A stretch of 64,000 nucleotides of DNA. It comes from Oscillospiraceae bacterium. GTDB lineage: Bacteria; Bacillota; Clostridia; Oscillospirales; Ruminococcaceae. Within the stretch, counting starts at the first letter, position 1, and every line of letters starts with the position of its first letter. Below the pieces are notes generated by a model. The model did not search any database. It was not told the origin of the DNA and worked only from the letters and a program-made list of their open reading frames with translations. The translations under genes were made by a program, and so were the position numbers. This document shows, in pieces, positions 1 through 64,000 of this stretch. The DNA lies in the NCBI GenBank assembly GCA_017518255.1, contig JAFWVK010000040.1:1-64000 (forward strand), written 5' to 3'.

Positions 1-34
1 ACTTTATGCTGAATGAACATGAGGTGAGTTGAAG

Positions 35-175
35 TCACTCCACCGTCAATCCCAACTGATACGCTTCATTCAACGCCGAATGCCCGATGATATCGCCCTT
101 GTCCTTCACACCGCTGACCAGCATCTTGCCGCAATCATGCAAGTGAAAGGAATCGCAAGAGCCGGGAACAAATCG
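35..175 (-). pseudogene. Open frame without a start, possible C-terminal gene fragment
   Basis: A reading frame of 46 codons lies between an in-frame TAA and a TGA stop and has no ATG, GTG or TTG in a credible place. The peptide includes FHLHDCGKMLVSGVKDKGD, which is not low-complexity and reads like a protein tail. I do not recognise the family. It lies just downstream of a plasmid-type gene on the same strand, so it may be a remnant within the same mobile element. It could also be chance open frame. Confidence 0.25.
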
Positions 176-223
176 TTATACTCTGGGTGACTGTTTCGTT
201 ATACCCTTTTCATCCGGGCAGTC

Positions 224-1135
224 TTATGTGAAAATGCCTGTGAGATCGTAAATGGGCTGTCGCTCATTTCGCAGCTGTTCTTCAATCTGTCGGTTCTCAG
301 TATTTGTCCGAAGATGCCGTCCGTTTGCCTCATTGAACAGCGTGCTGAGCAGATAGCGCTCATAGTTGCGGATATGCCCGGTGTGCTTCATCGTTTCAAT
401 TGCCCGCTCTACACAGCCTCGGTCAACCTTGAGCATCACAGACCGTATGACCGAGCGCGGATAGTTCTGTCCGCAGATGCAGTCGCTTCCCTTTTCAGAC
501 ACGACCGCATTCACAATGATCGCCACGATCTCGTCAAGTTCGGCGACCGTCATATAATCACCGGCAAAGAGCATGATCCACTCAGCATACTCCGCATAGC
601 CGATATTAGCTTTTACAATCTCCGTATACTGCTCACGTTCGGTCGATCCATCCTGATGGATAGATGCTTGATCGGTGGATATTTGATTATTATATACTAT
701 ATTATTATTTCTTTGATTATTGCGCGGGTTTTCTAGTTCAAGGTTTCCTTGATCTTGAATTCCTTGAATTAGGTTTTCTAATTCTAGGTTTTCCGGTTCT
801 TGTACTGCTGCGGCGCCTGGATTTTCAACTGTTTCAACATCCGTCATCGGTTCATCGCTGAACAGATACTCCCAGTCCGTGATCTTTCCGTCCTGATAGA
901 TGCGCCGCCGCACAAGATAACCGGTTGCTTCAAGGTTATGCAGCGCAGTAGCGATTTTCGTGTAACCGTCCGGCAGGATACGGGACAATCCCTTGATTGA
1001 GAAGTTCCAGTTATCCGGCAGCGAGAGCATCGTCAGCAGGAGACCGCGTTCCGTTGCGCCGAGCTGCATATCCCGCAGCATCGTATTATGAATTGTCGTA
1101 AAGTCCCGGGTAATCTTCTTTTTGAGTTTTGGCAT
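224..1135 (-). CDS. Winged-helix replication-initiator-like protein of a mobile element
   Basis: The 303-residue protein starts at the ATG preceded by AAAGGAGAAG; the frame extends 23 codons further up without a ribosome site. Residues 1-100 look like the helix-turn-helix domain of phage and ICE replication proteins (basic PKLKKKITRDF start, then a segment on resting-state DNA binding and LVRRRIYQDGKITDWEYLFS). The middle is a polar linker with repeated NLELEN units, and the C-terminal 130 residues resemble the DUF6017 or DnaD-like tail of such proteins. These genes normally sit in integrative elements or plasmids, where they recruit the host helicase to the element origin. Family placement is from pattern memory; the exact role is inferred. 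Confidence 0.6.
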   Translation of the reverse strand: MPKLKKKITRDFTTIHNTMLRDMQLGATERGLLLTMLSLPDNWNFSIKGLSRILPDGYTKIATALHNLEATGYLVRRRIYQDGKITDWEYLFSDEPMTDVETVENPGAAAVQEPENLELENLIQGIQDQGNLELENPRNNQRNNNIVYNNQISTDQASIHQDGSTEREQYTEIVKANIGYAEYAEWIMLFAGDYMTVAELDEIVAIIVNAVVSEKGSDCICGQNYPRSVIRSVMLKVDRGCVERAIETMKHTGHIRNYERYLLSTLFNEANGRHLRTNTENRQIEEQLRNERQPIYDLTGIFT

Positions 1136-1203
1136 CCGCTTCTCCTTTCCCAGGAATACGAAAGCCCCACGATCGGTTGACCGCAGGGCTTCGTATGACT
1201 TCA

Positions 1204-1333
1204 TGTGATTTTAACGGGATTCGGAGGCAGGGGACAGACTGCAAGCTGCTGCATTCCGTCTCTGACCGTTACGCAGGACGCATCCCGCGTGTGACTTTTC
1301 GTGTGACTTTCGTTGCAGTATCATGTGATTTTA
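1204..1333. repeat. Four copies of TGTGAYTTT(T/C), possible integrase arm sites
   Basis: The decamer TGTGATTTTA occurs at 1204-1213 and 1324-1333, TGTGACTTTT at 1290-1299 and TGTGACTTTC at 1302-1311, all on the plus strand within 130 bases. Short direct repeats beside a tRNA gene are typical of tyrosine-recombinase arm-type sites at the end of an integrated element. No integrase gene is in the window, so this remains an inference. Confidence 0.4.
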
Positions 1334-1382
1334 TGCAGTTAGAATGTCACATACGCAGTTTCAACGGATTTTCAATATACAG

Positions 1383-1426
1383 AAAAACCGCCTATCCAGT
1401 GGATTTTTCACTAGATACGCGGTTTT
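1383..1426 (-). terminator. Terminator of the tRNA-Leu/tRNA-Ser unit
   Basis: Read on the minus strand, AACCGCGTATCTAGTG pairs imperfectly with CACTGGATAGGCGGTT around a GAAAAAT loop and is followed by TTTTT. It begins 10 bases after the 3' end of tRNA-Ser. Confidence 0.7.
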
Positions 1427-1435
1427 CACAAAAGC

Positions 1436-1523
1436 GGAAAGAGAGGGATTCGAACCCTCGGTGCGCTATTAACGCACACACGATTTCCAGTCGTGCGCCT
1501 TAGACCAGCTCAGCCATCTTTCC
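1436..1523 (-). tRNA. tRNA-Ser (anticodon GGA)
   Basis: An 88-base class II tRNA. The acceptor GGAAAGA pairs with TCTTTCC, the anticodon loop CTGGAAA shows GGA, there is a long variable arm (TGTGCGTTAATAGCGCAC) and the T arm GGGTTCGAATCCC. No CCA is encoded. Its 3' end faces the mobile-element remnant and is a plausible integration target. Confidence 0.95.
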
Positions 1524-1568
1524 ACATGGTAAATCGTCTGCCGATGCTCTATTGAGCAAGAAAAAAAG

Positions 1569-1651
1569 TGGTGCGAGTGACGGGACTTGAACCCGTACGC
1601 CGAAACACACGCCCCTCAAACGTGCCTGTCTGCCAATTCCAGCACACTCGC
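1569..1651 (-). tRNA. tRNA-Leu (anticodon GAG)
   Basis: An 83-base tRNA with acceptor GCGAGTG/CACTCGC, D arm GGAATTGGCAGAC, anticodon loop TTTGAGG (GAG), a variable arm, T arm GGGTTCAAGTCCC and an encoded CCA end. It lies 45 bases upstream of tRNA-Ser and shares its promoter. Confidence 0.95.
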
Positions 1652-1666
1652 ATTCACTACTCACAT

Positions 1667-1695
1667 ATTATAGCAAAAACGAAAGAAAAAGTCAA
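1667..1695 (-). promoter_or_regulatory. Promoter of the tRNA-Leu/tRNA-Ser unit
   Basis: On the minus strand TTGACT and TATAAT are separated by 17 bases and sit 15 bases ahead of tRNA-Leu. Confidence 0.8.
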
Positions 1696-1762
1696 GGGAA
1701 TTTCCTTCATTTTTTTGAAATCGTCAATTTGCACAAATATATTATTTATGTTCAGAGCCTCA

Positions 1763-2878
1763 TCACATTTGCAGAATCAGTATCCGTTTCAGCAGCGATA
1801 GATCGACCGCATTGATCCTTCGGTCGGAATTCATATCCGCCTGTGCACCCTGCGCTTCGTTCAGTGTCACCTCAGTGCAAAGAGCCTTTGAAAGCAATAC
1901 CGCATCCGCGATCGTAACCTCACCGTTCAGGTTGACATCACCGAGCAGCGGATCAGGCTTCGTCGGCACAGTTGTTTCGGTTGTGGTTGTGGTGGTTTCG
2001 GGTTGTGCTGTAATCTCTGCCAGACTCGGCTCAATGTCGTACCACCAGTCCGCCCACGGATTTCCGGCACGCTGCTTCGAGGCAGCCTCTGCTTTTGTCC
2101 ATGTAAACACATTGTCATAGAGATGCCCTTCTTCGTAGTACCATTGCGCAAGCGCACAGCCCTCGTCCGGGTAGGTGGCATAATAGCCGTCATTATCGCC
2201 GGTATAGTTTGCCCAGCCGGTATTGTGTCCTTTCAGTGCGCCGCGGACGATCTGCCATCCAGAGAGGTCGTAGTCCGTGATTGCCGAGCGGATGAAGTGA
2301 ATGATTTTGCGAATACCCATGTGATTGGAGATGATCCCGTCGAAGAAATTGGATTCATTGAGATCATACCATTCCATTTCAGGGACGTCAGATTCCTGCA
2401 TATATTCGCTGTTCGGACCGTCCTTGAATGCTGTGACGGCGGTTTGCAGCGTACCGTATGCGTGTGCGGAACTGCCGGGAAAGCCCTGATTGAATGCAGT
2501 TTCGAGATCGCAGCCGTCGCCGTTTCCGCCGAGCGTAGATTCCAGCGTACCGATACCGAGAAACAGTGCGTAAACCTTTTCACGGTCACGCTGCCCGAAC
2601 CGCACGGAGATCAGATCCCAGTGTTCGTCAATCTCCTTATAAAGCGCATATTTGACCTCCTGCACAGTCATTTTATGATTGATTGCGCGAATTTCATCTA
2701 TTGATGCGTTTGCCGGCGTATTCCGCTCACCGAATCCGAACGGATTCCCGACGCCCTGTGTCTGCACATCTCTCGAAGGATCATGTGCGATATCCGCAGC
2801 AGATGCCGGAAACGCACAGGAAGACAATGAAATCAAACCGCAGCACAGCCATACAGTTAGTTTCTGAAACAGCTTCAT
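1763..2878 (-). CDS. Secreted lysozyme-like protein with C-terminal dockerin
   Basis: The 371-residue protein starts at the second ATG of ATGATTATG because AAAGGA lies at proper distance only from that one. Residues 1-28 are a signal peptide (KLFQKLTVWLCCGLISL, then ASAA); an LSSC motif would also allow lipidation. The middle resembles a lysozyme/transglycosylase fold with a candidate catalytic Glu near residue 113 in GIGTLESTLGG and many aromatic residues. A Thr-rich linker (TTTTTTETT) leads to a type I dockerin from about residue 310, with two calcium loops, GDVNLNGEVTIAD and ADMNSDRRINAVD. The dockerin implies docking on a cohesin scaffold outside the cell. Cell-wall cleavage is an inference from the fold impression; the dockerin is certain. 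Confidence 0.75.
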   Translation of the reverse strand: MKLFQKLTVWLCCGLISLSSCAFPASAADIAHDPSRDVQTQGVGNPFGFGERNTPANASIDEIRAINHKMTVQEVKYALYKEIDEHWDLISVRFGQRDREKVYALFLGIGTLESTLGGNGDGCDLETAFNQGFPGSSAHAYGTLQTAVTAFKDGPNSEYMQESDVPEMEWYDLNESNFFDGIISNHMGIRKIIHFIRSAITDYDLSGWQIVRGALKGHNTGWANYTGDNDGYYATYPDEGCALAQWYYEEGHLYDNVFTWTKAEAASKQRAGNPWADWWYDIEPSLAEITAQPETTTTTTETTVPTKPDPLLGDVNLNGEVTIADAVLLSKALCTEVTLNEAQGAQADMNSDRRINAVDLSLLKRILILQM

Positions 2879-2920
2879 AATCATCCGTCCTTTCTGACTG
2901 AATTATGATTTTCTGTATGT

Positions 2921-2949
2921 ATCATAACACATTCGGAAAGAAAAGTCAA
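2921..2949 (-). promoter_or_regulatory. Promoter of the dockerin/lysozyme-like gene
   Basis: On the minus strand TTGACT and TATGAT are spaced by 17 bases, about 43 bases ahead of the start codon. Confidence 0.75.
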
Positions 2950-3010
2950 ATAATTTTGAAATAAAAATAAATGAGCTGCATTAAATTTGCACAGAGATTC
3001 AGATATAATC

Positions 3011-3039
3011 TTGACAATTCTGTTAAAATGTGTTATAAT
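3011..3039 (+). promoter_or_regulatory. Promoter of the SHOCT protein gene
   Basis: TTGACA and TATAAT with a 17-base spacer, a full consensus sigma-A promoter 57 bases ahead of the start codon. Confidence 0.85.
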
Positions 3040-3095
3040 AAAAACAGATCATTCAAAGAATGACCAATTTTCTAACAAGTCTGGAGGAACTCATC

Positions 3096-3773
3096 ATGGG
3101 ATTATTCGACAAGCAGGCACTCGGTGAAAAGTTCAGTGCAATTAAGGACAAAACCAAAGAAACCGTAAAAAAAGCATCAGACAATATTAAAGAACACCAT
3201 GAGGCTTCAAAGGAAGCAAAAGCACCGATTGAAGGTGCTCTGACCCGTTACGGTGTTTCCTATGTCGGCGGACTGATTCAGTATCCCAAACGGAAAAGCG
3301 GAGAAATCGGACTGAATATCATGGAAAACAGCTTTATTCTGAAGCCCACCTCCGGAGCGGGATGGTTTGAACAGATGGAGATTCCGTATGATTCTGTTCA
3401 CGATCTTCAGATTGTAAAACGTACCGTATCAGCAGCAGAAGGTCTGATGTCAAGCAATTCTGCCGATCTCGCGACGGACAATAACATTGAAATCACATAT
3501 ATCAATCCGGAAAATATCGAAACCGTCCTGCGGCTGGAAATGCTGACCGGTCTGACAGTCAACGGAACAGCTGTGAAATGCAAAGAAATGATCGACTTCC
3601 TTCGTCAGAAGCAAATTCTTCCGCGGCTGTTGAAAAAGAATCAGGCTGCCGCAGCACCGGTACAGGATGATATTCCCGCACAGATTCAGAAACTGAATGC
3701 GCTGAAAGAAGCCGGAATCCTGACTGATGAAGAATTCCAGGCAAAAAAAGCAGATCTGCTTGCAAAAATGTAA
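3096..3773 (+). CDS. Cytoplasmic SHOCT-domain protein
   Basis: The 225-residue protein starts at the ATG preceded by GGAGGAAC; the frame opens 12 codons earlier without a ribosome site. The first 60 residues are a charged helix (KDKTKETVKKASDNIKEH). The middle, about residues 50-185, resembles a PH-like or GRAM-like beta domain. The last 30 residues form a SHOCT motif (IQKLNALKEAGILTDEEF), a short C-terminal oligomerisation helix pair. There is no signal peptide or membrane segment. The gene is monocistronic between its own consensus promoter and a terminator. Function unknown; SHOCT proteins are often seen next to proteases or membrane domains, but none is adjacent here. Confidence 0.7.
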   Translation: MGLFDKQALGEKFSAIKDKTKETVKKASDNIKEHHEASKEAKAPIEGALTRYGVSYVGGLIQYPKRKSGEIGLNIMENSFILKPTSGAGWFEQMEIPYDSVHDLQIVKRTVSAAEGLMSSNSADLATDNNIEITYINPENIETVLRLEMLTGLTVNGTAVKCKEMIDFLRQKQILPRLLKKNQAAAAPVQDDIPAQIQKLNALKEAGILTDEEFQAKKADLLAKM

Positions 3774-3795
3774 TCGCATCATTTTGCAGACAAAA

Positions 3796-3831
3796 AAAGC
3801 ACTGTCTTCCCTTTGTGAGAGACAGTGCTTT
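3796..3831. terminator. Convergent terminator between the SHOCT gene and dapB
   Basis: AAAGCACTGTC pairs with GACAGTGCTTT around a 14-base loop, flanked by A and T runs, so it can serve both strands. Confidence 0.85.
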
Positions 3832-3837
3832 CAGTTT

Positions 3838-4599
3838 TTAGTCTGTTTCAGCCAGCAGATGAGTCATATCATAGAGCATCGGCTGCTTACCGATCAGAAA
3901 CAGCGCTGCATTGATAGAGCCTTCTGCGAAAACTCTTTTCGAGGAAGCGGAATGCTTAATCGAAATACACTCATCGGGGCCTGCAAACAGAACTTCATGT
4001 TCCCCGACAATTGTACCGCCGCGAATGGAATGCATACCGATTTCCGTCATTTCACGCTTTTTGCGGACGCTGTGGCGGTCATAGACCGGATGCTTCGGCG
4101 GATTTGTCTCCGAGATGATGGCATCGGCAATCATCAAAGCCGTACCGGAAGGAGCATCAATCTTCTGATTGTGATGCTTTTCAATAATCTCAATATCAAA
4201 GCGGTTACCGAGAACTGCCGCAGCCTTTTTGGAAAGCGCAAGCAGAAGCTGAATGCCGATTGACATATTGAACGAGGAGAACAGCGGAACAGACTTTGCG
4301 GTCTGCTGAATCTTCTGCATCTGTTCATCAGAATATCCGGTCGTTGCCAGTACAACGGGCGTACCGGTTGCCAGTGCAAACTCCAGCAGGGAATCAAGGC
4401 AGCTCGGATGACTGTAATCAATCAGAACATCCGGCTTTTCCTGTATCTCCGTAATATTCGCATAGACCGGAAAACTGTATTCACCGGTATTGTGTATATC
4501 AATTCCGCAGCACACGCAGCAATCGTCGCGCTCGGCAATGCCGGCAGCAACATTTCTGCCCATTTTGCCGCACACGCCGCTGATTGCAATCTGAATCAT
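3838..4599 (-). CDS. dapB: 4-hydroxy-tetrahydrodipicolinate reductase
   Basis: This 253-residue enzyme reduces the DapA product to tetrahydrodipicolinate with NAD(P)H in the diaminopimelate/lysine pathway. The Rossmann start is IAISGVCGKMGRNVA, a variant of the usual GxxGxMG. The family signature EKHHNQKIDAPSGTA is present near residues 150-165 with the catalytic His-His and Lys. Length matches the family. The frame extends upstream, but the ATG at the start given begins the conserved MIQIAISG. It is the last gene of the asd operon, 35 bases after dapA, and ends close to a convergent terminator. Confidence 0.95.
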   Translation of the reverse strand: MIQIAISGVCGKMGRNVAAGIAERDDCCVCCGIDIHNTGEYSFPVYANITEIQEKPDVLIDYSHPSCLDSLLEFALATGTPVVLATTGYSDEQMQKIQQTAKSVPLFSSFNMSIGIQLLLALSKKAAAVLGNRFDIEIIEKHHNQKIDAPSGTALMIADAIISETNPPKHPVYDRHSVRKKREMTEIGMHSIRGGTIVGEHEVLFAGPDECISIKHSASSKRVFAEGSINAALFLIGKQPMLYDMTHLLAETD

Positions 4600-4634
4600 T
4601 TTATACCTTCTTTCGTGATGAACTGTTCCGGAGA

Positions 4635-5537
4635 TTACCGTGCAGCAATTCCTTCCAGTCCGAACTTCTTCATTTCCGCTTCCAGAACAGCGGCGTTCTT
4701 TTCTGCCATATGATACAGCGGCAGACGGCACTCCCCTGCGCGGAAGCCCATCCGGTTGACAGCTTCCTTTGCCGGAATCGGATTGGTTTCAATAAACAGC
4801 GCATGGATCAGGTTGAGGTAACGGAGCTGCATCTCAGCAGCAGTCCGGAAATCGCCGGCAAGTGCGGCAGCGCAGAGATCATGTGTTTCTCTCGGCATCA
4901 CATTGGAAAGCACAGAGATAACACCCTTTGCACCAAGCGACATCATCGGAACAATCTGGTCATCGTTTCCGGAATAAACTGTCAGGCTGTCGCCGCAGCG
5001 GTTAATCAGATTTGCCGTATAAGTAATGTTTCCGACAGCATCCTTCATCGCAACGATATTATCCAGCTCGGCGAGTCTGGCAGCCGTCTCGACCTCAATT
5101 GTCATACCGGTTCGGGACGGAACATTGTAAAGAATAATCGGGAGCTTTACACTCTCCGCAATCTTTCTGTAATGCACATAAAGACCGTTCTGTGTGGTCT
5201 TGTTATAATAAGGCGTCACAAGAAGAAGTGCATCCGCACCGATCTTTTCAGCCTCCTGCGAGAGCATAACGGCAGTTGCGGTATCATTGCTGCCGGTTCC
5301 GGCAATCACAGGGACGCGGTGCGCAGCGCGGTCTACAGCATAACGGATGACTTCAACATGCTCCGCCTCGGAGAGTGTCGAGCTTTCACCGGTTGTACCG
5401 GCGATAACCAGCGCATCCGTTCCGTTTTCAATCTGAAAATCAATCAGTCTGCCGAACTCGTCGTAATTCACCGAACCGTCCTCATTGAACGGTGTCACGA
5501 GAGCAACGGCAGCACCGGTAAAAATAACATGCTTCAT
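4635..5537 (-). CDS. dapA: 4-hydroxy-tetrahydrodipicolinate synthase
   Basis: The 300-residue aldolase condenses pyruvate with aspartate semialdehyde, the first committed step to diaminopimelate and lysine. The TIM-barrel signatures are clear: GTTGESSTLSEAEH near residue 45, LLVTPYYNKTTQNGLYVHY near 103-121, the catalytic Tyr in LYNVPSRTG, and the Schiff-base Lys in IVAMKDAVGN. Length is typical. The start chosen gives the usual short N-terminus before FTGAAVALVTPF. It precedes dapB by 35 bases and shares the lysine-riboswitch operon. Confidence 0.97.
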   Translation of the reverse strand: MKHVIFTGAAVALVTPFNEDGSVNYDEFGRLIDFQIENGTDALVIAGTTGESSTLSEAEHVEVIRYAVDRAAHRVPVIAGTGSNDTATAVMLSQEAEKIGADALLLVTPYYNKTTQNGLYVHYRKIAESVKLPIILYNVPSRTGMTIEVETAARLAELDNIVAMKDAVGNITYTANLINRCGDSLTVYSGNDDQIVPMMSLGAKGVISVLSNVMPRETHDLCAAALAGDFRTAAEMQLRYLNLIHALFIETNPIPAKEAVNRMGFRAGECRLPLYHMAEKNAAVLEAEMKKFGLEGIAAR

Positions 5538-5573
5538 GGTGTTCTTCCTTTCTGCGGATATCACATCCGCGGA

Positions 5574-5966
5574 TCAATACTCAAAATAGACAGGGAGCTG
5601 CTGATGCAGCCACTCTTTCAGCTGAATACACTCCTGCTCAGAAAAGCCGTGAATCTCGCCGCTGTCACTATTCTGATCGCAGAGTGCAAGCAGCAGATCT
5701 CCGAAAATCGGGCAGCCGGTGTGATAAAAGCAGGTTCCCGGAGTATTGACCGGCAACCCCTTGTCACCGCCCCTTGCATCAATAAAATAGCACAGCACAC
5801 GGGCAGAATCCGAAAGGATTTCGGGCAACACCGGAACGCGCATCCGCTCTGTCATATCGGTTTGCAGCAGCGAGCAAAGCATCGAATCGGGAATCACTCC
5901 CGTCGAAACAGGTATCAGTTCGGCACCGCCGCAGGCGGGCAAACGTAGAAGGAACTGCTGATTCAA
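5574..5966 (-). CDS. Unknown protein in the lysine operon
   Basis: A 130-residue cytoplasmic protein with no family I recognise. It has four Cys residues in the central stretch (one in RVLCYFIDARGG, two in GTCFYHTGCPIFG and one in LALCDQ) and an acidic, helical end with SEQECIQLKEWLHQQLP. There is no signal peptide or membrane helix. It sits between another unknown gene and dapA, 32 and 36 bases apart, so it is expressed under the lysine riboswitch. The spacing suggests a real gene; a role in lysine or cell-wall metabolism is only implied by position. Confidence 0.6.
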   Translation of the reverse strand: MNQQFLLRLPACGGAELIPVSTGVIPDSMLCSLLQTDMTERMRVPVLPEILSDSARVLCYFIDARGGDKGLPVNTPGTCFYHTGCPIFGDLLLALCDQNSDSGEIHGFSEQECIQLKEWLHQQLPVYFEY

Positions 5967-5998
5967 GCTTTCTGCTCCCTTCTATATCATATTACAAA

Positions 5999-6607
5999 TC
6001 ACAGGATTCTGACAAAATTCCGAACGATTTCATTTGCGTTCACCGGTTCGCCGACATTCGCCTCACGGATCGGATCCGGCACACCGAAGCGGTAAACCGG
6101 AAGTGTTCCGTCCGGATCCAGATCGTGAACGGCATCCTGAACCATTTCCGGAGTTGCATCGGAAATCGGAATAAAAATCCGTTCAGTCTCTTCACGGTCG
6201 GTGCGTACCAGCGTCACGGCAACCGCCCGTTTTGAACCGGTTACAGCAATATAGGCATCCTCGGAGGAAAGCAGAAACGCACGGTATTCCATCATGGTTT
6301 CCTTTGCACCGCAGGCAATCAGCAGTTCACTGAGTGCATGTGCTTCGAGATCGGTTGCATCATCGTGCAGCGCAAGCAGGTAATTCCGAGGCCGCAGTCC
6401 GGAAATCGTTTCCCGAAGAAATTTCCGGAGCGGCAGTCTCTGATAATTATAATTCTGAAAATATGCCGGAACATAAGGGTAAACCGGCTGCTCAGGCGGA
6501 ATATAATTCTGAAAGGAAATCGCGGCATGAATCCGGTTTTCTCCGTAAAGATCAAACCCACCGATCTGAATGGTATCATCCATCGGACAGACAAAAACCA
6601 GTTTCAT
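5999..6607 (-). CDS. Unknown protein following asd
   Basis: A 202-residue soluble protein without a recognised family. The N-terminal 70 residues are rich in aromatic and proline residues (YIPPEQPVYPYVPAYFQNYN). The centre, about residues 85-140, alternates hydrophobic strands (LLSSEDAYIAVTGSKRAVAV) in a way that recalls a Rossmann or actin-like fold, without a nucleotide motif that I can see. It starts 24 bases after asd and precedes a second unknown gene and dapA in the lysine-regulated operon. Confidence 0.6.
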   Translation of the reverse strand: MKLVFVCPMDDTIQIGGFDLYGENRIHAAISFQNYIPPEQPVYPYVPAYFQNYNYQRLPLRKFLRETISGLRPRNYLLALHDDATDLEAHALSELLIACGAKETMMEYRAFLLSSEDAYIAVTGSKRAVAVTLVRTDREETERIFIPISDATPEMVQDAVHDLDPDGTLPVYRFGVPDPIREANVGEPVNANEIVRNFVRIL

Positions 6608-6631
6608 GCCCGTTCCTCCCCTTTCGGATAA

Positions 6632-7714
6632 TCAATCAAAATAGCCCTTTGCAGCAAGCAGCTCTGCCAGCTCAACGGCGCCGCCGGCTGCACCGCGCAG
6701 TGTGTTGTGCGACAGGCAGACGAACTTATAATCAAACATGGTATCCTCGCGCAGTCTGCCGACGGAAACAGCCATACCGCCTTCGAGATTGCGGTCAAGC
6801 TTTGCCTGCGGACGATCCGGCTCCTCAAAATAGTGAATAAACTGCTTAGGAGCATGCGGGAGCTCAAGATCCTGCGGAATGCCCTTGAATGCAGCCCAGT
6901 CAGCCTTAATCTGCTCAATCGAGGGCTTATTCTCGAACTTAACAAAGACAGCGGCAGTATGTCCGTCGGAAACCGGAACACGCAGGCACTGCGTCGTAAT
7001 CAGCGGGCTCTTTGCCTTAACGATTTCGCCGTTTTCGATGCTGCCCCAGATTTTGAGCGGCTCCTGCTCGGACTTTTCTTCTTCACCGCCGATATACGGA
7101 ATCAGATTGTCAATCATTTCCGGCCAGCGTTCAAAAGTCTTGCCGGCGCCTGAAATTGCCTGATAGGTACAGGCAAGCACCTGGGAAATGCCGTACTTGC
7201 GCAGCGGATGCAGTGCAGGAACATAGCTCTGAATCGAGCAGTTGGATTTTACCGCGATAAAGCCGCGCTTGCTGCCGAGTCTTGCCTTCTGTGCATCAAT
7301 AATTGCAAGATGCTCCGGATTCAGCTCCGGAATAATCATCGGGACATCCGGTGTAAAGCGGTGTGCGGAGTTATTGGAGACAATCGGGCACTCAGCCTTT
7401 GCATATGCCTCCTCCAGCGCACGCAGCGCATCCTTCTTCATATCGACTGCGCAGAAGCAGAAATCAACCTGTGCCGCAATCTTTTCAATATCCTCACCGG
7501 CATCGTAAATGACCAGATCGGCAAACTTCTCCGGCATCGGCTGATCCTTGAATGCCCATCTTTCGCCGACAGCCTCACGGTAGGTCTTTCCTGCGGAGCG
7601 GGAAGATGCTGCCATCACCGTGACATTGAACCACGGATGATCCGCGAGCAGCAGCGCGAAGCGCTGACCGACCATACCAGTTGCACCGATAATTCCGACT
7701 TTGAACTGTTTCAT
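6632..7714 (-). CDS. asd: Aspartate-semialdehyde dehydrogenase
   Basis: The 360-residue enzyme reduces aspartyl phosphate to aspartate semialdehyde, the branch point to lysine, threonine and methionine. The NADP-binding start is VGIIGATGMVGQRFA. The catalytic Cys lies in VKSNCSIQ near residue 155, and the acid-binding region includes GAGKTFERWPEM. The length and sequence type fit the archaeal/fungal-like subfamily rather than the classical E. coli form. It is the first gene of the operon, about 310 bases behind the promoter, and the leader carries a lysine riboswitch. Confidence 0.95.
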   Translation of the reverse strand: MKQFKVGIIGATGMVGQRFALLLADHPWFNVTVMAASSRSAGKTYREAVGERWAFKDQPMPEKFADLVIYDAGEDIEKIAAQVDFCFCAVDMKKDALRALEEAYAKAECPIVSNNSAHRFTPDVPMIIPELNPEHLAIIDAQKARLGSKRGFIAVKSNCSIQSYVPALHPLRKYGISQVLACTYQAISGAGKTFERWPEMIDNLIPYIGGEEEKSEQEPLKIWGSIENGEIVKAKSPLITTQCLRVPVSDGHTAAVFVKFENKPSIEQIKADWAAFKGIPQDLELPHAPKQFIHYFEEPDRPQAKLDRNLEGGMAVSVGRLREDTMFDYKFVCLSHNTLRGAAGGAVELAELLAAKGYFD

Positions 7715-7746
7715 AATAATTCCTCCGTTCTGAATATTCGAGGCAG

Positions 7747-7772
7747 AAAAAAATCCGCCAGTTTTTGGCGGA
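7747..7772 (-). terminator. Riboswitch-controlled terminator ahead of asd
   Basis: On the minus strand GTCCGCCA and TGGCGGAT form a short strong hairpin followed by seven T. It lies between the lysine aptamer and asd and is the likely off-switch. Confidence 0.85.
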
Positions 7773-7828
7773 CAATGAGCAGATGAACGGATTCAGCAGA
7801 CCGGCTATCCGCCGGAATCAACTGAAAA

Positions 7829-8028
7829 ACCGGTCAGCACTCCACAACGCAGATATCTGCCTTGTGACAGTCACGCACTTATTCAGTACGCGCCCAGCAT
7901 CTCCCCTGCCGCAGAGAATCTGCTTCGGCGGTCTTGCCTTTTCTGCCGGAATCTGCTGCACGAAGCCGTACAGTTTCGGGTCGGCACCCTCATCCGGCAG
8001 GACTCATCAAGCCCGCGCCTCTGTCCGT
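7829..8028 (-). promoter_or_regulatory. Lysine riboswitch (L-box) aptamer
   Basis: Conserved L-box blocks occur in order on the minus strand: ACAGAGGCGCGGGCTTGATG, GCCGAAGCAGA, GGGGAGATGCTGGGC, GTACTGAATAAGTGCGTGAC and GTTGTGGAGTGCTGACCGG. The transcript starts about 20 bases upstream of the aptamer. Lysine binding should promote the downstream terminator and shut off asd, two unknown genes, dapA and dapB. Confidence 0.93.
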
Positions 8029-8034
8029 AGTTCT

Positions 8035-8063
8035 ATCATAGCACAGAAAAACGGATTTGTCAA
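8035..8063 (-). promoter_or_regulatory. Promoter of the lysine-biosynthesis operon
   Basis: On the minus strand TTGACA and TATGAT are spaced by 17 bases and lie immediately upstream of the lysine aptamer. Confidence 0.88.
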
Positions 8064-8230
8064 CCCCTTTTTCAAATTTTTTGTATTTCTCATCCGTACA
8101 GTTGTTTTAACGTAGAAGACAGAAATACTTGTGCAGTCAGAATTCCGAAGCAAAATACCGCCCGATTCAGCTCTATGATATCAAAATGAAACCCTGTAAA
8201 CGGTATTTTTTGCTGATCGGGTTTCAGCTG

Positions 8231-8385
8231 CAATCTTTTTCAGCCTCACCCATTGAATTTTCTGCCAGAATATGTTATAGCCGGCAGTGCCGGCCTCCAT
8301 TTTTACGCTCATATGGCTCTTTTTTCATCTTTTTCAGCTTCACCCATTGCGTTTTCCTCAATAATATGTTATAATGACATCGGAT
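8231..8385 (+). repeat. Duplicated promoter-like cassette upstream of tex
   Basis: Two related copies lie about 94 bases apart. Each has CTTTTTCAGCYTCACCCATTG, a spacer and ATATGTTATA. Copy one (TTGAAT 8253-8258, TTATAG 8275-8280) is followed by the palindrome GCCGGCAGTGCCGGC (8280-8294). Copy two has TTGCGT at 8347-8352 and TATAAT at 8370-8375, spaced by 17, and is the likely tex promoter. The rest of the 330-base gap from 8102 shows no gene that I can support. Confidence 0.7.
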
Positions 8386-8431
8386 ATTCCAAACAGAAAA
8401 AGTGGCTGTGTATCAGACCGGAGGCACGCAA

Positions 8432-10606
8432 ATGAATATTATCAAACAAATTGCCGATGAATTGAAACTTCGCGAAGAACAGGTGCAGCAGGCTGTCATT
8501 CTGCTGGATGACGGAAAGACCGTTCCTTTTATTGCAAGATACCGGAAAGAGCAGACCGGTTCGCTGGATGACCAGACTCTCCACACACTCAGCGACCGCC
8601 TGAACTATCTCCGCAAGCTCGAAGAACGCAAGCAGGAAATCATAGACGCCATTACTGCGCAGGACAAGCTGACGCCCGAACTCTCGGAACAGATTGCCGA
8701 AGCTTCAACCCTTGTTGAAGTGGAAGACCTTTACAGACCGTACAAACAAAAGCGGAAAACAAAAGCCTCTGTTGCAAAAGCACGCGGCTTACAGCCGCTC
8801 GCCGAGCTGCTGATGCAGCAGCTTCCGGAAACCGATCCGGAACAGGAGGCTGCTGCATATATCAATGCGGAACTGGAGGTTCCGGATACGGAAGCAGCTC
8901 TCAGCGGTGCTTCGGACATTCTCTCCGAGATGATTTCGGATCAGGCGGATGTCCGGAAGCGCCTGCGGAATGTCCTGACACTCCGCGGCAGTCTCTGCGT
9001 CAAAGCGGTTGATCCGGACACCGACAGTGTTTACCGGAATTACTATGATCACAGCGAACTGCTTTCCAAAACGGCAAAGCACCGGATTCTCGCTGTCAAC
9101 CGGGGCGAAAAGGAGGGCTTCCTCAAAGTTACGCTGACCATGCCGGAAAATCTCGGAGAAAACCTTGTTTTGAAAACATTTGTAAAAAACAGCAGCCGCG
9201 CCGGTATGATTGTGCAGGAAGCTGCGCTGGAGGCTTATAAAAAATCTCTACTGCCGGCAGTGCAGAGAGAGGTTCGCTCTGCGATGACCGATGAAGCATC
9301 TGAGCAGGCAATTACGGTTTTTGCATCCAATCTCCGACAGTTGCTCCTGCAGCCGCCGATGCACGGCGCAATTACGCTCGGACTTGACCCCGGATTCCGT
9401 ACCGGCTGCAAAGTCGCAGTCGTCGATCCGACCGGAAAGGTACTTGCAACGGATGTTGTTCATATTACTGCAAATTCCGCGCAGGCGGTTGCCTCCGGAA
9501 AAGAAAAGCTCAAAAGGCTGATTCAGCAGAATCATGTCGCTGCCATTGCAATCGGCAACGGAACAGCTTCACGCGAATCCGAACAGATTGTCGCTGAAAT
9601 TCTTCGGGAAATGCCGGAACAGAAGGCAGCATATATGGTTGTCAGCGAAGCGGGCGCATCGGTCTATTCTGCATCCAAGCTTGCAGCAGAAGAATTTCCG
9701 GATTACGATGTTGCACTCCGTTCAGCGGTATCCATTGCCCGCAGATTGCAGGATCCGCTTGCCGAACTGGTCAAAATCGAACCAAAGGCAATCGGCGTCG
9801 GGGAATATCAGCACGATATGCCGCCGGCACGCCTGAATGAATCCCTGACAGGGGTTGTTGAGGACTGTGTGAATGCAGTCGGTGTCGATCTGAATACGGC
9901 ATCGGGTTCACTGCTTTCCTATGTCTCCGGCATTCACAGCGGAATCGCGCACAATATTGTCGCCTACCGCGAAGAAAACGGACGTTTTCAGAGCAGAAAA
10001 GAGCTGCTCAAAGTACCGAAGCTCGGCGCCAAGGCATTTGAACTTTGTGCCGGTTTTCTCCGTGTCCGCGACGGAAGCAACCCTCTGGACAACACCGGTG
10101 TTCACCCAGAAAGCTATGCGGCTGCCGAATCACTGCTGAAAGCCTGCGGATATACCAAAAACAGCATCGGCGGAGATCTGCATATTCTGACGGAAAAAGT
10201 CGAACAGCAGGGCTATGCAGCACTCAGCAATGAGCTGGGTATCGGTGAACCGACGCTGCGCGATATCATGAAAGAACTGATGAAACCGGGCAGAGACCCG
10301 CGTGACGAGCTGCCAAAGCCTCTGATGCGCAGCGGAGATGTCATGACCGCGGAAGACCTGAAACCGGGTATGGAACTGATCGGCACCGTGCGAAATATCA
10401 TTGATTTCGGTGCATTTGTCGATATCGGCGTGCATGAAGACGGACTGGTGCATATCTCACAGCTTTCAAACAGATTTATCAAGCACCCGCTGGATGCGGT
10501 AAAAGTCGGTCAGATTGTCCGCGTCCGTGTTCTCGAATCCGACCCGAAGCGGAAACGAATCAGCCTGACAATGAAGGGCGTTCCGCAGGATCATCTCGAT
10601 TCATAA
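8432..10606 (+). CDS. tex: Tex-family RNA-binding transcriptional accessory protein
   Basis: The 724-residue protein matches Tex throughout: N-terminal helical region with IARYRKEQTGSLDDQTL near residue 37, a YqgF/RuvX-like nuclease fold with GLDPGFRTGCKVAVVD near 320, tandem helix-hairpin-helix motifs (VGVDLNTAS, LLKVPKLGAKAFELCAGFLR), and a C-terminal S1 RNA-binding domain from about 645 (GTVRNIIDFGAFVDIG). Tex binds nucleic acids and influences transcription and RNA turnover. The ATG chosen follows CCGGAGGC; the open frame extends ten codons further. Length fits the family. Confidence 0.95.
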   Translation: MNIIKQIADELKLREEQVQQAVILLDDGKTVPFIARYRKEQTGSLDDQTLHTLSDRLNYLRKLEERKQEIIDAITAQDKLTPELSEQIAEASTLVEVEDLYRPYKQKRKTKASVAKARGLQPLAELLMQQLPETDPEQEAAAYINAELEVPDTEAALSGASDILSEMISDQADVRKRLRNVLTLRGSLCVKAVDPDTDSVYRNYYDHSELLSKTAKHRILAVNRGEKEGFLKVTLTMPENLGENLVLKTFVKNSSRAGMIVQEAALEAYKKSLLPAVQREVRSAMTDEASEQAITVFASNLRQLLLQPPMHGAITLGLDPGFRTGCKVAVVDPTGKVLATDVVHITANSAQAVASGKEKLKRLIQQNHVAAIAIGNGTASRESEQIVAEILREMPEQKAAYMVVSEAGASVYSASKLAAEEFPDYDVALRSAVSIARRLQDPLAELVKIEPKAIGVGEYQHDMPPARLNESLTGVVEDCVNAVGVDLNTASGSLLSYVSGIHSGIAHNIVAYREENGRFQSRKELLKVPKLGAKAFELCAGFLRVRDGSNPLDNTGVHPESYAAAESLLKACGYTKNSIGGDLHILTEKVEQQGYAALSNELGIGEPTLRDIMKELMKPGRDPRDELPKPLMRSGDVMTAEDLKPGMELIGTVRNIIDFGAFVDIGVHEDGLVHISQLSNRFIKHPLDAVKVGQIVRVRVLESDPKRKRISLTMKGVPQDHLDS

Positions 10607-10638
10607 AATAGAAATACAGAAAACAGGAGAAAAACAAA

Positions 10639-11370
10639 ATGGTTTATGTTACCGGAGACACACACGGCGATTTTTCCCGTTTTCAGAACTCTGTTCTGAA
10701 AAAAGCAGGCGCAAATGACGTAGTAATTGTCTGCGGGGATTTCGGCTTTTTCTGGGATGATTCCAAGCAGGAACAAAAACTCCGGAAAAAGCTTGCCGGA
10801 TTAAAATATACAGTCGCTTTTGTGGACGGATGCCATGAGAATTTCGATATGCTGGAGAAATATCCGGTAACTCAATGGAACGGCGGCAATGCGCGTGTCA
10901 TCGAAAAGAATCTGATTCATCTGATGCGCGGACAGATTTACACGATCTGCGGAAAACGCTTCTTCACCTTCGGCGGCGGTCACAGTCAGGATTTTGAATA
11001 CCGGACTGCGGATAACTGGTGGGAGCAGGAGCAGCCGAATTACGGGGAAATTCTCGGAGCAGCCGACAATCTGAAAAAGTACGGCAACAAGGTTGACTAC
11101 ATCATCACGCATGAACCGCCTGCCTCGTTAAAGGACTGCCTGCGCATTGATATGATGCAGCGGCTGGAAGTGCACGCATTTTTTGAAGACCTGACAACCG
11201 GATGCGATTTTCAGCAGTGGTATTTCGGAAAATGCCACCTGAACCGGTATGTACCGCTGAAATATTATGCTGTTTTTGATGAAATCTATCCTCTGCATGA
11301 TACCGCGGATAAAGCAATCACTGCTCCGTGGGAACAGCATACAGAACATGATCCGGAGGACGAACCATGA
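10639..11370 (+). CDS. Calcineurin-type metallophosphoesterase
   Basis: The 243-residue protein has the metal-binding motifs in order: GDTHGDF at residue 6, CGDFGFFWD near 32, GCHENFD near 65 (a Cys variant of GNHE), ITHEPP near 156, and a late His region (FGKCHLNRY). This arrangement defines a two-metal phosphatase or phosphodiesterase of the cytoplasm. The substrate cannot be read from sequence. The gene starts 32 bases after tex with AGGAGA ahead, and its end overlaps the mscS-like start by four bases, so the three are probably co-transcribed. Confidence 0.85.
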   Translation: MVYVTGDTHGDFSRFQNSVLKKAGANDVVIVCGDFGFFWDDSKQEQKLRKKLAGLKYTVAFVDGCHENFDMLEKYPVTQWNGGNARVIEKNLIHLMRGQIYTICGKRFFTFGGGHSQDFEYRTADNWWEQEQPNYGEILGAADNLKKYGNKVDYIITHEPPASLKDCLRIDMMQRLEVHAFFEDLTTGCDFQQWYFGKCHLNRYVPLKYYAVFDEIYPLHDTADKAITAPWEQHTEHDPEDEP

Positions 11371-12212
11371 ACGAACAGCTTGAACACGGACAGGAAGCTT
11401 TCCGCGAAACGGCAGGCTTGTTCACCAAAATGTGGGATCGGCTGACAGATTTTTTTCCGACTCTGTTTATTGCGCTTTTTATATTCTTAATCGGCATGTT
11501 TGCTGCACGGCTGATTACCAAAATCATCAGCCGTGCCATGAACCGCTCTAAAATTGATGCCGCCGCATCCAGTTTCGGACAGTCGTTTATCAAAATCCTG
11601 CTTTATGTCATATTGCTGATTGTATGCCTTTCCGTTCTCGGCGTTCCGACCGCTTCCATGATTACGATCATCGGTGCTGCGGGTGTTGCAATCGGTCTTG
11701 CGCTCCAAAATACACTCTCAAATCTCGCCGGCGGTTTTATACTGATGATGGCAAAGCCCTTTCAGGCAGGTGATTATATCCGTTCCGCCACACAGGAAGG
11801 GTTTGTGGAATCTGTCTCTATTTTATACACAAAGCTCCGCACACTGGATAACGAAAGCATTTTTGTTCCGAACAGCCTTGTTTCATCCGGTTCTGTCGCC
11901 AATCTTTCTCAGCGCGGCAGACTGAGAATCAGGGTTCCGCTTTCTGTTTCCTATGCATCCGATATCCGGAAAACCCGCACGGTTCTTTTGAAGGCTCTGT
12001 CTGAAAATGACGTTGTACTCAACAAGCCGGCACCGGTCGTGTCAGTCTTTGAACTGGCAGACAGCGGCATTTCCCTCTGCCTTTTTGTCTGGGTTCGGAG
12101 TGCGGATTATTTCACGGCGAGGTCTTCTGTTCTGGAATGCTGCAAGGTCGCGCTTGACCGTGCCGGCATAGAGATACCGTATCCGCAAATTGATGTGCAT
12201 ACAAAATCATAA
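11367..12212 (+). CDS. mscS: Small-conductance mechanosensitive channel (MscS family)
   Basis: The 281-residue membrane protein has three hydrophobic segments at about 30-50, 72-95 and 98-125. The pore helix TM3 carries the MscS signature GAAGVAIGLALQNTLSNLAGG, and the following beta domain begins with FQAGDYI. The C-terminal alpha/beta vestibule reads FVWVRSADY. MscS channels open under membrane tension and release solutes on osmotic downshift. The start codon overlaps the stop of the phosphoesterase gene (ATGA). Length is typical. Confidence 0.93.
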   Translation: MNEQLEHGQEAFRETAGLFTKMWDRLTDFFPTLFIALFIFLIGMFAARLITKIISRAMNRSKIDAAASSFGQSFIKILLYVILLIVCLSVLGVPTASMITIIGAAGVAIGLALQNTLSNLAGGFILMMAKPFQAGDYIRSATQEGFVESVSILYTKLRTLDNESIFVPNSLVSSGSVANLSQRGRLRIRVPLSVSYASDIRKTRTVLLKALSENDVVLNKPAPVVSVFELADSGISLCLFVWVRSADYFTARSSVLECCKVALDRAGIEIPYPQIDVHTKS

Positions 12213-12223
12213 GGAGGGTTCAA

Positions 12224-12655
12224 ATGGAAAAGAAACAACTGAACGTGAAGCTGAACGATCTCACAGCCAAAAGCTTTATTGAGCTGTGGGAAAGTGTATG
12301 GGACAATCCGCCGACACCGGAACAAACTGTACTTGCACTTTTGAATTCCATTTTTATTGTTTCCGTATATGACGGGGATAAGCCTGTCGCAATGGCGCGT
12401 ATGCTCGGCGATTTCGGACTGGACTACTACATCAAGGATGTGGTCGTCAGACCGGAGTATCAGAATAAGGGCATCGGCAAAATGATGATTAAGCAGTGCA
12501 TGAAATTTATCAGAAAAAACGGTGTTCCCGGAACAGATATCTGTGTAGAGCTTTGTGCAGCTCCGGATGTTATCCCGTTTTATGAACAGTTCGGCTTTTC
12601 ATCAAACGAATCTAAGCGGCTCAAAAGAACCTGTCATATTGATAATGTGCTGTAA
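12224..12655 (+). CDS. GNAT-family N-acetyltransferase
   Basis: A 143-residue protein with the GNAT core: VARMLGDFGLDYYIKDVVV (beta strands 3-4) and the acetyl-CoA pyrophosphate loop RPEYQNKGIGKMMI near residues 80-93. The C-terminal part PFYEQFGFSSNES is also typical. The acceptor substrate is unknown. It follows the MscS gene by 11 bases with AAGGAGGG ahead and is followed by a GC-rich hairpin at 12661-12690, which has only a weak T tract. Confidence 0.88.
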   Translation: MEKKQLNVKLNDLTAKSFIELWESVWDNPPTPEQTVLALLNSIFIVSVYDGDKPVAMARMLGDFGLDYYIKDVVVRPEYQNKGIGKMMIKQCMKFIRKNGVPGTDICVELCAAPDVIPFYEQFGFSSNESKRLKRTCHIDNVL

Positions 12656-12660
12656 ATGCA

Positions 12661-12690
12661 GCCGCCGTACCTGTGATGAGGTACGGCGGC
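12661..12690. terminator. GC-rich hairpin after the acetyltransferase gene
   Basis: GCCGCCGTACCT pairs perfectly with AGGTACGGCGGC around GTGATG. Neither side has a compact T run, so termination may be inefficient. Confidence 0.5.
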
Positions 12691-12696
12691 TCACTC

Positions 12697-12725
12697 TTGC
12701 GTTTTTCTGCATAATATGATATAAT
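12697..12725 (+). promoter_or_regulatory. Promoter-like site pointing against relQ
   Basis: TTGCGT and TATAAT are spaced by 17 bases and the block matches the tex promoter almost base for base (TTGCGTTTTYCT, then ATAATATGWTATAAT). It points into the 3' end of the minus-strand alarmone synthetase gene; no plus-strand gene starts before 13651. Confidence 0.5.
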
Positions 12726-12747
12726 TACGCTGTAATACGGACAGTAT

Positions 12748-13476
12748 TCAGGTGTGATCCTGAATCTGATTGCGGATTTCCTGCATCTTTGCATCCCAGC
12801 GCGCACTTTCATCCGCACAGCGCTTGAGATCATCCGACAGCGCGGAAAGCGATTCCGGCGGCAGATTCTTTTTATAGCGCAGCTTATGCTCCAGGCTTGC
12901 CCAGAAATCCATTGCAAGCGTCCGAAGCTGGACCTCCGCTTTGACAAGCCGTTTTTCGTTTTCCAAAAAGATCGGAACTGCTACAATTAAATGCAAACTT
13001 CTGTAACCGTTCGGCTTCGGATTCTGAATATAATCCTTCCGTTCCAGCAGCGTAATATCATCCTGCTGAAGAAAACAGTCTGCAAGGCGGTAAATGTCCT
13101 GTACAAAGGAGCAAACCACGCGGATCCCCGCAACATCGTGGATATGAGTTTCAATTCCGTCCAGACTGCGCTGAATATCCTTGTCAGAGATTTTCCGCAG
13201 AATACTGCCGTAGCTCTTGATTCTGGACTGAATAAACTCAATCGGATTGCTTTCTCCGTTCAGTGAAAACTGTTCGTTGAGCACCTTGAATTTCGTTTCA
13301 ATCTCCATAATTGCGCACTTGTAATACGTAAAAAACTGCTGAATCGGCATCATGCTGACTTCAAGCAAATCAATAAATTCATTCTCCGTTATATCAATCT
13401 CTGCAAAGTCATGCATCTGCCGCATGATTTCTGTATTCTTCGGATTGAACTGCGGCTGAGACATCAGATAATCCAT
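12748..13476 (-). CDS. relQ: Small alarmone synthetase, RelQ/YjbM type
   Basis: A 242-residue single-domain (p)ppGpp synthetase with no HD hydrolase domain. Key blocks are HIHDVAGIRVVCSF near residue 118, KDYIQNPKPNGYRSLHLIV near 153-171 (GTP-binding region) and EVQLRTLAMDFWASLEHKL near 187-205. These match the RelQ class, which makes alarmones from GTP/GDP and ATP under stress. The start MDYLMSQPQF is preceded by AAAGGATG; the frame runs 36 codons further back without support. It has its own consensus promoter. Confidence 0.92.
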   Translation of the reverse strand: MDYLMSQPQFNPKNTEIMRQMHDFAEIDITENEFIDLLEVSMMPIQQFFTYYKCAIMEIETKFKVLNEQFSLNGESNPIEFIQSRIKSYGSILRKISDKDIQRSLDGIETHIHDVAGIRVVCSFVQDIYRLADCFLQQDDITLLERKDYIQNPKPNGYRSLHLIVAVPIFLENEKRLVKAEVQLRTLAMDFWASLEHKLRYKKNLPPESLSALSDDLKRCADESARWDAKMQEIRNQIQDHT

Positions 13477-13555
13477 TTCTGCACATCCTTTCCATATGCT
13501 GCCCGCAGCGGAATGCAGTGTCCCCTGCCCTGCCGCCGGCATACACAGTATGTTT

Positions 13556-13584
13556 ATTATATCACATATTTCCTCACCGGTCAA
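13556..13584 (-). promoter_or_regulatory. Promoter of relQ
   Basis: On the minus strand TTGACC and TATAAT are spaced by 17 bases; the leader to the start codon is about 75 bases. Confidence 0.8.
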
Positions 13585-13650
13585 TGAAGACCGGATGAAA
13601 ATTCTGTGATGATTGTTTCATATATATTCTGAGAAAAGGAGGATTTCCGA

Positions 13651-15222
13651 ATGCCAGAAGACAGACCGCCGGTCATCCGGCTGCTTCCCAAACGCAAAAA
13701 AAATCTTTGGAAGCTCGTATTCAGCCGTCTGCTGATTATTCTGTTTCTGATGTTTGTTCAGTTTCTGATACTGATGGCTGTTTATCGCGGAATGACGCAA
13801 ATCCGTCCTTTTTACAATGCTTTCCGCATTACGTTCACTGCCGGAATGGTTCTGTATCTGTTTAACTGCTCAATGGATCACGCGGCAAAACTGACATGGC
13901 TTGCCATCATTTCCCTTTTTCCGATTCCGGGCGCGATTTTGCTCTGGTATACAATGAATGATATCGGACACCGTACCATTATGGCGCGCGTTTATCAGAT
14001 GATATATGATACAAAGGGGAAGCTCAAGCAGAACCCTGCCGTTCTCAGCAAAAAAGAACTGATTCTCTCCGGAACAGACGATCTTTGCAAATATGTCAAC
14101 AGAAGCGGCTGCTTTCCGATTTATAAAAATACAGATGTCACCTATTTCTCATCCGGTGAAGATATGTACGAAGCGCTGCTGACGGAACTTCAGCGCGCAA
14201 AACGTTTTATCTTTCTGGAATTCTTCATTCTGGGAGAAGGTCTGATGTGGGGCTCGATTCTGTCTATTCTGAAAGAAAAGGTGGAACAGGGGGTCGATGT
14301 CCGCGTAATTTACGACGGAATGTGCGAAATCTCCTCTCTTTCCTTCGATTACCCGGAGCGAATGAAAAAAATCGGCATCCGCTGCAAGGACTTTGCTCCG
14401 ATCAGACCGATCATTTCCACGACATACAACTACCGCGATCACCGGAAAATACTGGTGATTGACAATAAGGCTGCATTCAACGGCGGAATCAACCTTTCGG
14501 ATGAATACATCAACCGCGTCCGGCGCTTCGGACACTGGAAAGATGCGGCAGTCATGCTGAAAGGAGAAGCTGTCAGCAGCTTTACCCTGATGTTTCTGCA
14601 AATGTGGAACATCACGGAGCGGCTTCCCGAATGGGACAGATTCCTTTCCATTCCGAGTGACCCGGTTCAGGCAAGAGGTTATGTCATGCCATACGGCGAT
14701 GTCCCGATGGACGGCGATAAAGTCGGAGAAAATGTCTATCTCGATATTCTCTACCGCGCAAAATCCTATGTGCATATCATGACTCCCTATCTGATTCTGG
14801 ACGGAGAAATGGAAAACGCTCTGAAATTTGCCGCAATGCGCGGCGTGGACGTCAAAATTATTCTGCCGGGGATTCCCGACAAGCCCTATGCTTACGCAAT
14901 CGCGAAAACCTATTATAAGACACTGACAGAGGCGGGCGTCAGAATCTATGAATACAAGCCGGGCTTTGTCCACGCAAAGGTATTCGTCAGCGACAGCAGC
15001 AAGGCGGTCGTCGGTTCCATCAACCTCGATTACCGCAGTCTGTATCATCATTTTGAATGCGCAACCTATCTTTATAAGACAGACTGTATCAGCGATATCG
15101 AACGTGATTTTCAGAGGACACTGCGGCTTTGCCGTTCCGTGACACCCGTCTCCATCCGGAATGATCCCTTCCGCTATAAGATTCTCGGCGGCATTATGCG
15201 GATTGTCGCACCCCTTTTGTAA
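13651..15222 (+). CDS. cls: Cardiolipin synthase
   Basis: A 523-residue membrane enzyme that condenses phosphatidylglycerol into cardiolipin. Two hydrophobic segments lie near residues 23-46 and 52-92, after a basic start. Two phospholipase-D HKD motifs follow: HRKILVIDNKAAFNGGINLSD near 264 and HAKVFVSDSSKAVVGSINLD near 443, each with a downstream Gly-Ser/Gly-Gly. Length and order fit bacterial Cls. AAAGGAGGA precedes the ATG. The following gene starts 53 bases later. Confidence 0.95.
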   Translation: MPEDRPPVIRLLPKRKKNLWKLVFSRLLIILFLMFVQFLILMAVYRGMTQIRPFYNAFRITFTAGMVLYLFNCSMDHAAKLTWLAIISLFPIPGAILLWYTMNDIGHRTIMARVYQMIYDTKGKLKQNPAVLSKKELILSGTDDLCKYVNRSGCFPIYKNTDVTYFSSGEDMYEALLTELQRAKRFIFLEFFILGEGLMWGSILSILKEKVEQGVDVRVIYDGMCEISSLSFDYPERMKKIGIRCKDFAPIRPIISTTYNYRDHRKILVIDNKAAFNGGINLSDEYINRVRRFGHWKDAAVMLKGEAVSSFTLMFLQMWNITERLPEWDRFLSIPSDPVQARGYVMPYGDVPMDGDKVGENVYLDILYRAKSYVHIMTPYLILDGEMENALKFAAMRGVDVKIILPGIPDKPYAYAIAKTYYKTLTEAGVRIYEYKPGFVHAKVFVSDSSKAVVGSINLDYRSLYHHFECATYLYKTDCISDIERDFQRTLRLCRSVTPVSIRNDPFRYKILGGIMRIVAPLL

Positions 15223-15275
15223 AAAGACGGTTTCCGCATATCTTAATACACAACAGATTCAGAAAGGACGATTTT

Positions 15276-16598
15276 ATGGAACAGAACCACAACTGGGGCA
15301 GTGAGGCGGTATTCTATCAGATTTATCCGCTCGGACTCTGCGGCGCACCGTTTTCTAACGATGGTATTGAATCTCACAGAATCCTCAAAGTAATCGACTG
15401 GGCGGAGCATATTGCAGCCTGCGGCTGCAATGCAGTCTATTTCTCTCCGGTGTTTGAATCGGATTCGCACGGGTACGACACGAGGGATTTCTTCAAAATT
15501 GATGTCCGGCTCGGAACCAACGAAGACTTTAAGCGTGTTGTCGATGCGCTGCATGAAAAAGGCATCCGTGTCGTGCTGGACGGCGTGTTTAATCATGTCG
15601 GGCGCGGTTTCCCGCAGTTCCGCGATGTCTGCGAGAAAAAATGGGATTCTCCGTTCAGAGACTGGTTTATCACCAGCTTTGACGGCAACAGCTGCTACAA
15701 TGACGGCTTCTGGTACGAGGGATGGGAAGGGCATTACGAGCTGGTCAAGCTCAATCTGCGGAATCCTGCTGTTGTTTCGCATATTCTCGATGCCGTCCGC
15801 TTCTGGGTGGAATTCTTCGGCATCGACGGCATCCGTCTGGATGTTGCTTACTCCCTTGACTTTGATTTTCTCCGCACTTTACGCCGTTTTACGGACAGTC
15901 TCAGACCCGACCTGCTCCTGATCGGAGAACTGCTGCACGGTGATTACTCCCGCTGGGTCAATCCGGAGATGCTGCATTCCGCAACCAATTACGAATGCTA
16001 CAAAGGACTTTATTCCAGTTTCAATTCCATGAATATGTTTGAAATCTGTCATTCTCTCAAAAACCGCTTCGGGCCGGAACAGTGGTGCATGTACCGCGGA
16101 ATGCATCTGCTCTGCTTTGCCGACAACCATGATGTCACACGAATTGCCAGCATTCTCAGCAATCCTGCACATCTGCCGCTGGTTTATACCCTGCTGTTCG
16201 GAATGCCGGGCATTCCCTGCATCTATTACGGCAGCGAATGGGGCACCAGAGCCGAGAAAAAAGACGGTGACCCTGCGCTCAGACCGTGCTTTGAAAAGCC
16301 GGAACGCAATGAACTGACCGAGCATATCACGCGGCTGGCTCATGCGCACAGAAGCTGCAAGGCGCTTTGTTACGGCGATCTCAAAATTCCGGTGCTGACC
16401 AATCAGCAGTGCATTATTCAGCGTGACTATGACGGCGAGCGTGTCTTTGTGGCAATCAATGCATCCGATCAGCCCTATACTGCACATTTTGATGCCGGCT
16501 ACGGGCTTGCAGATGATTTTGTCACAGGCGGCACTCACGATTTCGGCGGCGGAAGTCTGCTGGAGCCGATGAGCAGTCATATCTGGCGCTGCAAATAA
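15276..16598 (+). CDS. Intracellular GH13 alpha-amylase family enzyme
   Basis: The 440-residue protein has the four GH13 regions: DGVFNHVG (about residue 105), GIDGIRLDVA with the nucleophile Asp (about 188), LLIGELLHG with the acid/base Glu (about 212) and FADNHD (about 282). The domain B insertion is short and the C-terminal beta domain is small. There is no signal peptide, so it probably acts on maltodextrins in the cytoplasm. The exact specificity (maltodextrinase, neopullulanase or similar) cannot be told. AAAGGACGA precedes the ATG. Confidence 0.88.
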   Translation: MEQNHNWGSEAVFYQIYPLGLCGAPFSNDGIESHRILKVIDWAEHIAACGCNAVYFSPVFESDSHGYDTRDFFKIDVRLGTNEDFKRVVDALHEKGIRVVLDGVFNHVGRGFPQFRDVCEKKWDSPFRDWFITSFDGNSCYNDGFWYEGWEGHYELVKLNLRNPAVVSHILDAVRFWVEFFGIDGIRLDVAYSLDFDFLRTLRRFTDSLRPDLLLIGELLHGDYSRWVNPEMLHSATNYECYKGLYSSFNSMNMFEICHSLKNRFGPEQWCMYRGMHLLCFADNHDVTRIASILSNPAHLPLVYTLLFGMPGIPCIYYGSEWGTRAEKKDGDPALRPCFEKPERNELTEHITRLAHAHRSCKALCYGDLKIPVLTNQQCIIQRDYDGERVFVAINASDQPYTAHFDAGYGLADDFVTGGTHDFGGGSLLEPMSSHIWRCK

Positions 16599-16630
16599 TC
16601 CGCAGAAACACATAGCGAAAGGAAAATCCT

Positions 16631-17320
16631 TTGAAAAACGCACCTGAAACATGCACAGCGAAACAGGTTTTTACCGGCTGGGGCAGAATTGTCATCGGGC
16701 TTCTGGTTTTTGCATTCGGTGTGCATCTGACTATTTTTGCAAATATCGGTCTGGCTCCGTGGGACTGTCTTGGCATGGGAATTGCAAAGCACACCCCTTT
16801 CAATTACGGAATTGCCATGACGCTTGTTGCTGTAACAGTTCTGCTGATCGACCTGATGATGAAAGAAAGAATCGGCTTCGGAACCGTCATAGATGCACTT
16901 CTGACCGGAAATTTCGTACAGATGTTCAACAGTCTGAATCCATTTCCGCTGAACAGAAAGCTGCTTTCCGGTGCAGCAATCATGATGATTGGCTTTGTGT
17001 TTATGGCAGTCGGTATGTGGATCTATATGCGGGCAGAACAGTGCTGCGGTCCGCGGGATTCTCTGCTGGTCGGGCTCGGAAAGCGAATGCCGAAAATCCC
17101 GATCGGCGTTGTAGAAATACTGCTGTGGGGCATGGTGCTTCTGGCGGGCTGGCTGCTCGGCGGACCCGTCGGAATCGGAACCCTCATCAGCACCTTCGGT
17201 GCCGGACTCGTCATGCAGCTTGTATATCAGATGATACACTTTGAACCGCGCAAACTGCATCACAAGGGAATCGCAGAAACACTTAGAATAATATCCGCGG
17301 CGCACAGGAATCCGTTATAA
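16631..17320 (+). CDS. YczE/YitT-like integral membrane protein
   Basis: A 229-residue protein, probably starting at TTG 16631, after GAAAGGAAAA. It has about five hydrophobic spans (near residues 18-38, 55-76, 110-135, 155-180 and 185-205). GVHLTIFANIGLAPWDCL near residue 25-42 and VGIGTLISTFGAGLVMQ near 178 match the YczE-like family of uncharacterised membrane proteins. Some relatives accompany lipopeptide or regulator genes; nothing of that sort is adjacent. Function is unknown. Confidence 0.75.
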   Translation: MKNAPETCTAKQVFTGWGRIVIGLLVFAFGVHLTIFANIGLAPWDCLGMGIAKHTPFNYGIAMTLVAVTVLLIDLMMKERIGFGTVIDALLTGNFVQMFNSLNPFPLNRKLLSGAAIMMIGFVFMAVGMWIYMRAEQCCGPRDSLLVGLGKRMPKIPIGVVEILLWGMVLLAGWLLGGPVGIGTLISTFGAGLVMQLVYQMIHFEPRKLHHKGIAETLRIISAAHRNPL

Positions 17321-17413
17321 AACCTGAAAATGTTTATGACAACTTCTTCCGGACACCGCTGAATACCGGATACCGTTCTAGGAAAAACATATAGCCGAAA
17401 CCAATACCGGTGC

Positions 17414-17632
17414 TTGACATTTCTTGCAAAACATGCTATAACCGCGCAGTGCGCGGCTCCGTGACAGGTTTCATGAGATTTCCGATATGATCTTTTTTAC
17501 TGTATCCATTGACATTTCCGGCAAAATATGCTATAACCGCGCAGTGCGCGGCTCCGTGACAGGTTTCATGAGATTTCCGGTATGATCTTTTTCACTGCAT
17601 CCATTGACATTTCTTGCAAAATATGCTATAAT
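17414..17632 (+). repeat. 95-base tandem repeat carrying three promoters
   Basis: Two full units and one partial unit repeat with a 95-base period (starts at 17414, 17509 and 17604). Each has TTGACA, 17 bases and TATAAC, TATAAC or TATAAT (17437, 17532, 17627). In the first two units the -10 is followed by CCGCGCAGTGCGCGG and GCTCCGTGACAGGTTTCATG. The third, with a perfect -10, feeds directly into the TPP riboswitch. The gap before it, 17321-17413, shows nothing I can support. Confidence 0.9.
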
Positions 17633-17639
17633 ATAAAGA

Positions 17640-17727
17640 GTGGGGAGCTTGTAGACAGGCTGAGAGGAAAGCAACTGAGCTTTCGACCCGTAACCTGATT
17701 TGGATAATGCCAACGTAGGGAAATACC
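17640..17727 (+). promoter_or_regulatory. TPP riboswitch (Thi-box) aptamer
   Basis: The conserved Thi-box parts are present: GGGGAGCTTG, GGCTGAGAGGAAAG, GACCCGTAACCTGATTTGGA and TAATGCCAACGTAGGGAA. It begins at the expected transcription start of the third promoter. TGCCAACG (17708-17715) in the aptamer can pair with CGTTGGCA (17748-17755) in the terminator, giving the mutually exclusive folds needed for TPP-dependent control of the thiamine operon. Confidence 0.96.
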
Positions 17728-17735
17728 GCTTTATC

Positions 17736-17768
17736 GGGGAAGCTGTGCGTTGGCAGCTTTCCTTTTTT
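17736..17768 (+). terminator. TPP riboswitch terminator
   Basis: GGAAGCTG pairs with CAGCTTTCC with one bulged base, and six T follow. It lies 33 bases before thiS and is the expression platform of the aptamer. Confidence 0.85.
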
Positions 17769-17800
17769 GCATTTAATCAAAAAACAGCAGGAGGGATCTT

Positions 17801-17995
17801 ATGATCAGAATCAACGGAGAGGAGCGGAACACTGCGGGAAAGACCGTTGCGGAGCTGCTCGAAACAGACGGATACAATCCGCTGAAAGTCGCTGTCGAAC
17901 TGAATGAGAATATTCTGCCGAAAACAGAATACGGCAGCACCGAACTGAAAGACGGAGATACCGTTGAAATTGTGCGATTTGTAGGAGGCGGATGA
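17801..17995 (+). CDS. thiS: Sulfur carrier protein ThiS
   Basis: A 64-residue ubiquitin-like protein. The C-terminal VGGG supplies the Gly-Gly end that ThiF adenylates and that becomes the thiocarboxylate donating sulfur to the thiazole ring. INGEERNTAGKTVAELLE and LNENILPKTEY are typical of the family. CAGGAGGGA precedes the ATG. It is the first gene behind the TPP riboswitch and abuts thiF. Confidence 0.95.
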   Translation: MIRINGEERNTAGKTVAELLETDGYNPLKVAVELNENILPKTEYGSTELKDGDTVEIVRFVGGG

Positions 17996-17996
17996 T

Positions 17997-18632
17997 TTGA
18001 TTCCGACAAGGGAAGAAATGTACGAGGCGCTCTGTGCGCGGCACGGCGCGGATTTACAGCAGAAATTCTCGGAAGGAAGCGTTGCGGTCTGCGGACTGGG
18101 CGGACTCGGCTCCAATATCGCGGTATCACTGGCAAGAGCCGGCGTCGGGCATCTGCTGCTCATTGATTTTGACCGTGTAGACATTTCCAATCTGAACCGG
18201 CAGCAGTATTTTCCCGATCAGCTCGGCACATATAAAACGGAGGCACTTTCGCACACGCTCCGCCGCATTGCGCCGTACTGCGATATTGCCTTCAAAACGG
18301 TCAAACTGACTGAGGAGAATATTCCGGATATCCTGCATGGATATCCTTTGATCTGTGAGGCATTTGACCGCGCCGACCAGAAGGCGATGCTGGTCAATAC
18401 CGTGCTCGAAAAGCTGCCGGATTCGGTGCTGGTTTCCGGAACAGGCATGGCCGGACTGGATTCACCGAACACGATCACAACCAAGAAAATCACAAAGCAT
18501 TTTTATCTCAGCGGCGACGGATGCAGCGACTCCGAAAAAGGCTCAGGGCTGTTTTCGGCGAGAGTTGCAGTCTGTGCTGCGCATCAGGCAACAACAATTC
18601 TCCGGCTTCTTGCCGGTGAAACGGAACCGTAA
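17997..18632 (+). CDS. thiF: ThiF-family ThiS adenylyltransferase
   Basis: A 211-residue E1-like enzyme that adenylates the ThiS C-terminus. The nucleotide site is [19 protein letters not shown] near residues 37-55, followed by [19 protein letters not shown], the ATP/Mg motif of the family. It is the short form seen beside ThiG and ThiH in anaerobes. The start is probably TTG at 17997, one base after the thiS stop, with GGAGGCGG overlapping the thiS end. Confidence 0.93.
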
Positions 18633-18658
18633 TTCAAACAGAAAGGTTTAAGCTGAAT

Positions 18659-19432
18659 ATGAACAATGATGATAAACTGATAATCGGCGGACATGAATTC
18701 CATTCGAGATTCATTCTCGGCTCCGGAAAATACTCCCTCTCTCTGATTGAAGCCGCTGTCAAATACGCGGGCGCGGAGATTATTACACTGGCTGTCCGCC
18801 GCGCAAACACCAAAGAGCATGAGAATATCCTTGACTATATCCCGAAGGGCGTAACACTGCTCCCGAACACCTCCGGCGCCCGGAATGCAGAAGAAGCGGT
18901 ACGCATTGCGCGTCTTGCCAGAGAACTGGGCTGCGGCAACTTTGTCAAAATCGAAATCATGCGCGATACCAAATATCTGCTGCCGGATAATGCCGAAACG
19001 GTCAGAGCAACGGAAATTCTTGCAAAAGAAGGCTTTGTTGTCATGCCCTATATGTATCCGGATCTGAACACCGCCCGTGATCTTGTCAATGCAGGCGCAG
19101 CATCAGTCATGCCGCTTGCAGCGCCGATCGGATCAAACAAGGGTCTCGCAACAAGAGATTTCATTCAGATTCTGATTGACGAAATTGACCTGCCGATCAT
19201 CGTCGATGCCGGCATCGGCAGACCCTCACAGGCATGTGAGGCAATGGAAATGGGCGCGGCTGCGGTCATGTCCAATACAGCGCTTGCAACAGCCGGCGAT
19301 CTGCCGGTCATGGCGGATGCATTCCGCAAGGCAATCGAAGCCGGCAGACAGGCTTACCTGTCCGGTCTGGGCAGAGTATTGGTCCGCGGTGCTTCTCCCT
19401 CCGATACACTGATCGGATTCCTGCATGATTAA
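18659..19432 (+). CDS. thiG: Thiazole synthase
   Basis: The 257-residue TIM-barrel enzyme joins 1-deoxyxylulose phosphate, dehydroglycine and the ThiS thiocarboxylate into the thiazole phosphate. Visible family blocks are [12 protein letters not shown] near residue 12, [30 protein letters not shown] near 145 and [20 protein letters not shown] near 183. The catalytic Lys is expected in the VKIE segment. AAAGGTTTAAG precedes the ATG. Confidence 0.96.
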
Positions 19433-19445
19433 GGAGGCATGAACT

Positions 19446-20696
19446 GTGGAAAACCAGTTTTTTGTCGATTCGGACGCACTGTCGGAATCGGCACTGAAAC
19501 GCAAGCATGAGCTGGAAAACAATCCCGCCTGCCGCACGGATATCATGACCTACATGGAAGGTCAGGAGCAGATTCAGTCCGATATCCGTGAAAAAGTAAT
19601 GTCACAGGTCGCAGAATATGATCCGACTCGCTATACGGCTGCGGATGTCCGGCGCGCACTGCAAAAGAACAGCCTTTCCGTTGAAGACCTGAAAGCATTG
19701 CTCTCCCCTGCCGCCGCGCCGTTTCTGGAACAGATGGCGGAGCGGGCTCGCATCGAAACCAGAAAACATTTCGGCAATACCGTCTATTTGTTCACACCGC
19801 TTTATATTGCTAACTACTGCGAAAACTACTGTGTTTACTGCGGATTTAACTGTTACAACAATATACGCCGCATGAAACTGACGCTCGAACAGGTTGAGCA
19901 TGAAATGAAAGTCATTGCAGACAGCGGAATGGAAGAAATACTCATTCTGACCGGCGAAAGCCGTGCGCAGAGTGACGTGAAATACATCGGAGAAGCCTGC
20001 AAGCTGGCACGCAAATACTTCCGTATGGTCGGAATAGAAATCTATCCGGTGAATGTGGAGGATTACCGTTATCTGCACGAATGCGGCGTGGATTATGTTA
20101 CGGTTTTTCAGGAGACTTACGATACCGTTAAGTATGAACAGCTTCACCTTGCCGGTCATAAGCGTGTCTGGCCGTACCGCTTTGAAGCACAGGAACGCGC
20201 CCTCATGGGCGGAATGCGCGGCATCGCCTGCTCGGCGCTTCTGGGTCTTTCCGATTTCCGGAAGGATGCGCTCGCTTCCGCTCTGCATATTTACTATTTA
20301 CAGCGCAAATATCCGGCTGCTGAGGTTTCCCTCTCCTGCCCGCGTCTCCGTCCGATCATCAACAACGGCAAAATCAATCCGCAGGATGTCGGGGAACGGG
20401 AGCTCTGCCAGATTCTCTGCGCATACAGGCTGTTTCTGCCTTTTGCAGGCATCACTGTTTCCTCGCGGGAAAGCAAGAGCTTCCGAAACGGCATTGTCAA
20501 AATTGCAGCGACAAAGATTTCTGCGGGCGTCTCTACCGGAATCGGCGACCACGAAAGCAAGTATACCGGAAAGGAAACAGATGCGGAGGGCGATGAGCAG
20601 TTTGAAATCAATGACAGCCGCAGTTTTTCTCAGATGTACAGTGATATGTCCGGGGAAGGGCTTCAGCCTGTGCTGAATGACTATCTCTATGTGTAA
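19446..20696 (+). CDS. thiH: Radical SAM tyrosine lyase ThiH
   Basis: The 416-residue enzyme cleaves tyrosine to dehydroglycine for ThiG. The [4Fe-4S]/SAM motif is CENYCVYCGF near residue 127, and the family pattern FNCYNNIRRMKL follows. GIACSALLGLSDFRKDA and VSSRESKSFRNGIVKIAATK also match ThiH. This oxygen-sensitive route, instead of ThiO, fits an anaerobe. The start is GTG at 19446, 13 bases after thiG, with AAGGAGGCA ahead. Confidence 0.96.
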   Translation: MENQFFVDSDALSESALKRKHELENNPACRTDIMTYMEGQEQIQSDIREKVMSQVAEYDPTRYTAADVRRALQKNSLSVEDLKALLSPAAAPFLEQMAERARIETRKHFGNTVYLFTPLYIANYCENYCVYCGFNCYNNIRRMKLTLEQVEHEMKVIADSGMEEILILTGESRAQSDVKYIGEACKLARKYFRMVGIEIYPVNVEDYRYLHECGVDYVTVFQETYDTVKYEQLHLAGHKRVWPYRFEAQERALMGGMRGIACSALLGLSDFRKDALASALHIYYLQRKYPAAEVSLSCPRLRPIINNGKINPQDVGERELCQILCAYRLFLPFAGITVSSRESKSFRNGIVKIAATKISAGVSTGIGDHESKYTGKETDAEGDEQFEINDSRSFSQMYSDMSGEGLQPVLNDYLYV

Positions 20697-21300
20697 GATT
20701 CTGTGCATTACAAACCGCCTGCTCTGTCAGGATGATTTTCTTGACCGCATTTCACGGATTGCAGCGGAGCAGCCTGCCGGAATTGTCCTGCGTGAAAAAG
20801 ACCTGCCGGAGCACGAATATGCAAAAATCGCAGAACAGGTTCTCGGCATCTGCCGAAGCGCCGGTGTCCCCTGCATTCTGCACAGCTTTCCGGAACCAGC
20901 CAAAAGACTTCGGGCAGAACGGCTGCATCTTCCGCTGCCTGTACTCCGCAGGATGACTGAAAACGAACGCACAACGCTTCCGCCTTTCGGTGTATCCTGC
21001 CATTCCGTTGAGGATGCTCAGGAGGCGGCAAATGACGGGGCATCCTATCTGATTGCAGGTCATATCTTTGAAACAGACTGCAAAAGAGGACTCGCCGGAA
21101 GAGGGACAAACTTTCTCAGAAAAGTATGCAGCAGCGTTTTTCTGCCCGTTTATGCAATCGGCGGGATCACACCGGAGAATGCAGCACAGGTTATAAAAGC
21201 AGGCGCTGCGGGAATCTGTGTCATGAGCGCTTTGATGCAATGTGCCGATCCGGCAGAATATATGCAAAAACTGAAAGAAGGAATACAGCGAGATGCTTGA
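20689..21300 (+). CDS. tenI: TenI/ThiE-like thiazole tautomerase
   Basis: A 203-residue TIM-barrel protein of the ThiE superfamily. It keeps the C-terminal half well (VYAIGGITPENAAQVIKAGAAGICVMSALM) but the pyrophosphate-binding loops of true ThiE are poor, which fits TenI, the enzyme that aromatises the thiazole. It starts at ATG overlapping the thiH stop by eight bases; an upstream ATG at 20677 is also possible. A real thiE follows immediately, overlapping by eight bases, so the two are not redundant by position. Confidence 0.85.
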   Translation: MCKILCITNRLLCQDDFLDRISRIAAEQPAGIVLREKDLPEHEYAKIAEQVLGICRSAGVPCILHSFPEPAKRLRAERLHLPLPVLRRMTENERTTLPPFGVSCHSVEDAQEAANDGASYLIAGHIFETDCKRGLAGRGTNFLRKVCSSVFLPVYAIGGITPENAAQVIKAGAAGICVMSALMQCADPAEYMQKLKEGIQRDA

Positions 21301-21931
21301 AAAAAAACAGCTTTTACTGTATGCAATTACAGACCGCAGCTGCATCGGGCAGCGTGATTTCTTCCAAACAATTGAACAGGCGCTTCAGGGCGGCGTAACC
21401 ATCCTCCAGCTCCGTGAAAAAAATGCAGACCGAAAAGCATTGATCGAAACCGCGAAAAAAGTAAAGCGAATCTGCGAAAAATTCGGTGTTCCGCTGATTG
21501 TCAATGACGATTATCTCGCGGCGGCAGAAGCCGGCGCAGACGGCGTTCATATCGGAATCGAAGATGCATCTGTCGCAGAAATCCGGAAATATGCAGGAAA
21601 AGATTTCATCATCGGCGCAACAGCAAAGACCGTCGGACAGGCGAAACGCGCCGAAGCGGAGAGCGCGGATTATCTCGGTATAGGGGCAGTATTCCCCTCC
21701 CCGACCAAAACAAATGCGGTTCGCATTACCGCAGAACAGTTCAGGGAAATCAAGGCAAGCGTCAGCATTCCTGCTGTCGCAATCGGCGGCATCAGTATGG
21801 AAAATCTCCCGCAGCTTTCGGAATTGAAAGCAGACGGATTCGCCGTAATTTCGGCAGTGTTCGGTGCGGAGGATGTCACAAAGCGCTGCGAAATGCTGAA
21901 ACGGATTGCGGCGGATACGGCTTCCGCGTAA
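21293..21931 (+). CDS. thiE: Thiamine-phosphate synthase
   Basis: The 212-residue enzyme joins HMP-PP and thiazole phosphate to thiamine phosphate. Signatures are ALQGGVTILQLREKN near residue 30 (substrate loop), VPLIVNDDYLAAAEAGADGVHIG near 67, GATAKTVGQAKRAEAESADYLG near 105, GAVFPSPTK and PAVAIGGISMENLPQL. Length is usual. It overlaps the TenI gene by eight bases. The 195-base gap to thiD holds no gene or clear hairpin that I can support. Confidence 0.96.
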   Translation: MLEKKQLLLYAITDRSCIGQRDFFQTIEQALQGGVTILQLREKNADRKALIETAKKVKRICEKFGVPLIVNDDYLAAAEAGADGVHIGIEDASVAEIRKYAGKDFIIGATAKTVGQAKRAEAESADYLGIGAVFPSPTKTNAVRITAEQFREIKASVSIPAVAIGGISMENLPQLSELKADGFAVISAVFGAEDVTKRCEMLKRIAADTASA

Positions 21932-22126
21932 AGGATGAACACAAATGCAGGCATTACACACAGACTTATGCTCTTACTGTATCAAAATCAATAACCAGCA
22001 GCAATCCTCTTCCACAAACAGTTCTGTCTTCACTGTCTAACGGAAGCGGATTCTGCCCGCCGGCAGATTGAGGGCACCGCCTTCTGCCGCGTTATAAAAT
22101 CATGCATTCTCAGAAAGGAGATTATT

Positions 22127-22948
22127 ATGATGAGAACTGCATTGACAATCGCCGGAAGCGATTCCGGCGGAGGCGCCGGAATTCAGGCTGATATCAAAAC
22201 TATGACGGCAAACGGCGTTTTTGCAACCTGTGCCGTCACAGCTCTGACTGCTCAGAATACAACCGGCGTGACAAGTATCATGGAGGCAACTCCCGAATTT
22301 CTTGGTCAGCAGCTGGATTGTATTTTTACCGATATCTTTCCGGATGCTGTCAAGATCGGCATGGTTTCCTCCGAAGGGCTGATTGATGTGATCGCCCGCA
22401 AACTGACAGAGTACGGCGCAAAACAGATTGTTCTGGATCCGGTGATGGTTGCAACCAGCGGAGCAAAGCTCATATCAGACAGTGCTGTTGAAGCACTCCG
22501 CACCCGCCTTCTGCCGATTGCCGCAATCATTACACCGAACATTCCGGAGGCAGAGATTCTGACCGGCATGACCATTACAACAGCCTCAGACATGGAGCAT
22601 GCTGCACAGGCGCTCTTCCGCGCAACCGGCTGCGCTGTTCTGCTCAAAGGAGGTCATCAGCTCAACGATGCAAACGACTTCCTTTTTTCAGATCAGGGCG
22701 GAAAATGGTTTACAGGCCAGCGCATCGACAACCCGAACACGCACGGCACAGGCTGTACGCTTTCCAGTGCAATCGCTGCAAATCTCGCAAAGGGATTTTC
22801 AATGCCGGAAGCTGTTGAACGTGCAAAGCGCTATATTTCCGGCGCACTCGGCGCCATGCTGAATCTCGGAAAGGGCAGCGGTCCGATGAACCACATGTTT
22901 GATCTAAAAAGTGAATTTATTTCAGAAGGAAAGGAATCGGTATCATGA
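22127..22948 (+). CDS. thiD: HMP/HMP-phosphate kinase ThiD
   Basis: The 273-residue ribokinase-fold enzyme phosphorylates hydroxymethylpyrimidine twice. [21 protein letters not shown] opens the protein, followed by [16 protein letters not shown] near residue 33, [14 protein letters not shown] near 105, [10 protein letters not shown] and the anion hole/catalytic Asp in [18 protein letters not shown] near 203. The start may be ATG 22127 or the next ATG at 22130; AAAGGAG lies upstream. It overlaps thiC by four bases. Confidence 0.96.
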
Positions 22949-24258
22949 AACAGTATCACACACAAATGGAAGCCGCAAAAATGGGAATCATCACACCCGA
23001 AATGGAAACTGTGGCAAAAAAGGAGTACATCAGCACGGAGGAACTGCGTGAACTGGTCGCAAAGGGCGAGGTCGCAATCCCCTGCAATGTCCGTCACAAA
23101 TCCATTTCTCCCGAAGGCATCGGCACCCGCATGAGAACCAAAATCAATGTCAATCTCGGCATTTCAGGCGATGCAAAAAATTACGATCTGGAAATGCAGA
23201 AAGTTGAACTGGCGCACAAATTCGGAGCAGAAGCTATCATGGACCTCAGCAACTACGGAAAGACCAATGTATTCCGCAAAAAACTGGTCGAATGCTCCCC
23301 TGCTATGATCGGAACGGTTCCGATGTATGATGCCATCGGCTATCTCGAAAAGGACCTGCTTGAAATCACTGCCGAAGATTTCCTCAAGGTTGTCCGCGCA
23401 CACGCAGAAGAGGGCGTTGACTTTATGACAATTCATGCGGGCATCAACCGGAGAGCAGTGGAATCCTTTATGCGGGAGGGCAGAAAAATGAACATTGTTT
23501 CACGCGGCGGCTCCCTGCTGTTTGCGTGGATGATGATGACCGGAAACGAAAACCCATTCTTTGAGTATTATGACAAAGTCCTTGACATTCTTTATGAATA
23601 CGACGTTACAATCAGTCTCGGTGATGCACTGCGTCCGGGCTGCATCGACGATGCAACCGATGCCGGACAGATTGCGGAGCTCATCGAGCTCGGAAACCTC
23701 ACAAAACGGGCATGGGACAGAAATGTTCAGGTTATGGTCGAGGGTCCCGGTCACATGGCAATGAACGAAATCGCTGCAAATATGAAACTGCAAAAGCGCC
23801 TCTGCCACAATGCGCCGTTCTATGTGCTCGGACCGCTTGTCACAGATATTTTCCCCGGATACGATCATATCACATCTGCAATCGGCGGCGCAATCGCTGC
23901 TGCAAACGGTGCGGATTTCCTGTGCTATGTTACCCCTGCCGAGCATCTTCGGCTGCCGGATGTCAGCGACGTCAAGGAAGGCATCATTGCGAGCAGAATC
24001 GCAGCACATGCCGCGGATATTGCAAAGAATATCCCGCATTCCAGAGACCGCGACAACGCAATGGCAGAGGCTCGCCAAAAGGTAGACTGGGATAAAATGT
24101 TTGAAATCTGTGTTGACCGTGAAAAAGCTCAGGCTTATTTTGAGAGCGTTCCGCCCGCAGACCGCCACACCTGTTCCATGTGCGGAAAAATGTGCGCTGT
24201 CCGGACAACGAATATGATTCTTGCAGGCGAAAAAGTGGAGTTCTGCTCGGAATTATAA
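22945..24258 (+). CDS. thiC: Phosphomethylpyrimidine synthase
   Basis: The 437-residue radical SAM enzyme converts aminoimidazole ribotide into hydroxymethylpyrimidine phosphate. Family blocks include [23 protein letters not shown] near 165, [11 protein letters not shown] near 188, [19 protein letters not shown] near 228, [14 protein letters not shown], and the C-terminal cluster motif CSMCGKMCA near 412. It is the last gene of the thiamine operon and is coupled to thiD by ATGA. Confidence 0.97.
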
Positions 24259-24422
24259 CAGCCGGCAGGAAACATAATACTTCCCTCCGAAGCAGAATGA
24301 CAAGTGAGATGCTCCTTTTCCATTCATCCCGTCAGCAATCCGCCAAACCCCAAACGGTATTTCTGCGATACTCTTTGTTCAGCAAATACAGCCCTGAAAC
24401 ATCCGTATCTGTTTGCGGCAAC

Positions 24423-24451
24423 TTGACAAAGCCGGAACGATATGATACAAT
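24423..24451 (+). promoter_or_regulatory. Promoter of the sortase gene
   Basis: TTGACA and TACAAT are spaced by 17 bases. It leaves a leader of about 80 bases with a GGTTTC/GAAACC inverted repeat. The 280 bases between thiC and the sortase hold no other gene I can support. Confidence 0.8.
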
Positions 24452-24540
24452 GGAATCAGGAAACTGCGGTTTCGGTTGAAATGGAAACCGGAACTGCCGG
24501 AACGGATATTCGTATGATGACATGAGGCGAAAAAAACAAA

Positions 24541-25239
24541 TTGCTGAAACTCTGGAAATTCCTCAATAATCTGTATGAGAAGCTGCTGCTGCTGGTGTCT
24601 GTCCTGCTGCTTGTCATCGGTGTCTGGCAGATTGCAGATAACTATTATCTTTACGAAAATGCAAATGATCGGAGCATCCTGAAATACAAGCCCGGAAATG
24701 CACTCAGCGACACATCGGATGCACCGCCGATCTCAGACGATATGGTCGGATGGCTGACGCTGGACGGCACTGCAATTGATTATCCGGTCATGCAGGCAGC
24801 AGATAACACCTATTACCTCAGAACCGATCCGTTCGGTTCCTATGCCGCAACCGGAAGCATCTTCCTTGACAGCAGATGCAGTTCTGATTTTTCGGACCCG
24901 TATTCTATGATCTACGGACATCATATGGATTACGGTACCTTATTCGGAGCGCTGGATGATTATCTGAATGCATCCTACCTGAATACACACCGAAACGGAA
25001 CACTTTCGGTCGGCAAAGACGGAAAGAAGCAATATGATCTGGAAGTTTTTGCCAGCATGATTGTCAGCGCACATGAAGAAACCGTTTATAATCTTGATTC
25101 CGGCAGAATCCGGCAGTTTATTGCGGAACATGCTCCTGTGTATAACGGAGCAAAAGAAGGCAGGATTCTCGGTCTTTCCACTTGCCTCAATACCGGATCT
25201 CTTTCCAGAATTGTCGTATTTTGCTATCTGAAGGAATAA
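24541..25239 (+). CDS. Class B sortase
   Basis: A 232-residue membrane-anchored transpeptidase with a hydrophobic segment at about residues 12-30. The class B core has YPVMQAADNTYYL, the catalytic His in YGHHMDYGTLFG near residue 127, the catalytic Cys in LSTCLN near 219 and the Arg in SLSRIVVF. It would anchor surface proteins or scaffoldins to the wall. No pilin or sorting-signal substrate is adjacent. The start is TTG at 24541, after GAGGCGAA. It stands alone between its own promoter and a terminator. Confidence 0.92.
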   Translation: MLKLWKFLNNLYEKLLLLVSVLLLVIGVWQIADNYYLYENANDRSILKYKPGNALSDTSDAPPISDDMVGWLTLDGTAIDYPVMQAADNTYYLRTDPFGSYAATGSIFLDSRCSSDFSDPYSMIYGHHMDYGTLFGALDDYLNASYLNTHRNGTLSVGKDGKKQYDLEVFASMIVSAHEETVYNLDSGRIRQFIAEHAPVYNGAKEGRILGLSTCLNTGSLSRIVVFCYLKE

Positions 25240-25244
25240 AAGAA

Positions 25245-25276
25245 CCCCTCCGGCAGTTTTATTTGTCGGAGGGGCT
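25245..25276. terminator. Terminator between sortase and araC-type genes
   Basis: CCCCTCCGGCA pairs with TGTCGGAGGGG around a TTTTATT-type loop. It lies in the six-base-plus gap after the sortase and overlaps the stop codon of the minus-strand regulator. Confidence 0.8.
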
Positions 25277-26086
25277 TGTGTTTGCTTCATCGGATACGGA
25301 TTCCGTTTGCTGCGGTGACCGGAATTCGCTCGGTGTTGTACCGCAGCGGGAGCGGAACTGTCTTGCAAAATGCTCATAGCTGCGGTATCCGCATTGCTGC
25401 GCAATATCCTGAACGCTCATGTTGGTTGTCTGGAGGAGCATTCTGGCGCGGCTGAGCCGGCTCTCAATCAGATCCTGCATAAAGGTTGCTCCAAACTGCC
25501 GCCGGTAATGATGCTGAAAAGAAGAACGGCTCATATGCATCTCCTGAGAGGCATATTCAACAGACCAGTCCAGATACGGCATACTGTAAAGCTTGTTGCG
25601 GATAATCAGCAGCGTTTCATACTGGACACTGTGCGGCATCATGCTGCGCTCATGCAGGCATTCACTGACCTTGTTGCACATCAGCCAGAAATAATGACCG
25701 ATCGAATCCGCCTTGTGCAAATGATCGGTTCCGTTTTCATCGGCAACGGATCTGATACAGTAGCTGTAAAGCTCAGTATGCTCCAGCGGAATCGGTGTAG
25801 ACCACGGGATCAGCTTGGCACGGAACCATTCGTCCTCTTCATTTTCAAACAGAAACTGAATCCAGTCAAGGATCAGTGCCTGATGCGGCGCGGAACGATA
25901 TACCGGCGGCGTTTCCTTCGGAAAAATGAGAAATGTTTTTGCAGGGACGAGCATCTCCTGTCCGTTTATCGTAAAAATCGCTTCCGATTTCAGCAGCAGA
26001 AGAAGATTATCCCCGTTCCCCTGAGGAAGACTCGCCGGATAATCCGGAGTATAGCGGCAGTCATAGCCGACATTATGCAGAATCAT
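25259..26086 (-). CDS. AraC-family transcriptional regulator
   Basis: A 275-residue regulator with an N-terminal cupin-like ligand domain (about 1-150; RYTPDYPASLPQGNGDNLLL, then ITINGQ-type strand) and two C-terminal helix-turn-helix units from about 165. The second unit shows the family signature SVQDIAQQCGYRSYEHFARQ and FRSRCGTTPSEFR. AraC regulators with a cupin domain usually sense sugars. The target is unknown; the sortase is convergent, tgt divergent across 267 bases. The stop codon lies in the shared terminator. Confidence 0.9.
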   Translation of the reverse strand: MILHNVGYDCRYTPDYPASLPQGNGDNLLLLLKSEAIFTINGQEMLVPAKTFLIFPKETPPVYRSAPHQALILDWIQFLFENEEDEWFRAKLIPWSTPIPLEHTELYSYCIRSVADENGTDHLHKADSIGHYFWLMCNKVSECLHERSMMPHSVQYETLLIIRNKLYSMPYLDWSVEYASQEMHMSRSSFQHHYRRQFGATFMQDLIESRLSRARMLLQTTNMSVQDIAQQCGYRSYEHFARQFRSRCGTTPSEFRSPQQTESVSDEANTSPSDK

Positions 26087-26132
26087 TTAGAGCCCTCCCT
26101 CCCTCAGATGCACAATCCGTCATATTATTTGT

Positions 26133-26161
26133 ATTATACATCATTTCATCCGCTTTGTCAA
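26133..26161 (-). promoter_or_regulatory. Promoter of the AraC-type regulator
   Basis: On the minus strand TTGACA and TATAAT are spaced by 17 bases, a full consensus, about 46 bases ahead of the start codon. Confidence 0.85.
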
Positions 26162-26293
26162 TTCCGACCGAAAATGCAGAACAGCAGCATTCACATACAA
26201 CAGACAGATTTTCCGACCGTTCGGGCAAAATAAGATATGACTGTTTGTGTGATATCACTTAAAACTGCTGCTGTGCCGAAAATCAAACCGGAC

Positions 26294-26322
26294 TTGTTTT
26301 TTTCGGCAAAATGTGGTATGAT
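26294..26322 (+). promoter_or_regulatory. Promoter of tgt
   Basis: TTGTTT and TATGAT are spaced by 17 bases, 32 bases ahead of the tgt start. Confidence 0.7.
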
Positions 26323-26353
26323 AGATACAGGATTACGAAAGGAACGGCAAATC

Positions 26354-27499
26354 ATGTTTGAACTGATAAAAACAGAACAGGATGCACGGAGAGGTGCTTT
26401 TCATACGGTACACGGAAGCTTCCAAACCCCCTGCTTTATGAATGTCGCAACTGCCGGAGCAATCAAGGGGGCACTTTCCGCACGCGATCTCGAAACTGTC
26501 CGCTGTCAGGTAATGCTGTGCAACACCTATCATCTCCATGTCCGCCCCGGTGACGGCATTATCCGGACAATGGGAGGCTTGCAGGGCTTTACCGGCTGGC
26601 AGGGTCCGACCTTAACTGACAGCGGCGGATTTCAGGTTTTTTCGCTCGCAAAGCTGCGAAAAATCAAGGAAGAGGGCGTCACATTCCAGTCACATATCGA
26701 CGGAAAACGTATTTTTATGGGACCGGAAGAAAGTATGCAGATTCAGTCCAATCTCGGCTCAACCATTGCAATGGCGTTTGATGAATGCGTCGAAAACCCT
26801 GCACCGTACAAGTATGCCGAGCAAAGCTGCCAGCGTACAACCCGCTGGCTGAAACGCTGCAAGACCGAAATGGCACGGCTGAACGCGCTCGAAGGCACCG
26901 TAAATCCGCATCAGCTGCTCTTCGGCATCAATCAGGGCTGTACCTTTGCAGACCTGCGGGAGCAGCATATGGACGAGATTGCGGAACTGGACCTCGACGG
27001 TTATGCAATCGGCGGACTTGCCGTCGGAGAACCGACAGAAGTCATGTACGACATCATTGAGCATGTCCAGCCGCATATGCCCGTACATAAAATCCGGTAT
27101 CTTATGGGCGTCGGAACCCCGCAGAATATTGTGGAAGGAGTTGCACGGGGCATAGACCTTTTTGACTGTGTGATGCCGAGCCGGAATGCCCGCCATGCAA
27201 CAGTTTTCACAATGAAAGGCATCATGCATCTGACAAACAAATGCTTTGAAACGGATCCCCGCCCGATTGAGGAAGGCTGCCAGTGTCCGACCTGCCGCAA
27301 TTTCTCCCGCGCCTATATCCGGCATCTCTTCAAAGCCGGAGAACAACTCGGCGGCAGACTCGCCGTACAGCACAACCTCTGGTTCTATAACAATTTAATG
27401 CAGCAGATTCGCGATGCACTGGACGAAAACCGTTTTGCGGCATTCCGTGCAGAGCATTCTGAACAGCTCGGAAAGCTGTATGACGGAGAACCGTGCTGA
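26354..27499 (+). CDS. tgt: Queuine tRNA-ribosyltransferase
   Basis: The 381-residue TIM-barrel enzyme exchanges guanine 34 of GUN-anticodon tRNAs for preQ1. Visible parts are LCNTYHLHVRPG near residue 56, the catalytic Asp in TLTDSGGFQVFSLAKL near 88-103, FGINQGCTFADLR, the nucleophile Asp in GIDLFDCVMPSRNARH near 263 and the zinc site CQCPTC near 302 with a later His. The ATG chosen follows GAAAGGAAC; the open frame extends 39 codons further. It precedes the phosphatase gene by 41 bases. Confidence 0.96.
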   Translation: MFELIKTEQDARRGAFHTVHGSFQTPCFMNVATAGAIKGALSARDLETVRCQVMLCNTYHLHVRPGDGIIRTMGGLQGFTGWQGPTLTDSGGFQVFSLAKLRKIKEEGVTFQSHIDGKRIFMGPEESMQIQSNLGSTIAMAFDECVENPAPYKYAEQSCQRTTRWLKRCKTEMARLNALEGTVNPHQLLFGINQGCTFADLREQHMDEIAELDLDGYAIGGLAVGEPTEVMYDIIEHVQPHMPVHKIRYLMGVGTPQNIVEGVARGIDLFDCVMPSRNARHATVFTMKGIMHLTNKCFETDPRPIEEGCQCPTCRNFSRAYIRHLFKAGEQLGGRLAVQHNLWFYNNLMQQIRDALDENRFAAFRAEHSEQLGKLYDGEPC

Positions 27500-27540
27500 T
27501 ATTCCTTTCCATTCAGCCTTATATTCAGTGAGGTGTTTTT

Positions 27541-28344
27541 ATGTATTATTGCTGCGGTATTACTGAAAAAGGTCTCCCACCGCATAATGAAGATGCCATG
27601 ATGATGCATCATACGGTCCTGACTGAGGGTGAACAGCAGATCGGCATTGAAGAACCGTTTATGGCTGCGGTCTGCGACGGCGTTTCCGGAGAACAGGCAG
27701 GAGAGCTGGCATCACAAACCTGTCTCAATCTGCTTTCCGGTGTGCATTACGGAAAATCGCTGAATCTGAAACGGCAGATTCTCGATATCCATTCGCAAAT
27801 CGCTGCTTCCGGCAAACTGCTGGAAACTACGGCAAATATGCAGACAACGCTCTGCGGAATCGCCATTGACGAAACAAATGCACTGCACTGCTTTAATGTC
27901 GGGGATTCCAGACTTTACCGCTTCCGGAACGGAACACTGGAACAGATCAGCCGTGATCAGACGCTGGTTCAGATGCTTTACGACGAGGGGACAATTACCA
28001 GCGAACAGAAAATGGTGCATACCCACCGTCATATTGTATTGCCGGTAATCGGAAATCTCGATGCGGAACCGAAACCGGAGGTTGTGATCTATCCGGACGG
28101 GCTGCGGCTCGGTGATATGCTGCTTCTCTGCACGGACGGTCTGACCGATTATGTTTCGATTTATGAGATAGAAGAAATTCTGGCTGCACCGCGTCCGCTG
28201 CCGAAACGACTGCATGAGCTGACAGATGCCGCACTGGGAAACGGCGGAAAAGACAATATTACAATGATTGCCGTGCAGCGGTATCCCGATGAAATCCCGA
28301 TTCCCGGAATCCAGATTCTGTATGAACGGGAACCGATCAACTGA
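27541..28344 (+). CDS. PP2C-family protein serine/threonine phosphatase
   Basis: A 267-residue soluble phosphatase with PP2C motifs: G(L)PPHNEDA near residue 13 with the metal Asp, FMAAVCDGVSGEQAGELAS near 40-58, NVGDSRLYRFRNG near 120, LLLCTDGLTDYV near 196 and the terminal Asp-Asn in GKDNITMIAVQ near 238. It lacks a membrane segment. PP2C phosphatases oppose Hanks-type kinases, but no kinase gene is in the window. It ends at a terminator shared with the giant convergent gene. Confidence 0.92.
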   Translation: MYYCCGITEKGLPPHNEDAMMMHHTVLTEGEQQIGIEEPFMAAVCDGVSGEQAGELASQTCLNLLSGVHYGKSLNLKRQILDIHSQIAASGKLLETTANMQTTLCGIAIDETNALHCFNVGDSRLYRFRNGTLEQISRDQTLVQMLYDEGTITSEQKMVHTHRHIVLPVIGNLDAEPKPEVVIYPDGLRLGDMLLLCTDGLTDYVSIYEIEEILAAPRPLPKRLHELTDAALGNGGKDNITMIAVQRYPDEIPIPGIQILYEREPIN

Positions 28345-28356
28345 ATTGCATACAGC

Positions 28357-28391
28357 AAAAGGCTGTGCAGGAAAATGCTGCACAGCCTTTT
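28357..28391. terminator. Convergent terminator
   Basis: AAAAGGCTGTGCAG and CTGCACAGCCTTTT form a perfect stem around GAAAATG, serving both the phosphatase gene and the large minus-strand gene. Confidence 0.9.
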
Positions 28392-28403
28392 ATAATGAGC
28401 AAA

Positions 28404-31400
28404 TCAGTTTTTGCCGGCTGAATGTTCGGGCTTTACTTCTTTTTTTGTTTCCTTCTGTGTGTCTTTTTTCATTGCTTTACGCTTCTTTGCGATCTCACTT
28501 TTCACAAATTCCTCGATGTCGTATTTTCCGTCTTTGCCCACAGGAGCTTTCTTGTAATTCTGAAGCAGATTTGAAATTCCGTAATGACTATGGATGGTCT
28601 CGGTGTTTTTCTCAATATTCCTGCGCGTGGAAGCGAACAGCGTCGAATTGACCATGTTCAGGACCTCCTCCTGAAGACTCTCCAGTGCGCCGGGCTTTCC
28701 CAGCCCTTCGATAAACTTGCATTTCGGCGGCATTTTCCGCATCATCAGCTGCTCAGTCCAGAAACGCTCGCCGCCGTCTACGCGCTGTCCGTAGGAGTTG
28801 CCCTTTTTCAGGAAATCCTCCTCAAAAGCATCTATCTTTGCTTTGTATCCCGCGTCGGCATCCCGGATCTGGATCGCTTTATCAGCTTGCTCAGCGAGAA
28901 TAATGTATGTAAGATAATCTGCGACATGCTGCTTCCGCTCTTCCGGCGTCATATCAATATCGCTGCAAAGCAGATGCTGTGCTTCTGTGAACCGTTCATT
29001 AATCCGGACAATGGCTTCCATGCTGTCAATGTAATCGAGATCCTGCTGCTTCAGCCCCTGCTGCATGGCAAGCTGCTTCAGCTCCGGGTCACGTTTCAGC
29101 ATTTCACGCATACGCGCTGCCATTTCGGTATCCAGACCGTCACAGACAGGAATCGTTGCGCGGTTCGACTGCACGATGCCCTGAATGCCTGTGCTGATCA
29201 GCTCGGCAAGCGTTGACTTATCACCGTTTGCGTAGTCCCTGAGTGCATAGTCCGCAGTCTGCCGGCTGTATTCGATCACATTGAGATACGGCTTTCCGAT
29301 CGGATCTGTCTTACCGAAAAACAGCTCCGAATTCAGCTCAGTCGTAAATCTTGGCTGCATAACGGCTCTGGATGTTTCCTTATCCGGCGTTACATAATCC
29401 TTCTTATCAACCGCATTGAAAGCGCCCGGTGTGAATGCGGCGCCGTATGCAAGCGCAGCAAAGTCCTTATCGGAAAGCCTGGCATCCGCATCCTTCGATG
29501 CCCCGATCGGGGAATACGGCTCAGTAAACTGATGCTGTTGTTCGGTATCTTCCGCTGTCACGACATTATTCCTTTTGAAGTCTTCATGCAGATAGGGACG
29601 CGGACCGTAGAGCGCTTCGGCGCGTGAGACACCCCGCTTGGCAGTTTCGGCGAGGAATGTAACATCCCCTTCCGAGCGCTTCTGAAGCCGAGCCGGCTGA
29701 TCTGCGAGCAGACGCCGTTTGAAATTGTGTATGGCTTCCTTTTCCGGATCAAGCGTAAATCTTCTGAGCGCATATAAGACCTTCGCCTTGTCATACTCGG
29801 TGCGGAAGTCTTCCGCTGTTGCCCTTTCCCCGTGCGAAGTGTAATTGCTTTCCGCCAAAGATGCCGCACTCTTGAGATCGCAGTGATTACCCTTTGCTTT
29901 CTCCAGATATGTCCGGTCATACTTCGCATTGACGGCTCCGATAATGCGATCGCGTGCCTGCGTCAGTGTCTCCTTATTATGACCGTCAGTACGGCGGGTA
30001 TAGAACTCCCCGTCAAGCTGACGCATTCTGTCGAAAGTACGGAATGACGAATCGTTCATCTGCCTGCCGGTGATTCCCTTATCCGTGCGGCGGAATGCCT
30101 CACGCTTCATATCATCCCGGAAGAATGCCTTTGCATCCGCAGAAACCGCATTGAGCACTGCGGATGATACCTCTGAACTGAGATTTTGCAGCGATTCAAG
30201 CATATTGATATTCGTTTCAATTCGCTTCTGCTCATAATCCTGTTTGCCGGAGGCATTGCGGCGGGCGGGATCCTTGATAATCTGTCTGTCCTTATGTTCC
30301 AGATAATCATTCACGTCCTGCTGAAGCGCATCCGATTTTTGCAGATACTCGTCCATCATCTCAAAGGTAATCGGTTCGCCCTTTCCGATCTTTTCAGTCC
30401 ATGTTTTATTGACAAGTTTATTAAGCTCTTTGAGCTTCTTTTTCATGGTACGGAACTGTTTGGAGGAACGAACCCAGCTGCTGTCATTTTCCTCGACCGC
30501 TGCAAGCATTGCAGACACACTGTTCTGAATTTTGCTGACAGACTCCCCGATATTGAGATATGTTTTGCCCTCTGCCGGTGTAAAGGAAATATCCTTGGAC
30601 AGCATTTTGTCAGTTATCTGCTTTTTCTTTTTTTCAAGACCGAATGCAACCTCTTTCAGAGAGGCAATGGGCGTCACTTGCTCTTTCTCCCTTACCTTCT
30701 CCTTGCCGTCTTCAAGATAGGTCTCTTTGACCGTAGCGTTATGCTTCACGCCGAGGCCGTTCGCGATACCGATCACGGCGGCAGACATCTTTATCTTTGC
30801 CGGGTTGACCTTGGATTTGACCGTATTCCCGTTTACTTCCCATACCTCCGGATTGTAGGACTCCGGTGCAGTTTTCCGGCGTTTCTCCTTAGCAAGCTGA
30901 TCGAAGGTCATATCCTCTGTATGATCCTTACCGCTATTATCCTTGTTGTGGAATTCAAACGTGATATCGTCCGGCATAACATCTCTGTTCTTGCCGAAAA
31001 TCTTCTGATACAGAGTTGTCAGCTGATCAATTTTACTCATTCCCAGACCGATAACCGTATCAAAAAGGTTTTCATCCGTAGCTTGGGGAATCTCGGCTTC
31101 CTGAATCTCTGCTGCAAGATGTTTTTCATCATTGCGTTTCGGATCATTCAGCACTTCTGTCTGCTTGAGCTGCTCCGGATTGCGTGGCGGAACGGAACAG
31201 ATTCCCCGCAGGGTGTTTTCGCCGTTTTCGTAGGTCAGATCGGCTTCCTCGACCGTCATCAAGTGCAGCATTTCTGCCCTTGCATACCGGTACAGATCGT
31301 AATCCCTGATGCCATTCCGGAATTTCGGCATCTTGGAAAGACGCTCACGGACATCCTCAACAAGATTGACGGGCTCTGCATCCGGCGACTTTTTGTATGT

Positions 31401-33233
31401 GAACTTATCCAGCACCGGTTCAAGAACGATGATATCAGATTTGTCCAGATCTTTTCCGAAAACCGGAAGGAGCGCGGATTTACACTTATCAAGATCATCG
31501 TCCGTCAGTTTTTCCAATTTATAATCCGCTTCCGTCATAAACTGCAAATTAAGAACCTCCGGATGCTTGCCGGCCTTGATCTCTGCAAATCCCTTTTCCA
31601 GCCCCTGTTTTCTGGTCGCCTCAACAGCTGCTTTCACGCGCTTGCGTGCAGTTTCCTCACGTTCTTTTGTCTGCTTCTCTGCCAGCATCTCTTCCGTCTT
31701 TTTGCTGCTGCCGAGATTGGTATCATCATGATACTTTGCTTTTTCGTGGGCTGCAATCGACAAATCCAGAACAAAATCAGGTCTTGACAGCTTTTTTCTG
31801 TCCATACCGAGTTCTCTGCGGTCAATCTGACGCAGACGCTCCTCCTCGGCAGCAGACCTCTTTTGGGCATCATTCCGCAGAAACTCTGTATGAAGCTTTT
31901 TGGGAATATACACCCGCTCCGTCATAATGACTTTATTCACAGTTGTTTCGCGGAATTTCTGCTCGGAAACCGTGTCCTCGACTCTTCCGTAACGGGAAAC
32001 GCAGACGCCCTTCCGGTTGAGTTCCGGATCGCCCTCCGGGTTCAGCTGCGCACCGGAACGAATCTCCTCCGGCTGTTTGCCCAGTGAGCCGTCCGAATGC
32101 ATCGTAACATAGTCGCTCGGTACACCGAGCAATGTTTTGCCGTCCTTGGAAAGTTTAATATCCGTCGCATAGGTAAACTGCAGCGCAGATCTTTTTGGAT
32201 TCTTGCCGGCAAGCGTCTCTCCGAACAGTTCCTGAACCGACTTTGTATAGGTATGATTCGGATCTATATCGGATCCTGCGGAATTCTTATAATGAATCAT
32301 ATCGCCGTCAATACCGACAATCGTCAGATAGTGACCGGCATTCAGCACACCGACAGGTGACCGCTCATCCTTCAGCGCATGTTTGATTGTCTTTTTAATC
32401 TGCTCATAGGAAGCGTTGACATATTCTTCCTGCGAGATTCCCTTATCTTTAACCTGATCGGAATAGGCTGCAATCATCAGTTCAGAAAGCATCGTATTCG
32501 GCAGAAAGCTGAGAACAGAGTCACCCATTTCGATTGCATTATTCGGATAGTCTCTGTTATATGCCACATGGGTCTCTTCCGTTACTTCGCTTGCCTGTTT
32601 TTTCGTCAGGTTCGGGCGGTAATTGCGGATATCTTCCTGCGTGATATCGACACCCTTTGCGGAGGCAAGCGTCTGGAAAAAGCATGACCAGCAGCCGTTT
32701 CCGGATGTCTGAAAAGCCTTCTGCTTTACGTCGTTCAACAGGATCGTCTCGCTGCCATCCGGTTTCTGCGTCACCGTAATTCCGGAACGCTTCAGCGGCT
32801 GCTCCCCTTTCTCAATTTTTTTCTGTGTCTCAAGTTCTATTTCATTTTGCAGGCGCGCAGACTTTATCATCCCCTTGAGCAGGAACTGCTGTTCATAGGT
32901 CAGCTCCGGATCCGGATGCTCCAGATAATCAGAAAGCAACCCGACATTGCCGGTATTGACGAGCCAGCGCGGCATTGTTTTTCTCGCATCATCCTGCCAG
33001 TATTTGGGCAGTTCTGTCAGATACATGTCGTATTCCTTCATCAACTCCTGATCCGTCATGGTCAGGTATTTTGCCTGAAGTTCCTCTTCACTCGGCTTCT
33101 GGCTGTAAATCTCAAAATGATTGGAATAGTAGTATTTTGTCATCAACCGGTATTTTTCGTAGGTAATTCCGTAGGGACTTGTTTTGAGAGACTGAACCTC
33201 GGACTTCGGATTCTGTTTTTCATCTTTTGGCAT
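28404..33233 (-). CDS. Giant cytoplasmic protein with possible cysteine-peptidase-like domain
   Basis: A 1609-residue protein with no signal peptide or membrane span. After a charged helical start, residues 170-330 hold GNGCWSCFFQTLA (Cys181, Cys184), NAGHYLTIVGIDG (His301) and HYKNSAG (Asn317), an order and spacing that recall papain/C39-like cysteine peptidases or transglutaminases. The remaining 1250 residues are mostly charged helices with many Lys/Glu stretches and no motif that I know; the tail is basic (KKRKAMKKDTQKETKKE). AGGAGGA precedes the ATG. It stands alone between two terminators. It might be a toxin, effector or structural protein. The catalytic assignment is inference from motif spacing. 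Confidence 0.75.
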   Translation of the reverse strand: MPKDEKQNPKSEVQSLKTSPYGITYEKYRLMTKYYYSNHFEIYSQKPSEEELQAKYLTMTDQELMKEYDMYLTELPKYWQDDARKTMPRWLVNTGNVGLLSDYLEHPDPELTYEQQFLLKGMIKSARLQNEIELETQKKIEKGEQPLKRSGITVTQKPDGSETILLNDVKQKAFQTSGNGCWSCFFQTLASAKGVDITQEDIRNYRPNLTKKQASEVTEETHVAYNRDYPNNAIEMGDSVLSFLPNTMLSELMIAAYSDQVKDKGISQEEYVNASYEQIKKTIKHALKDERSPVGVLNAGHYLTIVGIDGDMIHYKNSAGSDIDPNHTYTKSVQELFGETLAGKNPKRSALQFTYATDIKLSKDGKTLLGVPSDYVTMHSDGSLGKQPEEIRSGAQLNPEGDPELNRKGVCVSRYGRVEDTVSEQKFRETTVNKVIMTERVYIPKKLHTEFLRNDAQKRSAAEEERLRQIDRRELGMDRKKLSRPDFVLDLSIAAHEKAKYHDDTNLGSSKKTEEMLAEKQTKEREETARKRVKAAVEATRKQGLEKGFAEIKAGKHPEVLNLQFMTEADYKLEKLTDDDLDKCKSALLPVFGKDLDKSDIIVLEPVLDKFTYKKSPDAEPVNLVEDVRERLSKMPKFRNGIRDYDLYRYARAEMLHLMTVEEADLTYENGENTLRGICSVPPRNPEQLKQTEVLNDPKRNDEKHLAAEIQEAEIPQATDENLFDTVIGLGMSKIDQLTTLYQKIFGKNRDVMPDDITFEFHNKDNSGKDHTEDMTFDQLAKEKRRKTAPESYNPEVWEVNGNTVKSKVNPAKIKMSAAVIGIANGLGVKHNATVKETYLEDGKEKVREKEQVTPIASLKEVAFGLEKKKKQITDKMLSKDISFTPAEGKTYLNIGESVSKIQNSVSAMLAAVEENDSSWVRSSKQFRTMKKKLKELNKLVNKTWTEKIGKGEPITFEMMDEYLQKSDALQQDVNDYLEHKDRQIIKDPARRNASGKQDYEQKRIETNINMLESLQNLSSEVSSAVLNAVSADAKAFFRDDMKREAFRRTDKGITGRQMNDSSFRTFDRMRQLDGEFYTRRTDGHNKETLTQARDRIIGAVNAKYDRTYLEKAKGNHCDLKSAASLAESNYTSHGERATAEDFRTEYDKAKVLYALRRFTLDPEKEAIHNFKRRLLADQPARLQKRSEGDVTFLAETAKRGVSRAEALYGPRPYLHEDFKRNNVVTAEDTEQQHQFTEPYSPIGASKDADARLSDKDFAALAYGAAFTPGAFNAVDKKDYVTPDKETSRAVMQPRFTTELNSELFFGKTDPIGKPYLNVIEYSRQTADYALRDYANGDKSTLAELISTGIQGIVQSNRATIPVCDGLDTEMAARMREMLKRDPELKQLAMQQGLKQQDLDYIDSMEAIVRINERFTEAQHLLCSDIDMTPEERKQHVADYLTYIILAEQADKAIQIRDADAGYKAKIDAFEEDFLKKGNSYGQRVDGGERFWTEQLMMRKMPPKCKFIEGLGKPGALESLQEEVLNMVNSTLFASTRRNIEKNTETIHSHYGISNLLQNYKKAPVGKDGKYDIEEFVKSEIAKKRKAMKKDTQKETKKEVKPEHSAGKN

Positions 33234-33354
33234 TTACAATTCCTCCTGACATTGTTTGATTCCGGATATCCGGCTTATAATATATACAATAAAAAAACGG
33301 ATTCGGGTGCAATTTATCAAAAGAAATTTGCATTTCATTCTTCTGTAAATCACA

Positions 33355-33389
33355 AAAGACCTGACAGACGCACGTTCTGTCAGGTCTTT
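33355..33389. terminator. Terminator after the PHP gene
   Basis: AAAGACCTGACAGA and TCTGTCAGGTCTTT form a perfect 14-base stem around CGCACGT. It ends the minus-strand PHP gene and isolates the giant gene downstream of it. Confidence 0.85.
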
Positions 33390-33401
33390 GACATAATCAA
33401 A

Positions 33402-34088
33402 TCAGAAAAAGCGCTCTTCTCCGTCACAGATCAAGCCGGTAATCCCGCCGCTCAGAATGAGATTGCGGTAATCTTCGGTAGATTCTATCGTCTGATCTGT
33501 AAGAATCCCGCATCTAATCGCCTCTGTCCAGTGCGCATCGGAGCCGGCGGTCTGTTTCAGTCCGTAGCTTCCGGCATACCAGAGTGCACGGTCATTGAAT
33601 GCCGCCTGCGCATTCCCGCCGTTATAAACCTCCACGGCATCAACCAGATCAGGAAGCAGTTTAATCAGCGGAACATAAGATTCCTGCCGGAACGGATGTG
33701 CATGAACAATGCATCCGCCGGCATTCCGGATCAGCTTTAAGTATTCATACGGAGAAACCGAAATCACTTCCGGATGTGCGGCAAGCCACAGCGGAGAAAG
33801 CCCGTAAGTCAGGAAATCATTGCCGTCCCAGCTGTATTCCCAGCCGAAGCAGACCCGCAGCCCGATCCGGTCACCCTCTTCTTTTGCATGATAATATCCG
33901 AGACAAAACCGCCGCGCCCATTCTTCCCACGGCAGACTCCGGTCAATACATGTGTTGCCGTAGTAGAAGTGATCGGTTACAAACATGCCGTCATAGCCTG
34001 CCTGCTTGCATCCTCTTGCCATTTCTGCGGCGGATGCCCTGCCACATGCACTGCTTTCTTTTGTATGCAGATGTGTCTCCCAGCGCAC
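33402..34088 (-). CDS. PHP-domain metal-dependent phosphoesterase
   Basis: The 228-residue protein has PHP metal ligands in order: ETHLHTKES at residue 4, DGMFVTDHFYYGN near 33, GWEYSW near 82, IVHAHPFRQ near 128 and SDAHWTEA near 188. This is a trinuclear phosphoesterase fold used by histidinol phosphatase and RNA/DNA exonuclease-like enzymes. The substrate is unknown. The small membrane-protein gene lies 20 bases upstream on the same strand. Confidence 0.85.
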   Translation of the reverse strand: MRWETHLHTKESSACGRASAAEMARGCKQAGYDGMFVTDHFYYGNTCIDRSLPWEEWARRFCLGYYHAKEEGDRIGLRVCFGWEYSWDGNDFLTYGLSPLWLAAHPEVISVSPYEYLKLIRNAGGCIVHAHPFRQESYVPLIKLLPDLVDAVEVYNGGNAQAAFNDRALWYAGSYGLKQTAGSDAHWTEAIRCGILTDQTIESTEDYRNLILSGGITGLICDGEERFF

Positions 34089-34108
34089 GAATCAAGACTT
34101 CCTTCCGG

Positions 34109-34369
34109 TTATTTAATCGAATCCGAGACCTTCGGCGCAATCGCTACCGCAAGAATAATCAGAAAAATCTGTAAAAAATTAATGGTGAAATGCAGACCGA
34201 GGTTCAGAACCATAACATGCATGTTGATTGTAGTCGTATCAAACCCGAATTCCAGCTGCTTGCCGAGCCATGCCCACAGCGGGTCACCGTTCAGACAGGA
34301 TTTTCCGATGTAATGGCCGGAAATAATGGCAGTGATAATCAGAAACAGATAAACCAGTTTGCGTTTCAT
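34109..34369 (-). CDS. Small two-span membrane protein, DUF4321-like
   Basis: An 86-residue protein with hydrophobic spans at about residues 4-22 and 50-78, joined by a polar loop with KSCLNGDPLWAWLGKQLEF. The architecture (first helix, Trp-containing loop, LNLGLHFTINFLQIFLIIL) resembles the DUF4321 family of Firmicutes. AAAGGAATC precedes the ATG. It lies between dut and the PHP gene on the same strand. Function unknown. Confidence 0.65.
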   Translation of the reverse strand: MKRKLVYLFLIITAIISGHYIGKSCLNGDPLWAWLGKQLEFGFDTTTINMHVMVLNLGLHFTINFLQIFLIILAVAIAPKVSDSIK

Positions 34370-34434
34370 AATACGGATTCCTTTCTTTTTTCTTCTACAC
34401 GTTTTTATTTATCTATCTCAATAAACCGGCTGTA

Positions 34435-34875
34435 TCAATCGGTTCCCGTGGAACCGAAGCCGCCGCTTCCGCGCTGTGTATCCGGGAGTGTATCAGCAGT
34501 TAAAATCTGCGGCATATATACCGGAACTGCAATCAGCTGCGCGATGCGAAGACCGTTTGTCACTGTGAATTCGGTATTGCTCTGATTGATCAGCGCAACA
34601 CAGAGTTCCCCGCGGTAATCCGTATCAACAATGCCGACGCCGTTTGCAAGGCCAATTCCGTGTTTTGCGGCAAGACCGGAACGGGCACAGATCATCAGCA
34701 TGGCGGACGGTTCATCGAGCGCAGCGGCAAGTCCGGTCGGAATCAGCCGGATTTCATGCGGCGGGATCGTGACATCCTCCGTCAGACATGCGGAAAGATC
34801 CATTCCGGCACTGAACTCCGTCGCACGGATCGGTATTTTTGCGCCCTCCCGCAGGAGGCGGAATGTCAGATTCAT
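34435..34875 (-). CDS. dut: dUTP diphosphatase
   Basis: The 146-residue trimeric enzyme hydrolyses dUTP to dUMP. Its five motifs are visible: SAGMDLSACL near residue 23, ARSGLAAKHGIGLANGVG near 62-79 (motifs 2-3), VDTDYRGEL, NGLRIAQLI near 108 and the C-terminal lid RGSGGFGSTG. The start at MNLTFRLL is preceded by AGGGAAC; the frame runs 15 codons further but those codons overlap the promoter -10. Confidence 0.96.
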   Translation of the reverse strand: MNLTFRLLREGAKIPIRATEFSAGMDLSACLTEDVTIPPHEIRLIPTGLAAALDEPSAMLMICARSGLAAKHGIGLANGVGIVDTDYRGELCVALINQSNTEFTVTNGLRIAQLIAVPVYMPQILTADTLPDTQRGSGGFGSTGTD

Positions 34876-34910
34876 ACAGGGAACCGCCTTTCCAAAAGAT
34901 TTCTCATTAC

Positions 34911-34939
34911 AGTATAGCACATTCCGAGTTTTTTTGCAA
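34911..34939 (-). promoter_or_regulatory. Promoter of dut
   Basis: On the minus strand TTGCAA and TATACT are spaced by 17 bases, about 36 bases ahead of the start codon. Confidence 0.75.
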
Positions 34940-35032
34940 GCTTTTTCCGGAATAATTCCTGCCTTTTTTGAAAATCAGTGCAGTTTTTATATCAGTAAAC
35001 ATCATCGGCAATTTCTTTTTGCGGGTCAGACA

Positions 35033-35061
35033 TTGCAAAAGCAGAAAAAATGTGGTATACT
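35033..35061 (+). promoter_or_regulatory. Promoter of recG
   Basis: TTGCAA and TATACT are spaced by 17 bases, 32 bases ahead of recG. It mirrors the dut promoter across the divergent gap. Confidence 0.75.
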
Positions 35062-35092
35062 GGTACTGATCTTATCAGAGCGGAGATGAATC

Positions 35093-37138
35093 ATGAACGA
35101 ACTCTATCAGCCGATCGGGACACTGCCCGGCGTCGGGGAGAAACGCGCGCAGAAATATCAGAAAATGGGAATCGAAACACCGTATGACCTGCTGTTTCAT
35201 TTTCCGCGGACATATATTGACTATACAAGCCCGGTCAGGATTGCAGACACGGAAAACGGCGAACCGGTTGCGGTGCGCTGTACCGTCATCAAGAAGCTTC
35301 CTCCCTCGTTTATCCGAAAAGGCTTCTCCCTGTACCGTGTTGCGGTTTCAGACGGGATATCCGAAATGCTGCTCGTGTTTTATAATACACCGTATACCTA
35401 TCAGGCAATGAAAGCCGGCGAAGAATATTACGTCTACGGAAAACTCTCCGGCGGATTCCTCCGGCGTGAAATGCAGGCGCCGCAGGTTCAGAAAGTTCAG
35501 GATGCCATGCTGCTTCAGCCGGTTTACCCGCAGACAACCGGACTGACCAGCGCCATGATCCGGACAAATGTGCTGAAAGCACTGAATATCCTTGAACAGC
35601 AGCCCTTTGAAACTCTCCCTGAAAAAATGCGGAAGGATTACGGACTCATGCCGCTGATGCAGGCATTACATGAAATCCACCGCCCGGCAGATACAGAGAT
35701 GCTTTTACAGGCACGGCACAGGCTGGGATTTGAAGAATTGCTGCAATTTCAGCTCGGAACTCTAATGCTCCGGCACAGAGCAGATTCACAGAATGCACCG
35801 AAAATGGAACAAACCGATCTTTCTGCTTTCTATTCCGGACTGCCTTTTTCTCTGACGAAAGCGCAAAAGCATGCAGTAGATGTCATCTGCGGTGATTTGT
35901 GCTGCGGAAGACCGATGAACCGGCTCCTGCAGGGTGATGTCGGCAGCGGAAAAACCGTCGTTGCAGCAGCAGCAGCAGCCTTTGCCGCTGCCAACGGTTT
36001 TCAGACTGTTATTATGGCGCCGACCGAAATCCTTGCACAGCAGCATCTCCGGACATTCAAATCATTTCTGGAACCTGTCGGGATTCATCCGGTTCTGCTG
36101 ACCGGATCGGCAAAAGCAAAGGAAAAAAGGGAAATCAAAACACAGATTGCATCAGGCAGCGTACAGGTTCTGGTCGGCACACACGCCGTCATTCAGAAGG
36201 ATATTGAATTCTCCGCGCTCGGACTTGTCATCACGGACGAACAGCACCGCTTCGGTGTGGCGCAACGGGCAGCACTTGCCGAAAAGGGCGGATTCCCGCA
36301 CAAGCTGGTTATGTCCGCTACACCGATTCCCCGCACGCTTGCACTGATTATCTACGGCGACCTGGATATTACCATTCTGGATGAAATGCCGCGGGGAAGG
36401 CTTCCGGTCAAGACTTTCGCCGTAACAGGCGGATTCCGTGAGCGCGCATACGGCTTTATCAAAGAGCATCTGGACGCGGGCGAACAGGCATATCTGGTCT
36501 GCCCGATGATTGAAGAATCCGATGTCCTCGAAAATGTCCAGGCTGCGGAATCTTATGCAGAAACACTGAAAGCAGGCGCATTCTCAGAATACCGCGTCGG
36601 TCTGCTTCACGGAAAACTGAAGCCGCAGGAAAAAGAAGCCGTCATGGCCGCCATGAAAGCGCATGAAATTGACCTGCTTGTCTGCACGACTGTTGTCGAA
36701 GTTGGTGTAGATATTCCGAATGCCACAATGATTCTGATTGAAAATGCTGACCGCTTCGGTCTTGCACAGCTGCATCAGCTTCGCGGCAGAGTCGGAAGAA
36801 GCAGCATACAGAGTTACTGTATTCTCGTAACGGACAGCAGGCGCGAGGATGCCAGAGAGCGGCTGAAAATCATGAGCCGAACCTCCAACGGCTTTGCAAT
36901 TGCGGAAGAAGATCTGAAACTGCGCGGTCCGGGAGACTTTTTCGGCCATGCACAGCACGGTATGCCGCCGATGCTGCAAGCAGCTTATTCCAGCAATATT
37001 CCGCTGCTCTCGGAAACCCAGACGGCTGCAAAGGCTGTGATTGCAGAGGATCCGGATCTCAGCAGCCCTGAGCTTCGTTCTCTCCGGACAGCAGTTTTAC
37101 AGCTCTTTGCAAAGAACGGAGAAAACGGATTAAACTAA
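35093..37138 (+). CDS. recG: ATP-dependent DNA helicase RecG
   Basis: The 681-residue helicase remodels stalled forks and Holliday junctions. The N-terminal wedge domain has LPGVGEKRAQKYQKMGI and an OB fold. Helicase motifs follow: Walker A QGDVGSGKTVVAAAA near residue 281, DEQHRFGV (motif II) near 381, MSATPIPRTLA (III), TTVVEVGVDIPNATMILIE (V) near 528 and HQLRGRVGRSS (VI) near 557. Length is normal. It starts just ahead of the tRNA cluster and has AGCGGAGATGA ahead. Confidence 0.97.
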   Translation: MNELYQPIGTLPGVGEKRAQKYQKMGIETPYDLLFHFPRTYIDYTSPVRIADTENGEPVAVRCTVIKKLPPSFIRKGFSLYRVAVSDGISEMLLVFYNTPYTYQAMKAGEEYYVYGKLSGGFLRREMQAPQVQKVQDAMLLQPVYPQTTGLTSAMIRTNVLKALNILEQQPFETLPEKMRKDYGLMPLMQALHEIHRPADTEMLLQARHRLGFEELLQFQLGTLMLRHRADSQNAPKMEQTDLSAFYSGLPFSLTKAQKHAVDVICGDLCCGRPMNRLLQGDVGSGKTVVAAAAAAFAAANGFQTVIMAPTEILAQQHLRTFKSFLEPVGIHPVLLTGSAKAKEKREIKTQIASGSVQVLVGTHAVIQKDIEFSALGLVITDEQHRFGVAQRAALAEKGGFPHKLVMSATPIPRTLALIIYGDLDITILDEMPRGRLPVKTFAVTGGFRERAYGFIKEHLDAGEQAYLVCPMIEESDVLENVQAAESYAETLKAGAFSEYRVGLLHGKLKPQEKEAVMAAMKAHEIDLLVCTTVVEVGVDIPNATMILIENADRFGLAQLHQLRGRVGRSSIQSYCILVTDSRREDARERLKIMSRTSNGFAIAEEDLKLRGPGDFFGHAQHGMPPMLQAAYSSNIPLLSETQTAAKAVIAEDPDLSSPELRSLRTAVLQLFAKNGENGLN

Positions 37139-37208
37139 TGCGTTTTTATCCGTTCTGCATCTGCAATTTATGCAAAATGCCGAATCTGGACTTTTTTCAG
37201 AAAATCTC

Positions 37209-37237
37209 TTGACATTTTATGACGGTTCGTGTATAAT
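37209..37237 (+). promoter_or_regulatory. Promoter of the tRNA-Asp/Phe/Gly cluster
   Basis: TTGACA and TATAAT are spaced by 17 bases, 45 bases ahead of tRNA-Asp. Confidence 0.88.
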
Positions 37238-37282
37238 AACATAGTCGCCTGAATGAATTTCGGTTCATTCGGGATTGAAAAT

Positions 37283-37357
37283 GGCCTGGTAGTTCAGTTG
37301 GTTTAGAACGCCGCCCTGTCACGGCGGAGGTCGTGGGTTCGAGTCCCATCCAGGTCG
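37283..37357 (+). tRNA. tRNA-Asp (anticodon GTC)
   Basis: A 75-base tRNA with acceptor GGCCTGG/CCAGGTC, anticodon loop CTGTCAC and T arm GTGGGTTCGAGTCCCAT. No CCA encoded. Confidence 0.96.
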
Positions 37358-37360
37358 TAT

Positions 37361-37433
37361 GCCTCTTTAGCTCAGTAGGTAGAGCAGGGGACTGAAAATC
37401 CCCGTGTCGTTGGTTCGATTCCGACAGGAGGCA
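37361..37433 (+). tRNA. tRNA-Phe (anticodon GAA)
   Basis: A 73-base tRNA with acceptor GCCTCTT/AGGAGGC, anticodon stem GGGGA/TCCCC around CTGAAAA, and T loop TTCGATT. It lies three bases after tRNA-Asp. Confidence 0.96.
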
Positions 37434-37441
37434 TTCTGTAT

Positions 37442-37514
37442 GCGGATTTAGCTCATCTGGTAGAGCGCCACCTTGCCAAGGTGGAGGTAGCGGGTTCGAG
37501 CCCCGTAATCCGCT
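37442..37514 (+). tRNA. tRNA-Gly (anticodon GCC)
   Basis: A 73-base tRNA with acceptor GCGGATT/AATCCGC, anticodon loop TTGCCAA and T arm CGGGTTCGAGCCCCG. It is the last gene of the cluster. Confidence 0.96.
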
Positions 37515-37547
37515 TTACACGGTTTGGAAATATCCTTATCGTGCAGT

Positions 37548-37578
37548 AAATCCGGAACAGAGCTGTTCCGGATTTTTT
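37548..37578 (+). terminator. Terminator of the tRNA cluster
   Basis: AATCCGGAACAG and CTGTTCCGGATT form a stem with a tiny loop, followed by TTTTT. Confidence 0.88.
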
Positions 37579-37669
37579 CATATAAGCTTGTTTTCCTGAT
37601 GCAGATGAACAGTCCGGAACCCATTGAGTTTCCCTGTCCTTCCGGACATGAACAGAGGTGTTTCATGAC

Positions 37670-39013
37670 ATGAATATAAAAAGCCGGCTCGCAAAGCGGC
37701 GCGGTTCGTCTTCTTTTCAGATTATCATCATCAGCTTTTTCGGATTGATCCTGCTCGGAGCCTGTCTCCTGATGCTGCCGATCTCGTCTCAGGCAAGAAT
37801 TGTGACAGCCTTTCCGGATGCATTATTCACGGCTGTTTCAGCAACCTGTGTAACCGGACTGATTGTCAAAGATACCGCTACATACTGGTCGCAGTTCGGT
37901 CAGTGCGTCATTCTGTCACTCATTCAGATCGGCGGAATGGGCGTCATCACCGTCGGGCTTGCCATCATGCGGGCTTCCGGCAGAAGAATCAAACTTTCTC
38001 ACAGAAGCATTATGCAGGATTCCATCTCTGCTCCGCAGGTCGGCGGCATTGTTCACCTGACGGGATTTATTCTGAGAGGCTCCGCAGTGGTTGAACTGAC
38101 CGGAGCGGCTCTGCTGATGCCTGTTTTCTGCAAAGATTTCGGTTTTGCGAAGGGTGTCTGGTATTCGGTATTTCATTCGGTTTCGGCATTTTGTAATGCC
38201 GGCTTCGACCTGATGGGTGTCCGCAGTCAATTCTCCTCGCTGACCTCATACAGCGGGAATCTTTACGTCAACATCATTATTATGCTTCTGATTATCACGG
38301 GAGGCATCGGATTCCTGGTATGGGATGATGTAATAAAGAATAAACACCATTTTAAGCGTTACAGCCTGCAAAGCAAGGTTGTTCTGCTGACTACCCTGTT
38401 CCTGATTGTACTTCCTGCACTGTATTTCTTCTTCTTTGAGTATGACGACATGGGGCTTCACGACAGAACAATCAGTTCGCTGTTCCAGTCAGTTACCGCA
38501 AGAACGGCAGGCTTCAACACACAGGATCTGTCGCAGATGGAAGAATCCGGTACAACTGTCATGATCTTCCTGATGCTGATCGGCGGCTCTCCCGGCTCTA
38601 CCGCCGGCGGTATGAAAACCGCAACATTCGCTATACTGTTTCTTTCTGCGAATACGGTATTCAGCAGAAGAACCGACGTGCAATGCTTCAAAAGACGAAT
38701 TCCGGAAGAAACGGTCCGCACGGCAGGTGCAATTTTATTCATCTATCTTTTCCTTTGCTTCAGCAGCGGCATTTTTATAAGCAGAACGGAAGAGCTGCCG
38801 CTCCTGACCTGCCTTTTTGAAACCGGTTCCGCAGTCGGAACGGTCGGACTGACGCTCGGCATCACAACCGCCTTATCTATAAGTTCACGCAATCTTCTGA
38901 TGGTATTGATGTTCTTCGGCAGAGTCGGTGCTCTGACGCTGATTTATGCTGCTTTACCGTCGGCAGACAGCAGCCATTCGCGACTGCCCCTTGAAAAAAT
39001 CTCTGTAGGATAG
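37670..39013 (+). CDS. ktrB: Potassium uptake protein, KtrB/TrkH type
   Basis: The 447-residue channel-like subunit has four M1-P-M2 repeats. Filter glycines appear in ATCVTGLIVKDT near residue 66, VSAFCNAGFDLMG near 180, VTARTAGFNTQDLS near 289 and GSAVGTVGLTLGI near 395. About eight to ten membrane helices are visible. It pairs with the RCK protein encoded seven bases downstream. The ATG at 37670 is preferred because AGAGGTG is about ten bases upstream; GTG at 37658 is the open-frame start. Confidence 0.95.
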   Translation: MNIKSRLAKRRGSSSFQIIIISFFGLILLGACLLMLPISSQARIVTAFPDALFTAVSATCVTGLIVKDTATYWSQFGQCVILSLIQIGGMGVITVGLAIMRASGRRIKLSHRSIMQDSISAPQVGGIVHLTGFILRGSAVVELTGAALLMPVFCKDFGFAKGVWYSVFHSVSAFCNAGFDLMGVRSQFSSLTSYSGNLYVNIIIMLLIITGGIGFLVWDDVIKNKHHFKRYSLQSKVVLLTTLFLIVLPALYFFFFEYDDMGLHDRTISSLFQSVTARTAGFNTQDLSQMEESGTTVMIFLMLIGGSPGSTAGGMKTATFAILFLSANTVFSRRTDVQCFKRRIPEETVRTAGAILFIYLFLCFSSGIFISRTEELPLLTCLFETGSAVGTVGLTLGITTALSISSRNLLMVLMFFGRVGALTLIYAALPSADSSHSRLPLEKISVG

Positions 39014-39020
39014 GAGAATC

Positions 39021-39668
39021 ATGATGAAAACAGTATTGATTATCGGAGTCGGACAATTCGGCAGCCATATTGCCAAGCGCATGTCAGAACTTCACTGTGA
39101 AGTCATGGCTGTTGATACCTGTGAGGATCGCATCAACGAGATTCTTCCCTTTGTCACAAATGCAAGAATCGGAGACGGCACAAACGAGGATTTTCTCAGA
39201 TCGCTTGGCATCCGGGACTATGATATCTGCATTGTTGCTCTGGGCGGTCTGTTCCAAAGCTCACTTGAAACAACATCCCTGCTGAGTGAACTGGGCGCAA
39301 AAAGAGTCATCTGCCGTGCGACCAATGACGTCCAGATGAAATTCCTGCTGAGAAACGGCGCAGATGAAGTCGTCTACCCTGAAAAGCAAACGGCTCTACG
39401 CATTGCGACAAAATACGCATCGGACAGCATTCTCGATTTTATCAGTCTTGATAATAACTACTCAATCTATGAAATGGTTGTTCCGAAAGACTGGTTCGGC
39501 AAGACACTCGCACAGATTGACATCCGGAAAAAATACAAGGTCAATATTCTGACAGTTAAGCGCGGCAACGAGGTGTTCATTCCTGCTGCCGACACGCTGT
39601 TCCAGCCCGGGGACATTGCGTTCGTCATCGGCGAGGTCCGCGATATCCAGAAATGCTTCAAACTCTGA
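39021..39668 (+). CDS. ktrA: Potassium uptake regulator KtrA (RCK protein)
   Basis: A 215-residue cytoplasmic protein with an RCK-N Rossmann fold (IIGVGQFGSHIAKRMSE, then VMAVDTCEDRI with the adenine-binding Asp) and an RCK-C domain from about residue 135. It binds ATP/ADP and often c-di-AMP and gates KtrB. The start may be ATG 39021 or the following ATG. It is followed by a strong terminator. Confidence 0.95.
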   Translation: MMKTVLIIGVGQFGSHIAKRMSELHCEVMAVDTCEDRINEILPFVTNARIGDGTNEDFLRSLGIRDYDICIVALGGLFQSSLETTSLLSELGAKRVICRATNDVQMKFLLRNGADEVVYPEKQTALRIATKYASDSILDFISLDNNYSIYEMVVPKDWFGKTLAQIDIRKKYKVNILTVKRGNEVFIPAADTLFQPGDIAFVIGEVRDIQKCFKL

Positions 39669-39677
39669 AATTCAACT

Positions 39678-39707
39678 GCCCCCGATATCAAATATCGGGG
39701 GCTTTTT
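39678..39707 (+). terminator. Terminator of ktrBA
   Basis: GCCCCCGATAT pairs with ATATCGGGGGC around CAA and is followed by TTTTT. Confidence 0.92.
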
Positions 39708-39767
39708 ATTGAGACAGTAACCAATTGAAAAAAACGGGTACTTTATTGACAAAGGGGAGGTGAGAAA

Positions 39768-40181
39768 ATGGAGGACAGCGAGCTGATCGCACTGTTTGAG
39801 CGGCGCGATGAACACGCAATCGAGGAGGCAGACCGGCAATACGGCGCGCTTTGCCGGGCAATGGCTCTGGAGATGACCGGAAGCAGACAGGATGCAGAGG
39901 AAATCTGCAACGATGTCTGGCTTGCTGTGTGGAATGCAATCCCGCCGGAAAAGCCGATGCACTTCCCTGCTTATGTCTTTGGCATTACGAGGAATCTGGC
40001 ATCACACAGACTGCGTGCGCGGTATGCCGTGAGACGGGGCGGCGGTGAACGTCCGGCATTTCTGGATGAGCTTGCGGAATGTCTCCCCGCGCCGGACAGC
40101 GTTGAGCAGGAGCTTGACCGCCGTGCCTTGTCTGCCGCTGTCAACCGTTTTTTCGTGTTCTTCTGCATTCCGCCGAACTGA
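39768..40181 (+). pseudogene. Truncated ECF-type RNA polymerase sigma factor
   Basis: The 137-residue frame keeps sigma region 2: LFERRDEHAIEEADRQYG, QDAEEICNDVWLAVWNAIPP and the -10 recognition part FPAYVFGITRNLASHRLRAR. It then runs through the linker to LSAAVNRF and ends in FVFFCIPPN, with no region 4. The sequence after the stop does not encode region 4 in any frame that I read. GGGGAGGTGAG precedes the ATG. ECF factors normally need region 4 for -35 binding, so this is probably a decayed gene. No anti-sigma gene follows. Confidence 0.7.
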
Positions 40182-40267
40182 CAAACCGGAATTTCCGCGT
40201 ATACCGTCCCAAAGCATAACGCAAAGCGCAATCCTTCTGACAACTTCATTCCTTTCTGATGACACAA

Positions 40268-40304
40268 AGCGGGCTGCCGAAATGGCAGCCCGCTCCCCCT
40301 TTTT
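40268..40304 (+). terminator. Terminator after the sigma factor remnant
   Basis: AGCGGGCTGCC pairs with GGCAGCCCGCT around GAAAT, followed by CCCCCTTTTTT on the plus strand. Confidence 0.75.
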
Positions 40305-40324
40305 TCTCCTCTGTTTGTGATCAT

Positions 40325-40840
40325 TCAATACAATACAACCGCTTCTCCCTCCTGAAGGCTTTTCGGAACATCCAGAATCCGCTGGTTTTCCGATCCGCGG
40401 AACCGCAGCCGGATATTCCGGAGCGCATCCACATATTCGCCGTCAACCAGTACATCTATCAGTGAGAGCATTTCATCGGTCACCTCACAGCGTGCGCGCG
40501 ACTCCCCTCTCAGTTCCTCGAACGTATAACCGGAATAGCTCCAGATATCCTTTTCGGGAAGCTCGTCGCGCACGCGCCTGAGCAGTTTTACAAGAACTCT
40601 CTGATTCTCCGGCTCGAACGGTTCACCGCCCAGCAGCGTCAGTCCGCGGATATATGCCGGTTTCAGTGCGTCCAGCAATTCCTGTTCGGTTTCTGCCGTA
40701 TAAGGCGTTCCGTAATCAAAATTCCATGTCTCCGGATTAAAGCAGTTCTTACAGTGATGCGTGCATCCCGATACAAACAGACTGACACGCACGCCGATGC
40801 CGTCCGCAATATCAACTTTCTTTATATTCGCCACATTCAC
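40325..40840 (-). CDS. nrdG: Anaerobic ribonucleotide reductase activating protein
   Basis: A 171-residue radical SAM activase that installs the glycyl radical on NrdD. The cluster motif is CTHHCKNCFN near residue 30, after GIGVRVSLFVSG; TLLGGEPFEPENQ is the SAM-binding GGE motif. Length is typical. Its start overlaps the nrdD stop by four bases, so the two are translationally coupled. Confidence 0.95.
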   Translation of the reverse strand: MNVANIKKVDIADGIGVRVSLFVSGCTHHCKNCFNPETWNFDYGTPYTAETEQELLDALKPAYIRGLTLLGGEPFEPENQRVLVKLLRRVRDELPEKDIWSYSGYTFEELRGESRARCEVTDEMLSLIDVLVDGEYVDALRNIRLRFRGSENQRILDVPKSLQEGEAVVLY

Positions 40841-43014
40841 AGATGCAACACCCTGTCCTTAATCTCAGCGGTTCTGCCCTGATTCCAGTACTGTGTACCG
40901 ATATAGCCGCAGGTGCGGCGGGCGATGTTCATTTTAGACTGATCTCTGTTATGGCAGTTCGGGCATTCCCAAATCAGCTTGCCGTCTTCTTCGACTGTCA
41001 CAATTTCGCCGTCAAATCCGCAGCACTGACAGTAGTCACTCTTGGTATTCAGCTCTGCATACATGATATGGTCATAGATAAACTTCATAACCTCAAGCAC
41101 AGCTTCAATGTTGTCCTGCATATCCGGAACCTCGACATAGCTGATTGCGCCGCCCGGAGAAAGTCTCTGGAACTGCGACTCAAAGCGCAGCTTCTCAAAT
41201 GCATCGACCGGTTCTGTCACATGGATGTGATAGGAATTCGTGATATAGCTCTTGTCGGTAATACCGGGAATAATGCCGAAGCGCTTTTGCAGGCACTTTG
41301 CAAATTTATAGGTTGTCGATTCAAGCGGTGTTCCGTAGAGGCTGAAATCAATATGCTCCTGTGCCTTCCACTTTGCACATGCATCGTTCATATGCTGCAT
41401 AACCTGAAGTGCAAACGGTGTCGCGGAAATATCGGTATGCGATTTTCCGGTCATCGCCTTAACGCACTCATACAGTCCTGCATAGCCCAGTGAAATCGTC
41501 GAATAACCGCCGTAGAGCAGCTTGTCGATTGTCTCACCCTTTTTCAGACGGGCAAGTGCGCCGTACTGCCAGAGAATCGGTGCAGTATCGGAATAAGTCC
41601 CTTTGAGCCGGTTGTGGCGGCACATCAGAGCACGGTAGCAGAGATCGAGACGTTCATCAAAAATTTTCCAGAATTTATCAATATCGCCGCCGGAAGACAG
41701 TGCGATATCCGGCAAATTGATCGTTACAACACCCTGATTGAATCTGCCGTAATACTTCGGTTTGCCGGTTTCCGGATCGACATACGGTGTCAGAAAACTG
41801 CGGCATCCCATGCAGGTATAGCAGTGACCCTCACCGTTTTTGTCAATTTTATATTCCAGCATTTTCTTTTCGGAGATATAATCCGGAACCATGCGTTTCG
41901 CGGTACATTTTGCCGCAAGTCTTGTCAGATACCAATATTCGCTGTCCTCATGGATATTCTGCTCCTCCAGAACATAAATCAGCTTCGGGAATGCCGGAGT
42001 AATCCACATGCCCGCTTCATTTTTCACGCCCTGAATTCGCTGAAGAAGGATTTCCTCGATAATCACGGCAAGATCTTTCTTTTCCTGTTCGCTCCGTGCT
42101 TCACCGAGATACATAAAGACCGTTACAAAAGGCGCCTGTCCGTTGGTTGTCATCAGGGTTACGACCTGATACTGAATGGTCTGGACGCCGCGGCGGATTT
42201 CGTCGCGCAGACGGTCCTCGACAATGCGTTCAATTGCCTCCGGAGATGCAAAACCGCCGAAGTCCTTTGCTTCCGCCTGAACTTCTTTGCGGATTCGGTC
42301 TCTGCTGATCTGCACAAACGGAGCCAGATGTGTCAGTGAGATCGACTGTCCGCCGTACTGACTGGAAGCAACCTGTGCAATAATCTGCGTGGCAATGTTG
42401 CATGCGGTAGAAAAGCTGTGCGGTTTTTCAATCAGCGTACCGCTGATGACGGTGCCGTTCTGAAGCATATCCTCCAGATTGACCAGATCGCAGTTATGCA
42501 TATGCTGTGCAAAATAGTCTGCATCATGGAAATGGATAATCCCCTGCTCATGCGCTTCAACAATATCGCGCGGAAGCAGAAGACGCTTTGTGATATCCTT
42601 GCTGACTTCACCCGCCATATAGTCACGCTGTACGCTGTTGACTGTCGGGTTTTTATTGGAATTCTCCTGCTTGACCTCCTCATTGTTGCATTCAATGAGC
42701 GTCAGAATCTGTTCATCGGTGGTGTTGGACTGACGAACCATAGCGCGGGTATAGCGGTAGGTGATATACTTTCTTGCGACAGAAAACGCCCGAAAGCCCA
42801 TGATCTGATTCTCAACCAGATCCTGAATCTCCTCCACGCTGGGTGCGCGGTTCATATCGAGACAGGATTTCTCGACATTTGCAGCAGCCTCATGAATCTG
42901 CTGCGGTGTCAGCCGGTCGGATTCCGGCACTTCGCGGTTTGCCTTGGAGATTGCTGCGATAATCTTTGTGATGTCGAAGACAGCCTCTGCACCGCTTCTC
43001 TTAATGATTTTCAT
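40837..43014 (-). CDS. nrdD: Anaerobic ribonucleoside-triphosphate reductase
   Basis: The 725-residue class III reductase makes dNTPs without oxygen. Residues 1-90 are an ATP-cone (IIKRSGAEAVFDITKIIAAI). The catalytic barrel includes HFHDADYFAQHMHNCDLVNL near 155. The C-terminal zinc site is CQCCGFDG and CPNCHNRD, and the glycyl-radical loop is RRTCGYIGTQYWNQGR near 703 with the radical Gly in CGYIG. GAAGGAGGATGA precedes the ATG. The promoter region carries two NrdR-box-like palindromes. Confidence 0.97.
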   Translation of the reverse strand: MKIIKRSGAEAVFDITKIIAAISKANREVPESDRLTPQQIHEAAANVEKSCLDMNRAPSVEEIQDLVENQIMGFRAFSVARKYITYRYTRAMVRQSNTTDEQILTLIECNNEEVKQENSNKNPTVNSVQRDYMAGEVSKDITKRLLLPRDIVEAHEQGIIHFHDADYFAQHMHNCDLVNLEDMLQNGTVISGTLIEKPHSFSTACNIATQIIAQVASSQYGGQSISLTHLAPFVQISRDRIRKEVQAEAKDFGGFASPEAIERIVEDRLRDEIRRGVQTIQYQVVTLMTTNGQAPFVTVFMYLGEARSEQEKKDLAVIIEEILLQRIQGVKNEAGMWITPAFPKLIYVLEEQNIHEDSEYWYLTRLAAKCTAKRMVPDYISEKKMLEYKIDKNGEGHCYTCMGCRSFLTPYVDPETGKPKYYGRFNQGVVTINLPDIALSSGGDIDKFWKIFDERLDLCYRALMCRHNRLKGTYSDTAPILWQYGALARLKKGETIDKLLYGGYSTISLGYAGLYECVKAMTGKSHTDISATPFALQVMQHMNDACAKWKAQEHIDFSLYGTPLESTTYKFAKCLQKRFGIIPGITDKSYITNSYHIHVTEPVDAFEKLRFESQFQRLSPGGAISYVEVPDMQDNIEAVLEVMKFIYDHIMYAELNTKSDYCQCCGFDGEIVTVEEDGKLIWECPNCHNRDQSKMNIARRTCGYIGTQYWNQGRTAEIKDRVLHL

Positions 43015-43050
43015 GTTTCATCCTCCTTCGCACTTGTCCGTGCAAGTATC

Positions 43051-43103
43051 ATTATACACTATATCTTGTGCCTTGTCAAGGGCAAATTCACAATTTATTG
43101 TAT
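43051..43103 (-). promoter_or_regulatory. nrdDG promoter with two NrdR boxes
   Basis: On the minus strand TTGACA (43074-43079) and TATAAT (43051-43056) are spaced by 17. ACACTATATCTTGTGC at 43056-43071 matches the NrdR box and fills the spacer. A weaker palindrome, TCACAATTTATTGTAT at 43088-43103, lies upstream of the -35. Their centres are 32 bases apart, the tandem spacing known for NrdR operators. Confidence 0.8.
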
Positions 43104-43128
43104 TTTTTTGATTTTGCAGAAAAATAAA

Positions 43129-43160
43129 GCAGCACAGTGCTTTTCATGCATCCGTGCTGC
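43129..43160 (-). terminator. Terminator of the nitroreductase gene
   Basis: On the minus strand GCAGCACG and CTGTGCTGC form the stem, followed by TTTATTTTT. Confidence 0.7.
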
Positions 43161-43203
43161 AAAAGCTGTAATATTTTGAAATAATAAAAGGTTCAAAAAA
43201 TAC

Positions 43204-43746
43204 TCACAGTACAGTCAGAACCTCGTCAAGCGGTTTTCTGGGAGGAGCCTGCGGTTCACCCGCTGCATATCCGACCGCAATCAATGCCGATACAGACTGT
43301 CCCTGCGGCAGCCCGACCAGCTCTGCAACCTTCTCCGGGGCAAAAATTCCCATAATCAGCGTACCGAGCCCTGCATCATGCGCTGCAAGACAGAAAGTCT
43401 GACAGGCAATCCCCGCATCAAAGGACTGCCAGTGCGTTCCGAGTCCGGTCGTGAAGCTTCCGTCCGGATTATAGCCTGCAACGCCATTCTCCGAAGCCAG
43501 CACGACAAGCGCAGCAGCATTCCGGATATTGTTCATATTCTTGGAAAACTGAAGCGTTCCCTCAGCGGCAATCCGCTCCTTCAAATCGGCATCCAGAACG
43601 GCATAATAGCGCGCCGTCTGTGAATTCTTCCAGGAAGGTGCCATCTGTGCCGTCTCAACAATCTGCCGGATCTGTTGCGCAGTCACCTTCTGCTCCGTAT
43701 AGCTGCGGATGCTCCGCCGCGTTTCAATTCCCTGTTTCAGATTCAT
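43204..43746 (-). CDS. Nitroreductase-family FMN oxidoreductase
   Basis: A 180-residue flavoprotein with the family start ETRRSIRSYTEQKV, the FMN-binding APSWKNSQTARYY near residue 35, and the C-terminal GLPQGQSVSALIAVGYAAGEP. It probably reduces nitro compounds or quinones with NAD(P)H. The substrate is unknown. The ATG chosen follows GAGAGGAACTG; the frame continues 15 codons upstream. Confidence 0.9.
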   Translation of the reverse strand: MNLKQGIETRRSIRSYTEQKVTAQQIRQIVETAQMAPSWKNSQTARYYAVLDADLKERIAAEGTLQFSKNMNNIRNAAALVVLASENGVAGYNPDGSFTTGLGTHWQSFDAGIACQTFCLAAHDAGLGTLIMGIFAPEKVAELVGLPQGQSVSALIAVGYAAGEPQAPPRKPLDEVLTVL

Positions 43747-43766
43747 ACAGTTCCTCTCCTTCACAA

Positions 43767-44552
43767 TTATCGTCCGATCAGCTGATCCCATGTCAGATTT
43801 TTCTTTCCTAGAGAATTTTCGGTATAATACTGCAAAATCAACTGAGCATCGTCAACAGTAATTTTCCTGTCCTCTACAACATCTGCGGCAGAAAATGCAT
43901 CCTCTGATAAGCCGAATCCTTTTTGAGACAAATAATCAGTATATGCCTGAAGTGCAATCTGTGCATCGTCAATGCTCACCGAACCGTCATGATCCGGATC
44001 GCCGAGCGCACTATTCCGGACTCTGGGATATCTTGTAAGGATATAATTGGTTTCAACATCATACACCTGTGCATTTGTCAGCGTTCTCTCCCAGTGAACG
44101 GTCCCGCCGTAGTTTCCTTCCGCAATCACGACGCCGGTATCCGTCACTTCCAGAATGATAACGGAATGCGAGTCATTGTTGATGCGCAGAATATCACCGG
44201 GATACACTGCACCGAATGTGTTCAGCTGACGAGCAGGAAGACTTCCGAACGCTGCATCGCTGAGCATAAACGAAAAGCCCGCGCATCCGTATCCGCCGCC
44301 GTAGATACCGCCTTTCCACTGATAAAAATTGTCATTTGTATACGGCGTACCTTCCGGATAGCTCTTTTTGAACGCGATCATCGCCGAATAGACAGCAGAC
44401 GGAGACAAATCCGGATCTGCTGCAATCTGCGATTCTGCCTTTGAGGCTTCCAAACCGAAAGTAACTGCCTCTGCCGCCAGCGGACAGCATACCGCCGGAA
44501 CCGCAAACAACCATGCACATCCGCACAGTAAAAAACGGATTGATCGTTTCAT
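43767..44552 (-). CDS. Secreted NlpC/P60-like protein with C-terminal dockerin
   Basis: A 261-residue protein with a signal peptide (FLLCGCAWLFAVPAVCC, then LAAEA). The domain at about residues 40-180 has a candidate catalytic Cys in YGCAGFSF and His in NDSHSVIILEVTD, the order of NlpC/P60 or CHAP amidases. From about 190 a two-repeat dockerin begins: DPDHDGSVSIDDAQIALQAY and AADVVEDRKITVDDAQLILQY, the first with a full calcium loop. The start MKRSIRF is preceded by GGAGGTGC. The role may be cell-wall or peptide cleavage on a cohesin-bearing complex; that is inference. Confidence 0.78.
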   Translation of the reverse strand: MKRSIRFLLCGCAWLFAVPAVCCPLAAEAVTFGLEASKAESQIAADPDLSPSAVYSAMIAFKKSYPEGTPYTNDNFYQWKGGIYGGGYGCAGFSFMLSDAAFGSLPARQLNTFGAVYPGDILRINNDSHSVIILEVTDTGVVIAEGNYGGTVHWERTLTNAQVYDVETNYILTRYPRVRNSALGDPDHDGSVSIDDAQIALQAYTDYLSQKGFGLSEDAFSAADVVEDRKITVDDAQLILQYYTENSLGKKNLTWDQLIGR

Positions 44553-44647
44553 TTCAAGCACCTCCAATGTCAATTTAGCCGTTTTTCTTCCGGAATCTGC
44601 TGCTTATATTATACAATATATCCTTTTCTGTGTCAAGGGCAAATTGC

Positions 44648-44676
44648 TTGACTTTCCCGGAAATCTGTGATATAAT
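44648..44676 (+). promoter_or_regulatory. Promoter of the TM1266-like gene
   Basis: TTGACT and TATAAT are spaced by 17 bases, 28 bases ahead of the start codon. It may also feed the downstream hydE-nif-hyp operon through the leader at 44953-45170. Confidence 0.8.
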
Positions 44677-44703
44677 AATTCCGTACACAGCGAGGTGAAC
44701 GAT

Positions 44704-44952
44704 ATGAATACCAGAACGGCGGTTATCGCAATCATCGTGAAAAACAGCAATTCTGCGGAGGAAATCAATGCGCTGCTCCATGTATACGCAGAATATATCA
44801 TCGGCAGAATGGGCATTCCGTTCCGCGAAAAAAAGCTCAATCTCATCAGCATTGCCATTGATGCACCACAGGATATCATCAATACACTTGCCGGAAAAAT
44901 CGGCAGAATTGACGGTGTAGAAGCTAAAACCGTATACGCCCCGCTTGACTGA
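44704..44952 (+). CDS. TM1266-type putative iron-hydrogenase system regulator
   Basis: An 82-residue ACT-like protein. The pattern TRTAVIAIIVKNSNSAEEIN followed by YAEYIIGRMGIPFREKKLNL and the end KIGRIDGVEAKTVYAP matches the small TM1266 family found in [FeFe]-hydrogenase maturation operons and presumed to be regulatory. GCGAGGTG lies upstream of the ATG; GTG at 44695 is an alternative start. It directly precedes the structured leader of hydE, so it may sense or control the pathway. The molecular function of the family is not established. Confidence 0.85.
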   Translation: MNTRTAVIAIIVKNSNSAEEINALLHVYAEYIIGRMGIPFREKKLNLISIAIDAPQDIINTLAGKIGRIDGVEAKTVYAPLD

Positions 44953-45035
44953 CACAGAGCATTCCTGTCCACTCCGAAAGCATTCCCTGACGGAGCTGCA
45001 CAGATACAGCGGAAAGTAAACAATTATTATAACCT

Positions 45036-45146
45036 GTCTCCTGACTTTTAAAAGCCGAAATCGCTTTGAGAGGAAAGAACGGCAGTCTCCGAACCGAACC
45101 GTAAGGGGGCAGTCTGTTTCAGGCGACAGACTGCTCCCCTTTTTTT
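45036..45146 (+). promoter_or_regulatory. Candidate riboswitch or attenuator ahead of hydE
   Basis: The terminator at 45105-45146 ends only 24 bases before the hydE start, leaving no room for a promoter in between. GCAGTCT occurs twice, at 45082-45088 and in the terminator 5' arm (45109-45115); both can pair with AGACTGC in its 3' arm (45129-45135), so two exclusive folds are possible. Upstream, GCCG (45054-45057) can pair with CGGC (45080-45083), while GAGA (45068-45071) can pair with TCTC (45086-45089), a pseudoknot order. I do not recognise a known riboswitch class. Aptamer identity and ligand are unknown. Confidence 0.55.
45105..45146 (+). terminator. Terminator in the hydE leader
   Basis: GGGG(G)CAGTCTGT pairs with ACAGACTGCTCCCC around TTCAGGCG, followed by seven T. 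Confidence 0.92.
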
Positions 45147-45170
45147 ACTCCGAACACAAGGCGGTGAAAC

Positions 45171-46244
45171 ATGATGCAAACCTCGAATAAAGAGCTGATC
45201 CTCCGGCTCTGCGAACAGCGCACACTGACAAAGCAGGAATGGGTTTCCCTGCTGACCGGCTTTACGGATGAAGACCGGGCATTCGCTGCCGAAACCGCAC
45301 GCGGAATCAGCCGGAACCACTTCGGGAACCGGGTTTTCATCCGCGGCATCATTGAATTTTCCAATTACTGCAAAAACGACTGCCTCTACTGCGGCATCCG
45401 GCGCTCAAATCCGAATGCACAGCGGTACCGTCTGACAGATGACGAAATACTGGAATGCTGCGCGGAAGGCTATGAGATCGGATACCGGACATTTGTCCTG
45501 CAAAGCGGTGAAGACCTAACCTACACTGCCGAACGGATTGCCGCACTTGTCCGACGCATCAAAGCTTCTTTTCCGGACTGTGCTGTGACGCTTTCCCTCG
45601 GAGAAAAAGAATACGAAGAATACGCAATGATGCGCGAAGCAGGCGCCGACCGCTATCTGCTCCGGCACGAGACTGCAAATGCGGCACATTATGCAAAACT
45701 GCATCCTGAAAAAATGTCCTATGCGCACAGAATGAAATGTCTCGAAGATCTGAAGTCGCTCGGTTTCCAGACCGGTGCCGGCATGATGATCGGCGCACCG
45801 TTTCAGACGGCAGAGCATCTGGCAGAGGATATGCTGTTTTTACGTTCATTCGAGCCGCACATGATCGGCATGGGACCTTTTCTGCCGCATAAGGATACCC
45901 CCTTTGCCGCTGAGCCAAAAGGATCTTATGAGATGACACTTTTTCTGCTGAGCCTCTGCCGCATCATGCTGCCGAATGTTCTGCTGCCGGCTACGACCGC
46001 ACTCGGTACAATCCGTCCGCAAGGCCGCGAACAGGGAATTCTGGCGGGTGCAAATGTCATTATGCCGAATCTCTCCCCGACGGCAGTCCGGAAAAAATAT
46101 ATGCTCTACGACAATAAAATCTGCACGGAAGACCGCTCGGCAGACTGCCGTTTCTGTCTGCAACAGCGCATGAAATCCATCGGTTATGAAATTTCCGTAA
46201 CAAGAGGAGATTATCAGGATGAAGAAAATCGCGATCTACGGTAA
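45171..46244 (+). CDS. hydE: [FeFe]-hydrogenase maturase HydE (radical SAM)
   Basis: A 357-residue radical SAM enzyme. In [FeFe]-hydrogenase maturation HydE acts on the HydG iron-cyanide-carbonyl product to help build the two-iron subcluster. The SAM-cluster motif CKNDCLYCGIRRSN lies near residue 62, followed by FVLQSGEDL, AVTLSLGEKEYEEY, ADRYLLRHETAN and GAGMMIGAPFQT, all HydE hallmarks. The secondary cluster Cys set KICTEDRSADCRFC is kept near 318-331. Start is ATG 45171 or 45174 after AAGGCGG. The gene overlaps the next one by 26 bases. No hydF or hydG is in the window. Confidence 0.93.
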   Translation: MMQTSNKELILRLCEQRTLTKQEWVSLLTGFTDEDRAFAAETARGISRNHFGNRVFIRGIIEFSNYCKNDCLYCGIRRSNPNAQRYRLTDDEILECCAEGYEIGYRTFVLQSGEDLTYTAERIAALVRRIKASFPDCAVTLSLGEKEYEEYAMMREAGADRYLLRHETANAAHYAKLHPEKMSYAHRMKCLEDLKSLGFQTGAGMMIGAPFQTAEHLAEDMLFLRSFEPHMIGMGPFLPHKDTPFAAEPKGSYEMTLFLLSLCRIMLPNVLLPATTALGTIRPQGREQGILAGANVIMPNLSPTAVRKKYMLYDNKICTEDRSADCRFCLQQRMKSIGYEISVTRGDYQDEENRDLR

Positions 46245-46980
46245 AGGCGGAATCGGGAAATCCACGATTTCCTGCAATGTATCCGCAGCGCTTGCAGCAA
46301 AAGGACTGCGCGTCCTGCAAATCGGCTGCGACCCGAAAGCGGATTCCACCGCCCTGCTGCACGGCGGCAGAAGAATTCCGACCGTTCTGGAAACCGAGCG
46401 GCAGGCCGGAAGCAGCTTGACACTGGAGGATATTGTTTATCAGGGGGAAAACGGTGTACTCTGCGCAGAAGCGGGCGGCCCGCTCCCAGGTGTGGGGTGC
46501 GCCGGCAGAGGTATTATCAATGCGCTTGAAACTCTGAAACGCCTCAAAGCATATGAAATCTATCAGCCGGATCTCGTCATCTATGATGTTCTCGGCGACG
46601 TCGTCTGCGGCGGGTTTTCCATGCCGATGCGCAGCGGATATGCCGACAAGGTGTTTATTGTGACTTCCGGCGAAAAAATGGCGAAATATGCTGCGGGAAA
46701 TATCTGCATGGCAGTACGGAATTTTCAGAGCAGAGGGTATGCTTCACTCGGCGGTCTGATTCTGAACCGCCGCGGCGCAGAACATGAGGATACAGCCGTG
46801 CAGCAGCTTGCAGACGATTTTGATACAGATATCATCGGCACACTGGATTACAGCGCAGATATCGCTGCTGCCGAAAAGCATGACTGCACCGTTGCAAAGC
46901 TGTTCCCGGAAAGCCCCGCGGTAAAGCAGTTCGATGCCATCTCAGAAGCGCTGCTGACCGCCTTCGGTAACAGATTATGA
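46219..46980 (+). CDS. NifH-like ATP-dependent iron protein 1
   Basis: A 253-residue homologue of nitrogenase Fe protein, an ATPase that passes electrons to a NifD/NifK-type partner. P-loop [10 protein letters not shown] (residues 7-16), CDPKADST switch region (37-44), and both [4Fe-4S] ligands are kept: Cys94 in GVGCAGRG and Cys130 in DVVCGGF. It reads slightly shorter than classic NifH (about 270-290). It starts inside the end of hydE (26-base overlap) and its stop overlaps the next start by four bases, so it is coupled on both sides. The electron acceptor is presumably the adjacent D1/K1 pair. Confidence 0.92.
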   Translation: MKKIAIYGKGGIGKSTISCNVSAALAAKGLRVLQIGCDPKADSTALLHGGRRIPTVLETERQAGSSLTLEDIVYQGENGVLCAEAGGPLPGVGCAGRGIINALETLKRLKAYEIYQPDLVIYDVLGDVVCGGFSMPMRSGYADKVFIVTSGEKMAKYAAGNICMAVRNFQSRGYASLGGLILNRRGAEHEDTAVQQLADDFDTDIIGTLDYSADIAAAEKHDCTVAKLFPESPAVKQFDAISEALLTAFGNRL

Positions 46981-48287
46981 ACGCCGCCTATGAAAAACCG
47001 CGCAGCATCCGGATTGCCGATGCAAATCCTTCCGTTTTTTTTGCATCGGGACTGGAATACAATCCCCCCGTGCGCGGTATGTGGAATATTGTGCATACCG
47101 GAATGCTGATTCCGGGCGCACATCAGATTTTTGCCTGTGCGCAGGGCTGTCTGCGCGGTGTAATTCTGACCGCTGCCGAAATGAATGCCCTTGACCGCAT
47201 GAGCTGGATTTCCGTTTCCGAGCAGGACATGTATGACGGAACCCTTGAAACAGATATCATAGACGGCTGCACGGATATTCTGCACAAACTTCCGTACAGA
47301 CCGCCGGTCGTACTGCTGTTTCTCAGCTGTATTCACCTGTTTGCAGGTGTCGATTTTGAGATAATCCTGACGGAACTGCGTTCCCGCTTTCCCGAAACCG
47401 AATTTACGGACTGCTACATGACACCGACCATGCGGCAGACCATGCCCCCTGCTTTCAAAATGGCTGCGCAGCTCTATGCACCGCTGAAGCCGCGCCCGAA
47501 AAATCCGCGTGCTGTCGCTATACTTGGAAACGACCGTGCAACAGACGAACGTTCGGAGCTTGTCCGGCTTATCCGGCAAAACGGCTTCAGGCTGCATGAT
47601 CTCACACTTTGCAGGACATACGAAGAATATCAGCAAATTGCCGAAAGTGCGCTCGGAATCAGTTATACACCCGCCGGAAAGTTTGCCGGTGAAGAAGCGG
47701 AACGGCGTCTGGGTATTCCGCATCTGCACATTCCCGCTTCTTTTGATTATTCCGAAATCACGGCAAACTACTGGCTGCTCTGCGATTCACTCGGCATCCC
47801 CTGCCCGGATTTTTCGGCGGAGATTGCCGCAGCGGACAATGCACTCGACCGCAGCTGTGCAATCATCGGCGATACGCCTGTTGCAATTGATTTCACGGCT
47901 GTCACACGTCCCTTTGAACTCGCAAAACTGCTGACAGAGCACGGTTTCAGCGTCCGGTATATCATTGCCGATACCGCCTCTGACGAACAGGCTGCATTTC
48001 AGTGGCTCGCAGAGCACTGCCCCGACCTCGAAATCTTCTCGGCAGTGAACGTCAATATGCTGCATTTCCGTCAGGAAACACACGAGCCCGTCCTCGCAGT
48101 CGGACAAAAAGCTGCCTACTATTTCGCAACAGATCACTTTGTCAATATTGTTGTCAACGGCGGACTGTACGGATTTGCCGGAATTCAGGCACTTACTGAA
48201 CTGATGACGGATGCCTTTCTTACTCCGAAAGACAGCGCAAGTGTTTTGCGGCACAAGGGGATCGGCTGCGCTTCCTGCCTTCTGTAA
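46977..48287 (+). CDS. NifD-like component 1 protein (D1)
   Basis: A 436-residue homologue of the nitrogenase alpha-chain superfamily. Candidate cluster Cys are C54 and C58 (FACAQGC), C98, and C118 (FLSCIHLF, at the position of the third P-cluster Cys). The C-terminus ends in GIGCASCLL, a CxxC not usual in NifD. It shares a block with D2 (CRTYEEYQQIAES here, [13 protein letters not shown] there), so the two are paralogues. The partner is K1, nine bases after. It lacks enough similarity to call it true NifD, NifE, BchN or CfbD; substrate unknown. Confidence 0.82.
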   Translation: MNAAYEKPRSIRIADANPSVFFASGLEYNPPVRGMWNIVHTGMLIPGAHQIFACAQGCLRGVILTAAEMNALDRMSWISVSEQDMYDGTLETDIIDGCTDILHKLPYRPPVVLLFLSCIHLFAGVDFEIILTELRSRFPETEFTDCYMTPTMRQTMPPAFKMAAQLYAPLKPRPKNPRAVAILGNDRATDERSELVRLIRQNGFRLHDLTLCRTYEEYQQIAESALGISYTPAGKFAGEEAERRLGIPHLHIPASFDYSEITANYWLLCDSLGIPCPDFSAEIAAADNALDRSCAIIGDTPVAIDFTAVTRPFELAKLLTEHGFSVRYIIADTASDEQAAFQWLAEHCPDLEIFSAVNVNMLHFRQETHEPVLAVGQKAAYYFATDHFVNIVVNGGLYGFAGIQALTELMTDAFLTPKDSASVLRHKGIGCASCLL

Positions 48288-48301
48288 AGGAGAGAATGTG
48301 C

Positions 48302-49444
48302 ATGAAAAATGTATCGAGAATCATCCCCTGCTATGCCGCGGATACCTCCGGTGTCTGCTCTGCGCTCTATGAACTTGGCGGCATGACGGTTGTCCACGAT
48401 GCTTCCGGCTGCAATTCCACCTATGCCACGCATGATGAACCACGCTGGTACGACCGGCAGTCCCTGATCTTTATTTCCGCGCTGACCGAAATGGACGCAA
48501 TCATGGGCAATGACGAAAAACTGATTGCGGATGTCGTTTCCGCAGCACACGACCGGAATCCGGCATTTATCGCTGTCTGCGGCTCTCCGATGCCGATGAT
48601 GACCGGTGTGGATTTTGATGCCGCAGCAGCAGAAATCGAGCGGCGCTCCGGCATCCGGACATTTGCCATGCACACAAACGGCACACATTCCTATATCAAC
48701 GGTGCATCGGAAGCGCTCTATACCATTGCAAAAGAATATGTCCGGGATATCCCGAAGGCTGCCGGAACAGGGGTGAATATCCTCGGCGCAACGCCGCTGG
48801 ATTTCGGACTCGGCGGAACCGCCGCAAGTCTGCGGCAATGGCTGCATGAAAACGGGTTCTCTGCCGTATCCTGCTTTGCAATGGGTGATTCGCTTGATTC
48901 GCTGAAAAAAGCAGCATCCGCAAAGGTCAGCCTCGTCATCTCACAGACCGGCATACCGGCAGCACAATACCTCTTTGAACAGTTCGGAATCCCTTATGTC
49001 TGCGGGATTCCGACCGGCACCGAATTTTCAAAGATTATAGCGGATGCACTGAAAGAAGCAGCTCAGACCGGTACTCCGCTTTATCCCTGTGCAATCGGCA
49101 ATTCCGCAGACCGCGGAGATATCACAGTGATCGGAGAAAGTATTTCCGCCTGTTCCGCCGCCGCAGAGCTGCATCTGCAAACCGGCAGGAAAACCCGTGT
49201 CATCTGTCCGCTGCCGTTTGAGCCTGCCTGTATGAACGGTGCTTTGGAATCCCCTGCCTCGGAAGAAGAAATCGAACGGGAACTGGCTGCGTATATTCCG
49301 GAAATCATCGCAGCCGATCCGCTTTACCGGATGATCTGTCCGCCGCAGGCAAAATTCCTTGAGCTGCCGCACTATGCTTTTTCCGGGCGCTGCTTTGACA
49401 AACGCATCCCGGATTATGTAAACCCGAATCTTTTCAGGCTTTGA
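48302..49444 (+). CDS. NifK-like component 1 protein (K1)
   Basis: A 380-residue beta-type subunit. The N-terminal region has Cys10, Cys19 (DTSGVCSALYELGG), Cys37 (DASGCNSTYATHDEPRW) and Cys93 (AVCGSP), so the three Cys corresponding to the nitrogenase beta P-cluster set are all present. The THDEPRW block is typical of a Clostridia group of nitrogenase-like proteins. ATG 48302 is preferred because AAAGGAG is nine bases upstream of it; the ATG at 48296 is too close. K1 should dimerise with D1. Confidence 0.85.
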   Translation: MKNVSRIIPCYAADTSGVCSALYELGGMTVVHDASGCNSTYATHDEPRWYDRQSLIFISALTEMDAIMGNDEKLIADVVSAAHDRNPAFIAVCGSPMPMMTGVDFDAAAAEIERRSGIRTFAMHTNGTHSYINGASEALYTIAKEYVRDIPKAAGTGVNILGATPLDFGLGGTAASLRQWLHENGFSAVSCFAMGDSLDSLKKAASAKVSLVISQTGIPAAQYLFEQFGIPYVCGIPTGTEFSKIIADALKEAAQTGTPLYPCAIGNSADRGDITVIGESISACSAAAELHLQTGRKTRVICPLPFEPACMNGALESPASEEEIERELAAYIPEIIAADPLYRMICPPQAKFLELPHYAFSGRCFDKRIPDYVNPNLFRL

Positions 49445-49471
49445 AACAATTCTAAAAGGGAGAACCCTCTT

Positions 49472-50236
49472 ATGATTAAAATAGCAATCTACGGCAAAGG
49501 CGGAATCGGAAAATCGACCTGCACTGCAAATCTTTCCGCCGCATTTGCTTCACTCGGAAAAAAAGTAATCCAGATCGGCTGCGACCCGAAGGCGGATTCA
49601 ACCGTGAATCTGCTGAACGGAAAGCCCCTCACGCCGGTCATGGATTATATGCGGATGCATGACGATGAACCGGAGGATATCTCTGTTATCTCCCGCACCG
49701 GATACAAAGGTGTTCTGTGTATGGAAACTGGCGGTCCGACACCGGGGCTGGGCTGCGCCGGACGCGGTATTATCACAACTTTTAATCTGCTGAAGCAACT
49801 TGAACTGTTTGAACAGTATCAGCCGGATGTTGTTCTGTACGATGTGCTTGGCGATGTTGTCTGCGGCGGATTCGCCGCACCGATCCGTGAGGGCTATGCT
49901 TCAAAAGTTCTGATTGTCACCTCAGGTGAAAAAATGGCGCTCTATGCAGCAAACAACATTCGGAATGCCGTTGAGAATTTTGCCGACCGCAGCTATGCAA
50001 AAGTACGCGGCATTATTCTGAACCGCCGGAATGTGGCGGATGAAGAAGCAAAAGTTCGTGCATTTGCAGATTCAGCGGGACTTGACATTGTTGCAGATAT
50101 CCCGCGCTCAGATGACATTATCCGCTGCGAGGATGCGGGGAAAACGGTCATTGAGGGGGCGCCGGACTGTGCTGCTGCACAGCGCTTCTTCGCCCTTGCG
50201 CAAAAACTGGCTGCGGAGGAACCGTCAGATGAATAA
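49472..50236 (+). CDS. NifH-like ATP-dependent iron protein 2
   Basis: A 254-residue second Fe-protein homologue. P-loop [10 protein letters not shown] (7-16), CDPKADST (37-44) and the cluster ligands Cys95 (GLGCAGRG) and Cys131 (DVVCGGF) are intact. It is closely related to the first NifH-like protein but differs in the C-terminal third ([16 protein letters not shown]). It opens the second H-D-K triplet, 27 bases after K1 with AAAGGGAG ahead. It overlaps D2 by eight bases. Confidence 0.92.
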
Positions 50237-51533
50237 AGCCTGCTATTTCACGGCTTCCGAGCTTGCAGAACGCGGCATCGGAAATCTTCCGGATGAACTC
50301 TGCTCTGCAAAACACATGATTTACAGTTCTCCTGCAACGCTGGACTACAACTCTCCCGGCGCCAAAGGCTTCGGGGTCAAACGGGCAGGACTGGTGATTC
50401 CCGAATCGGTCATGCTTCTGGTTGCACCGGGCTGCTGCGGACGGAACACTGCGCTGCTCAATTCTCTCGGATACAGTGAACGCTTCTTTTATCTCCTGCT
50501 GGATGATACCGATATCGTAACCGGCAGATACCTGAATAAAATTCCGAAAGCCTGCGCGGAAATCGCTGAAGAAATGAACCCGAAGCCCTCTGCAATTGTA
50601 ATCTGTGTCACCTGTGCGGATGCTTTGCTAGGAACTGATATGGATCGCGTTTGCAGAAGCTGTGAGGAAGCATCCGGAATTCCCTCCGTCCCTGCCTATA
50701 TGTATGCACTGACGCGGGAGAAGCGTCTGCCGCCGATGGCACTGGTCCGGAAATCAGTTTATTCCCTGCTGAAACCGCAGAAACGGAAATCAAACGAATG
50801 CGCGCTGCTGGGTTATTTTTCCGCACTGAACGATACCTGTGAACTCTATCCGCTGCTCCGCTCCGCCGGAATCCGGGAAATCCATGAAATCGGCAGGTGC
50901 AAGACTTTTGCCGAATATTCGGAAATCTCACGCTCCAATTTCAGCATTGTCCTCAATGCCGAGGCACGGTATGCCGCACAGGATATGCAGAAAGCACTCG
51001 GTATCCCGTTTATCGAGCTGACACGGCTGTACCGGATTGACAAAATCCGGACACAGTACCGGCTGCTCGGTCAGGCAATCGGCGCTGATCTCGATGATGC
51101 TCCTTATTATGCCGATGCAAAGAAAAAAACGGAGGAATTCCGGCTGAAATACGGCTCGCTCCGGTTCGCGGTCGGGGAATGCCTCAATGCAGACAGCTTT
51201 GAGCTTGCCCTCTCGCTTCTGGAATACGGTCACCGCGTAACGGAAATCTACGGGACAATCGGTGAACGGAATTTTGTTTTTCTGAAAAAAATAGCAGAGC
51301 ACTCACCCGAAACCAGAATTTACTCCAATCTTGATCCGAGTATGCTCTGCTATGTACGCGAACCTGAAACCGATGCAGTCATCGGAAACGATGCAATGTA
51401 TTATCATCCCGATCTGCCGGGAATCGGATTTCAGGAGGAGGCACAGCCATTCGGTTATCAGGGCGTATGTGCTTTGTTCTCGCAACTGGATGCAGCGCTC
51501 GAAGCGAATAAACGGCAGGAGGTGCAGGAATGA
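50229..51533 (+). CDS. NifD-like component 1 protein (D2)
   Basis: A 434-residue alpha-type subunit. The start is the ATG overlapping the preceding stop; the open frame continues 66 codons upstream inside the NifH-like gene. Candidate cluster Cys are C69 and C70 (APGCCGRN), then C126 and C129 ([13 protein letters not shown]), the region of the second and third alpha-chain ligands. It is a paralogue of D1, sharing the CKTFAEY block, but has no C-terminal CxxC. It is coupled to K2 by ATGA. Confidence 0.82.
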
Positions 51534-52567
51534 AAAAGCTGCTCAGGCATATGTCTCCGCTGGCACCGGACGATTCGGGCGCATGCGGTGTTCTGTACGA
51601 GATGGGCGGAATCACGGTCATCTGCGATGCCGGCGGCTGCGCGGGGAATGTCTGCGGGTTCGACGAACCGCGCTGGCATGAAAAAAAATCCGCACTGTTC
51701 AGTGCCGGACTTCGGGATATGGACGCGATTCTCGGACGGGATGATATGCTTATTGACAAGCTGGCAAAAATCTGCCGGCAGATTGATGCACCCTTCACTG
51801 CAATTGTCGGGACACCGGTTCCTGCAATCATTGCGACGGATTATCATGCCCTGCAAAAAGCTGCGGAACGCAAGACGGGGCTGCCCTGCATCACAATGGA
51901 AACAGACGGCACGAAGCTGTACGATTTCGGTGAATCCCTCGCCTACGAACGGCTGTTTCGCAGATTTGCCGCAGAAAAACTGCCGGTCATTCCCGGTTCG
52001 CTCGGTATAATCGGTGCAACACCGCTCAATACCGGATTCACTAATGCAGATCCGGTCATTCGCAGCCTCGGTACACAAGAATACGCAAAAATCACCTGTT
52101 TCGGTCTGGACAGCGGACTCGATGCCGTAAGCAGAGCATCGGAATATGCGGAAATAATGGTCATCTCCCCCTCCGGACTGAAAGCGGCACAATATCTGCA
52201 CGAAACCTTCGGCACACCTTTTTCAGTCGGTTATCCCTGTCTGCCGGAAGCTGTCCTGCGGAAAACAGAATCCCTTTCCGGAAAGCGTGTTCTGATTGTT
52301 CACCAGCAGTTTGCAGCGAATACGCTTCGGCAAACACTGAAACACTGTGATACGGACTGTGCAACATGGTTTCTGCTTGACCGCAGCTTTGCGGAACCGG
52401 GCGATTTCCGGATTACAGACGAGGAAATGCTGGCAGAAGCCGCGCCGCATTATGATGTCATCATTGCCGACAGGGTTTTGCACCGGATCGTCCCGCATTA
52501 TTCCGGGCTATGGATTGATTTTCCGCATGATGCCGTGTCCGGATCCGCAGAACGGGGTACGCTGTGA
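51530..52567 (+). CDS. NifK-like component 1 protein (K2)
   Basis: A 345-residue beta-type subunit, a paralogue of K1. DDSGACGVLYEMGG and AGGCAGNVCGFDEPRW keep Cys19 and Cys37 and add Cys32 and Cys42, but the position equivalent to K1 Cys93 is Val (AIVGTPVPA). The loss of one cluster ligand suggests a different cluster type or a scaffold role. It starts four bases inside D2 and its stop overlaps the hypF GTG, which links the Nif-like and Hyp genes at translation. Confidence 0.85.
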   Translation: MKKLLRHMSPLAPDDSGACGVLYEMGGITVICDAGGCAGNVCGFDEPRWHEKKSALFSAGLRDMDAILGRDDMLIDKLAKICRQIDAPFTAIVGTPVPAIIATDYHALQKAAERKTGLPCITMETDGTKLYDFGESLAYERLFRRFAAEKLPVIPGSLGIIGATPLNTGFTNADPVIRSLGTQEYAKITCFGLDSGLDAVSRASEYAEIMVISPSGLKAAQYLHETFGTPFSVGYPCLPEAVLRKTESLSGKRVLIVHQQFAANTLRQTLKHCDTDCATWFLLDRSFAEPGDFRITDEEMLAEAAPHYDVIIADRVLHRIVPHYSGLWIDFPHDAVSGSAERGTL

Positions 52568-54852
52568 AGGTCAGATATCATGTATACGGAATTGTGCAGG
52601 GGGTCGGATTCCGTCCGTTCACGGCTGTGACGGCAGAACAGCTCGGCATCACAGGCACCGTTGCAAACAAAGGCTCCTATGTTGAGATTATTGCGCAGGG
52701 AACACAGGAGCAGCTTGCACAATTTGCAGACACAATCCGGAACCGTCCGCCCGAACGCGCATCTGTGCTCAGTCTGGATACGCTCGAAGCGGATGACTGC
52801 GGCGAAACGGATTTCAGCGGGTTTTCCATTATCGAAAGCGAAAAGGAATACGGCAAAATCTTTGTTTCTCCGGATATCGCAACCTGCGAAACATGCAGAA
52901 AAGAGCTGTTTGATCCCGGAAACAGACGGTATCTGCATCCGTTCATCAACTGCACGCAGTGCGGTCCGCGCCTGACAATTCTGGACACTATGCCGTATGA
53001 CCGCGAGAGAACGTCCATGCGCAGATTCCCGATGTGCAAAACATGTAAGGAAGAATACCGGAATCCTGCCTCGCGCCGTTATGATGCACAGCCGGTCTGC
53101 TGCAATGACTGCGGTCCGGAACTGCAGATTCTCGGAACGGATATTCACGGCAGTGCGGCTGTTACCGCTGTCCGGAAAGCAATTTCGGAGGGGAAAATCG
53201 CTGCGGTAAAGGGAATCGGAGGCTTTCATCTGTGCTGCGATGCAAAAAACGCTCAGGCAGTCTCCCGTCTGCGGAAACTGAAGCACCGTCCGATGAAGCC
53301 GTTTGCCGTCATGATGAAAGATCTGCAAACTGCAAAACGCGAATGTAATGTAAAACCGGAGCAGGAAGCGTATCTGACCGGCTGGCAGAAGCCCATTCTG
53401 CTCCTTGAAAAACAAGCGGAAATGTCAGTGTGCAGCGAGACAGCGCCGGACATCGGTACGCTCGGCGTAATGCTCCCGTATACGCCGCTGCATATGCTGC
53501 TGTTTGATTATCCGGACGGCATCAGCATGACAGACTGTCTGGTTATGACCAGCGGAAACGCACACGGCGCGCCGATCTGCCGCAATGATGCAGATGCAGA
53601 AAAAGAAATTGCGGGATTCTGTGATCTGATTCTGACGCATAACCGCGACATTCTGATCCGTGCAGACGATTCCGTCTGCGACTGGCTCAACGGAAAACCC
53701 TATATGATCCGGCGGTCGCGCGGATTCGCACCGCTGCCGCTGATGCTGCGAAATGCCGGTGAAAAGCAGGTGCTTGCAATCGGCGGCGAGCTGAAAAACA
53801 GCTTCTGTATCGCACGGCACGGGATGCTCTACCCTTCGCCGTATATCGGAGATACCGCGGATCTCAGAACCGTTTCAGCGCTGCGGGAATCTGTCGCACG
53901 CCTCTGCGGTCTGCTGGAATCGGAGCCGGAAGTGATAGTATGCGACACACATCCGCTCTATCAGACGGTATCCGTTGCAGAGGAGCTCGCAAAAGAAAAG
54001 GGCGTCCCGCTCATCAAGGTGCAGCATCACTATGCGCATATTCTTTCCTGCATGGCGGAGAACAACTGTGCCGAACCTGTGATCGGCGTCAGCTTTGACG
54101 GAACCGGATACGGGCAGGACGGCACAATCTGGGGCGGAGAAATTCTGGTTTGCGAACCGCACGGCTTTCAGCGTGCCGGCAGCATCGAGCCCTTTCAGCA
54201 GACCGGAGGCGATCTTTCCGCGAAAGAGGGCTGGCGCATTGTTGCTGCCCTGCTTGACAGCCCGGAAATCTGCTCCGCACTGGGCATCTGCACAAAGCAG
54301 GAAGCCGCAGTCATCGGAAACATGGCACGCCTCGGCGTAAACAGTGTCCGCTCTACAAGCTGCGGCAGAATTTTTGATGCGGTTTCTGCCGTCACCGGAT
54401 TCCGCCGCGCATCGACTTACGAAGGCGAAGCATCGGTTGCGCTTATGACAGCTGCGGAGGCTTTCCGGAACCAGTTCGGAGACTGTGTTTCATCGCTCCC
54501 CTCCTCCGTGACGGAAACGGAAGATTATGTCACGCTGGACACCGCAGCACTCATCCGTACAATCGCGGACAAAATGCTGCATGACCCGAATCAGCGCAGC
54601 CGTCTGGCATATGAATTCCATCTGGCTCTGGCAAATATGACCGTAACTGCCTGTCAAACAGTCAGCCGCAGAACCGGTATCCGGATCTGTGCCCTGAGCG
54701 GAGGTGTGTTTCAGAACCGCCTGCTGACAGAACTGACCGCGCAAAAACTGCGTCAGACAGGATTCCGGGTTTTGCTGCACAGTCTGATTCCCCCGAATGA
54801 CGGCGGAATCTGCGCCGGACAGGCTTATTACGGCGTCATGAATGATAAATAA
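52564..54852 (+). CDS. hypF: Carbamoyltransferase HypF
   Basis: The 762-residue enzyme transfers carbamoyl from carbamoyl phosphate to the HypE C-terminal Cys, the first step to the cyanide ligands of iron. Domains in order: acylphosphatase (YGIVQGVGFRPF, residue 8), zinc-binding repeats (CETCRKE, CTQCGPR, CKTCKEE, CNDCGPE, about 105-185), YrdC-like (VKGIGGFHLCCDA near 218), and Kae1-like with VQHHYAHILSCM near 483 and FDGTGYGQDGTIWGGE near 509. It starts at GTG overlapping K2 by four bases, so translation is coupled to the nitrogenase-like genes. Confidence 0.97.
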   Translation: MKVRYHVYGIVQGVGFRPFTAVTAEQLGITGTVANKGSYVEIIAQGTQEQLAQFADTIRNRPPERASVLSLDTLEADDCGETDFSGFSIIESEKEYGKIFVSPDIATCETCRKELFDPGNRRYLHPFINCTQCGPRLTILDTMPYDRERTSMRRFPMCKTCKEEYRNPASRRYDAQPVCCNDCGPELQILGTDIHGSAAVTAVRKAISEGKIAAVKGIGGFHLCCDAKNAQAVSRLRKLKHRPMKPFAVMMKDLQTAKRECNVKPEQEAYLTGWQKPILLLEKQAEMSVCSETAPDIGTLGVMLPYTPLHMLLFDYPDGISMTDCLVMTSGNAHGAPICRNDADAEKEIAGFCDLILTHNRDILIRADDSVCDWLNGKPYMIRRSRGFAPLPLMLRNAGEKQVLAIGGELKNSFCIARHGMLYPSPYIGDTADLRTVSALRESVARLCGLLESEPEVIVCDTHPLYQTVSVAEELAKEKGVPLIKVQHHYAHILSCMAENNCAEPVIGVSFDGTGYGQDGTIWGGEILVCEPHGFQRAGSIEPFQQTGGDLSAKEGWRIVAALLDSPEICSALGICTKQEAAVIGNMARLGVNSVRSTSCGRIFDAVSAVTGFRRASTYEGEASVALMTAAEAFRNQFGDCVSSLPSSVTETEDYVTLDTAALIRTIADKMLHDPNQRSRLAYEFHLALANMTVTACQTVSRRTGIRICALSGGVFQNRLLTELTAQKLRQTGFRVLLHSLIPPNDGGICAGQAYYGVMNDK

Positions 54853-54873
54853 ACACATCAGGAGGTAATTATT

Positions 54874-55083
54874 ATGTGTGTCGGATTATCGGCAAGAGTT
54901 GTCAATGTTACGAACGGAACTGCACTGATTGATGCAGACGGAGCACAGAGATCGGTCAGCGCAGGGATTCTCGAAGATCTGGAACCGGGCGATTATGTTA
55001 TGGTTCACGCCGGTGTCGCAATAGCTAAAATCAGCGAAAATGATGAGCAGGAAGCTGACGAAGTCATGGAGGAGCTGCTGTGA
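54874..55083 (+). CDS. hypC: Hydrogenase maturation chaperone HypC
   Basis: A 69-residue OB-fold protein. It begins MCVGLSARVV; Cys2, exposed after removal of Met, is the iron-carrying residue of HypC, although the usual MCLAIPGKV has drifted. EPGDYVMVHAGVAIAKI is the standard strand pattern. HypC carries Fe(CN)2CO from HypD to its client. CAGGAGGTAA precedes the ATG. The end overlaps hypD by four bases. Confidence 0.93.
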   Translation: MCVGLSARVVNVTNGTALIDADGAQRSVSAGILEDLEPGDYVMVHAGVAIAKISENDEQEADEVMEELL

Positions 55084-56123
55084 ATAACAGTATGAGAGCC
55101 GCACGCGACATCATAACCTCATACAGCGGAAAACCGCTCAGGATTATGGAAGTCTGCGGTACACACACACACGAAATCTTCCGGCTCGGACTGCGAAAAC
55201 TGCTGCCGGAACAGATTGATCTGATTTCCGGACCGGGATGTCCGGTCTGTGTCACATCAGTCGGCTATATTGATGAAGCGTGCCGGCTGGCGCTGCAAAA
55301 TGGCTGCGTCATCTGCACATTCGGCGATCTGATCCGTGTACCGGGAACCGAAATGAGTCTTGCGGGGGCACGTGCAGAGGGCGCAGAAGTCAAGCCGGTT
55401 TATTCGCCGCTGGATGCCGTCGAACTGGCTGCAAAAAATCCCGAAAAGCAGGTTGTTTTCCTTGCGGTCGGATTTGAAACGACAACGCCCTCGGCATGTC
55501 TTGCCGTTAAGCAGGCAAAGGAAGCAGGGCTGCAAAATTTTTCCCTGCTGACTGCAAACAAAACCATGCCGAACGCCTATCAGGCTTTGGTCGGCTCGGC
55601 GGATGCGTTCCTCTATCCGGGGCATGTCAATGCGATTACCGGGAACGCGGTGTGCAGAGAACTCTGCGAAAAACAGAGCGTTTCCGGCGTTGTCGCAGGC
55701 TTTACCGCAAGCGAACTGCTGACGGCGCTTGCCGTAACAATCCGGCTACTGGAAAAAGGAGAACCGTTTTTCCGCAACTGCTATCCGCGTGTAGTAAAAG
55801 ATGAGGGAAATCCGGCTGCACTGCAAATCATGCAGGATGTCATGGAACCCTGCGACAGTGAATGGCGCGGGCTGGGGCTGATTCCGCAGTCCGGCATGAA
55901 ACTGCGGGAGGAATATGCAGATTATGACGCCCGCATGAAATATCATCTGCCTGTCATCACCGGAAAACCGAATCCGGCGTGCCGCTGCGGAGAGGTCTTG
56001 CAGGGAAAATGCAAGCCCTCGGACTGCAAGGTTTTCGGAAAGGTCTGCACACCGCTGCATCCGGTCGGCGCATGCATGGTCTCCGATGAGGGCGCGTGCT
56101 CGGCATACTATCAGTATACATAA
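55080..56123 (+). CDS. hypD: Hydrogenase maturation factor HypD
   Basis: The 347-residue iron-sulfur protein forms with HypC the scaffold on which iron receives two cyanides and one CO. The iron-ligand motif MEVCGTHTHEIFR lies near residue 22, GPGCPVCVTSVGYIDEA near 51, GFETTTPSA near 132, and the C-terminal cluster Cys set CRCGEVLQGKCKPSDC near 303 with CTPLHPVGACMVS. It starts at GTG overlapping the hypC stop. Length is usual for the family. Confidence 0.97.
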   Translation: MNNSMRAARDIITSYSGKPLRIMEVCGTHTHEIFRLGLRKLLPEQIDLISGPGCPVCVTSVGYIDEACRLALQNGCVICTFGDLIRVPGTEMSLAGARAEGAEVKPVYSPLDAVELAAKNPEKQVVFLAVGFETTTPSACLAVKQAKEAGLQNFSLLTANKTMPNAYQALVGSADAFLYPGHVNAITGNAVCRELCEKQSVSGVVAGFTASELLTALAVTIRLLEKGEPFFRNCYPRVVKDEGNPAALQIMQDVMEPCDSEWRGLGLIPQSGMKLREEYADYDARMKYHLPVITGKPNPACRCGEVLQGKCKPSDCKVFGKVCTPLHPVGACMVSDEGACSAYYQYT

Positions 56124-56133
56124 CGGAGGAAAT

Positions 56134-56307
56134 ATGGAACCGCACGATTATATTGTAACGGATATTCAGGGCGATTACGCTTATTTGCAGCTGACCGGCT
56201 CCGACGGCGCAGAGCCGTTTCAGGTCGCACTTGCGCTGCTGCCGCCCAGCACTGACATCGGAACAAAACTCACCGGCTTTATGGGCTGCTTTGAAATCAC
56301 GGAATAA
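56134..56307 (+). CDS. Small unknown protein between hypD and hypE
   Basis: A 57-residue acidic protein (MEPHDYIVTDIQGDYAYLQL start, VALALLPPSTDIGTKL in the middle) that looks like a small beta barrel. CGGAGGAAAT precedes the ATG, and it lies 10 bases after hypD and 11 before hypE, so it is a real operon gene. I do not recognise it. It is not HypA: there is no MHE start and no zinc Cys motif. It might be a small accessory or HypC-like chaperone; that is only position-based. Confidence 0.7.
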   Translation: MEPHDYIVTDIQGDYAYLQLTGSDGAEPFQVALALLPPSTDIGTKLTGFMGCFEITE

Positions 56308-56318
56308 GGAGCATCATC

Positions 56319-57326
56319 ATGAATGAAAAAACAGTCACGCTCGCGCACGGTGCGGGCGGCACACAGACAAACGAATTGATCGGGAGTGTATTCAAGGCAC
56401 ACTTCGCGAACCCGCTGTTTACCGGCGATGACGCTGCGGTACTGCCGCAGCCGGGCGGAAGAATTGCAATGTCAACCGACGGTTTTATCGTTTCGCCATG
56501 GAAATTTAACGGCGGCAATATCGGCAAGCTCGCGGTCTGCGGAACGGTCAACGACCTCTCCTGCATGGGCGCAAAGCCGCTGTATCTGACAAGCGCCTTT
56601 GTAATAGAAGAAGGATTTCCGCTGGATGCACTCGAAGAAATCGCGGCTGCAATGGAGAAAACCGCTGCCGAGGTCGGCGTGCGCATCGTTGCGGGCGATA
56701 CCAAAGTTGCCGGAAAGGGACAGTGCGACGGCATATTCATCAACACGACCGGTGTCGGAGAAATTCTGCCGCAGGCAAATACCTCCGGTACATTCGCAAA
56801 ACCCGGTGACGCGGTCATTGCCACGGGAGATATCGGCAGACACGGCTGCACCATTCTCATTGCGCGAAACGATTTCGGAATCGAATCCGATGTAGACAGC
56901 GACTGTGCGCCGCTCTGGGGAACTGTGGAGAGCCTGTTCCGTGTCACAGACGACATTCATGTCATCCGCGATGCGACACGCGGCGGCGTCGGGACGGTGC
57001 TGTATGAGATTGCAGAGCAAAGTCAGGTCGGCATCCGCCTGAACGCAGAAAGCGTTCCGGTCGATCCCCGTGTCAAAGGTGTCTGCGGGATGCTCGGACT
57101 CGACCCGCTCTATCTTGCCTGCGAGGGCAGGCTGGTCATTTTCGCGCCGCAGGAGCACGCAGAGGCGCTTGTCGCGGAGCTGAAAAAGGGCAGATATTCC
57201 GCAAATGCCGCTGTGATCGGAACCGTCACCGCCGAAAACTCCGGCAAGGTCATCCTCGAAACGGAAATCGGCACGCAGACTTACCTCCCGCAGCCCAAGG
57301 GCGAACTGCTCCCGCGGATCTGCTGA
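56319..57326 (+). CDS. hypE: Carbamoyl dehydratase HypE
   Basis: The 335-residue enzyme dehydrates the HypF-delivered carbamoyl on its C-terminal Cys to a thiocyanate, the cyanide donor for iron. HGAGGTQTNELI opens the protein, TGDDAAVLP near residue 37 and GDIGRHGCTILIA near 168 are the PurM-like ATP sites, and the end is LLPRIC, the essential terminal Cys. It is the last gene of the operon. AAGGAGCATC precedes the ATG. I see no good hairpin terminator after it. Confidence 0.97.
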   Translation: MNEKTVTLAHGAGGTQTNELIGSVFKAHFANPLFTGDDAAVLPQPGGRIAMSTDGFIVSPWKFNGGNIGKLAVCGTVNDLSCMGAKPLYLTSAFVIEEGFPLDALEEIAAAMEKTAAEVGVRIVAGDTKVAGKGQCDGIFINTTGVGEILPQANTSGTFAKPGDAVIATGDIGRHGCTILIARNDFGIESDVDSDCAPLWGTVESLFRVTDDIHVIRDATRGGVGTVLYEIAEQSQVGIRLNAESVPVDPRVKGVCGMLGLDPLYLACEGRLVIFAPQEHAEALVAELKKGRYSANAAVIGTVTAENSGKVILETEIGTQTYLPQPKGELLPRIC

Positions 57327-57480
57327 AAACTATATATTCTCTTCCCTCCTCCAAAGTTTACATAATATTCACAGTTTTTTAATCGTTTTTTTTTTTTTTT
57401 GATAGTATTGTTTCAACAGTATTAACACACTCTCTATCAGAATTTTACTGTTAATCTAATATCAGAAAGGCTGTGAGTAT

Positions 57481-59253
57481 ATGAAAACTATAAAAAAGGT
57501 TTTTTCTTTATTATTTGCGTTGATAATAAGTTTGATTGGTTTATCAATTACCAATGCAAATGCAGCAACTACCAATGCAAATGCAGCAACATATTATTAT
57601 GAAGAAGTAAGTTATCCACCATATAAAATTCAGTGTAGATATTACTACTTGGAATCTGGTAAAGAGATTTGTTGTGATGCAACATGCACTATGCAAACTT
57701 CCAAATTGGAAATTGACGATGATAGAGCAATAACATTTCCTGATTTTCCTGCAAAAGTTAAAAGTGAAAGTGGACGAATTTACCCAGTAAAGCATCTTTG
57801 CATATATGTCGATACCAAAAACATTAGAAAATTTTTGATTCCAAGCAATATAACACATTTAAGTATTTATGGATCAGGAGATGGACCAAGAGCTTTTAAC
57901 GATTATAGTAATTATACTGAATGTATCATTCAAAACAGTGCCACGGATTTTGATACGCTATATTATTATAATATTCGCGAAAATGAAGAAGGAAAAAGAG
58001 TGTGTAATTGTAATTGGATGGCATTTGATAAGGAAAGTGCGGGCATTTATCTTTTTAATTATAAACAAACTGATGAGTTAAACGATGTGCCATATAAAAA
58101 TCTTAGAATCATTTGCTCGCCAGGTTCCTACGCAGAAGAATATGCTGTAAAACATGGTATTCCGGTTAGATATACGAAATATGATTATGAGTATAGTATG
58201 TACGAACGTAATGGGGGAAGAGAAGTAAAAATAACAAAATATAAAGGAAACGACGAAGATACGGCTATTCCTATGCGATTAGGTTCTGACGATCGTGATA
58301 TTTATGGTTTACCTGTAACAAGTATCGGTGAAGGAGCTTTTTCAAATTGTAAATTATTGAAAACTGTTATAATTCCAGATACTATTGTTTTTATTGAAAA
58401 CAATGCTTTTAAAAATTGTTCTGAACTATTAGAAGTCAAATTTGGTCGTGATGTTCATGTTAATAGTGTGACAAGTATCGGTGAAGGAGCTTTTGCAAAC
58501 TGCGGAAATTTAGAAAAAATAAAAATTCCATCTAGTGTGACGAGGATTGGAAGATATGCTTTTGCAGGTTGCGATCAATTAACAGAAATCATTATTCCAC
58601 ACAATACAACAAGTATTGGTGAGGGAGCATTTCATGGTTGTTCCGAATTAACAGATATCACTATTTGGAGCGACAAAATCAAAATTAATAAAGACGCTTT
58701 CTCTGACTGTACTAACCTAAAAAATATAACCCTTAAAAGTATTAATTCAAACCAATTGGAATCTGATCTATATTATGCATGCGCCAATACGCCATGGCGA
58801 TTAGACCATCCTTTACTTATAGTTAATAATGTTTTAAAAAAATGTGATAACCGAATAACCAAAGTAACAATTCCTAATGATGTTACTAGCATTGATAGCA
58901 AAGCGTTTGTAGGTTCTAATCAAAAAAATGTCATTATACCAAACAGTGTTACATCTATTGATTATGGAGCGTTTACAGATAAGAAATCTATTACTATCTA
59001 TGGTGAATCTGAGTCATATGCGGAAAAGTTTGCCAAAACATATGGTATAGAATTCGTTTCAATCAATGATATTATAATGGGTGATGTGAATCTGGATGAA
59101 GAAGTAACCGCGGCAGATATTGCTCCCCTTCAACAATATCTCCTGACGGAAACAGATTTGTCCTCCAAAGCAGCTTTCCAAGCCGATCTGAATTACGACG
59201 GAAAGCTCAATGCGATTGACCTGACATTACTGAAACAACTGATTGGAAATTAA
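57481..59253 (+). CDS. Secreted BspA-type leucine-rich-repeat protein with dockerin
   Basis: A 590-residue protein with a signal peptide (VFSLLFALIISLIGLSI) followed by two copies of TNANAAT from a 21-base duplication. From about residue 280 there are LRR_5 repeats of the BspA type (VTSIGEGAFANCGNLEKIKI and relatives). A C-terminal dockerin starts near 534 with GDVNLDEEVTAADIAPLQQY and ADLNYDGKLNAIDLTLLKQL. The LRR part is strongly AT-rich, unlike all neighbours, while the dockerin part is near the local composition, so the gene looks like a fusion with foreign DNA. BspA repeats usually bind host proteins or other cells. A T15 run precedes the gene at 57386-57400. Confidence 0.88.
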   Translation: MKTIKKVFSLLFALIISLIGLSITNANAATTNANAATYYYEEVSYPPYKIQCRYYYLESGKEICCDATCTMQTSKLEIDDDRAITFPDFPAKVKSESGRIYPVKHLCIYVDTKNIRKFLIPSNITHLSIYGSGDGPRAFNDYSNYTECIIQNSATDFDTLYYYNIRENEEGKRVCNCNWMAFDKESAGIYLFNYKQTDELNDVPYKNLRIICSPGSYAEEYAVKHGIPVRYTKYDYEYSMYERNGGREVKITKYKGNDEDTAIPMRLGSDDRDIYGLPVTSIGEGAFSNCKLLKTVIIPDTIVFIENNAFKNCSELLEVKFGRDVHVNSVTSIGEGAFANCGNLEKIKIPSSVTRIGRYAFAGCDQLTEIIIPHNTTSIGEGAFHGCSELTDITIWSDKIKINKDAFSDCTNLKNITLKSINSNQLESDLYYACANTPWRLDHPLLIVNNVLKKCDNRITKVTIPNDVTSIDSKAFVGSNQKNVIIPNSVTSIDYGAFTDKKSITIYGESESYAEKFAKTYGIEFVSINDIIMGDVNLDEEVTAADIAPLQQYLLTETDLSSKAAFQADLNYDGKLNAIDLTLLKQLIGN

Positions 59254-59269
59254 AACTAAACGCAATCAA

Positions 59270-59311
59270 AAAAGCCCGTGCGTCTCCGGTTTCGGAAGCG
59301 CACGGGCTTTT
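59270..59311. terminator. Convergent terminator after the LRR gene
   Basis: AAAAGCCCGTGCG pairs with CGCACGGGCTTTT, flanked by A and T runs, serving both the LRR gene and coaX. Confidence 0.92.
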
Positions 59312-59314
59312 TGA

Positions 59315-60073
59315 TTACTTTAAGTTTTTATAGAAGAGAATATCTAGTCCCTTTAAGAGCAGCTCATCATCGAGAATGATTTTATGCCGGCAATGGGGAA
59401 TAATCAACGGTGCAAGCCCGCCGCTTGCAATGACCGTTGCCTCGTAGCCCAATTCCTCCTCCATCCTGTCAATCAGCGCATCCATTGCACCTGCATTTCC
59501 GTATACGACACCTGCCTGCATACAGGCGATGGTATCCGTAAGAATAACCTTATCTGGTGCTTTGAGCTGAATATGCGGAAGCTGCGCGGTGCCTGCCTCC
59601 AGAGACTGCAAAGCAATCGCGACACCGGGGTAAATAATGCCGCCGATAAAGGACTTGTTCTTGTCAATGACCGTCATCGTCGTGGCAGTGCCCATATCAA
59701 TTACGATTGAGGGCGCGCCGTAAAACTGAATCGCTGCGACTGCACCGACAACCAGATCGGCACCCACGCCCTGCGGCAGAATATTGATACCGGTTTTCAT
59801 ACCCGGTCCGACGACCAAAGCATCAATGCCGGTCAGCTTTTTAATCGCCACACAGAGCAGATCGGTCAGCGGCGGCACAACCGACGAAATAATCGCGCCG
59901 TGCAGTTCCGAAATCTCAATCTGATGCAGGTACAAAACAGTTTTACAGAGCACGGCATATTCCAGATCGGTTTTATTCCGGTCGGAATTCATCCGCTCTA
60001 CAAACTGCACCTGATGATCCTTTACACATCCCATGCAGATATTAGAGTTTCCGATATCAACAGTCAGTATCAT
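59315..60073 (-). CDS. coaX: Type III pantothenate kinase
   Basis: A 252-residue ASKHA-fold kinase that phosphorylates pantothenate, the first step to coenzyme A. MILTVDIGNSNICMGC is the phosphate-1 motif, VVGPGMKTGINI near 92, VIDMGTATTMTVIDKN near 124 (phosphate-2), and IVIASGG-like ATVIASGGLAPLI near 215. Length matches the family. The transporter gene upstream, 19 bases away, fits substrate uptake. Confidence 0.95.
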   Translation of the reverse strand: MILTVDIGNSNICMGCVKDHQVQFVERMNSDRNKTDLEYAVLCKTVLYLHQIEISELHGAIISSVVPPLTDLLCVAIKKLTGIDALVVGPGMKTGINILPQGVGADLVVGAVAAIQFYGAPSIVIDMGTATTMTVIDKNKSFIGGIIYPGVAIALQSLEAGTAQLPHIQLKAPDKVILTDTIACMQAGVVYGNAGAMDALIDRMEEELGYEATVIASGGLAPLIIPHCRHKIILDDELLLKGLDILFYKNLK

Positions 60074-60092
60074 AGATTCCTCCTGCGTGCAT

Positions 60093-61064
60093 TTACTGAA
60101 TCATTTTGGCGCGCTTCAGACCGCAGCCGACAGCGAAGGTCAGCAAACCGCCGGCAATAATCTCAAGCAAAACATTCAGCGTTATGAACGAAACAATAAA
60201 CTTCATCACGGTCGGCGTCGAAGAATAACGGGAGACCGTTTCAACAAGGACATAATCCTGATCTGCACCGAGATTTTTGACATCATGCGCCTCACCGGTT
60301 TTCAGCGACCAGTTTTCAACGGCTTTGGCGTTCTCTTTCACTTTACCGTCTGCATCTACCGCATCAGCAGGATAGACAGCGAGCAGAACATCTGCGAGCG
60401 CACCCTTTTCCGGATCCGTATGCAATGCTTCGCTGACGGGCAGCGCAGATACCGTGACGGAAACACGCTTTTCATCCGGGAAGGCGGAAACCGAGATACG
60501 GTCAGAAGCAACCGCAGCTTCATCCGAAGAAGCAGAGAGCGAAAACGGCGTCACCTGAAAAGCGGTTTCGTCGCGGGGCGTAATATAATTACGGAAAGAT
60601 GCCCTGCTCCAGAAAAGCATGGAAAGAGCTCCGATAAACAATACCGTATTGCTCAGTGCAGCACCGACACCGGTAATTGCAAAGCTGGCATTTCCTGCTC
60701 TTTTCGTAATTTTAGCAATGAAGCCGGAAATCATGCCTGCGAGTGCGCGTGTAATCACGCACATCACAAACGTAAAGAACGGATTCACTCCGAAGAGAAA
60801 TGTACCGAACGGATCCATTCCGAAGCACTGCACAAAACTCGTAATACCGAACGCAGTTCCGAGCAGCGCCGCAGTTTTCCAGCCGACGGAAATTGCACCG
60901 ATTGCAACCGGAATCATCAAAAAGCTGATAGACAGCAGCCCGATTCTCAGATATCCGAGCGGTGTGAATGCCATCAGAACAATCACGGCAGTCAGCAGGG
61001 CGGTCAGCACAAGATCTTTGGTGCTGAATTCTTTTTTTCCAGTTTTACTTTCCTTTTTTGACAT
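60093..61064 (-). CDS. ECF transporter substrate-binding (S) subunit, probably for pantothenate
   Basis: A 323-residue membrane protein. Six spans are visible (about 18-38, 42-60, 65-80, 92-115, 127-152 and 289-314) as in S components of energy-coupling-factor vitamin transporters. Residues 153-287 form an extra polar domain between spans 5 and 6, about 135 residues that ordinary S subunits of about 180 residues do not have. The start MSKKESKTGK is preceded by AGGAGGAGGC. Position directly before coaX suggests pantothenate (PanT); other vitamins are possible. The ECF ATPases are not in the window. Confidence 0.75.
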   Translation of the reverse strand: MSKKESKTGKKEFSTKDLVLTALLTAVIVLMAFTPLGYLRIGLLSISFLMIPVAIGAISVGWKTAALLGTAFGITSFVQCFGMDPFGTFLFGVNPFFTFVMCVITRALAGMISGFIAKITKRAGNASFAITGVGAALSNTVLFIGALSMLFWSRASFRNYITPRDETAFQVTPFSLSASSDEAAVASDRISVSAFPDEKRVSVTVSALPVSEALHTDPEKGALADVLLAVYPADAVDADGKVKENAKAVENWSLKTGEAHDVKNLGADQDYVLVETVSRYSSTPTVMKFIVSFITLNVLLEIIAGGLLTFAVGCGLKRAKMIQ

Positions 61065-61207
61065 AAAAATGCCTCCTCCTGTTATTATTCCCGTTCCGGG
61101 ATACAATACAAGCACGGACATTGCTTGAGTGAACGTCACAGCAAAACCGGCTTTGATTCGGGCTCCGGCGGGGAGTCCCGTTCTCAGCACGCTGTGTGTC
61201 CGAGTGT

Positions 61208-61236
61208 AGTATAGCACATTTGGAAACTTTTGTCAA
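61208..61236 (-). promoter_or_regulatory. Promoter of the ECF subunit and coaX
   Basis: On the minus strand TTGACA and TATACT are spaced by 17 bases. It leaves a leader of about 140 bases (61065-61200) with GC-rich potential stems but no riboswitch that I recognise. The stretch 61237-61473 holds an in-frame hydrophobic peptide on the minus strand (61233-61392) without a proper start; I do not call it a gene. Confidence 0.8.
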
Positions 61237-61473
61237 TAGTATTGCGCACTGCGGCGCGATGTAATAAACAGACCGGCAAAAAAGCTGAGGCTCAGAACCG
61301 CGGCACCTGAACCAATCCAAAAGCCAATCCACGTATCACTCCCCCAGTACGGATTAAGAATACATTCAAAGCAATTAAATAACAACTTTTTCTCATTACT
61401 TACAAGCCATCAGCTCCGGAACAGAATCCGATTATAGAATTATGAAATCTGTGTGAAATATTATATAATCCTA

Positions 61474-61501
61474 TTGACAAATTATGATTGTGTGGTATAA
61501 T
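61474..61501 (+). promoter_or_regulatory. Promoter of the RHH protein and probably clpB
   Basis: TTGACA and TATAAT are spaced by 16 bases, 32 bases ahead of the next start codon. No CIRCE inverted repeat (TTAGCACTC/GAGTGCTAA) is visible. Confidence 0.7.
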
Positions 61502-61532
61502 GTTAGATAAGAAGAAAAGAGGTGTCAGCCCC

Positions 61533-62156
61533 ATGAAAAAAACAGTCTACAGTCTTGTACTTTCTGAAGATGTGATCGAAGCAGTAGACCGCATGGCTTA
61601 CTCCCGCGGAACCAGCCGCTCCAATCTCATCAATCAGATTCTTGCAGAGGCGGTCGGATATGTGACACCGGAGCGCAGAATGGCAGAAATCCTGCAAACG
61701 CTCTCCGCACAGATGACCGGACTGTACCAGCTTCAGGAGCAGGCAACAGACGGCATTCTGGTCATCCGCAGTCCCCTGCGCTACCGCTATAAACCAACAA
61801 TTCGCTACCGCGTTGAACTGTACCGGCAGCCGGAACAGTCTCTCGGTGTCCTGTATGCATCCTTCCGCACGCAGAGCAAACCCCTGATCGAAGACGCAAC
61901 CGCATTTTTCCGGACATGGGCAGCACTGGAACAGCAGCACGGTGCCTGCGATCCGGACGATTACCAGATTGAAGACGGCTGCTGGACGCGAAGATTCCGG
62001 ATTACCGCCGGAAGCAGCACCGCCTCTCAGGAAATCGGCGCTGCAATCGGAAGATATATCAAGCGGGTAGATGCTGCACTGAAAGATTACTTCGCTGCAC
62101 TGCCCGATCATCAGCAGGCAAAGCAAGCAGTTCTGGCTTATTTCTCCCCGACATAG
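61533..62156 (+). CDS. Ribbon-helix-helix protein upstream of clpB
   Basis: A 207-residue protein starting at the ATG after AGAGGTG. Residues 1-45 are a ribbon-helix-helix domain (KTVYSLVLSEDVIEAVDRMA, then SRSNLINQILAEAV) of the CopG/MetJ type, usually DNA-binding. The remaining 160 residues form an unrecognised domain with RYRYKPTIRYRVELYR and ending in a helix. It shares a transcript with clpB 53 bases further on, so it might regulate that heat-shock gene or itself. Function inferred from the N-terminal domain only. Confidence 0.75.
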   Translation: MKKTVYSLVLSEDVIEAVDRMAYSRGTSRSNLINQILAEAVGYVTPERRMAEILQTLSAQMTGLYQLQEQATDGILVIRSPLRYRYKPTIRYRVELYRQPEQSLGVLYASFRTQSKPLIEDATAFFRTWAALEQQHGACDPDDYQIEDGCWTRRFRITAGSSTASQEIGAAIGRYIKRVDAALKDYFAALPDHQQAKQAVLAYFSPT

Positions 62157-62209
62157 ATACAGCCCGATTCCAAGAAAACCGAAGATAATACGATTGAGGA
62201 GGTATCATT

Positions 62210-64000
62210 ATGAATGTGAACCGCATGACACAAAAAACACTGGAAGCCATGCAGAACGCGCAGTCGCTCAGCACAGGCTACCAGAATAATGCAGTAGAGC
62301 CGATTCATGTTTTGACGGCACTGATGCAGCAGTCAGACGGTCTGATTCCACAGCTGATTCAGAGAATCGGAGCGGATGCAGACGGACTTGCAAAAGCTGC
62401 GGAACAAGTCATTGCAGGACTTCCGCATGTTTCCGGAAGCGGCAGACAGCCCGGTATGGTTTATGTCTCCAATGACACGGAGCTGCTTTATAACAAAGCC
62501 GAGGAAATCGCAAAGCAGATGCAGGATGAATATATTTCCGTTGAACATCTCCTGCTCGCTATGTTCAAGCTCAAGCAGACCGAAATTCAGAAGCTCTTTA
62601 CCCGTTTTCATATTACGGAAGATGCCGTTCTGAAAGCGCTGAAAGAAATCCGCGGAAATACGCGCATTACCAACGAAACACCGGAAGCTACCTACGATGT
62701 TCTGAAAAAATACGGTCAGGATCTGACCGAACGAGCCAAGAAGCATCAGCTTGATCCGGTCATCGGCAGAGATGCCGAAATCCGCAATGTCATCCGCATT
62801 CTTTCCAGAAAGACCAAAAATAACCCTGTGCTGATCGGCGAACCGGGCGTCGGCAAAACTGCGATTGCAGAAGGTCTTGCACAGAGAATTGCACGCGGCG
62901 ATGTTCCGGACAGTCTCCGTGACAGAACCATTTTCTCACTTGATCTGGGCGCACTGGTCGCAGGCGCAAAGTATCGCGGCGAATTTGAAGAGAGACTCAA
63001 AGCCGTTTTACAAGAGGTAAAAAAATCCGAGGGCAAAATTCTGCTGTTCATTGATGAACTTCATACCATTGTCGGCGCAGGCAAAACCGACGGCGCTATG
63101 GATGCCGGCAATCTGCTGAAACCGATGCTTGCCCGCGGCGAACTGCACTGCATCGGCGCGACAACCCTCGACGAATACCGCAAATATATTGAAAAGGATG
63201 CCGCGCTCGAACGGCGTTTCCAGCCGGTTCAGGTTGGAGAACCGACCGTTGAGGACACCATTTCGATTCTCAGAGGCTTAAAGGAACGCTATGAAGTCTT
63301 CCACGGCGTCAAGATTCACGATAACGCGCTGATCGCGGCAGCTACGCTCTCCAACCGCTATATTTCAGACCGGTTCCTGCCGGATAAGGCAATTGATCTG
63401 GTTGATGAAGCATGTGCCATGATCCGGACGGAAATGGATTCGATGCCGACTGAAATGGACGAAATTGCAAGAAAAATCATGCAGCTTGAAATCGAGGAAG
63501 CGGCACTGAAAAAGGAAAACGACGCTGTTTCGGCGGCGCATCTCGAAGAACTGCAAAAAGAACTGGCGGAATACCGCGACCGCTTCGCACAGATGAAGGC
63601 ACAGTGGGAAAACGAAAAAGGCGGTATCAGCAAGGTTCAGGAGCTCCGCGCACAGCTTGAACAGCTCAAAGCCGAGATTGACTCGGCAGAACGCGAATAT
63701 GACCTCAACAAAGCTGCCGAACTGAAATACGGCAAACTGCCCGAACTGCAAAAGCAGCTCATAGCAGCGGAGAGTGCAGCACACAGCAATGACAGCAAAC
63801 TGCTGCGCGATGCCGTTACGGAAGAAGAAATTGCGAGAATCGTCGCGCGCTGGACCGGCATCCCGGTCACAAAGCTGATGCAGGGCGACCGTGAAAAGCT
63901 GCTGCATCTCGGTGAAACGCTGCACAAGCGCGTGATCGGTCAGGATGAAGCCGTCGAAAAGGTCAGCGAAGCAATCCTCCGCTCCCGCGCCGGCATTCAG
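62210..64000 (+). CDS. clpB: ATP-dependent disaggregase ClpB (5' part, runs off the window)
   Basis: The first 597 residues of a Hsp100 chaperone that pulls proteins from aggregates with DnaK. N-domain to about 145, then AAA-1 with Walker [17 protein letters not shown] near 206 and Walker [15 protein letters not shown] near 276, ALERRFQPV, a coiled-coil middle domain (about 405-530, e.g. [20 protein letters not shown]), and the linker [16 protein letters not shown] into AAA-2 ([15 protein letters not shown]). The long coiled coil distinguishes ClpB from ClpC and ClpA. GAGGAGGTATC precedes the ATG. The gene is truncated only by the window edge. Confidence 0.97.

Follow-up and report, generated by a model that had tools for sequence, protein, structure and literature searches.

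An operon in the genome of an Oscillospiraceae bacterium, uniting nitrogenase-like, Hyp and HydE genes, probably encodes a route to the H-cluster of [FeFe]-hydrogenase that is independent of HydG, with Hyp proteins, nitrogenase-like reductases and HydE acting together in a chemistry that we infer. HydG is the usual source of the H-cluster's carbon monoxide and cyanide, and we tentatively suggest that one nitrogenase-like set, H1-D1-K1, replaces it as the maker of the Fe-CO-CN unit, fed here by a second set (H2-D2-K2) together with HypFCDE and, in another lineage, by an importer that would take up a ready-made iron precursor. The original prediction knew of no described pathway that unites HydE, Nif-like and Hyp proteins; a search of open-licence PMC papers, which is not proof of absence, likewise found none.

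The operon is located in the window (the whole stretch of DNA analysed, 64,000 nucleotides) and is arranged as follows.

44648..44676, + strand: putative promoter-like site, TTGACT-17-TATAAT (consensus scan, 11/12)
44704..44952, + strand: TM1266-family [FeFe]-hydrogenase system gene (TIGR03959, 105.5 bits, cut-off 60.8)
45105..45148, + strand: terminator-like hairpin and T run in the TM1266/hydE interval (14-pair stem at 45105-45138, then the tail)
45171..46244, + strand: hydE, radical SAM maturase (TIGR03956, 557 bits, NCBIfam cut-off 254.6)
46219..46980, + strand: H1, NifH-like ATPase (PF00142, Fer4_NifH)
46977..48287, + strand: D1, nitrogenase component-1-like (PF00148, Oxidored_nitro)
48296..49444, + strand: K1, nitrogenase component-1-like (PF00148; profile match to NifE and NifD)
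49472..50236, + strand: H2, NifH-like ATPase (PF00142, Fer4_NifH)
50229..51533, + strand: D2, nitrogenase component-1-like (PF00148, Oxidored_nitro; closest to NifE among the Nif proteins compared)
51530..52567, + strand: K2, nitrogenase component-1-like (PF00148, Oxidored_nitro)
52564..54852, + strand: hypF, carbamoyltransferase (TIGR00143, 740 bits, cut-off 466)
54874..55083, + strand: hypC (TIGR00074, 60.8 bits, cut-off 48)
55080..56123, + strand: hypD (TIGR00075, 413.6 bits, cut-off 193)
56134..56307, + strand: 57-residue gene (found in 5 of the best 80 of 226 D1 loci)
56319..57326, + strand: hypE (TIGR02124, 416 bits, cut-off 252)

Every gene named in the original prediction, from hydE through the 57-residue gene to hypE, is present, in the same order and all on the + strand, with successive intergenic distances from hydE to hypE of -26, -4, 8, 27, -8, -4, -4, 21, -4, 10 and 11 bases (negative values being overlaps). 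The operon itself is real, but its start had been placed one gene late, the TM1266-family gene at 44704-44952 having gone unnamed. The start of D2 is most likely at 50229, since the alternative at 50031 sits deep within H2. A riboswitch 5′ of hydE was considered and rejected, as Rfam gives none there at gathering scores; that stretch contains the TM1266 gene. The 57-residue gene has no match in a Pfam search. The Pfam assignments of H1, D1, K1, H2, D2 and K2 are above gathering scores, and all six proteins fall under every NCBIfam cut-off displayed.

The source genome encodes a group A6 [FeFe]-hydrogenase (879.6 bits, cut-off 765) and, on a different contig from the operon, HydF (510 bits, cut-off 325.55); no protein in it exceeds the HydG cut-off (best 180.5 bits, cut-off 312.15), and the only HydG-like matches are HydE and the gene with that best score, which is ThiH (511 bits, cut-off 380), which speaks against an overlooked or divergent HydG. 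A PF00374 search of the same genome finds no [NiFe]-hydrogenase large subunit, and neither HypA nor HypB, the nickel insertion proteins, is found within the operon. A cryptic [NiFe]-hydrogenase was also rejected, PF00374 being matched in 6 of 72 genomes searched, the source genome not among them. The presence of HydE, HydF and HydA without HydG suggests that the cofactor is the H-cluster. The earlier proposal, of a cyanide/CO-ligated iron cofactor built on Nif-like proteins or else a new nitrogenase-like reductase, fits in its first part and finds no support in its second. The absence of HydG, the membership of HydF and TM1266, and a second variant without Hyp all lay beyond what that first reading of the DNA had in view.

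The same pattern recurs across genomes. In a sample of 297 genomes from the host's order, D1 scores at least 425 bits in 13 (the next best match has 249 bits); HydF is present in all 13 and HydG exceeds its cut-off in none. Among the 142 genomes of the sample with HydF, HydG is absent from 13/13 with D1 versus 6/129 without a close D1 (Fisher 3e-14, on rows from five families that are not independent). Searches for HydG, HypD and the [NiFe] large subunit covered the genomes of 50 of the 80 named loci, those for HydA and HydF the order sample alone. HydG is above cut-off in none of the 50, which include three Ruminococcus albus strains and R. bicirculans, nor in any of 29 genomes from the genus of R. 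albus 8, one of which (G347) carries the operon on a 3,685,408-base chromosome. The complete chromosome I of R. bicirculans (L062, L171) likewise carries the operon in a genome without HydG over the cut-off. Altogether, none of the 63 D1-positive rows combines HydG with a D1 of at least 425 bits; these rows represent at most 62 genomes because G289 and G344 are one genome (contigs of equal length and identical K1). HypD is found in 52 of these rows, 47 of them without a [NiFe] large subunit, and is absent altogether from 11 (two of the rows being one genome), where Hyp cannot be the source of cyanide. In one D1-positive genome (G122), HydA is matched only weakly. In G170 and G224, hypD lies 8-10 kb from a [NiFe]-hydrogenase on the same contig, with D1 on another.

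The operon is conserved in Oscillospiraceae, Lentisphaeria and one spirochaete, and its gene order is not due to chance. D1 loci in named genomes number 226, of which the best 80 were mapped; these contain H1 in 79, K1 in 76, H2 in 68, hypF in 57, TM1266 in 68 and HydF in 34. That the order might be unique to one genome, which would have counted against the original prediction, is ruled out by its wide occurrence across the mapped loci. Of the 54 loci with 9.5 kb or more available downstream, 34 are complete, 17 are missing between one and three of the hyp genes within that stretch, and three have no H2-D2-K2-hyp. The order in R. bicirculans is TM1266-hydF-hydE-H1-D1-K1-H2-D2-K2-hypFCDE, with one extra ORF before hypF, and that in the spirochaete begins TM1266-hydF-(aspA-like)-hydE-H1. 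In such relatives H1-D1-K1 adjoins hydE and hydF, the usual position of hydG; the order hydE-hydG-hydF is found in 16 of 20 HydG loci drawn from 124 HydG genomes. R. albus has an active [FeFe]-hydrogenase, its HydABC having been isolated and characterised according to PMC6288185. The lack of HydG in D1 genomes, the placement of H1-D1-K1 at the hydG position and this active enzyme make a HydG-independent pathway the most likely explanation.

A plausible series of steps can be drawn up. Carbamoyl phosphate would be turned into cyanide by HypF and HypE, and HypC-HypD would load the cyanide and CO onto iron, which is their role in the maturation of [NiFe]-hydrogenase. HypCD is, however, associated with Fe(CN)2CO, whose ligands are in the wrong ratio for Fe(CO)2CN, and some remodelling must therefore be assumed. 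H2-D2-K2 and then H1-D1-K1 could reductively convert the product to an Fe(CO)2(CN)-type unit, the NifH-like ATPase of each set presumably feeding a D-K pair that holds an interface iron-sulphur cluster, with additional CO perhaps derived from CO2 by the nitrogenase-like sets. HydE would then join these units in pairs, leaving HydF and the customary dithiomethylamine machinery to complete the cluster and insert it. A synthetic Fe2(SH)2(CN)2(CO)4 complex matures hydrogenase without HydG and HydE, as reported in PMC11736057.

There is, however, a second arrangement, variant B, in which neither H2-D2-K2 nor Hyp is present (0 of 14 loci), placing Hyp outside the shared core. In its place is an ABC importer of FecCD type, with a binding protein beside H1-D1-K1 in 13/14 loci and permease and ATPase in 12/14, the other two stretches ending at contig ends. 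The ATPase of the transporter includes a TM1266 domain (62.5 bits in L114, gathering score 27), matched in 9/14 loci, and K1 proteins of both variants form one group (SH-aLRT 99, in a K1/K2 tree of 55 rows from chosen loci). The HydE tree (70 of 91 rows, made by a quick method) places HydE of L113, L117 and L081 outside the D1-linked group, L113 having a single NifH-like gene; the B labels on L007, L037, L044, L045, L051 and L067 in this tree reflect only short contigs. A divergent type of HydE is seen in G202 and G205. The variant B loci, together with the rows that lack HypD, favour H1-D1-K1 alone as the core, which would make or process the Fe-CO-CN unit; its precursor would come either from Hyp and H2-D2-K2 or through the FecCD-type transporter. 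We consider this a quite possible alternative, although the closest matches of the binding protein, 4ovk (a periplasmic binding protein of solved structure) and HI_1472, do not suggest a cyanide or carbonyl compound.

HydE aligns with a solved HydE structure across residues 10-338, H1 Cys94 and Cys130 are invariant in 97 aligned rows, as is HypC Cys2 in 54, and the C-terminal PRIC of HypE is retained in 42 of 43. D1 has the component-1 fold and is similarly close to numerous component-1 chains, the top rows of a fold search lying no more than 1 Z unit apart, and D2 matches NifE with an hhalign E-value of 9.4e-16. There are apparent counterparts for two of the three D-side interface-cluster cysteines (one placed by eye in D1) and for the K-side cysteine, K2 Cys37 aligning with NifN Cys44 and being invariant in 64 rows; no counterpart of the first D-side cysteine is seen in profile alignments. 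At what we take to be the FeMo-co and L-cluster cysteine positions, profile alignment gives Thr/Tyr in D1 (where the alignment with NifD is weak) and Leu/Asn in D2, with no cysteine. This last feature would suit nitrogenase-like enzymes that supply only CO from CO2, or only low-potential electrons, with all of the iron chemistry left to HypCD and HydE, and nitrogenases, as well as NifH alone, do reduce CO2 to CO. We regard such a limited role as rather unlikely, however, given that there are two separate H-D-K sets and that D1 carries further conserved cysteines, among them a C-x2-C at the C-terminus (98 and 91 of 100 rows), that are suited to holding a metal unit.

More distant H-D-K sets are found beside ABC transporters in a HydG-positive genome (G148, L157; 249 bits for the D1-like protein), as well as on a Treponema plasmid whose stretch has no HydE, and the D-K family therefore extends beyond an H-cluster role. 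The L157 row falls on the K2 side of the K1/K2 tree on a long branch; plasmid searches with D2 and K1 return mainly NifE genes and the one Treponema plasmid, and relatives of D2 are only close ones among the 120 matches listed, the scored candidates being those sharing most words. Such sets, and the finding that none of the D-K proteins can be placed in a characterised NCBIfam family (a characterised relative would have weakened the original prediction), leave room for Hyp and the nitrogenase-like proteins to make a different CN/CO-iron cofactor for another enzyme or a new reductase, with HydE shared and HydG lost separately. This is nonetheless improbable: to our knowledge HydF and TM1266, both linked to the set, serve the H-cluster only, D1 and HydG are mutually exclusive in the rows described above, and no conserved candidate target enzyme is seen in the mapped loci. 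That HydE and HydF mature the enzyme poorly with free cellular CO and cyanide (the pair alone gives about 1% activation in vitro, according to PMC9431212), or that ThiH or another radical SAM protein replaces HydG, the rest of the operon being unrelated, is highly improbable, as 29 of the 50 named D1 genomes have no ThiH-level match (E 1e-50 or better), R. albus, with its isolated and characterised enzyme, forms H2 and acetate in equal amounts when grown continuously (PMC6288185), and the linkage of the genes would have no explanation.

If the HydG-independent pathway is correct, then a group of rumen and gut hydrogen producers including R. albus makes hydrogenase by a different route, uncharacterised nitrogenase-like proteins gain a testable function, nifH- and nifD-like genes in gut data need not signify nitrogen fixation, and a new laboratory route to the H-cluster becomes available. 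It might also account for other genomes with HydE and HydF and without HydG, such as those of five acetogenic Clostridium species, for which PMC9431212 offers an atypical HydG as one option. Should H1-D1-K1 indeed replace HydG, the three major organometallic iron pathways of biology would be merged, with a nitrogenase relative handling CO and cyanide and building the metal cofactor of another enzyme.

The operon can be compared with several known systems. As in CfbCD and DPOR (BchLNB), a NifH-like ATPase is combined with a component-1-like protein that has no FeMo-co cysteine, but H1 and H2 are below the cut-offs of both CfbC (295 and 301 bits versus 402) and BchL (189 and 210 bits versus 345), and the operon is without tetrapyrrole genes. 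With NifEN and NifH it shares the fold of D1, apparent counterparts of the second and third ligand cysteines of NifE and of the NifN cysteine, and a D2 nearest to NifE; it differs in its low identity (about 14-25%), in lacking the L-cluster cysteine, in scoring below every Nif cut-off, and in having no other Nif genes. Relative to the HypCDEF system of [NiFe]-hydrogenase, all four Hyp proteins are above cut-offs, with Cys2 of HypC and the C-terminal Cys of HypE retained, whereas no large subunit is found in the genome and the hyp genes are linked to HydE and nitrogenase-like genes. Finally, HydEFG maturation has the same predicted product and shares HydE and TM1266 with the operon and HydF with the genome (and with the locus in relatives), but HydG is not found in the source genome, and it is H1-D1-K1 that occupies its position.

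The operon proved to run on one strand as originally described, in the order hydE, H1, D1, K1, H2, D2, K2, hypF, hypC, hypD, a 57-residue gene and hypE, and the tight spacing claimed for it is confirmed, with neighboring genes overlapping or standing fewer than 30 bases apart (H1 and H2 are NifH-like ATPases; D1, K1, D2 and K2 are nitrogenase component-1-like proteins). The features in and around it are:

44704-57326, forward strand: operon
44704-44952: TM1266-family gene, the first of the interval, flanked by a promoter-like site (upstream) and a terminator-like hairpin (downstream)
56134-56307, forward strand: 57-residue gene, flanked by hypD and hypE
57481-59253: directly after the operon, BspA-type leucine-rich-repeat protein carrying a dockerin domain
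7827-8031, reverse strand: lysine riboswitch
17631-17738, forward strand: TPP riboswitch, with a thiH-holding region downstream

The TM1266 family is named for the [FeFe]-hydrogenase system. HydE, HypF, HypC, HypD and HypE all exceed curated cut-offs; H1, H2 and the four component-1-like proteins match general Pfam families, and none of them reaches a cut-off in NCBIfam. The 57-residue gene is recognized in only 5 of 80 loci.

The source genome (2.99 Mb, 98% complete) encodes a group A6 [FeFe]-hydrogenase as well as a second, divergent homologue that falls under the group A and B cut-offs, and its HydF lies on a contig other than the operon's. HydG was not found in this genome, the best match being ThiH (511 bits as ThiH, 180 as HydG), so that its H-cluster is one without HydG. 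A search of the genome for a [NiFe]-hydrogenase large subunit also found none, which leaves HypCDEF here without one to serve.

Among 297 genomes of the same bacterial order (with a single exception, completeness is 90% or more and contamination 5% or less), HydG exceeds its cut-off in 124 and HydF in 142, and D1 scores at least 425 bits in 13, with four weaker matches at 249, 230, 78 and 43 bits. Each of the 13 genomes with D1 carries both HydF and a PF02906 match (weak in G122, E 1.8e-12), and none has HydG over its cut-off. The 142 HydF genomes split into 123 with HydG, 13 with D1, and six with neither (G042, G088, G102, G202, G205 and G232); HydG is missing from 13/13 HydF genomes with D1 as against 6/129 without it (Fisher 3e-14, with rows that are not independent because the 13 D1 genomes fall in five families). 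G129 has HydG, with HydF present only as a fragment, and G148, with the 249-bit D1 match, carries HydG. HydG over the cut-off is likewise absent from all 50 named D1 genomes searched (those of 50 of the 80 named loci, including R. albus 8, AR67, KH2T6, R. bicirculans 80/3, Lentisphaeria and one Spirochaetaceae), and HydG from all 29 genomes that share a genus with R. albus 8, D1 having been scored in part of the 29. A PF02906 match is present in 286 of the 297 order genomes, compared with only 142 for HydF, and many HydA-like proteins are thus in genomes without the known maturation GTPase.

Other arrangements occur among the HydF genomes with neither HydG nor close D1. In G205 (L161/L176) and G202 (L160/L177) a divergent HydE-like gene adjoins HydF, at 27-30% to the window's HydE and in L161 under the HydE cut-off; judged by sequence, this pairing is perhaps a third maturation type. 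In G088 (L163) and G232 (L174), hydE is near hydF with no hydG between.

Gene order in relatives places the nitrogenase-like genes among those for H-cluster maturation. At the best 80 of 226 D1 loci, many on contigs that end early, TM1266 was found in 68, H2 in 68, hydE in 59, hypF in 57, HydF in 34 and HydG in none. The R. bicirculans order is TM1266-hydF-hydE-H1-D1-K1-H2-D2-K2-hypFCDE with one additional ORF ahead of hypF, and the 3,685,408-base chromosome of G347 has this order too, but with a single small ORF behind hydF instead. One spirochaete has TM1266-hydF-(aspA-like)-hydE-H1, the aspA-like gene being barely under its subfamily cut-off (509.3 vs 510); genes of this aspA-like kind also come after HydF in L113 and before it in L155, and AspA adjoining HydF is described as a mark of hyd operons (PMC11736057). 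In 16 of 20 HydG loci drawn from the 124 HydG genomes the order is hydE-hydG-hydF and, since D1 loci have H1-D1-K1 there, these genes occupy the usual place of hydG. R. albus AR67 (L031 6298-8156) has three small ORFs between hydF and hydE, and L170 has one similar ORF in the same place, without a Pfam match.

Fourteen stretches (L080-L083, L114-L116 and L118-L124, L080 and L118 being of one genome) form variant B, in which H1-D1-K1 adjoins a FecCD-type importer; the window's arrangement is variant A. Variant B includes hydE in 10/14, hydF in 6/14, the importer's binding protein in 13/14 and its permease and ATPase in 12/14 (L083 and L119 end at contig ends), and H2-D2-K2 or Hyp in none. A TM1266 domain often closes the importer ATPase, with a match in nine of the 14 (62.5 bits in L114, gathering 27), and the nearest solved structures to the binding protein are 4ovk and HI_1472. 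Because variant B is without both, Hyp and H2-D2-K2 are outside the shared core of the pathway. Remote H-D-K sets adjoin similar importers, without linked HydE, on Treponema saccharophilum plasmid pTS1 (L169 12000-18296) and in L157, the latter belonging to the HydG-bearing G148. HypD is present in 52 of 63 D1 genome rows, the other 11 all being variant B, and 47 of the 52 have no [NiFe] large subunit; in G170 and G224 (variant B), hypD shares a contig with that subunit, apart from D1.

In a quick, midpoint-rooted tree, the K1 proteins of the two variants group together (99) and so do the K2 proteins (100), the remote L157 row falling with K2, and K1 of 18/20 variant A rows forms one group (98) among variant B rows. 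D1-linked HydE is one group of 46 rows (98) separate from HydG-linked HydE, except in L113, L117 and L081. HydE of L113, which has a single NifH-like gene, and of L117 is of the HydG-linked type; this sequence relationship would fit, short of proof, HydE meeting a common substrate in the two pathways.

Carbamoyl phosphate is the source of the cyanide formed by HypF and HypE, and HypCD holds Fe(CN)2CO; the C-terminal PRIC of HypE is kept in 42/43 rows, and the window's HypC keeps Cys2. The most economical reading, and the one we prefer, is that HypFCDE would provide cyanide-bearing iron, which the two ATP-driven sets, H1-D1-K1 and H2-D2-K2, with added CO, would convert to a unit accepted by HydE. 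Tyrosine is the source of the CO and CN that HydG produces, either within an Fe(CO)2CN unit or in free form (PMC9431212, PMC11736057). At the level of the pathway, replacement of HydG by the operon set is highly probable, and the explanation taken whole, with its hedges, is likely. Hyp is favored, with some reserve, as the supplier of cyanide for variant A, and any particular task assigned to H1-D1-K1 or H2-D2-K2 is tentative and rather doubtful.

In continuous culture the H2 formed by R. albus equals its acetate, and its HydABC is an isolated, characterized enzyme (PMC6288185). Among named R. albus genomes, those covered by the search (8, AR67 and KH2T6) carry the operon and have no HydG. The isolated HydABC presumably came from R. 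albus 7. Five acetogenic Clostridium species are reported without recognized HydG, the options discussed for them being a HydG of atypical form or a different origin of the ligands (PMC9431212). We found no paper in the open-licence PMC literature joining HydE, nitrogenase-like and Hyp parts. The system differs from [NiFe] maturation, with no large subunit found, and from Nif and CfbCD/DPOR, its nitrogenase-like proteins being under those family cut-offs. It likely works like HydEFG maturation, from which it differs in that HydG was not found, and we place it with H-cluster maturation, as a new variant whose core is a non-homologous replacement.
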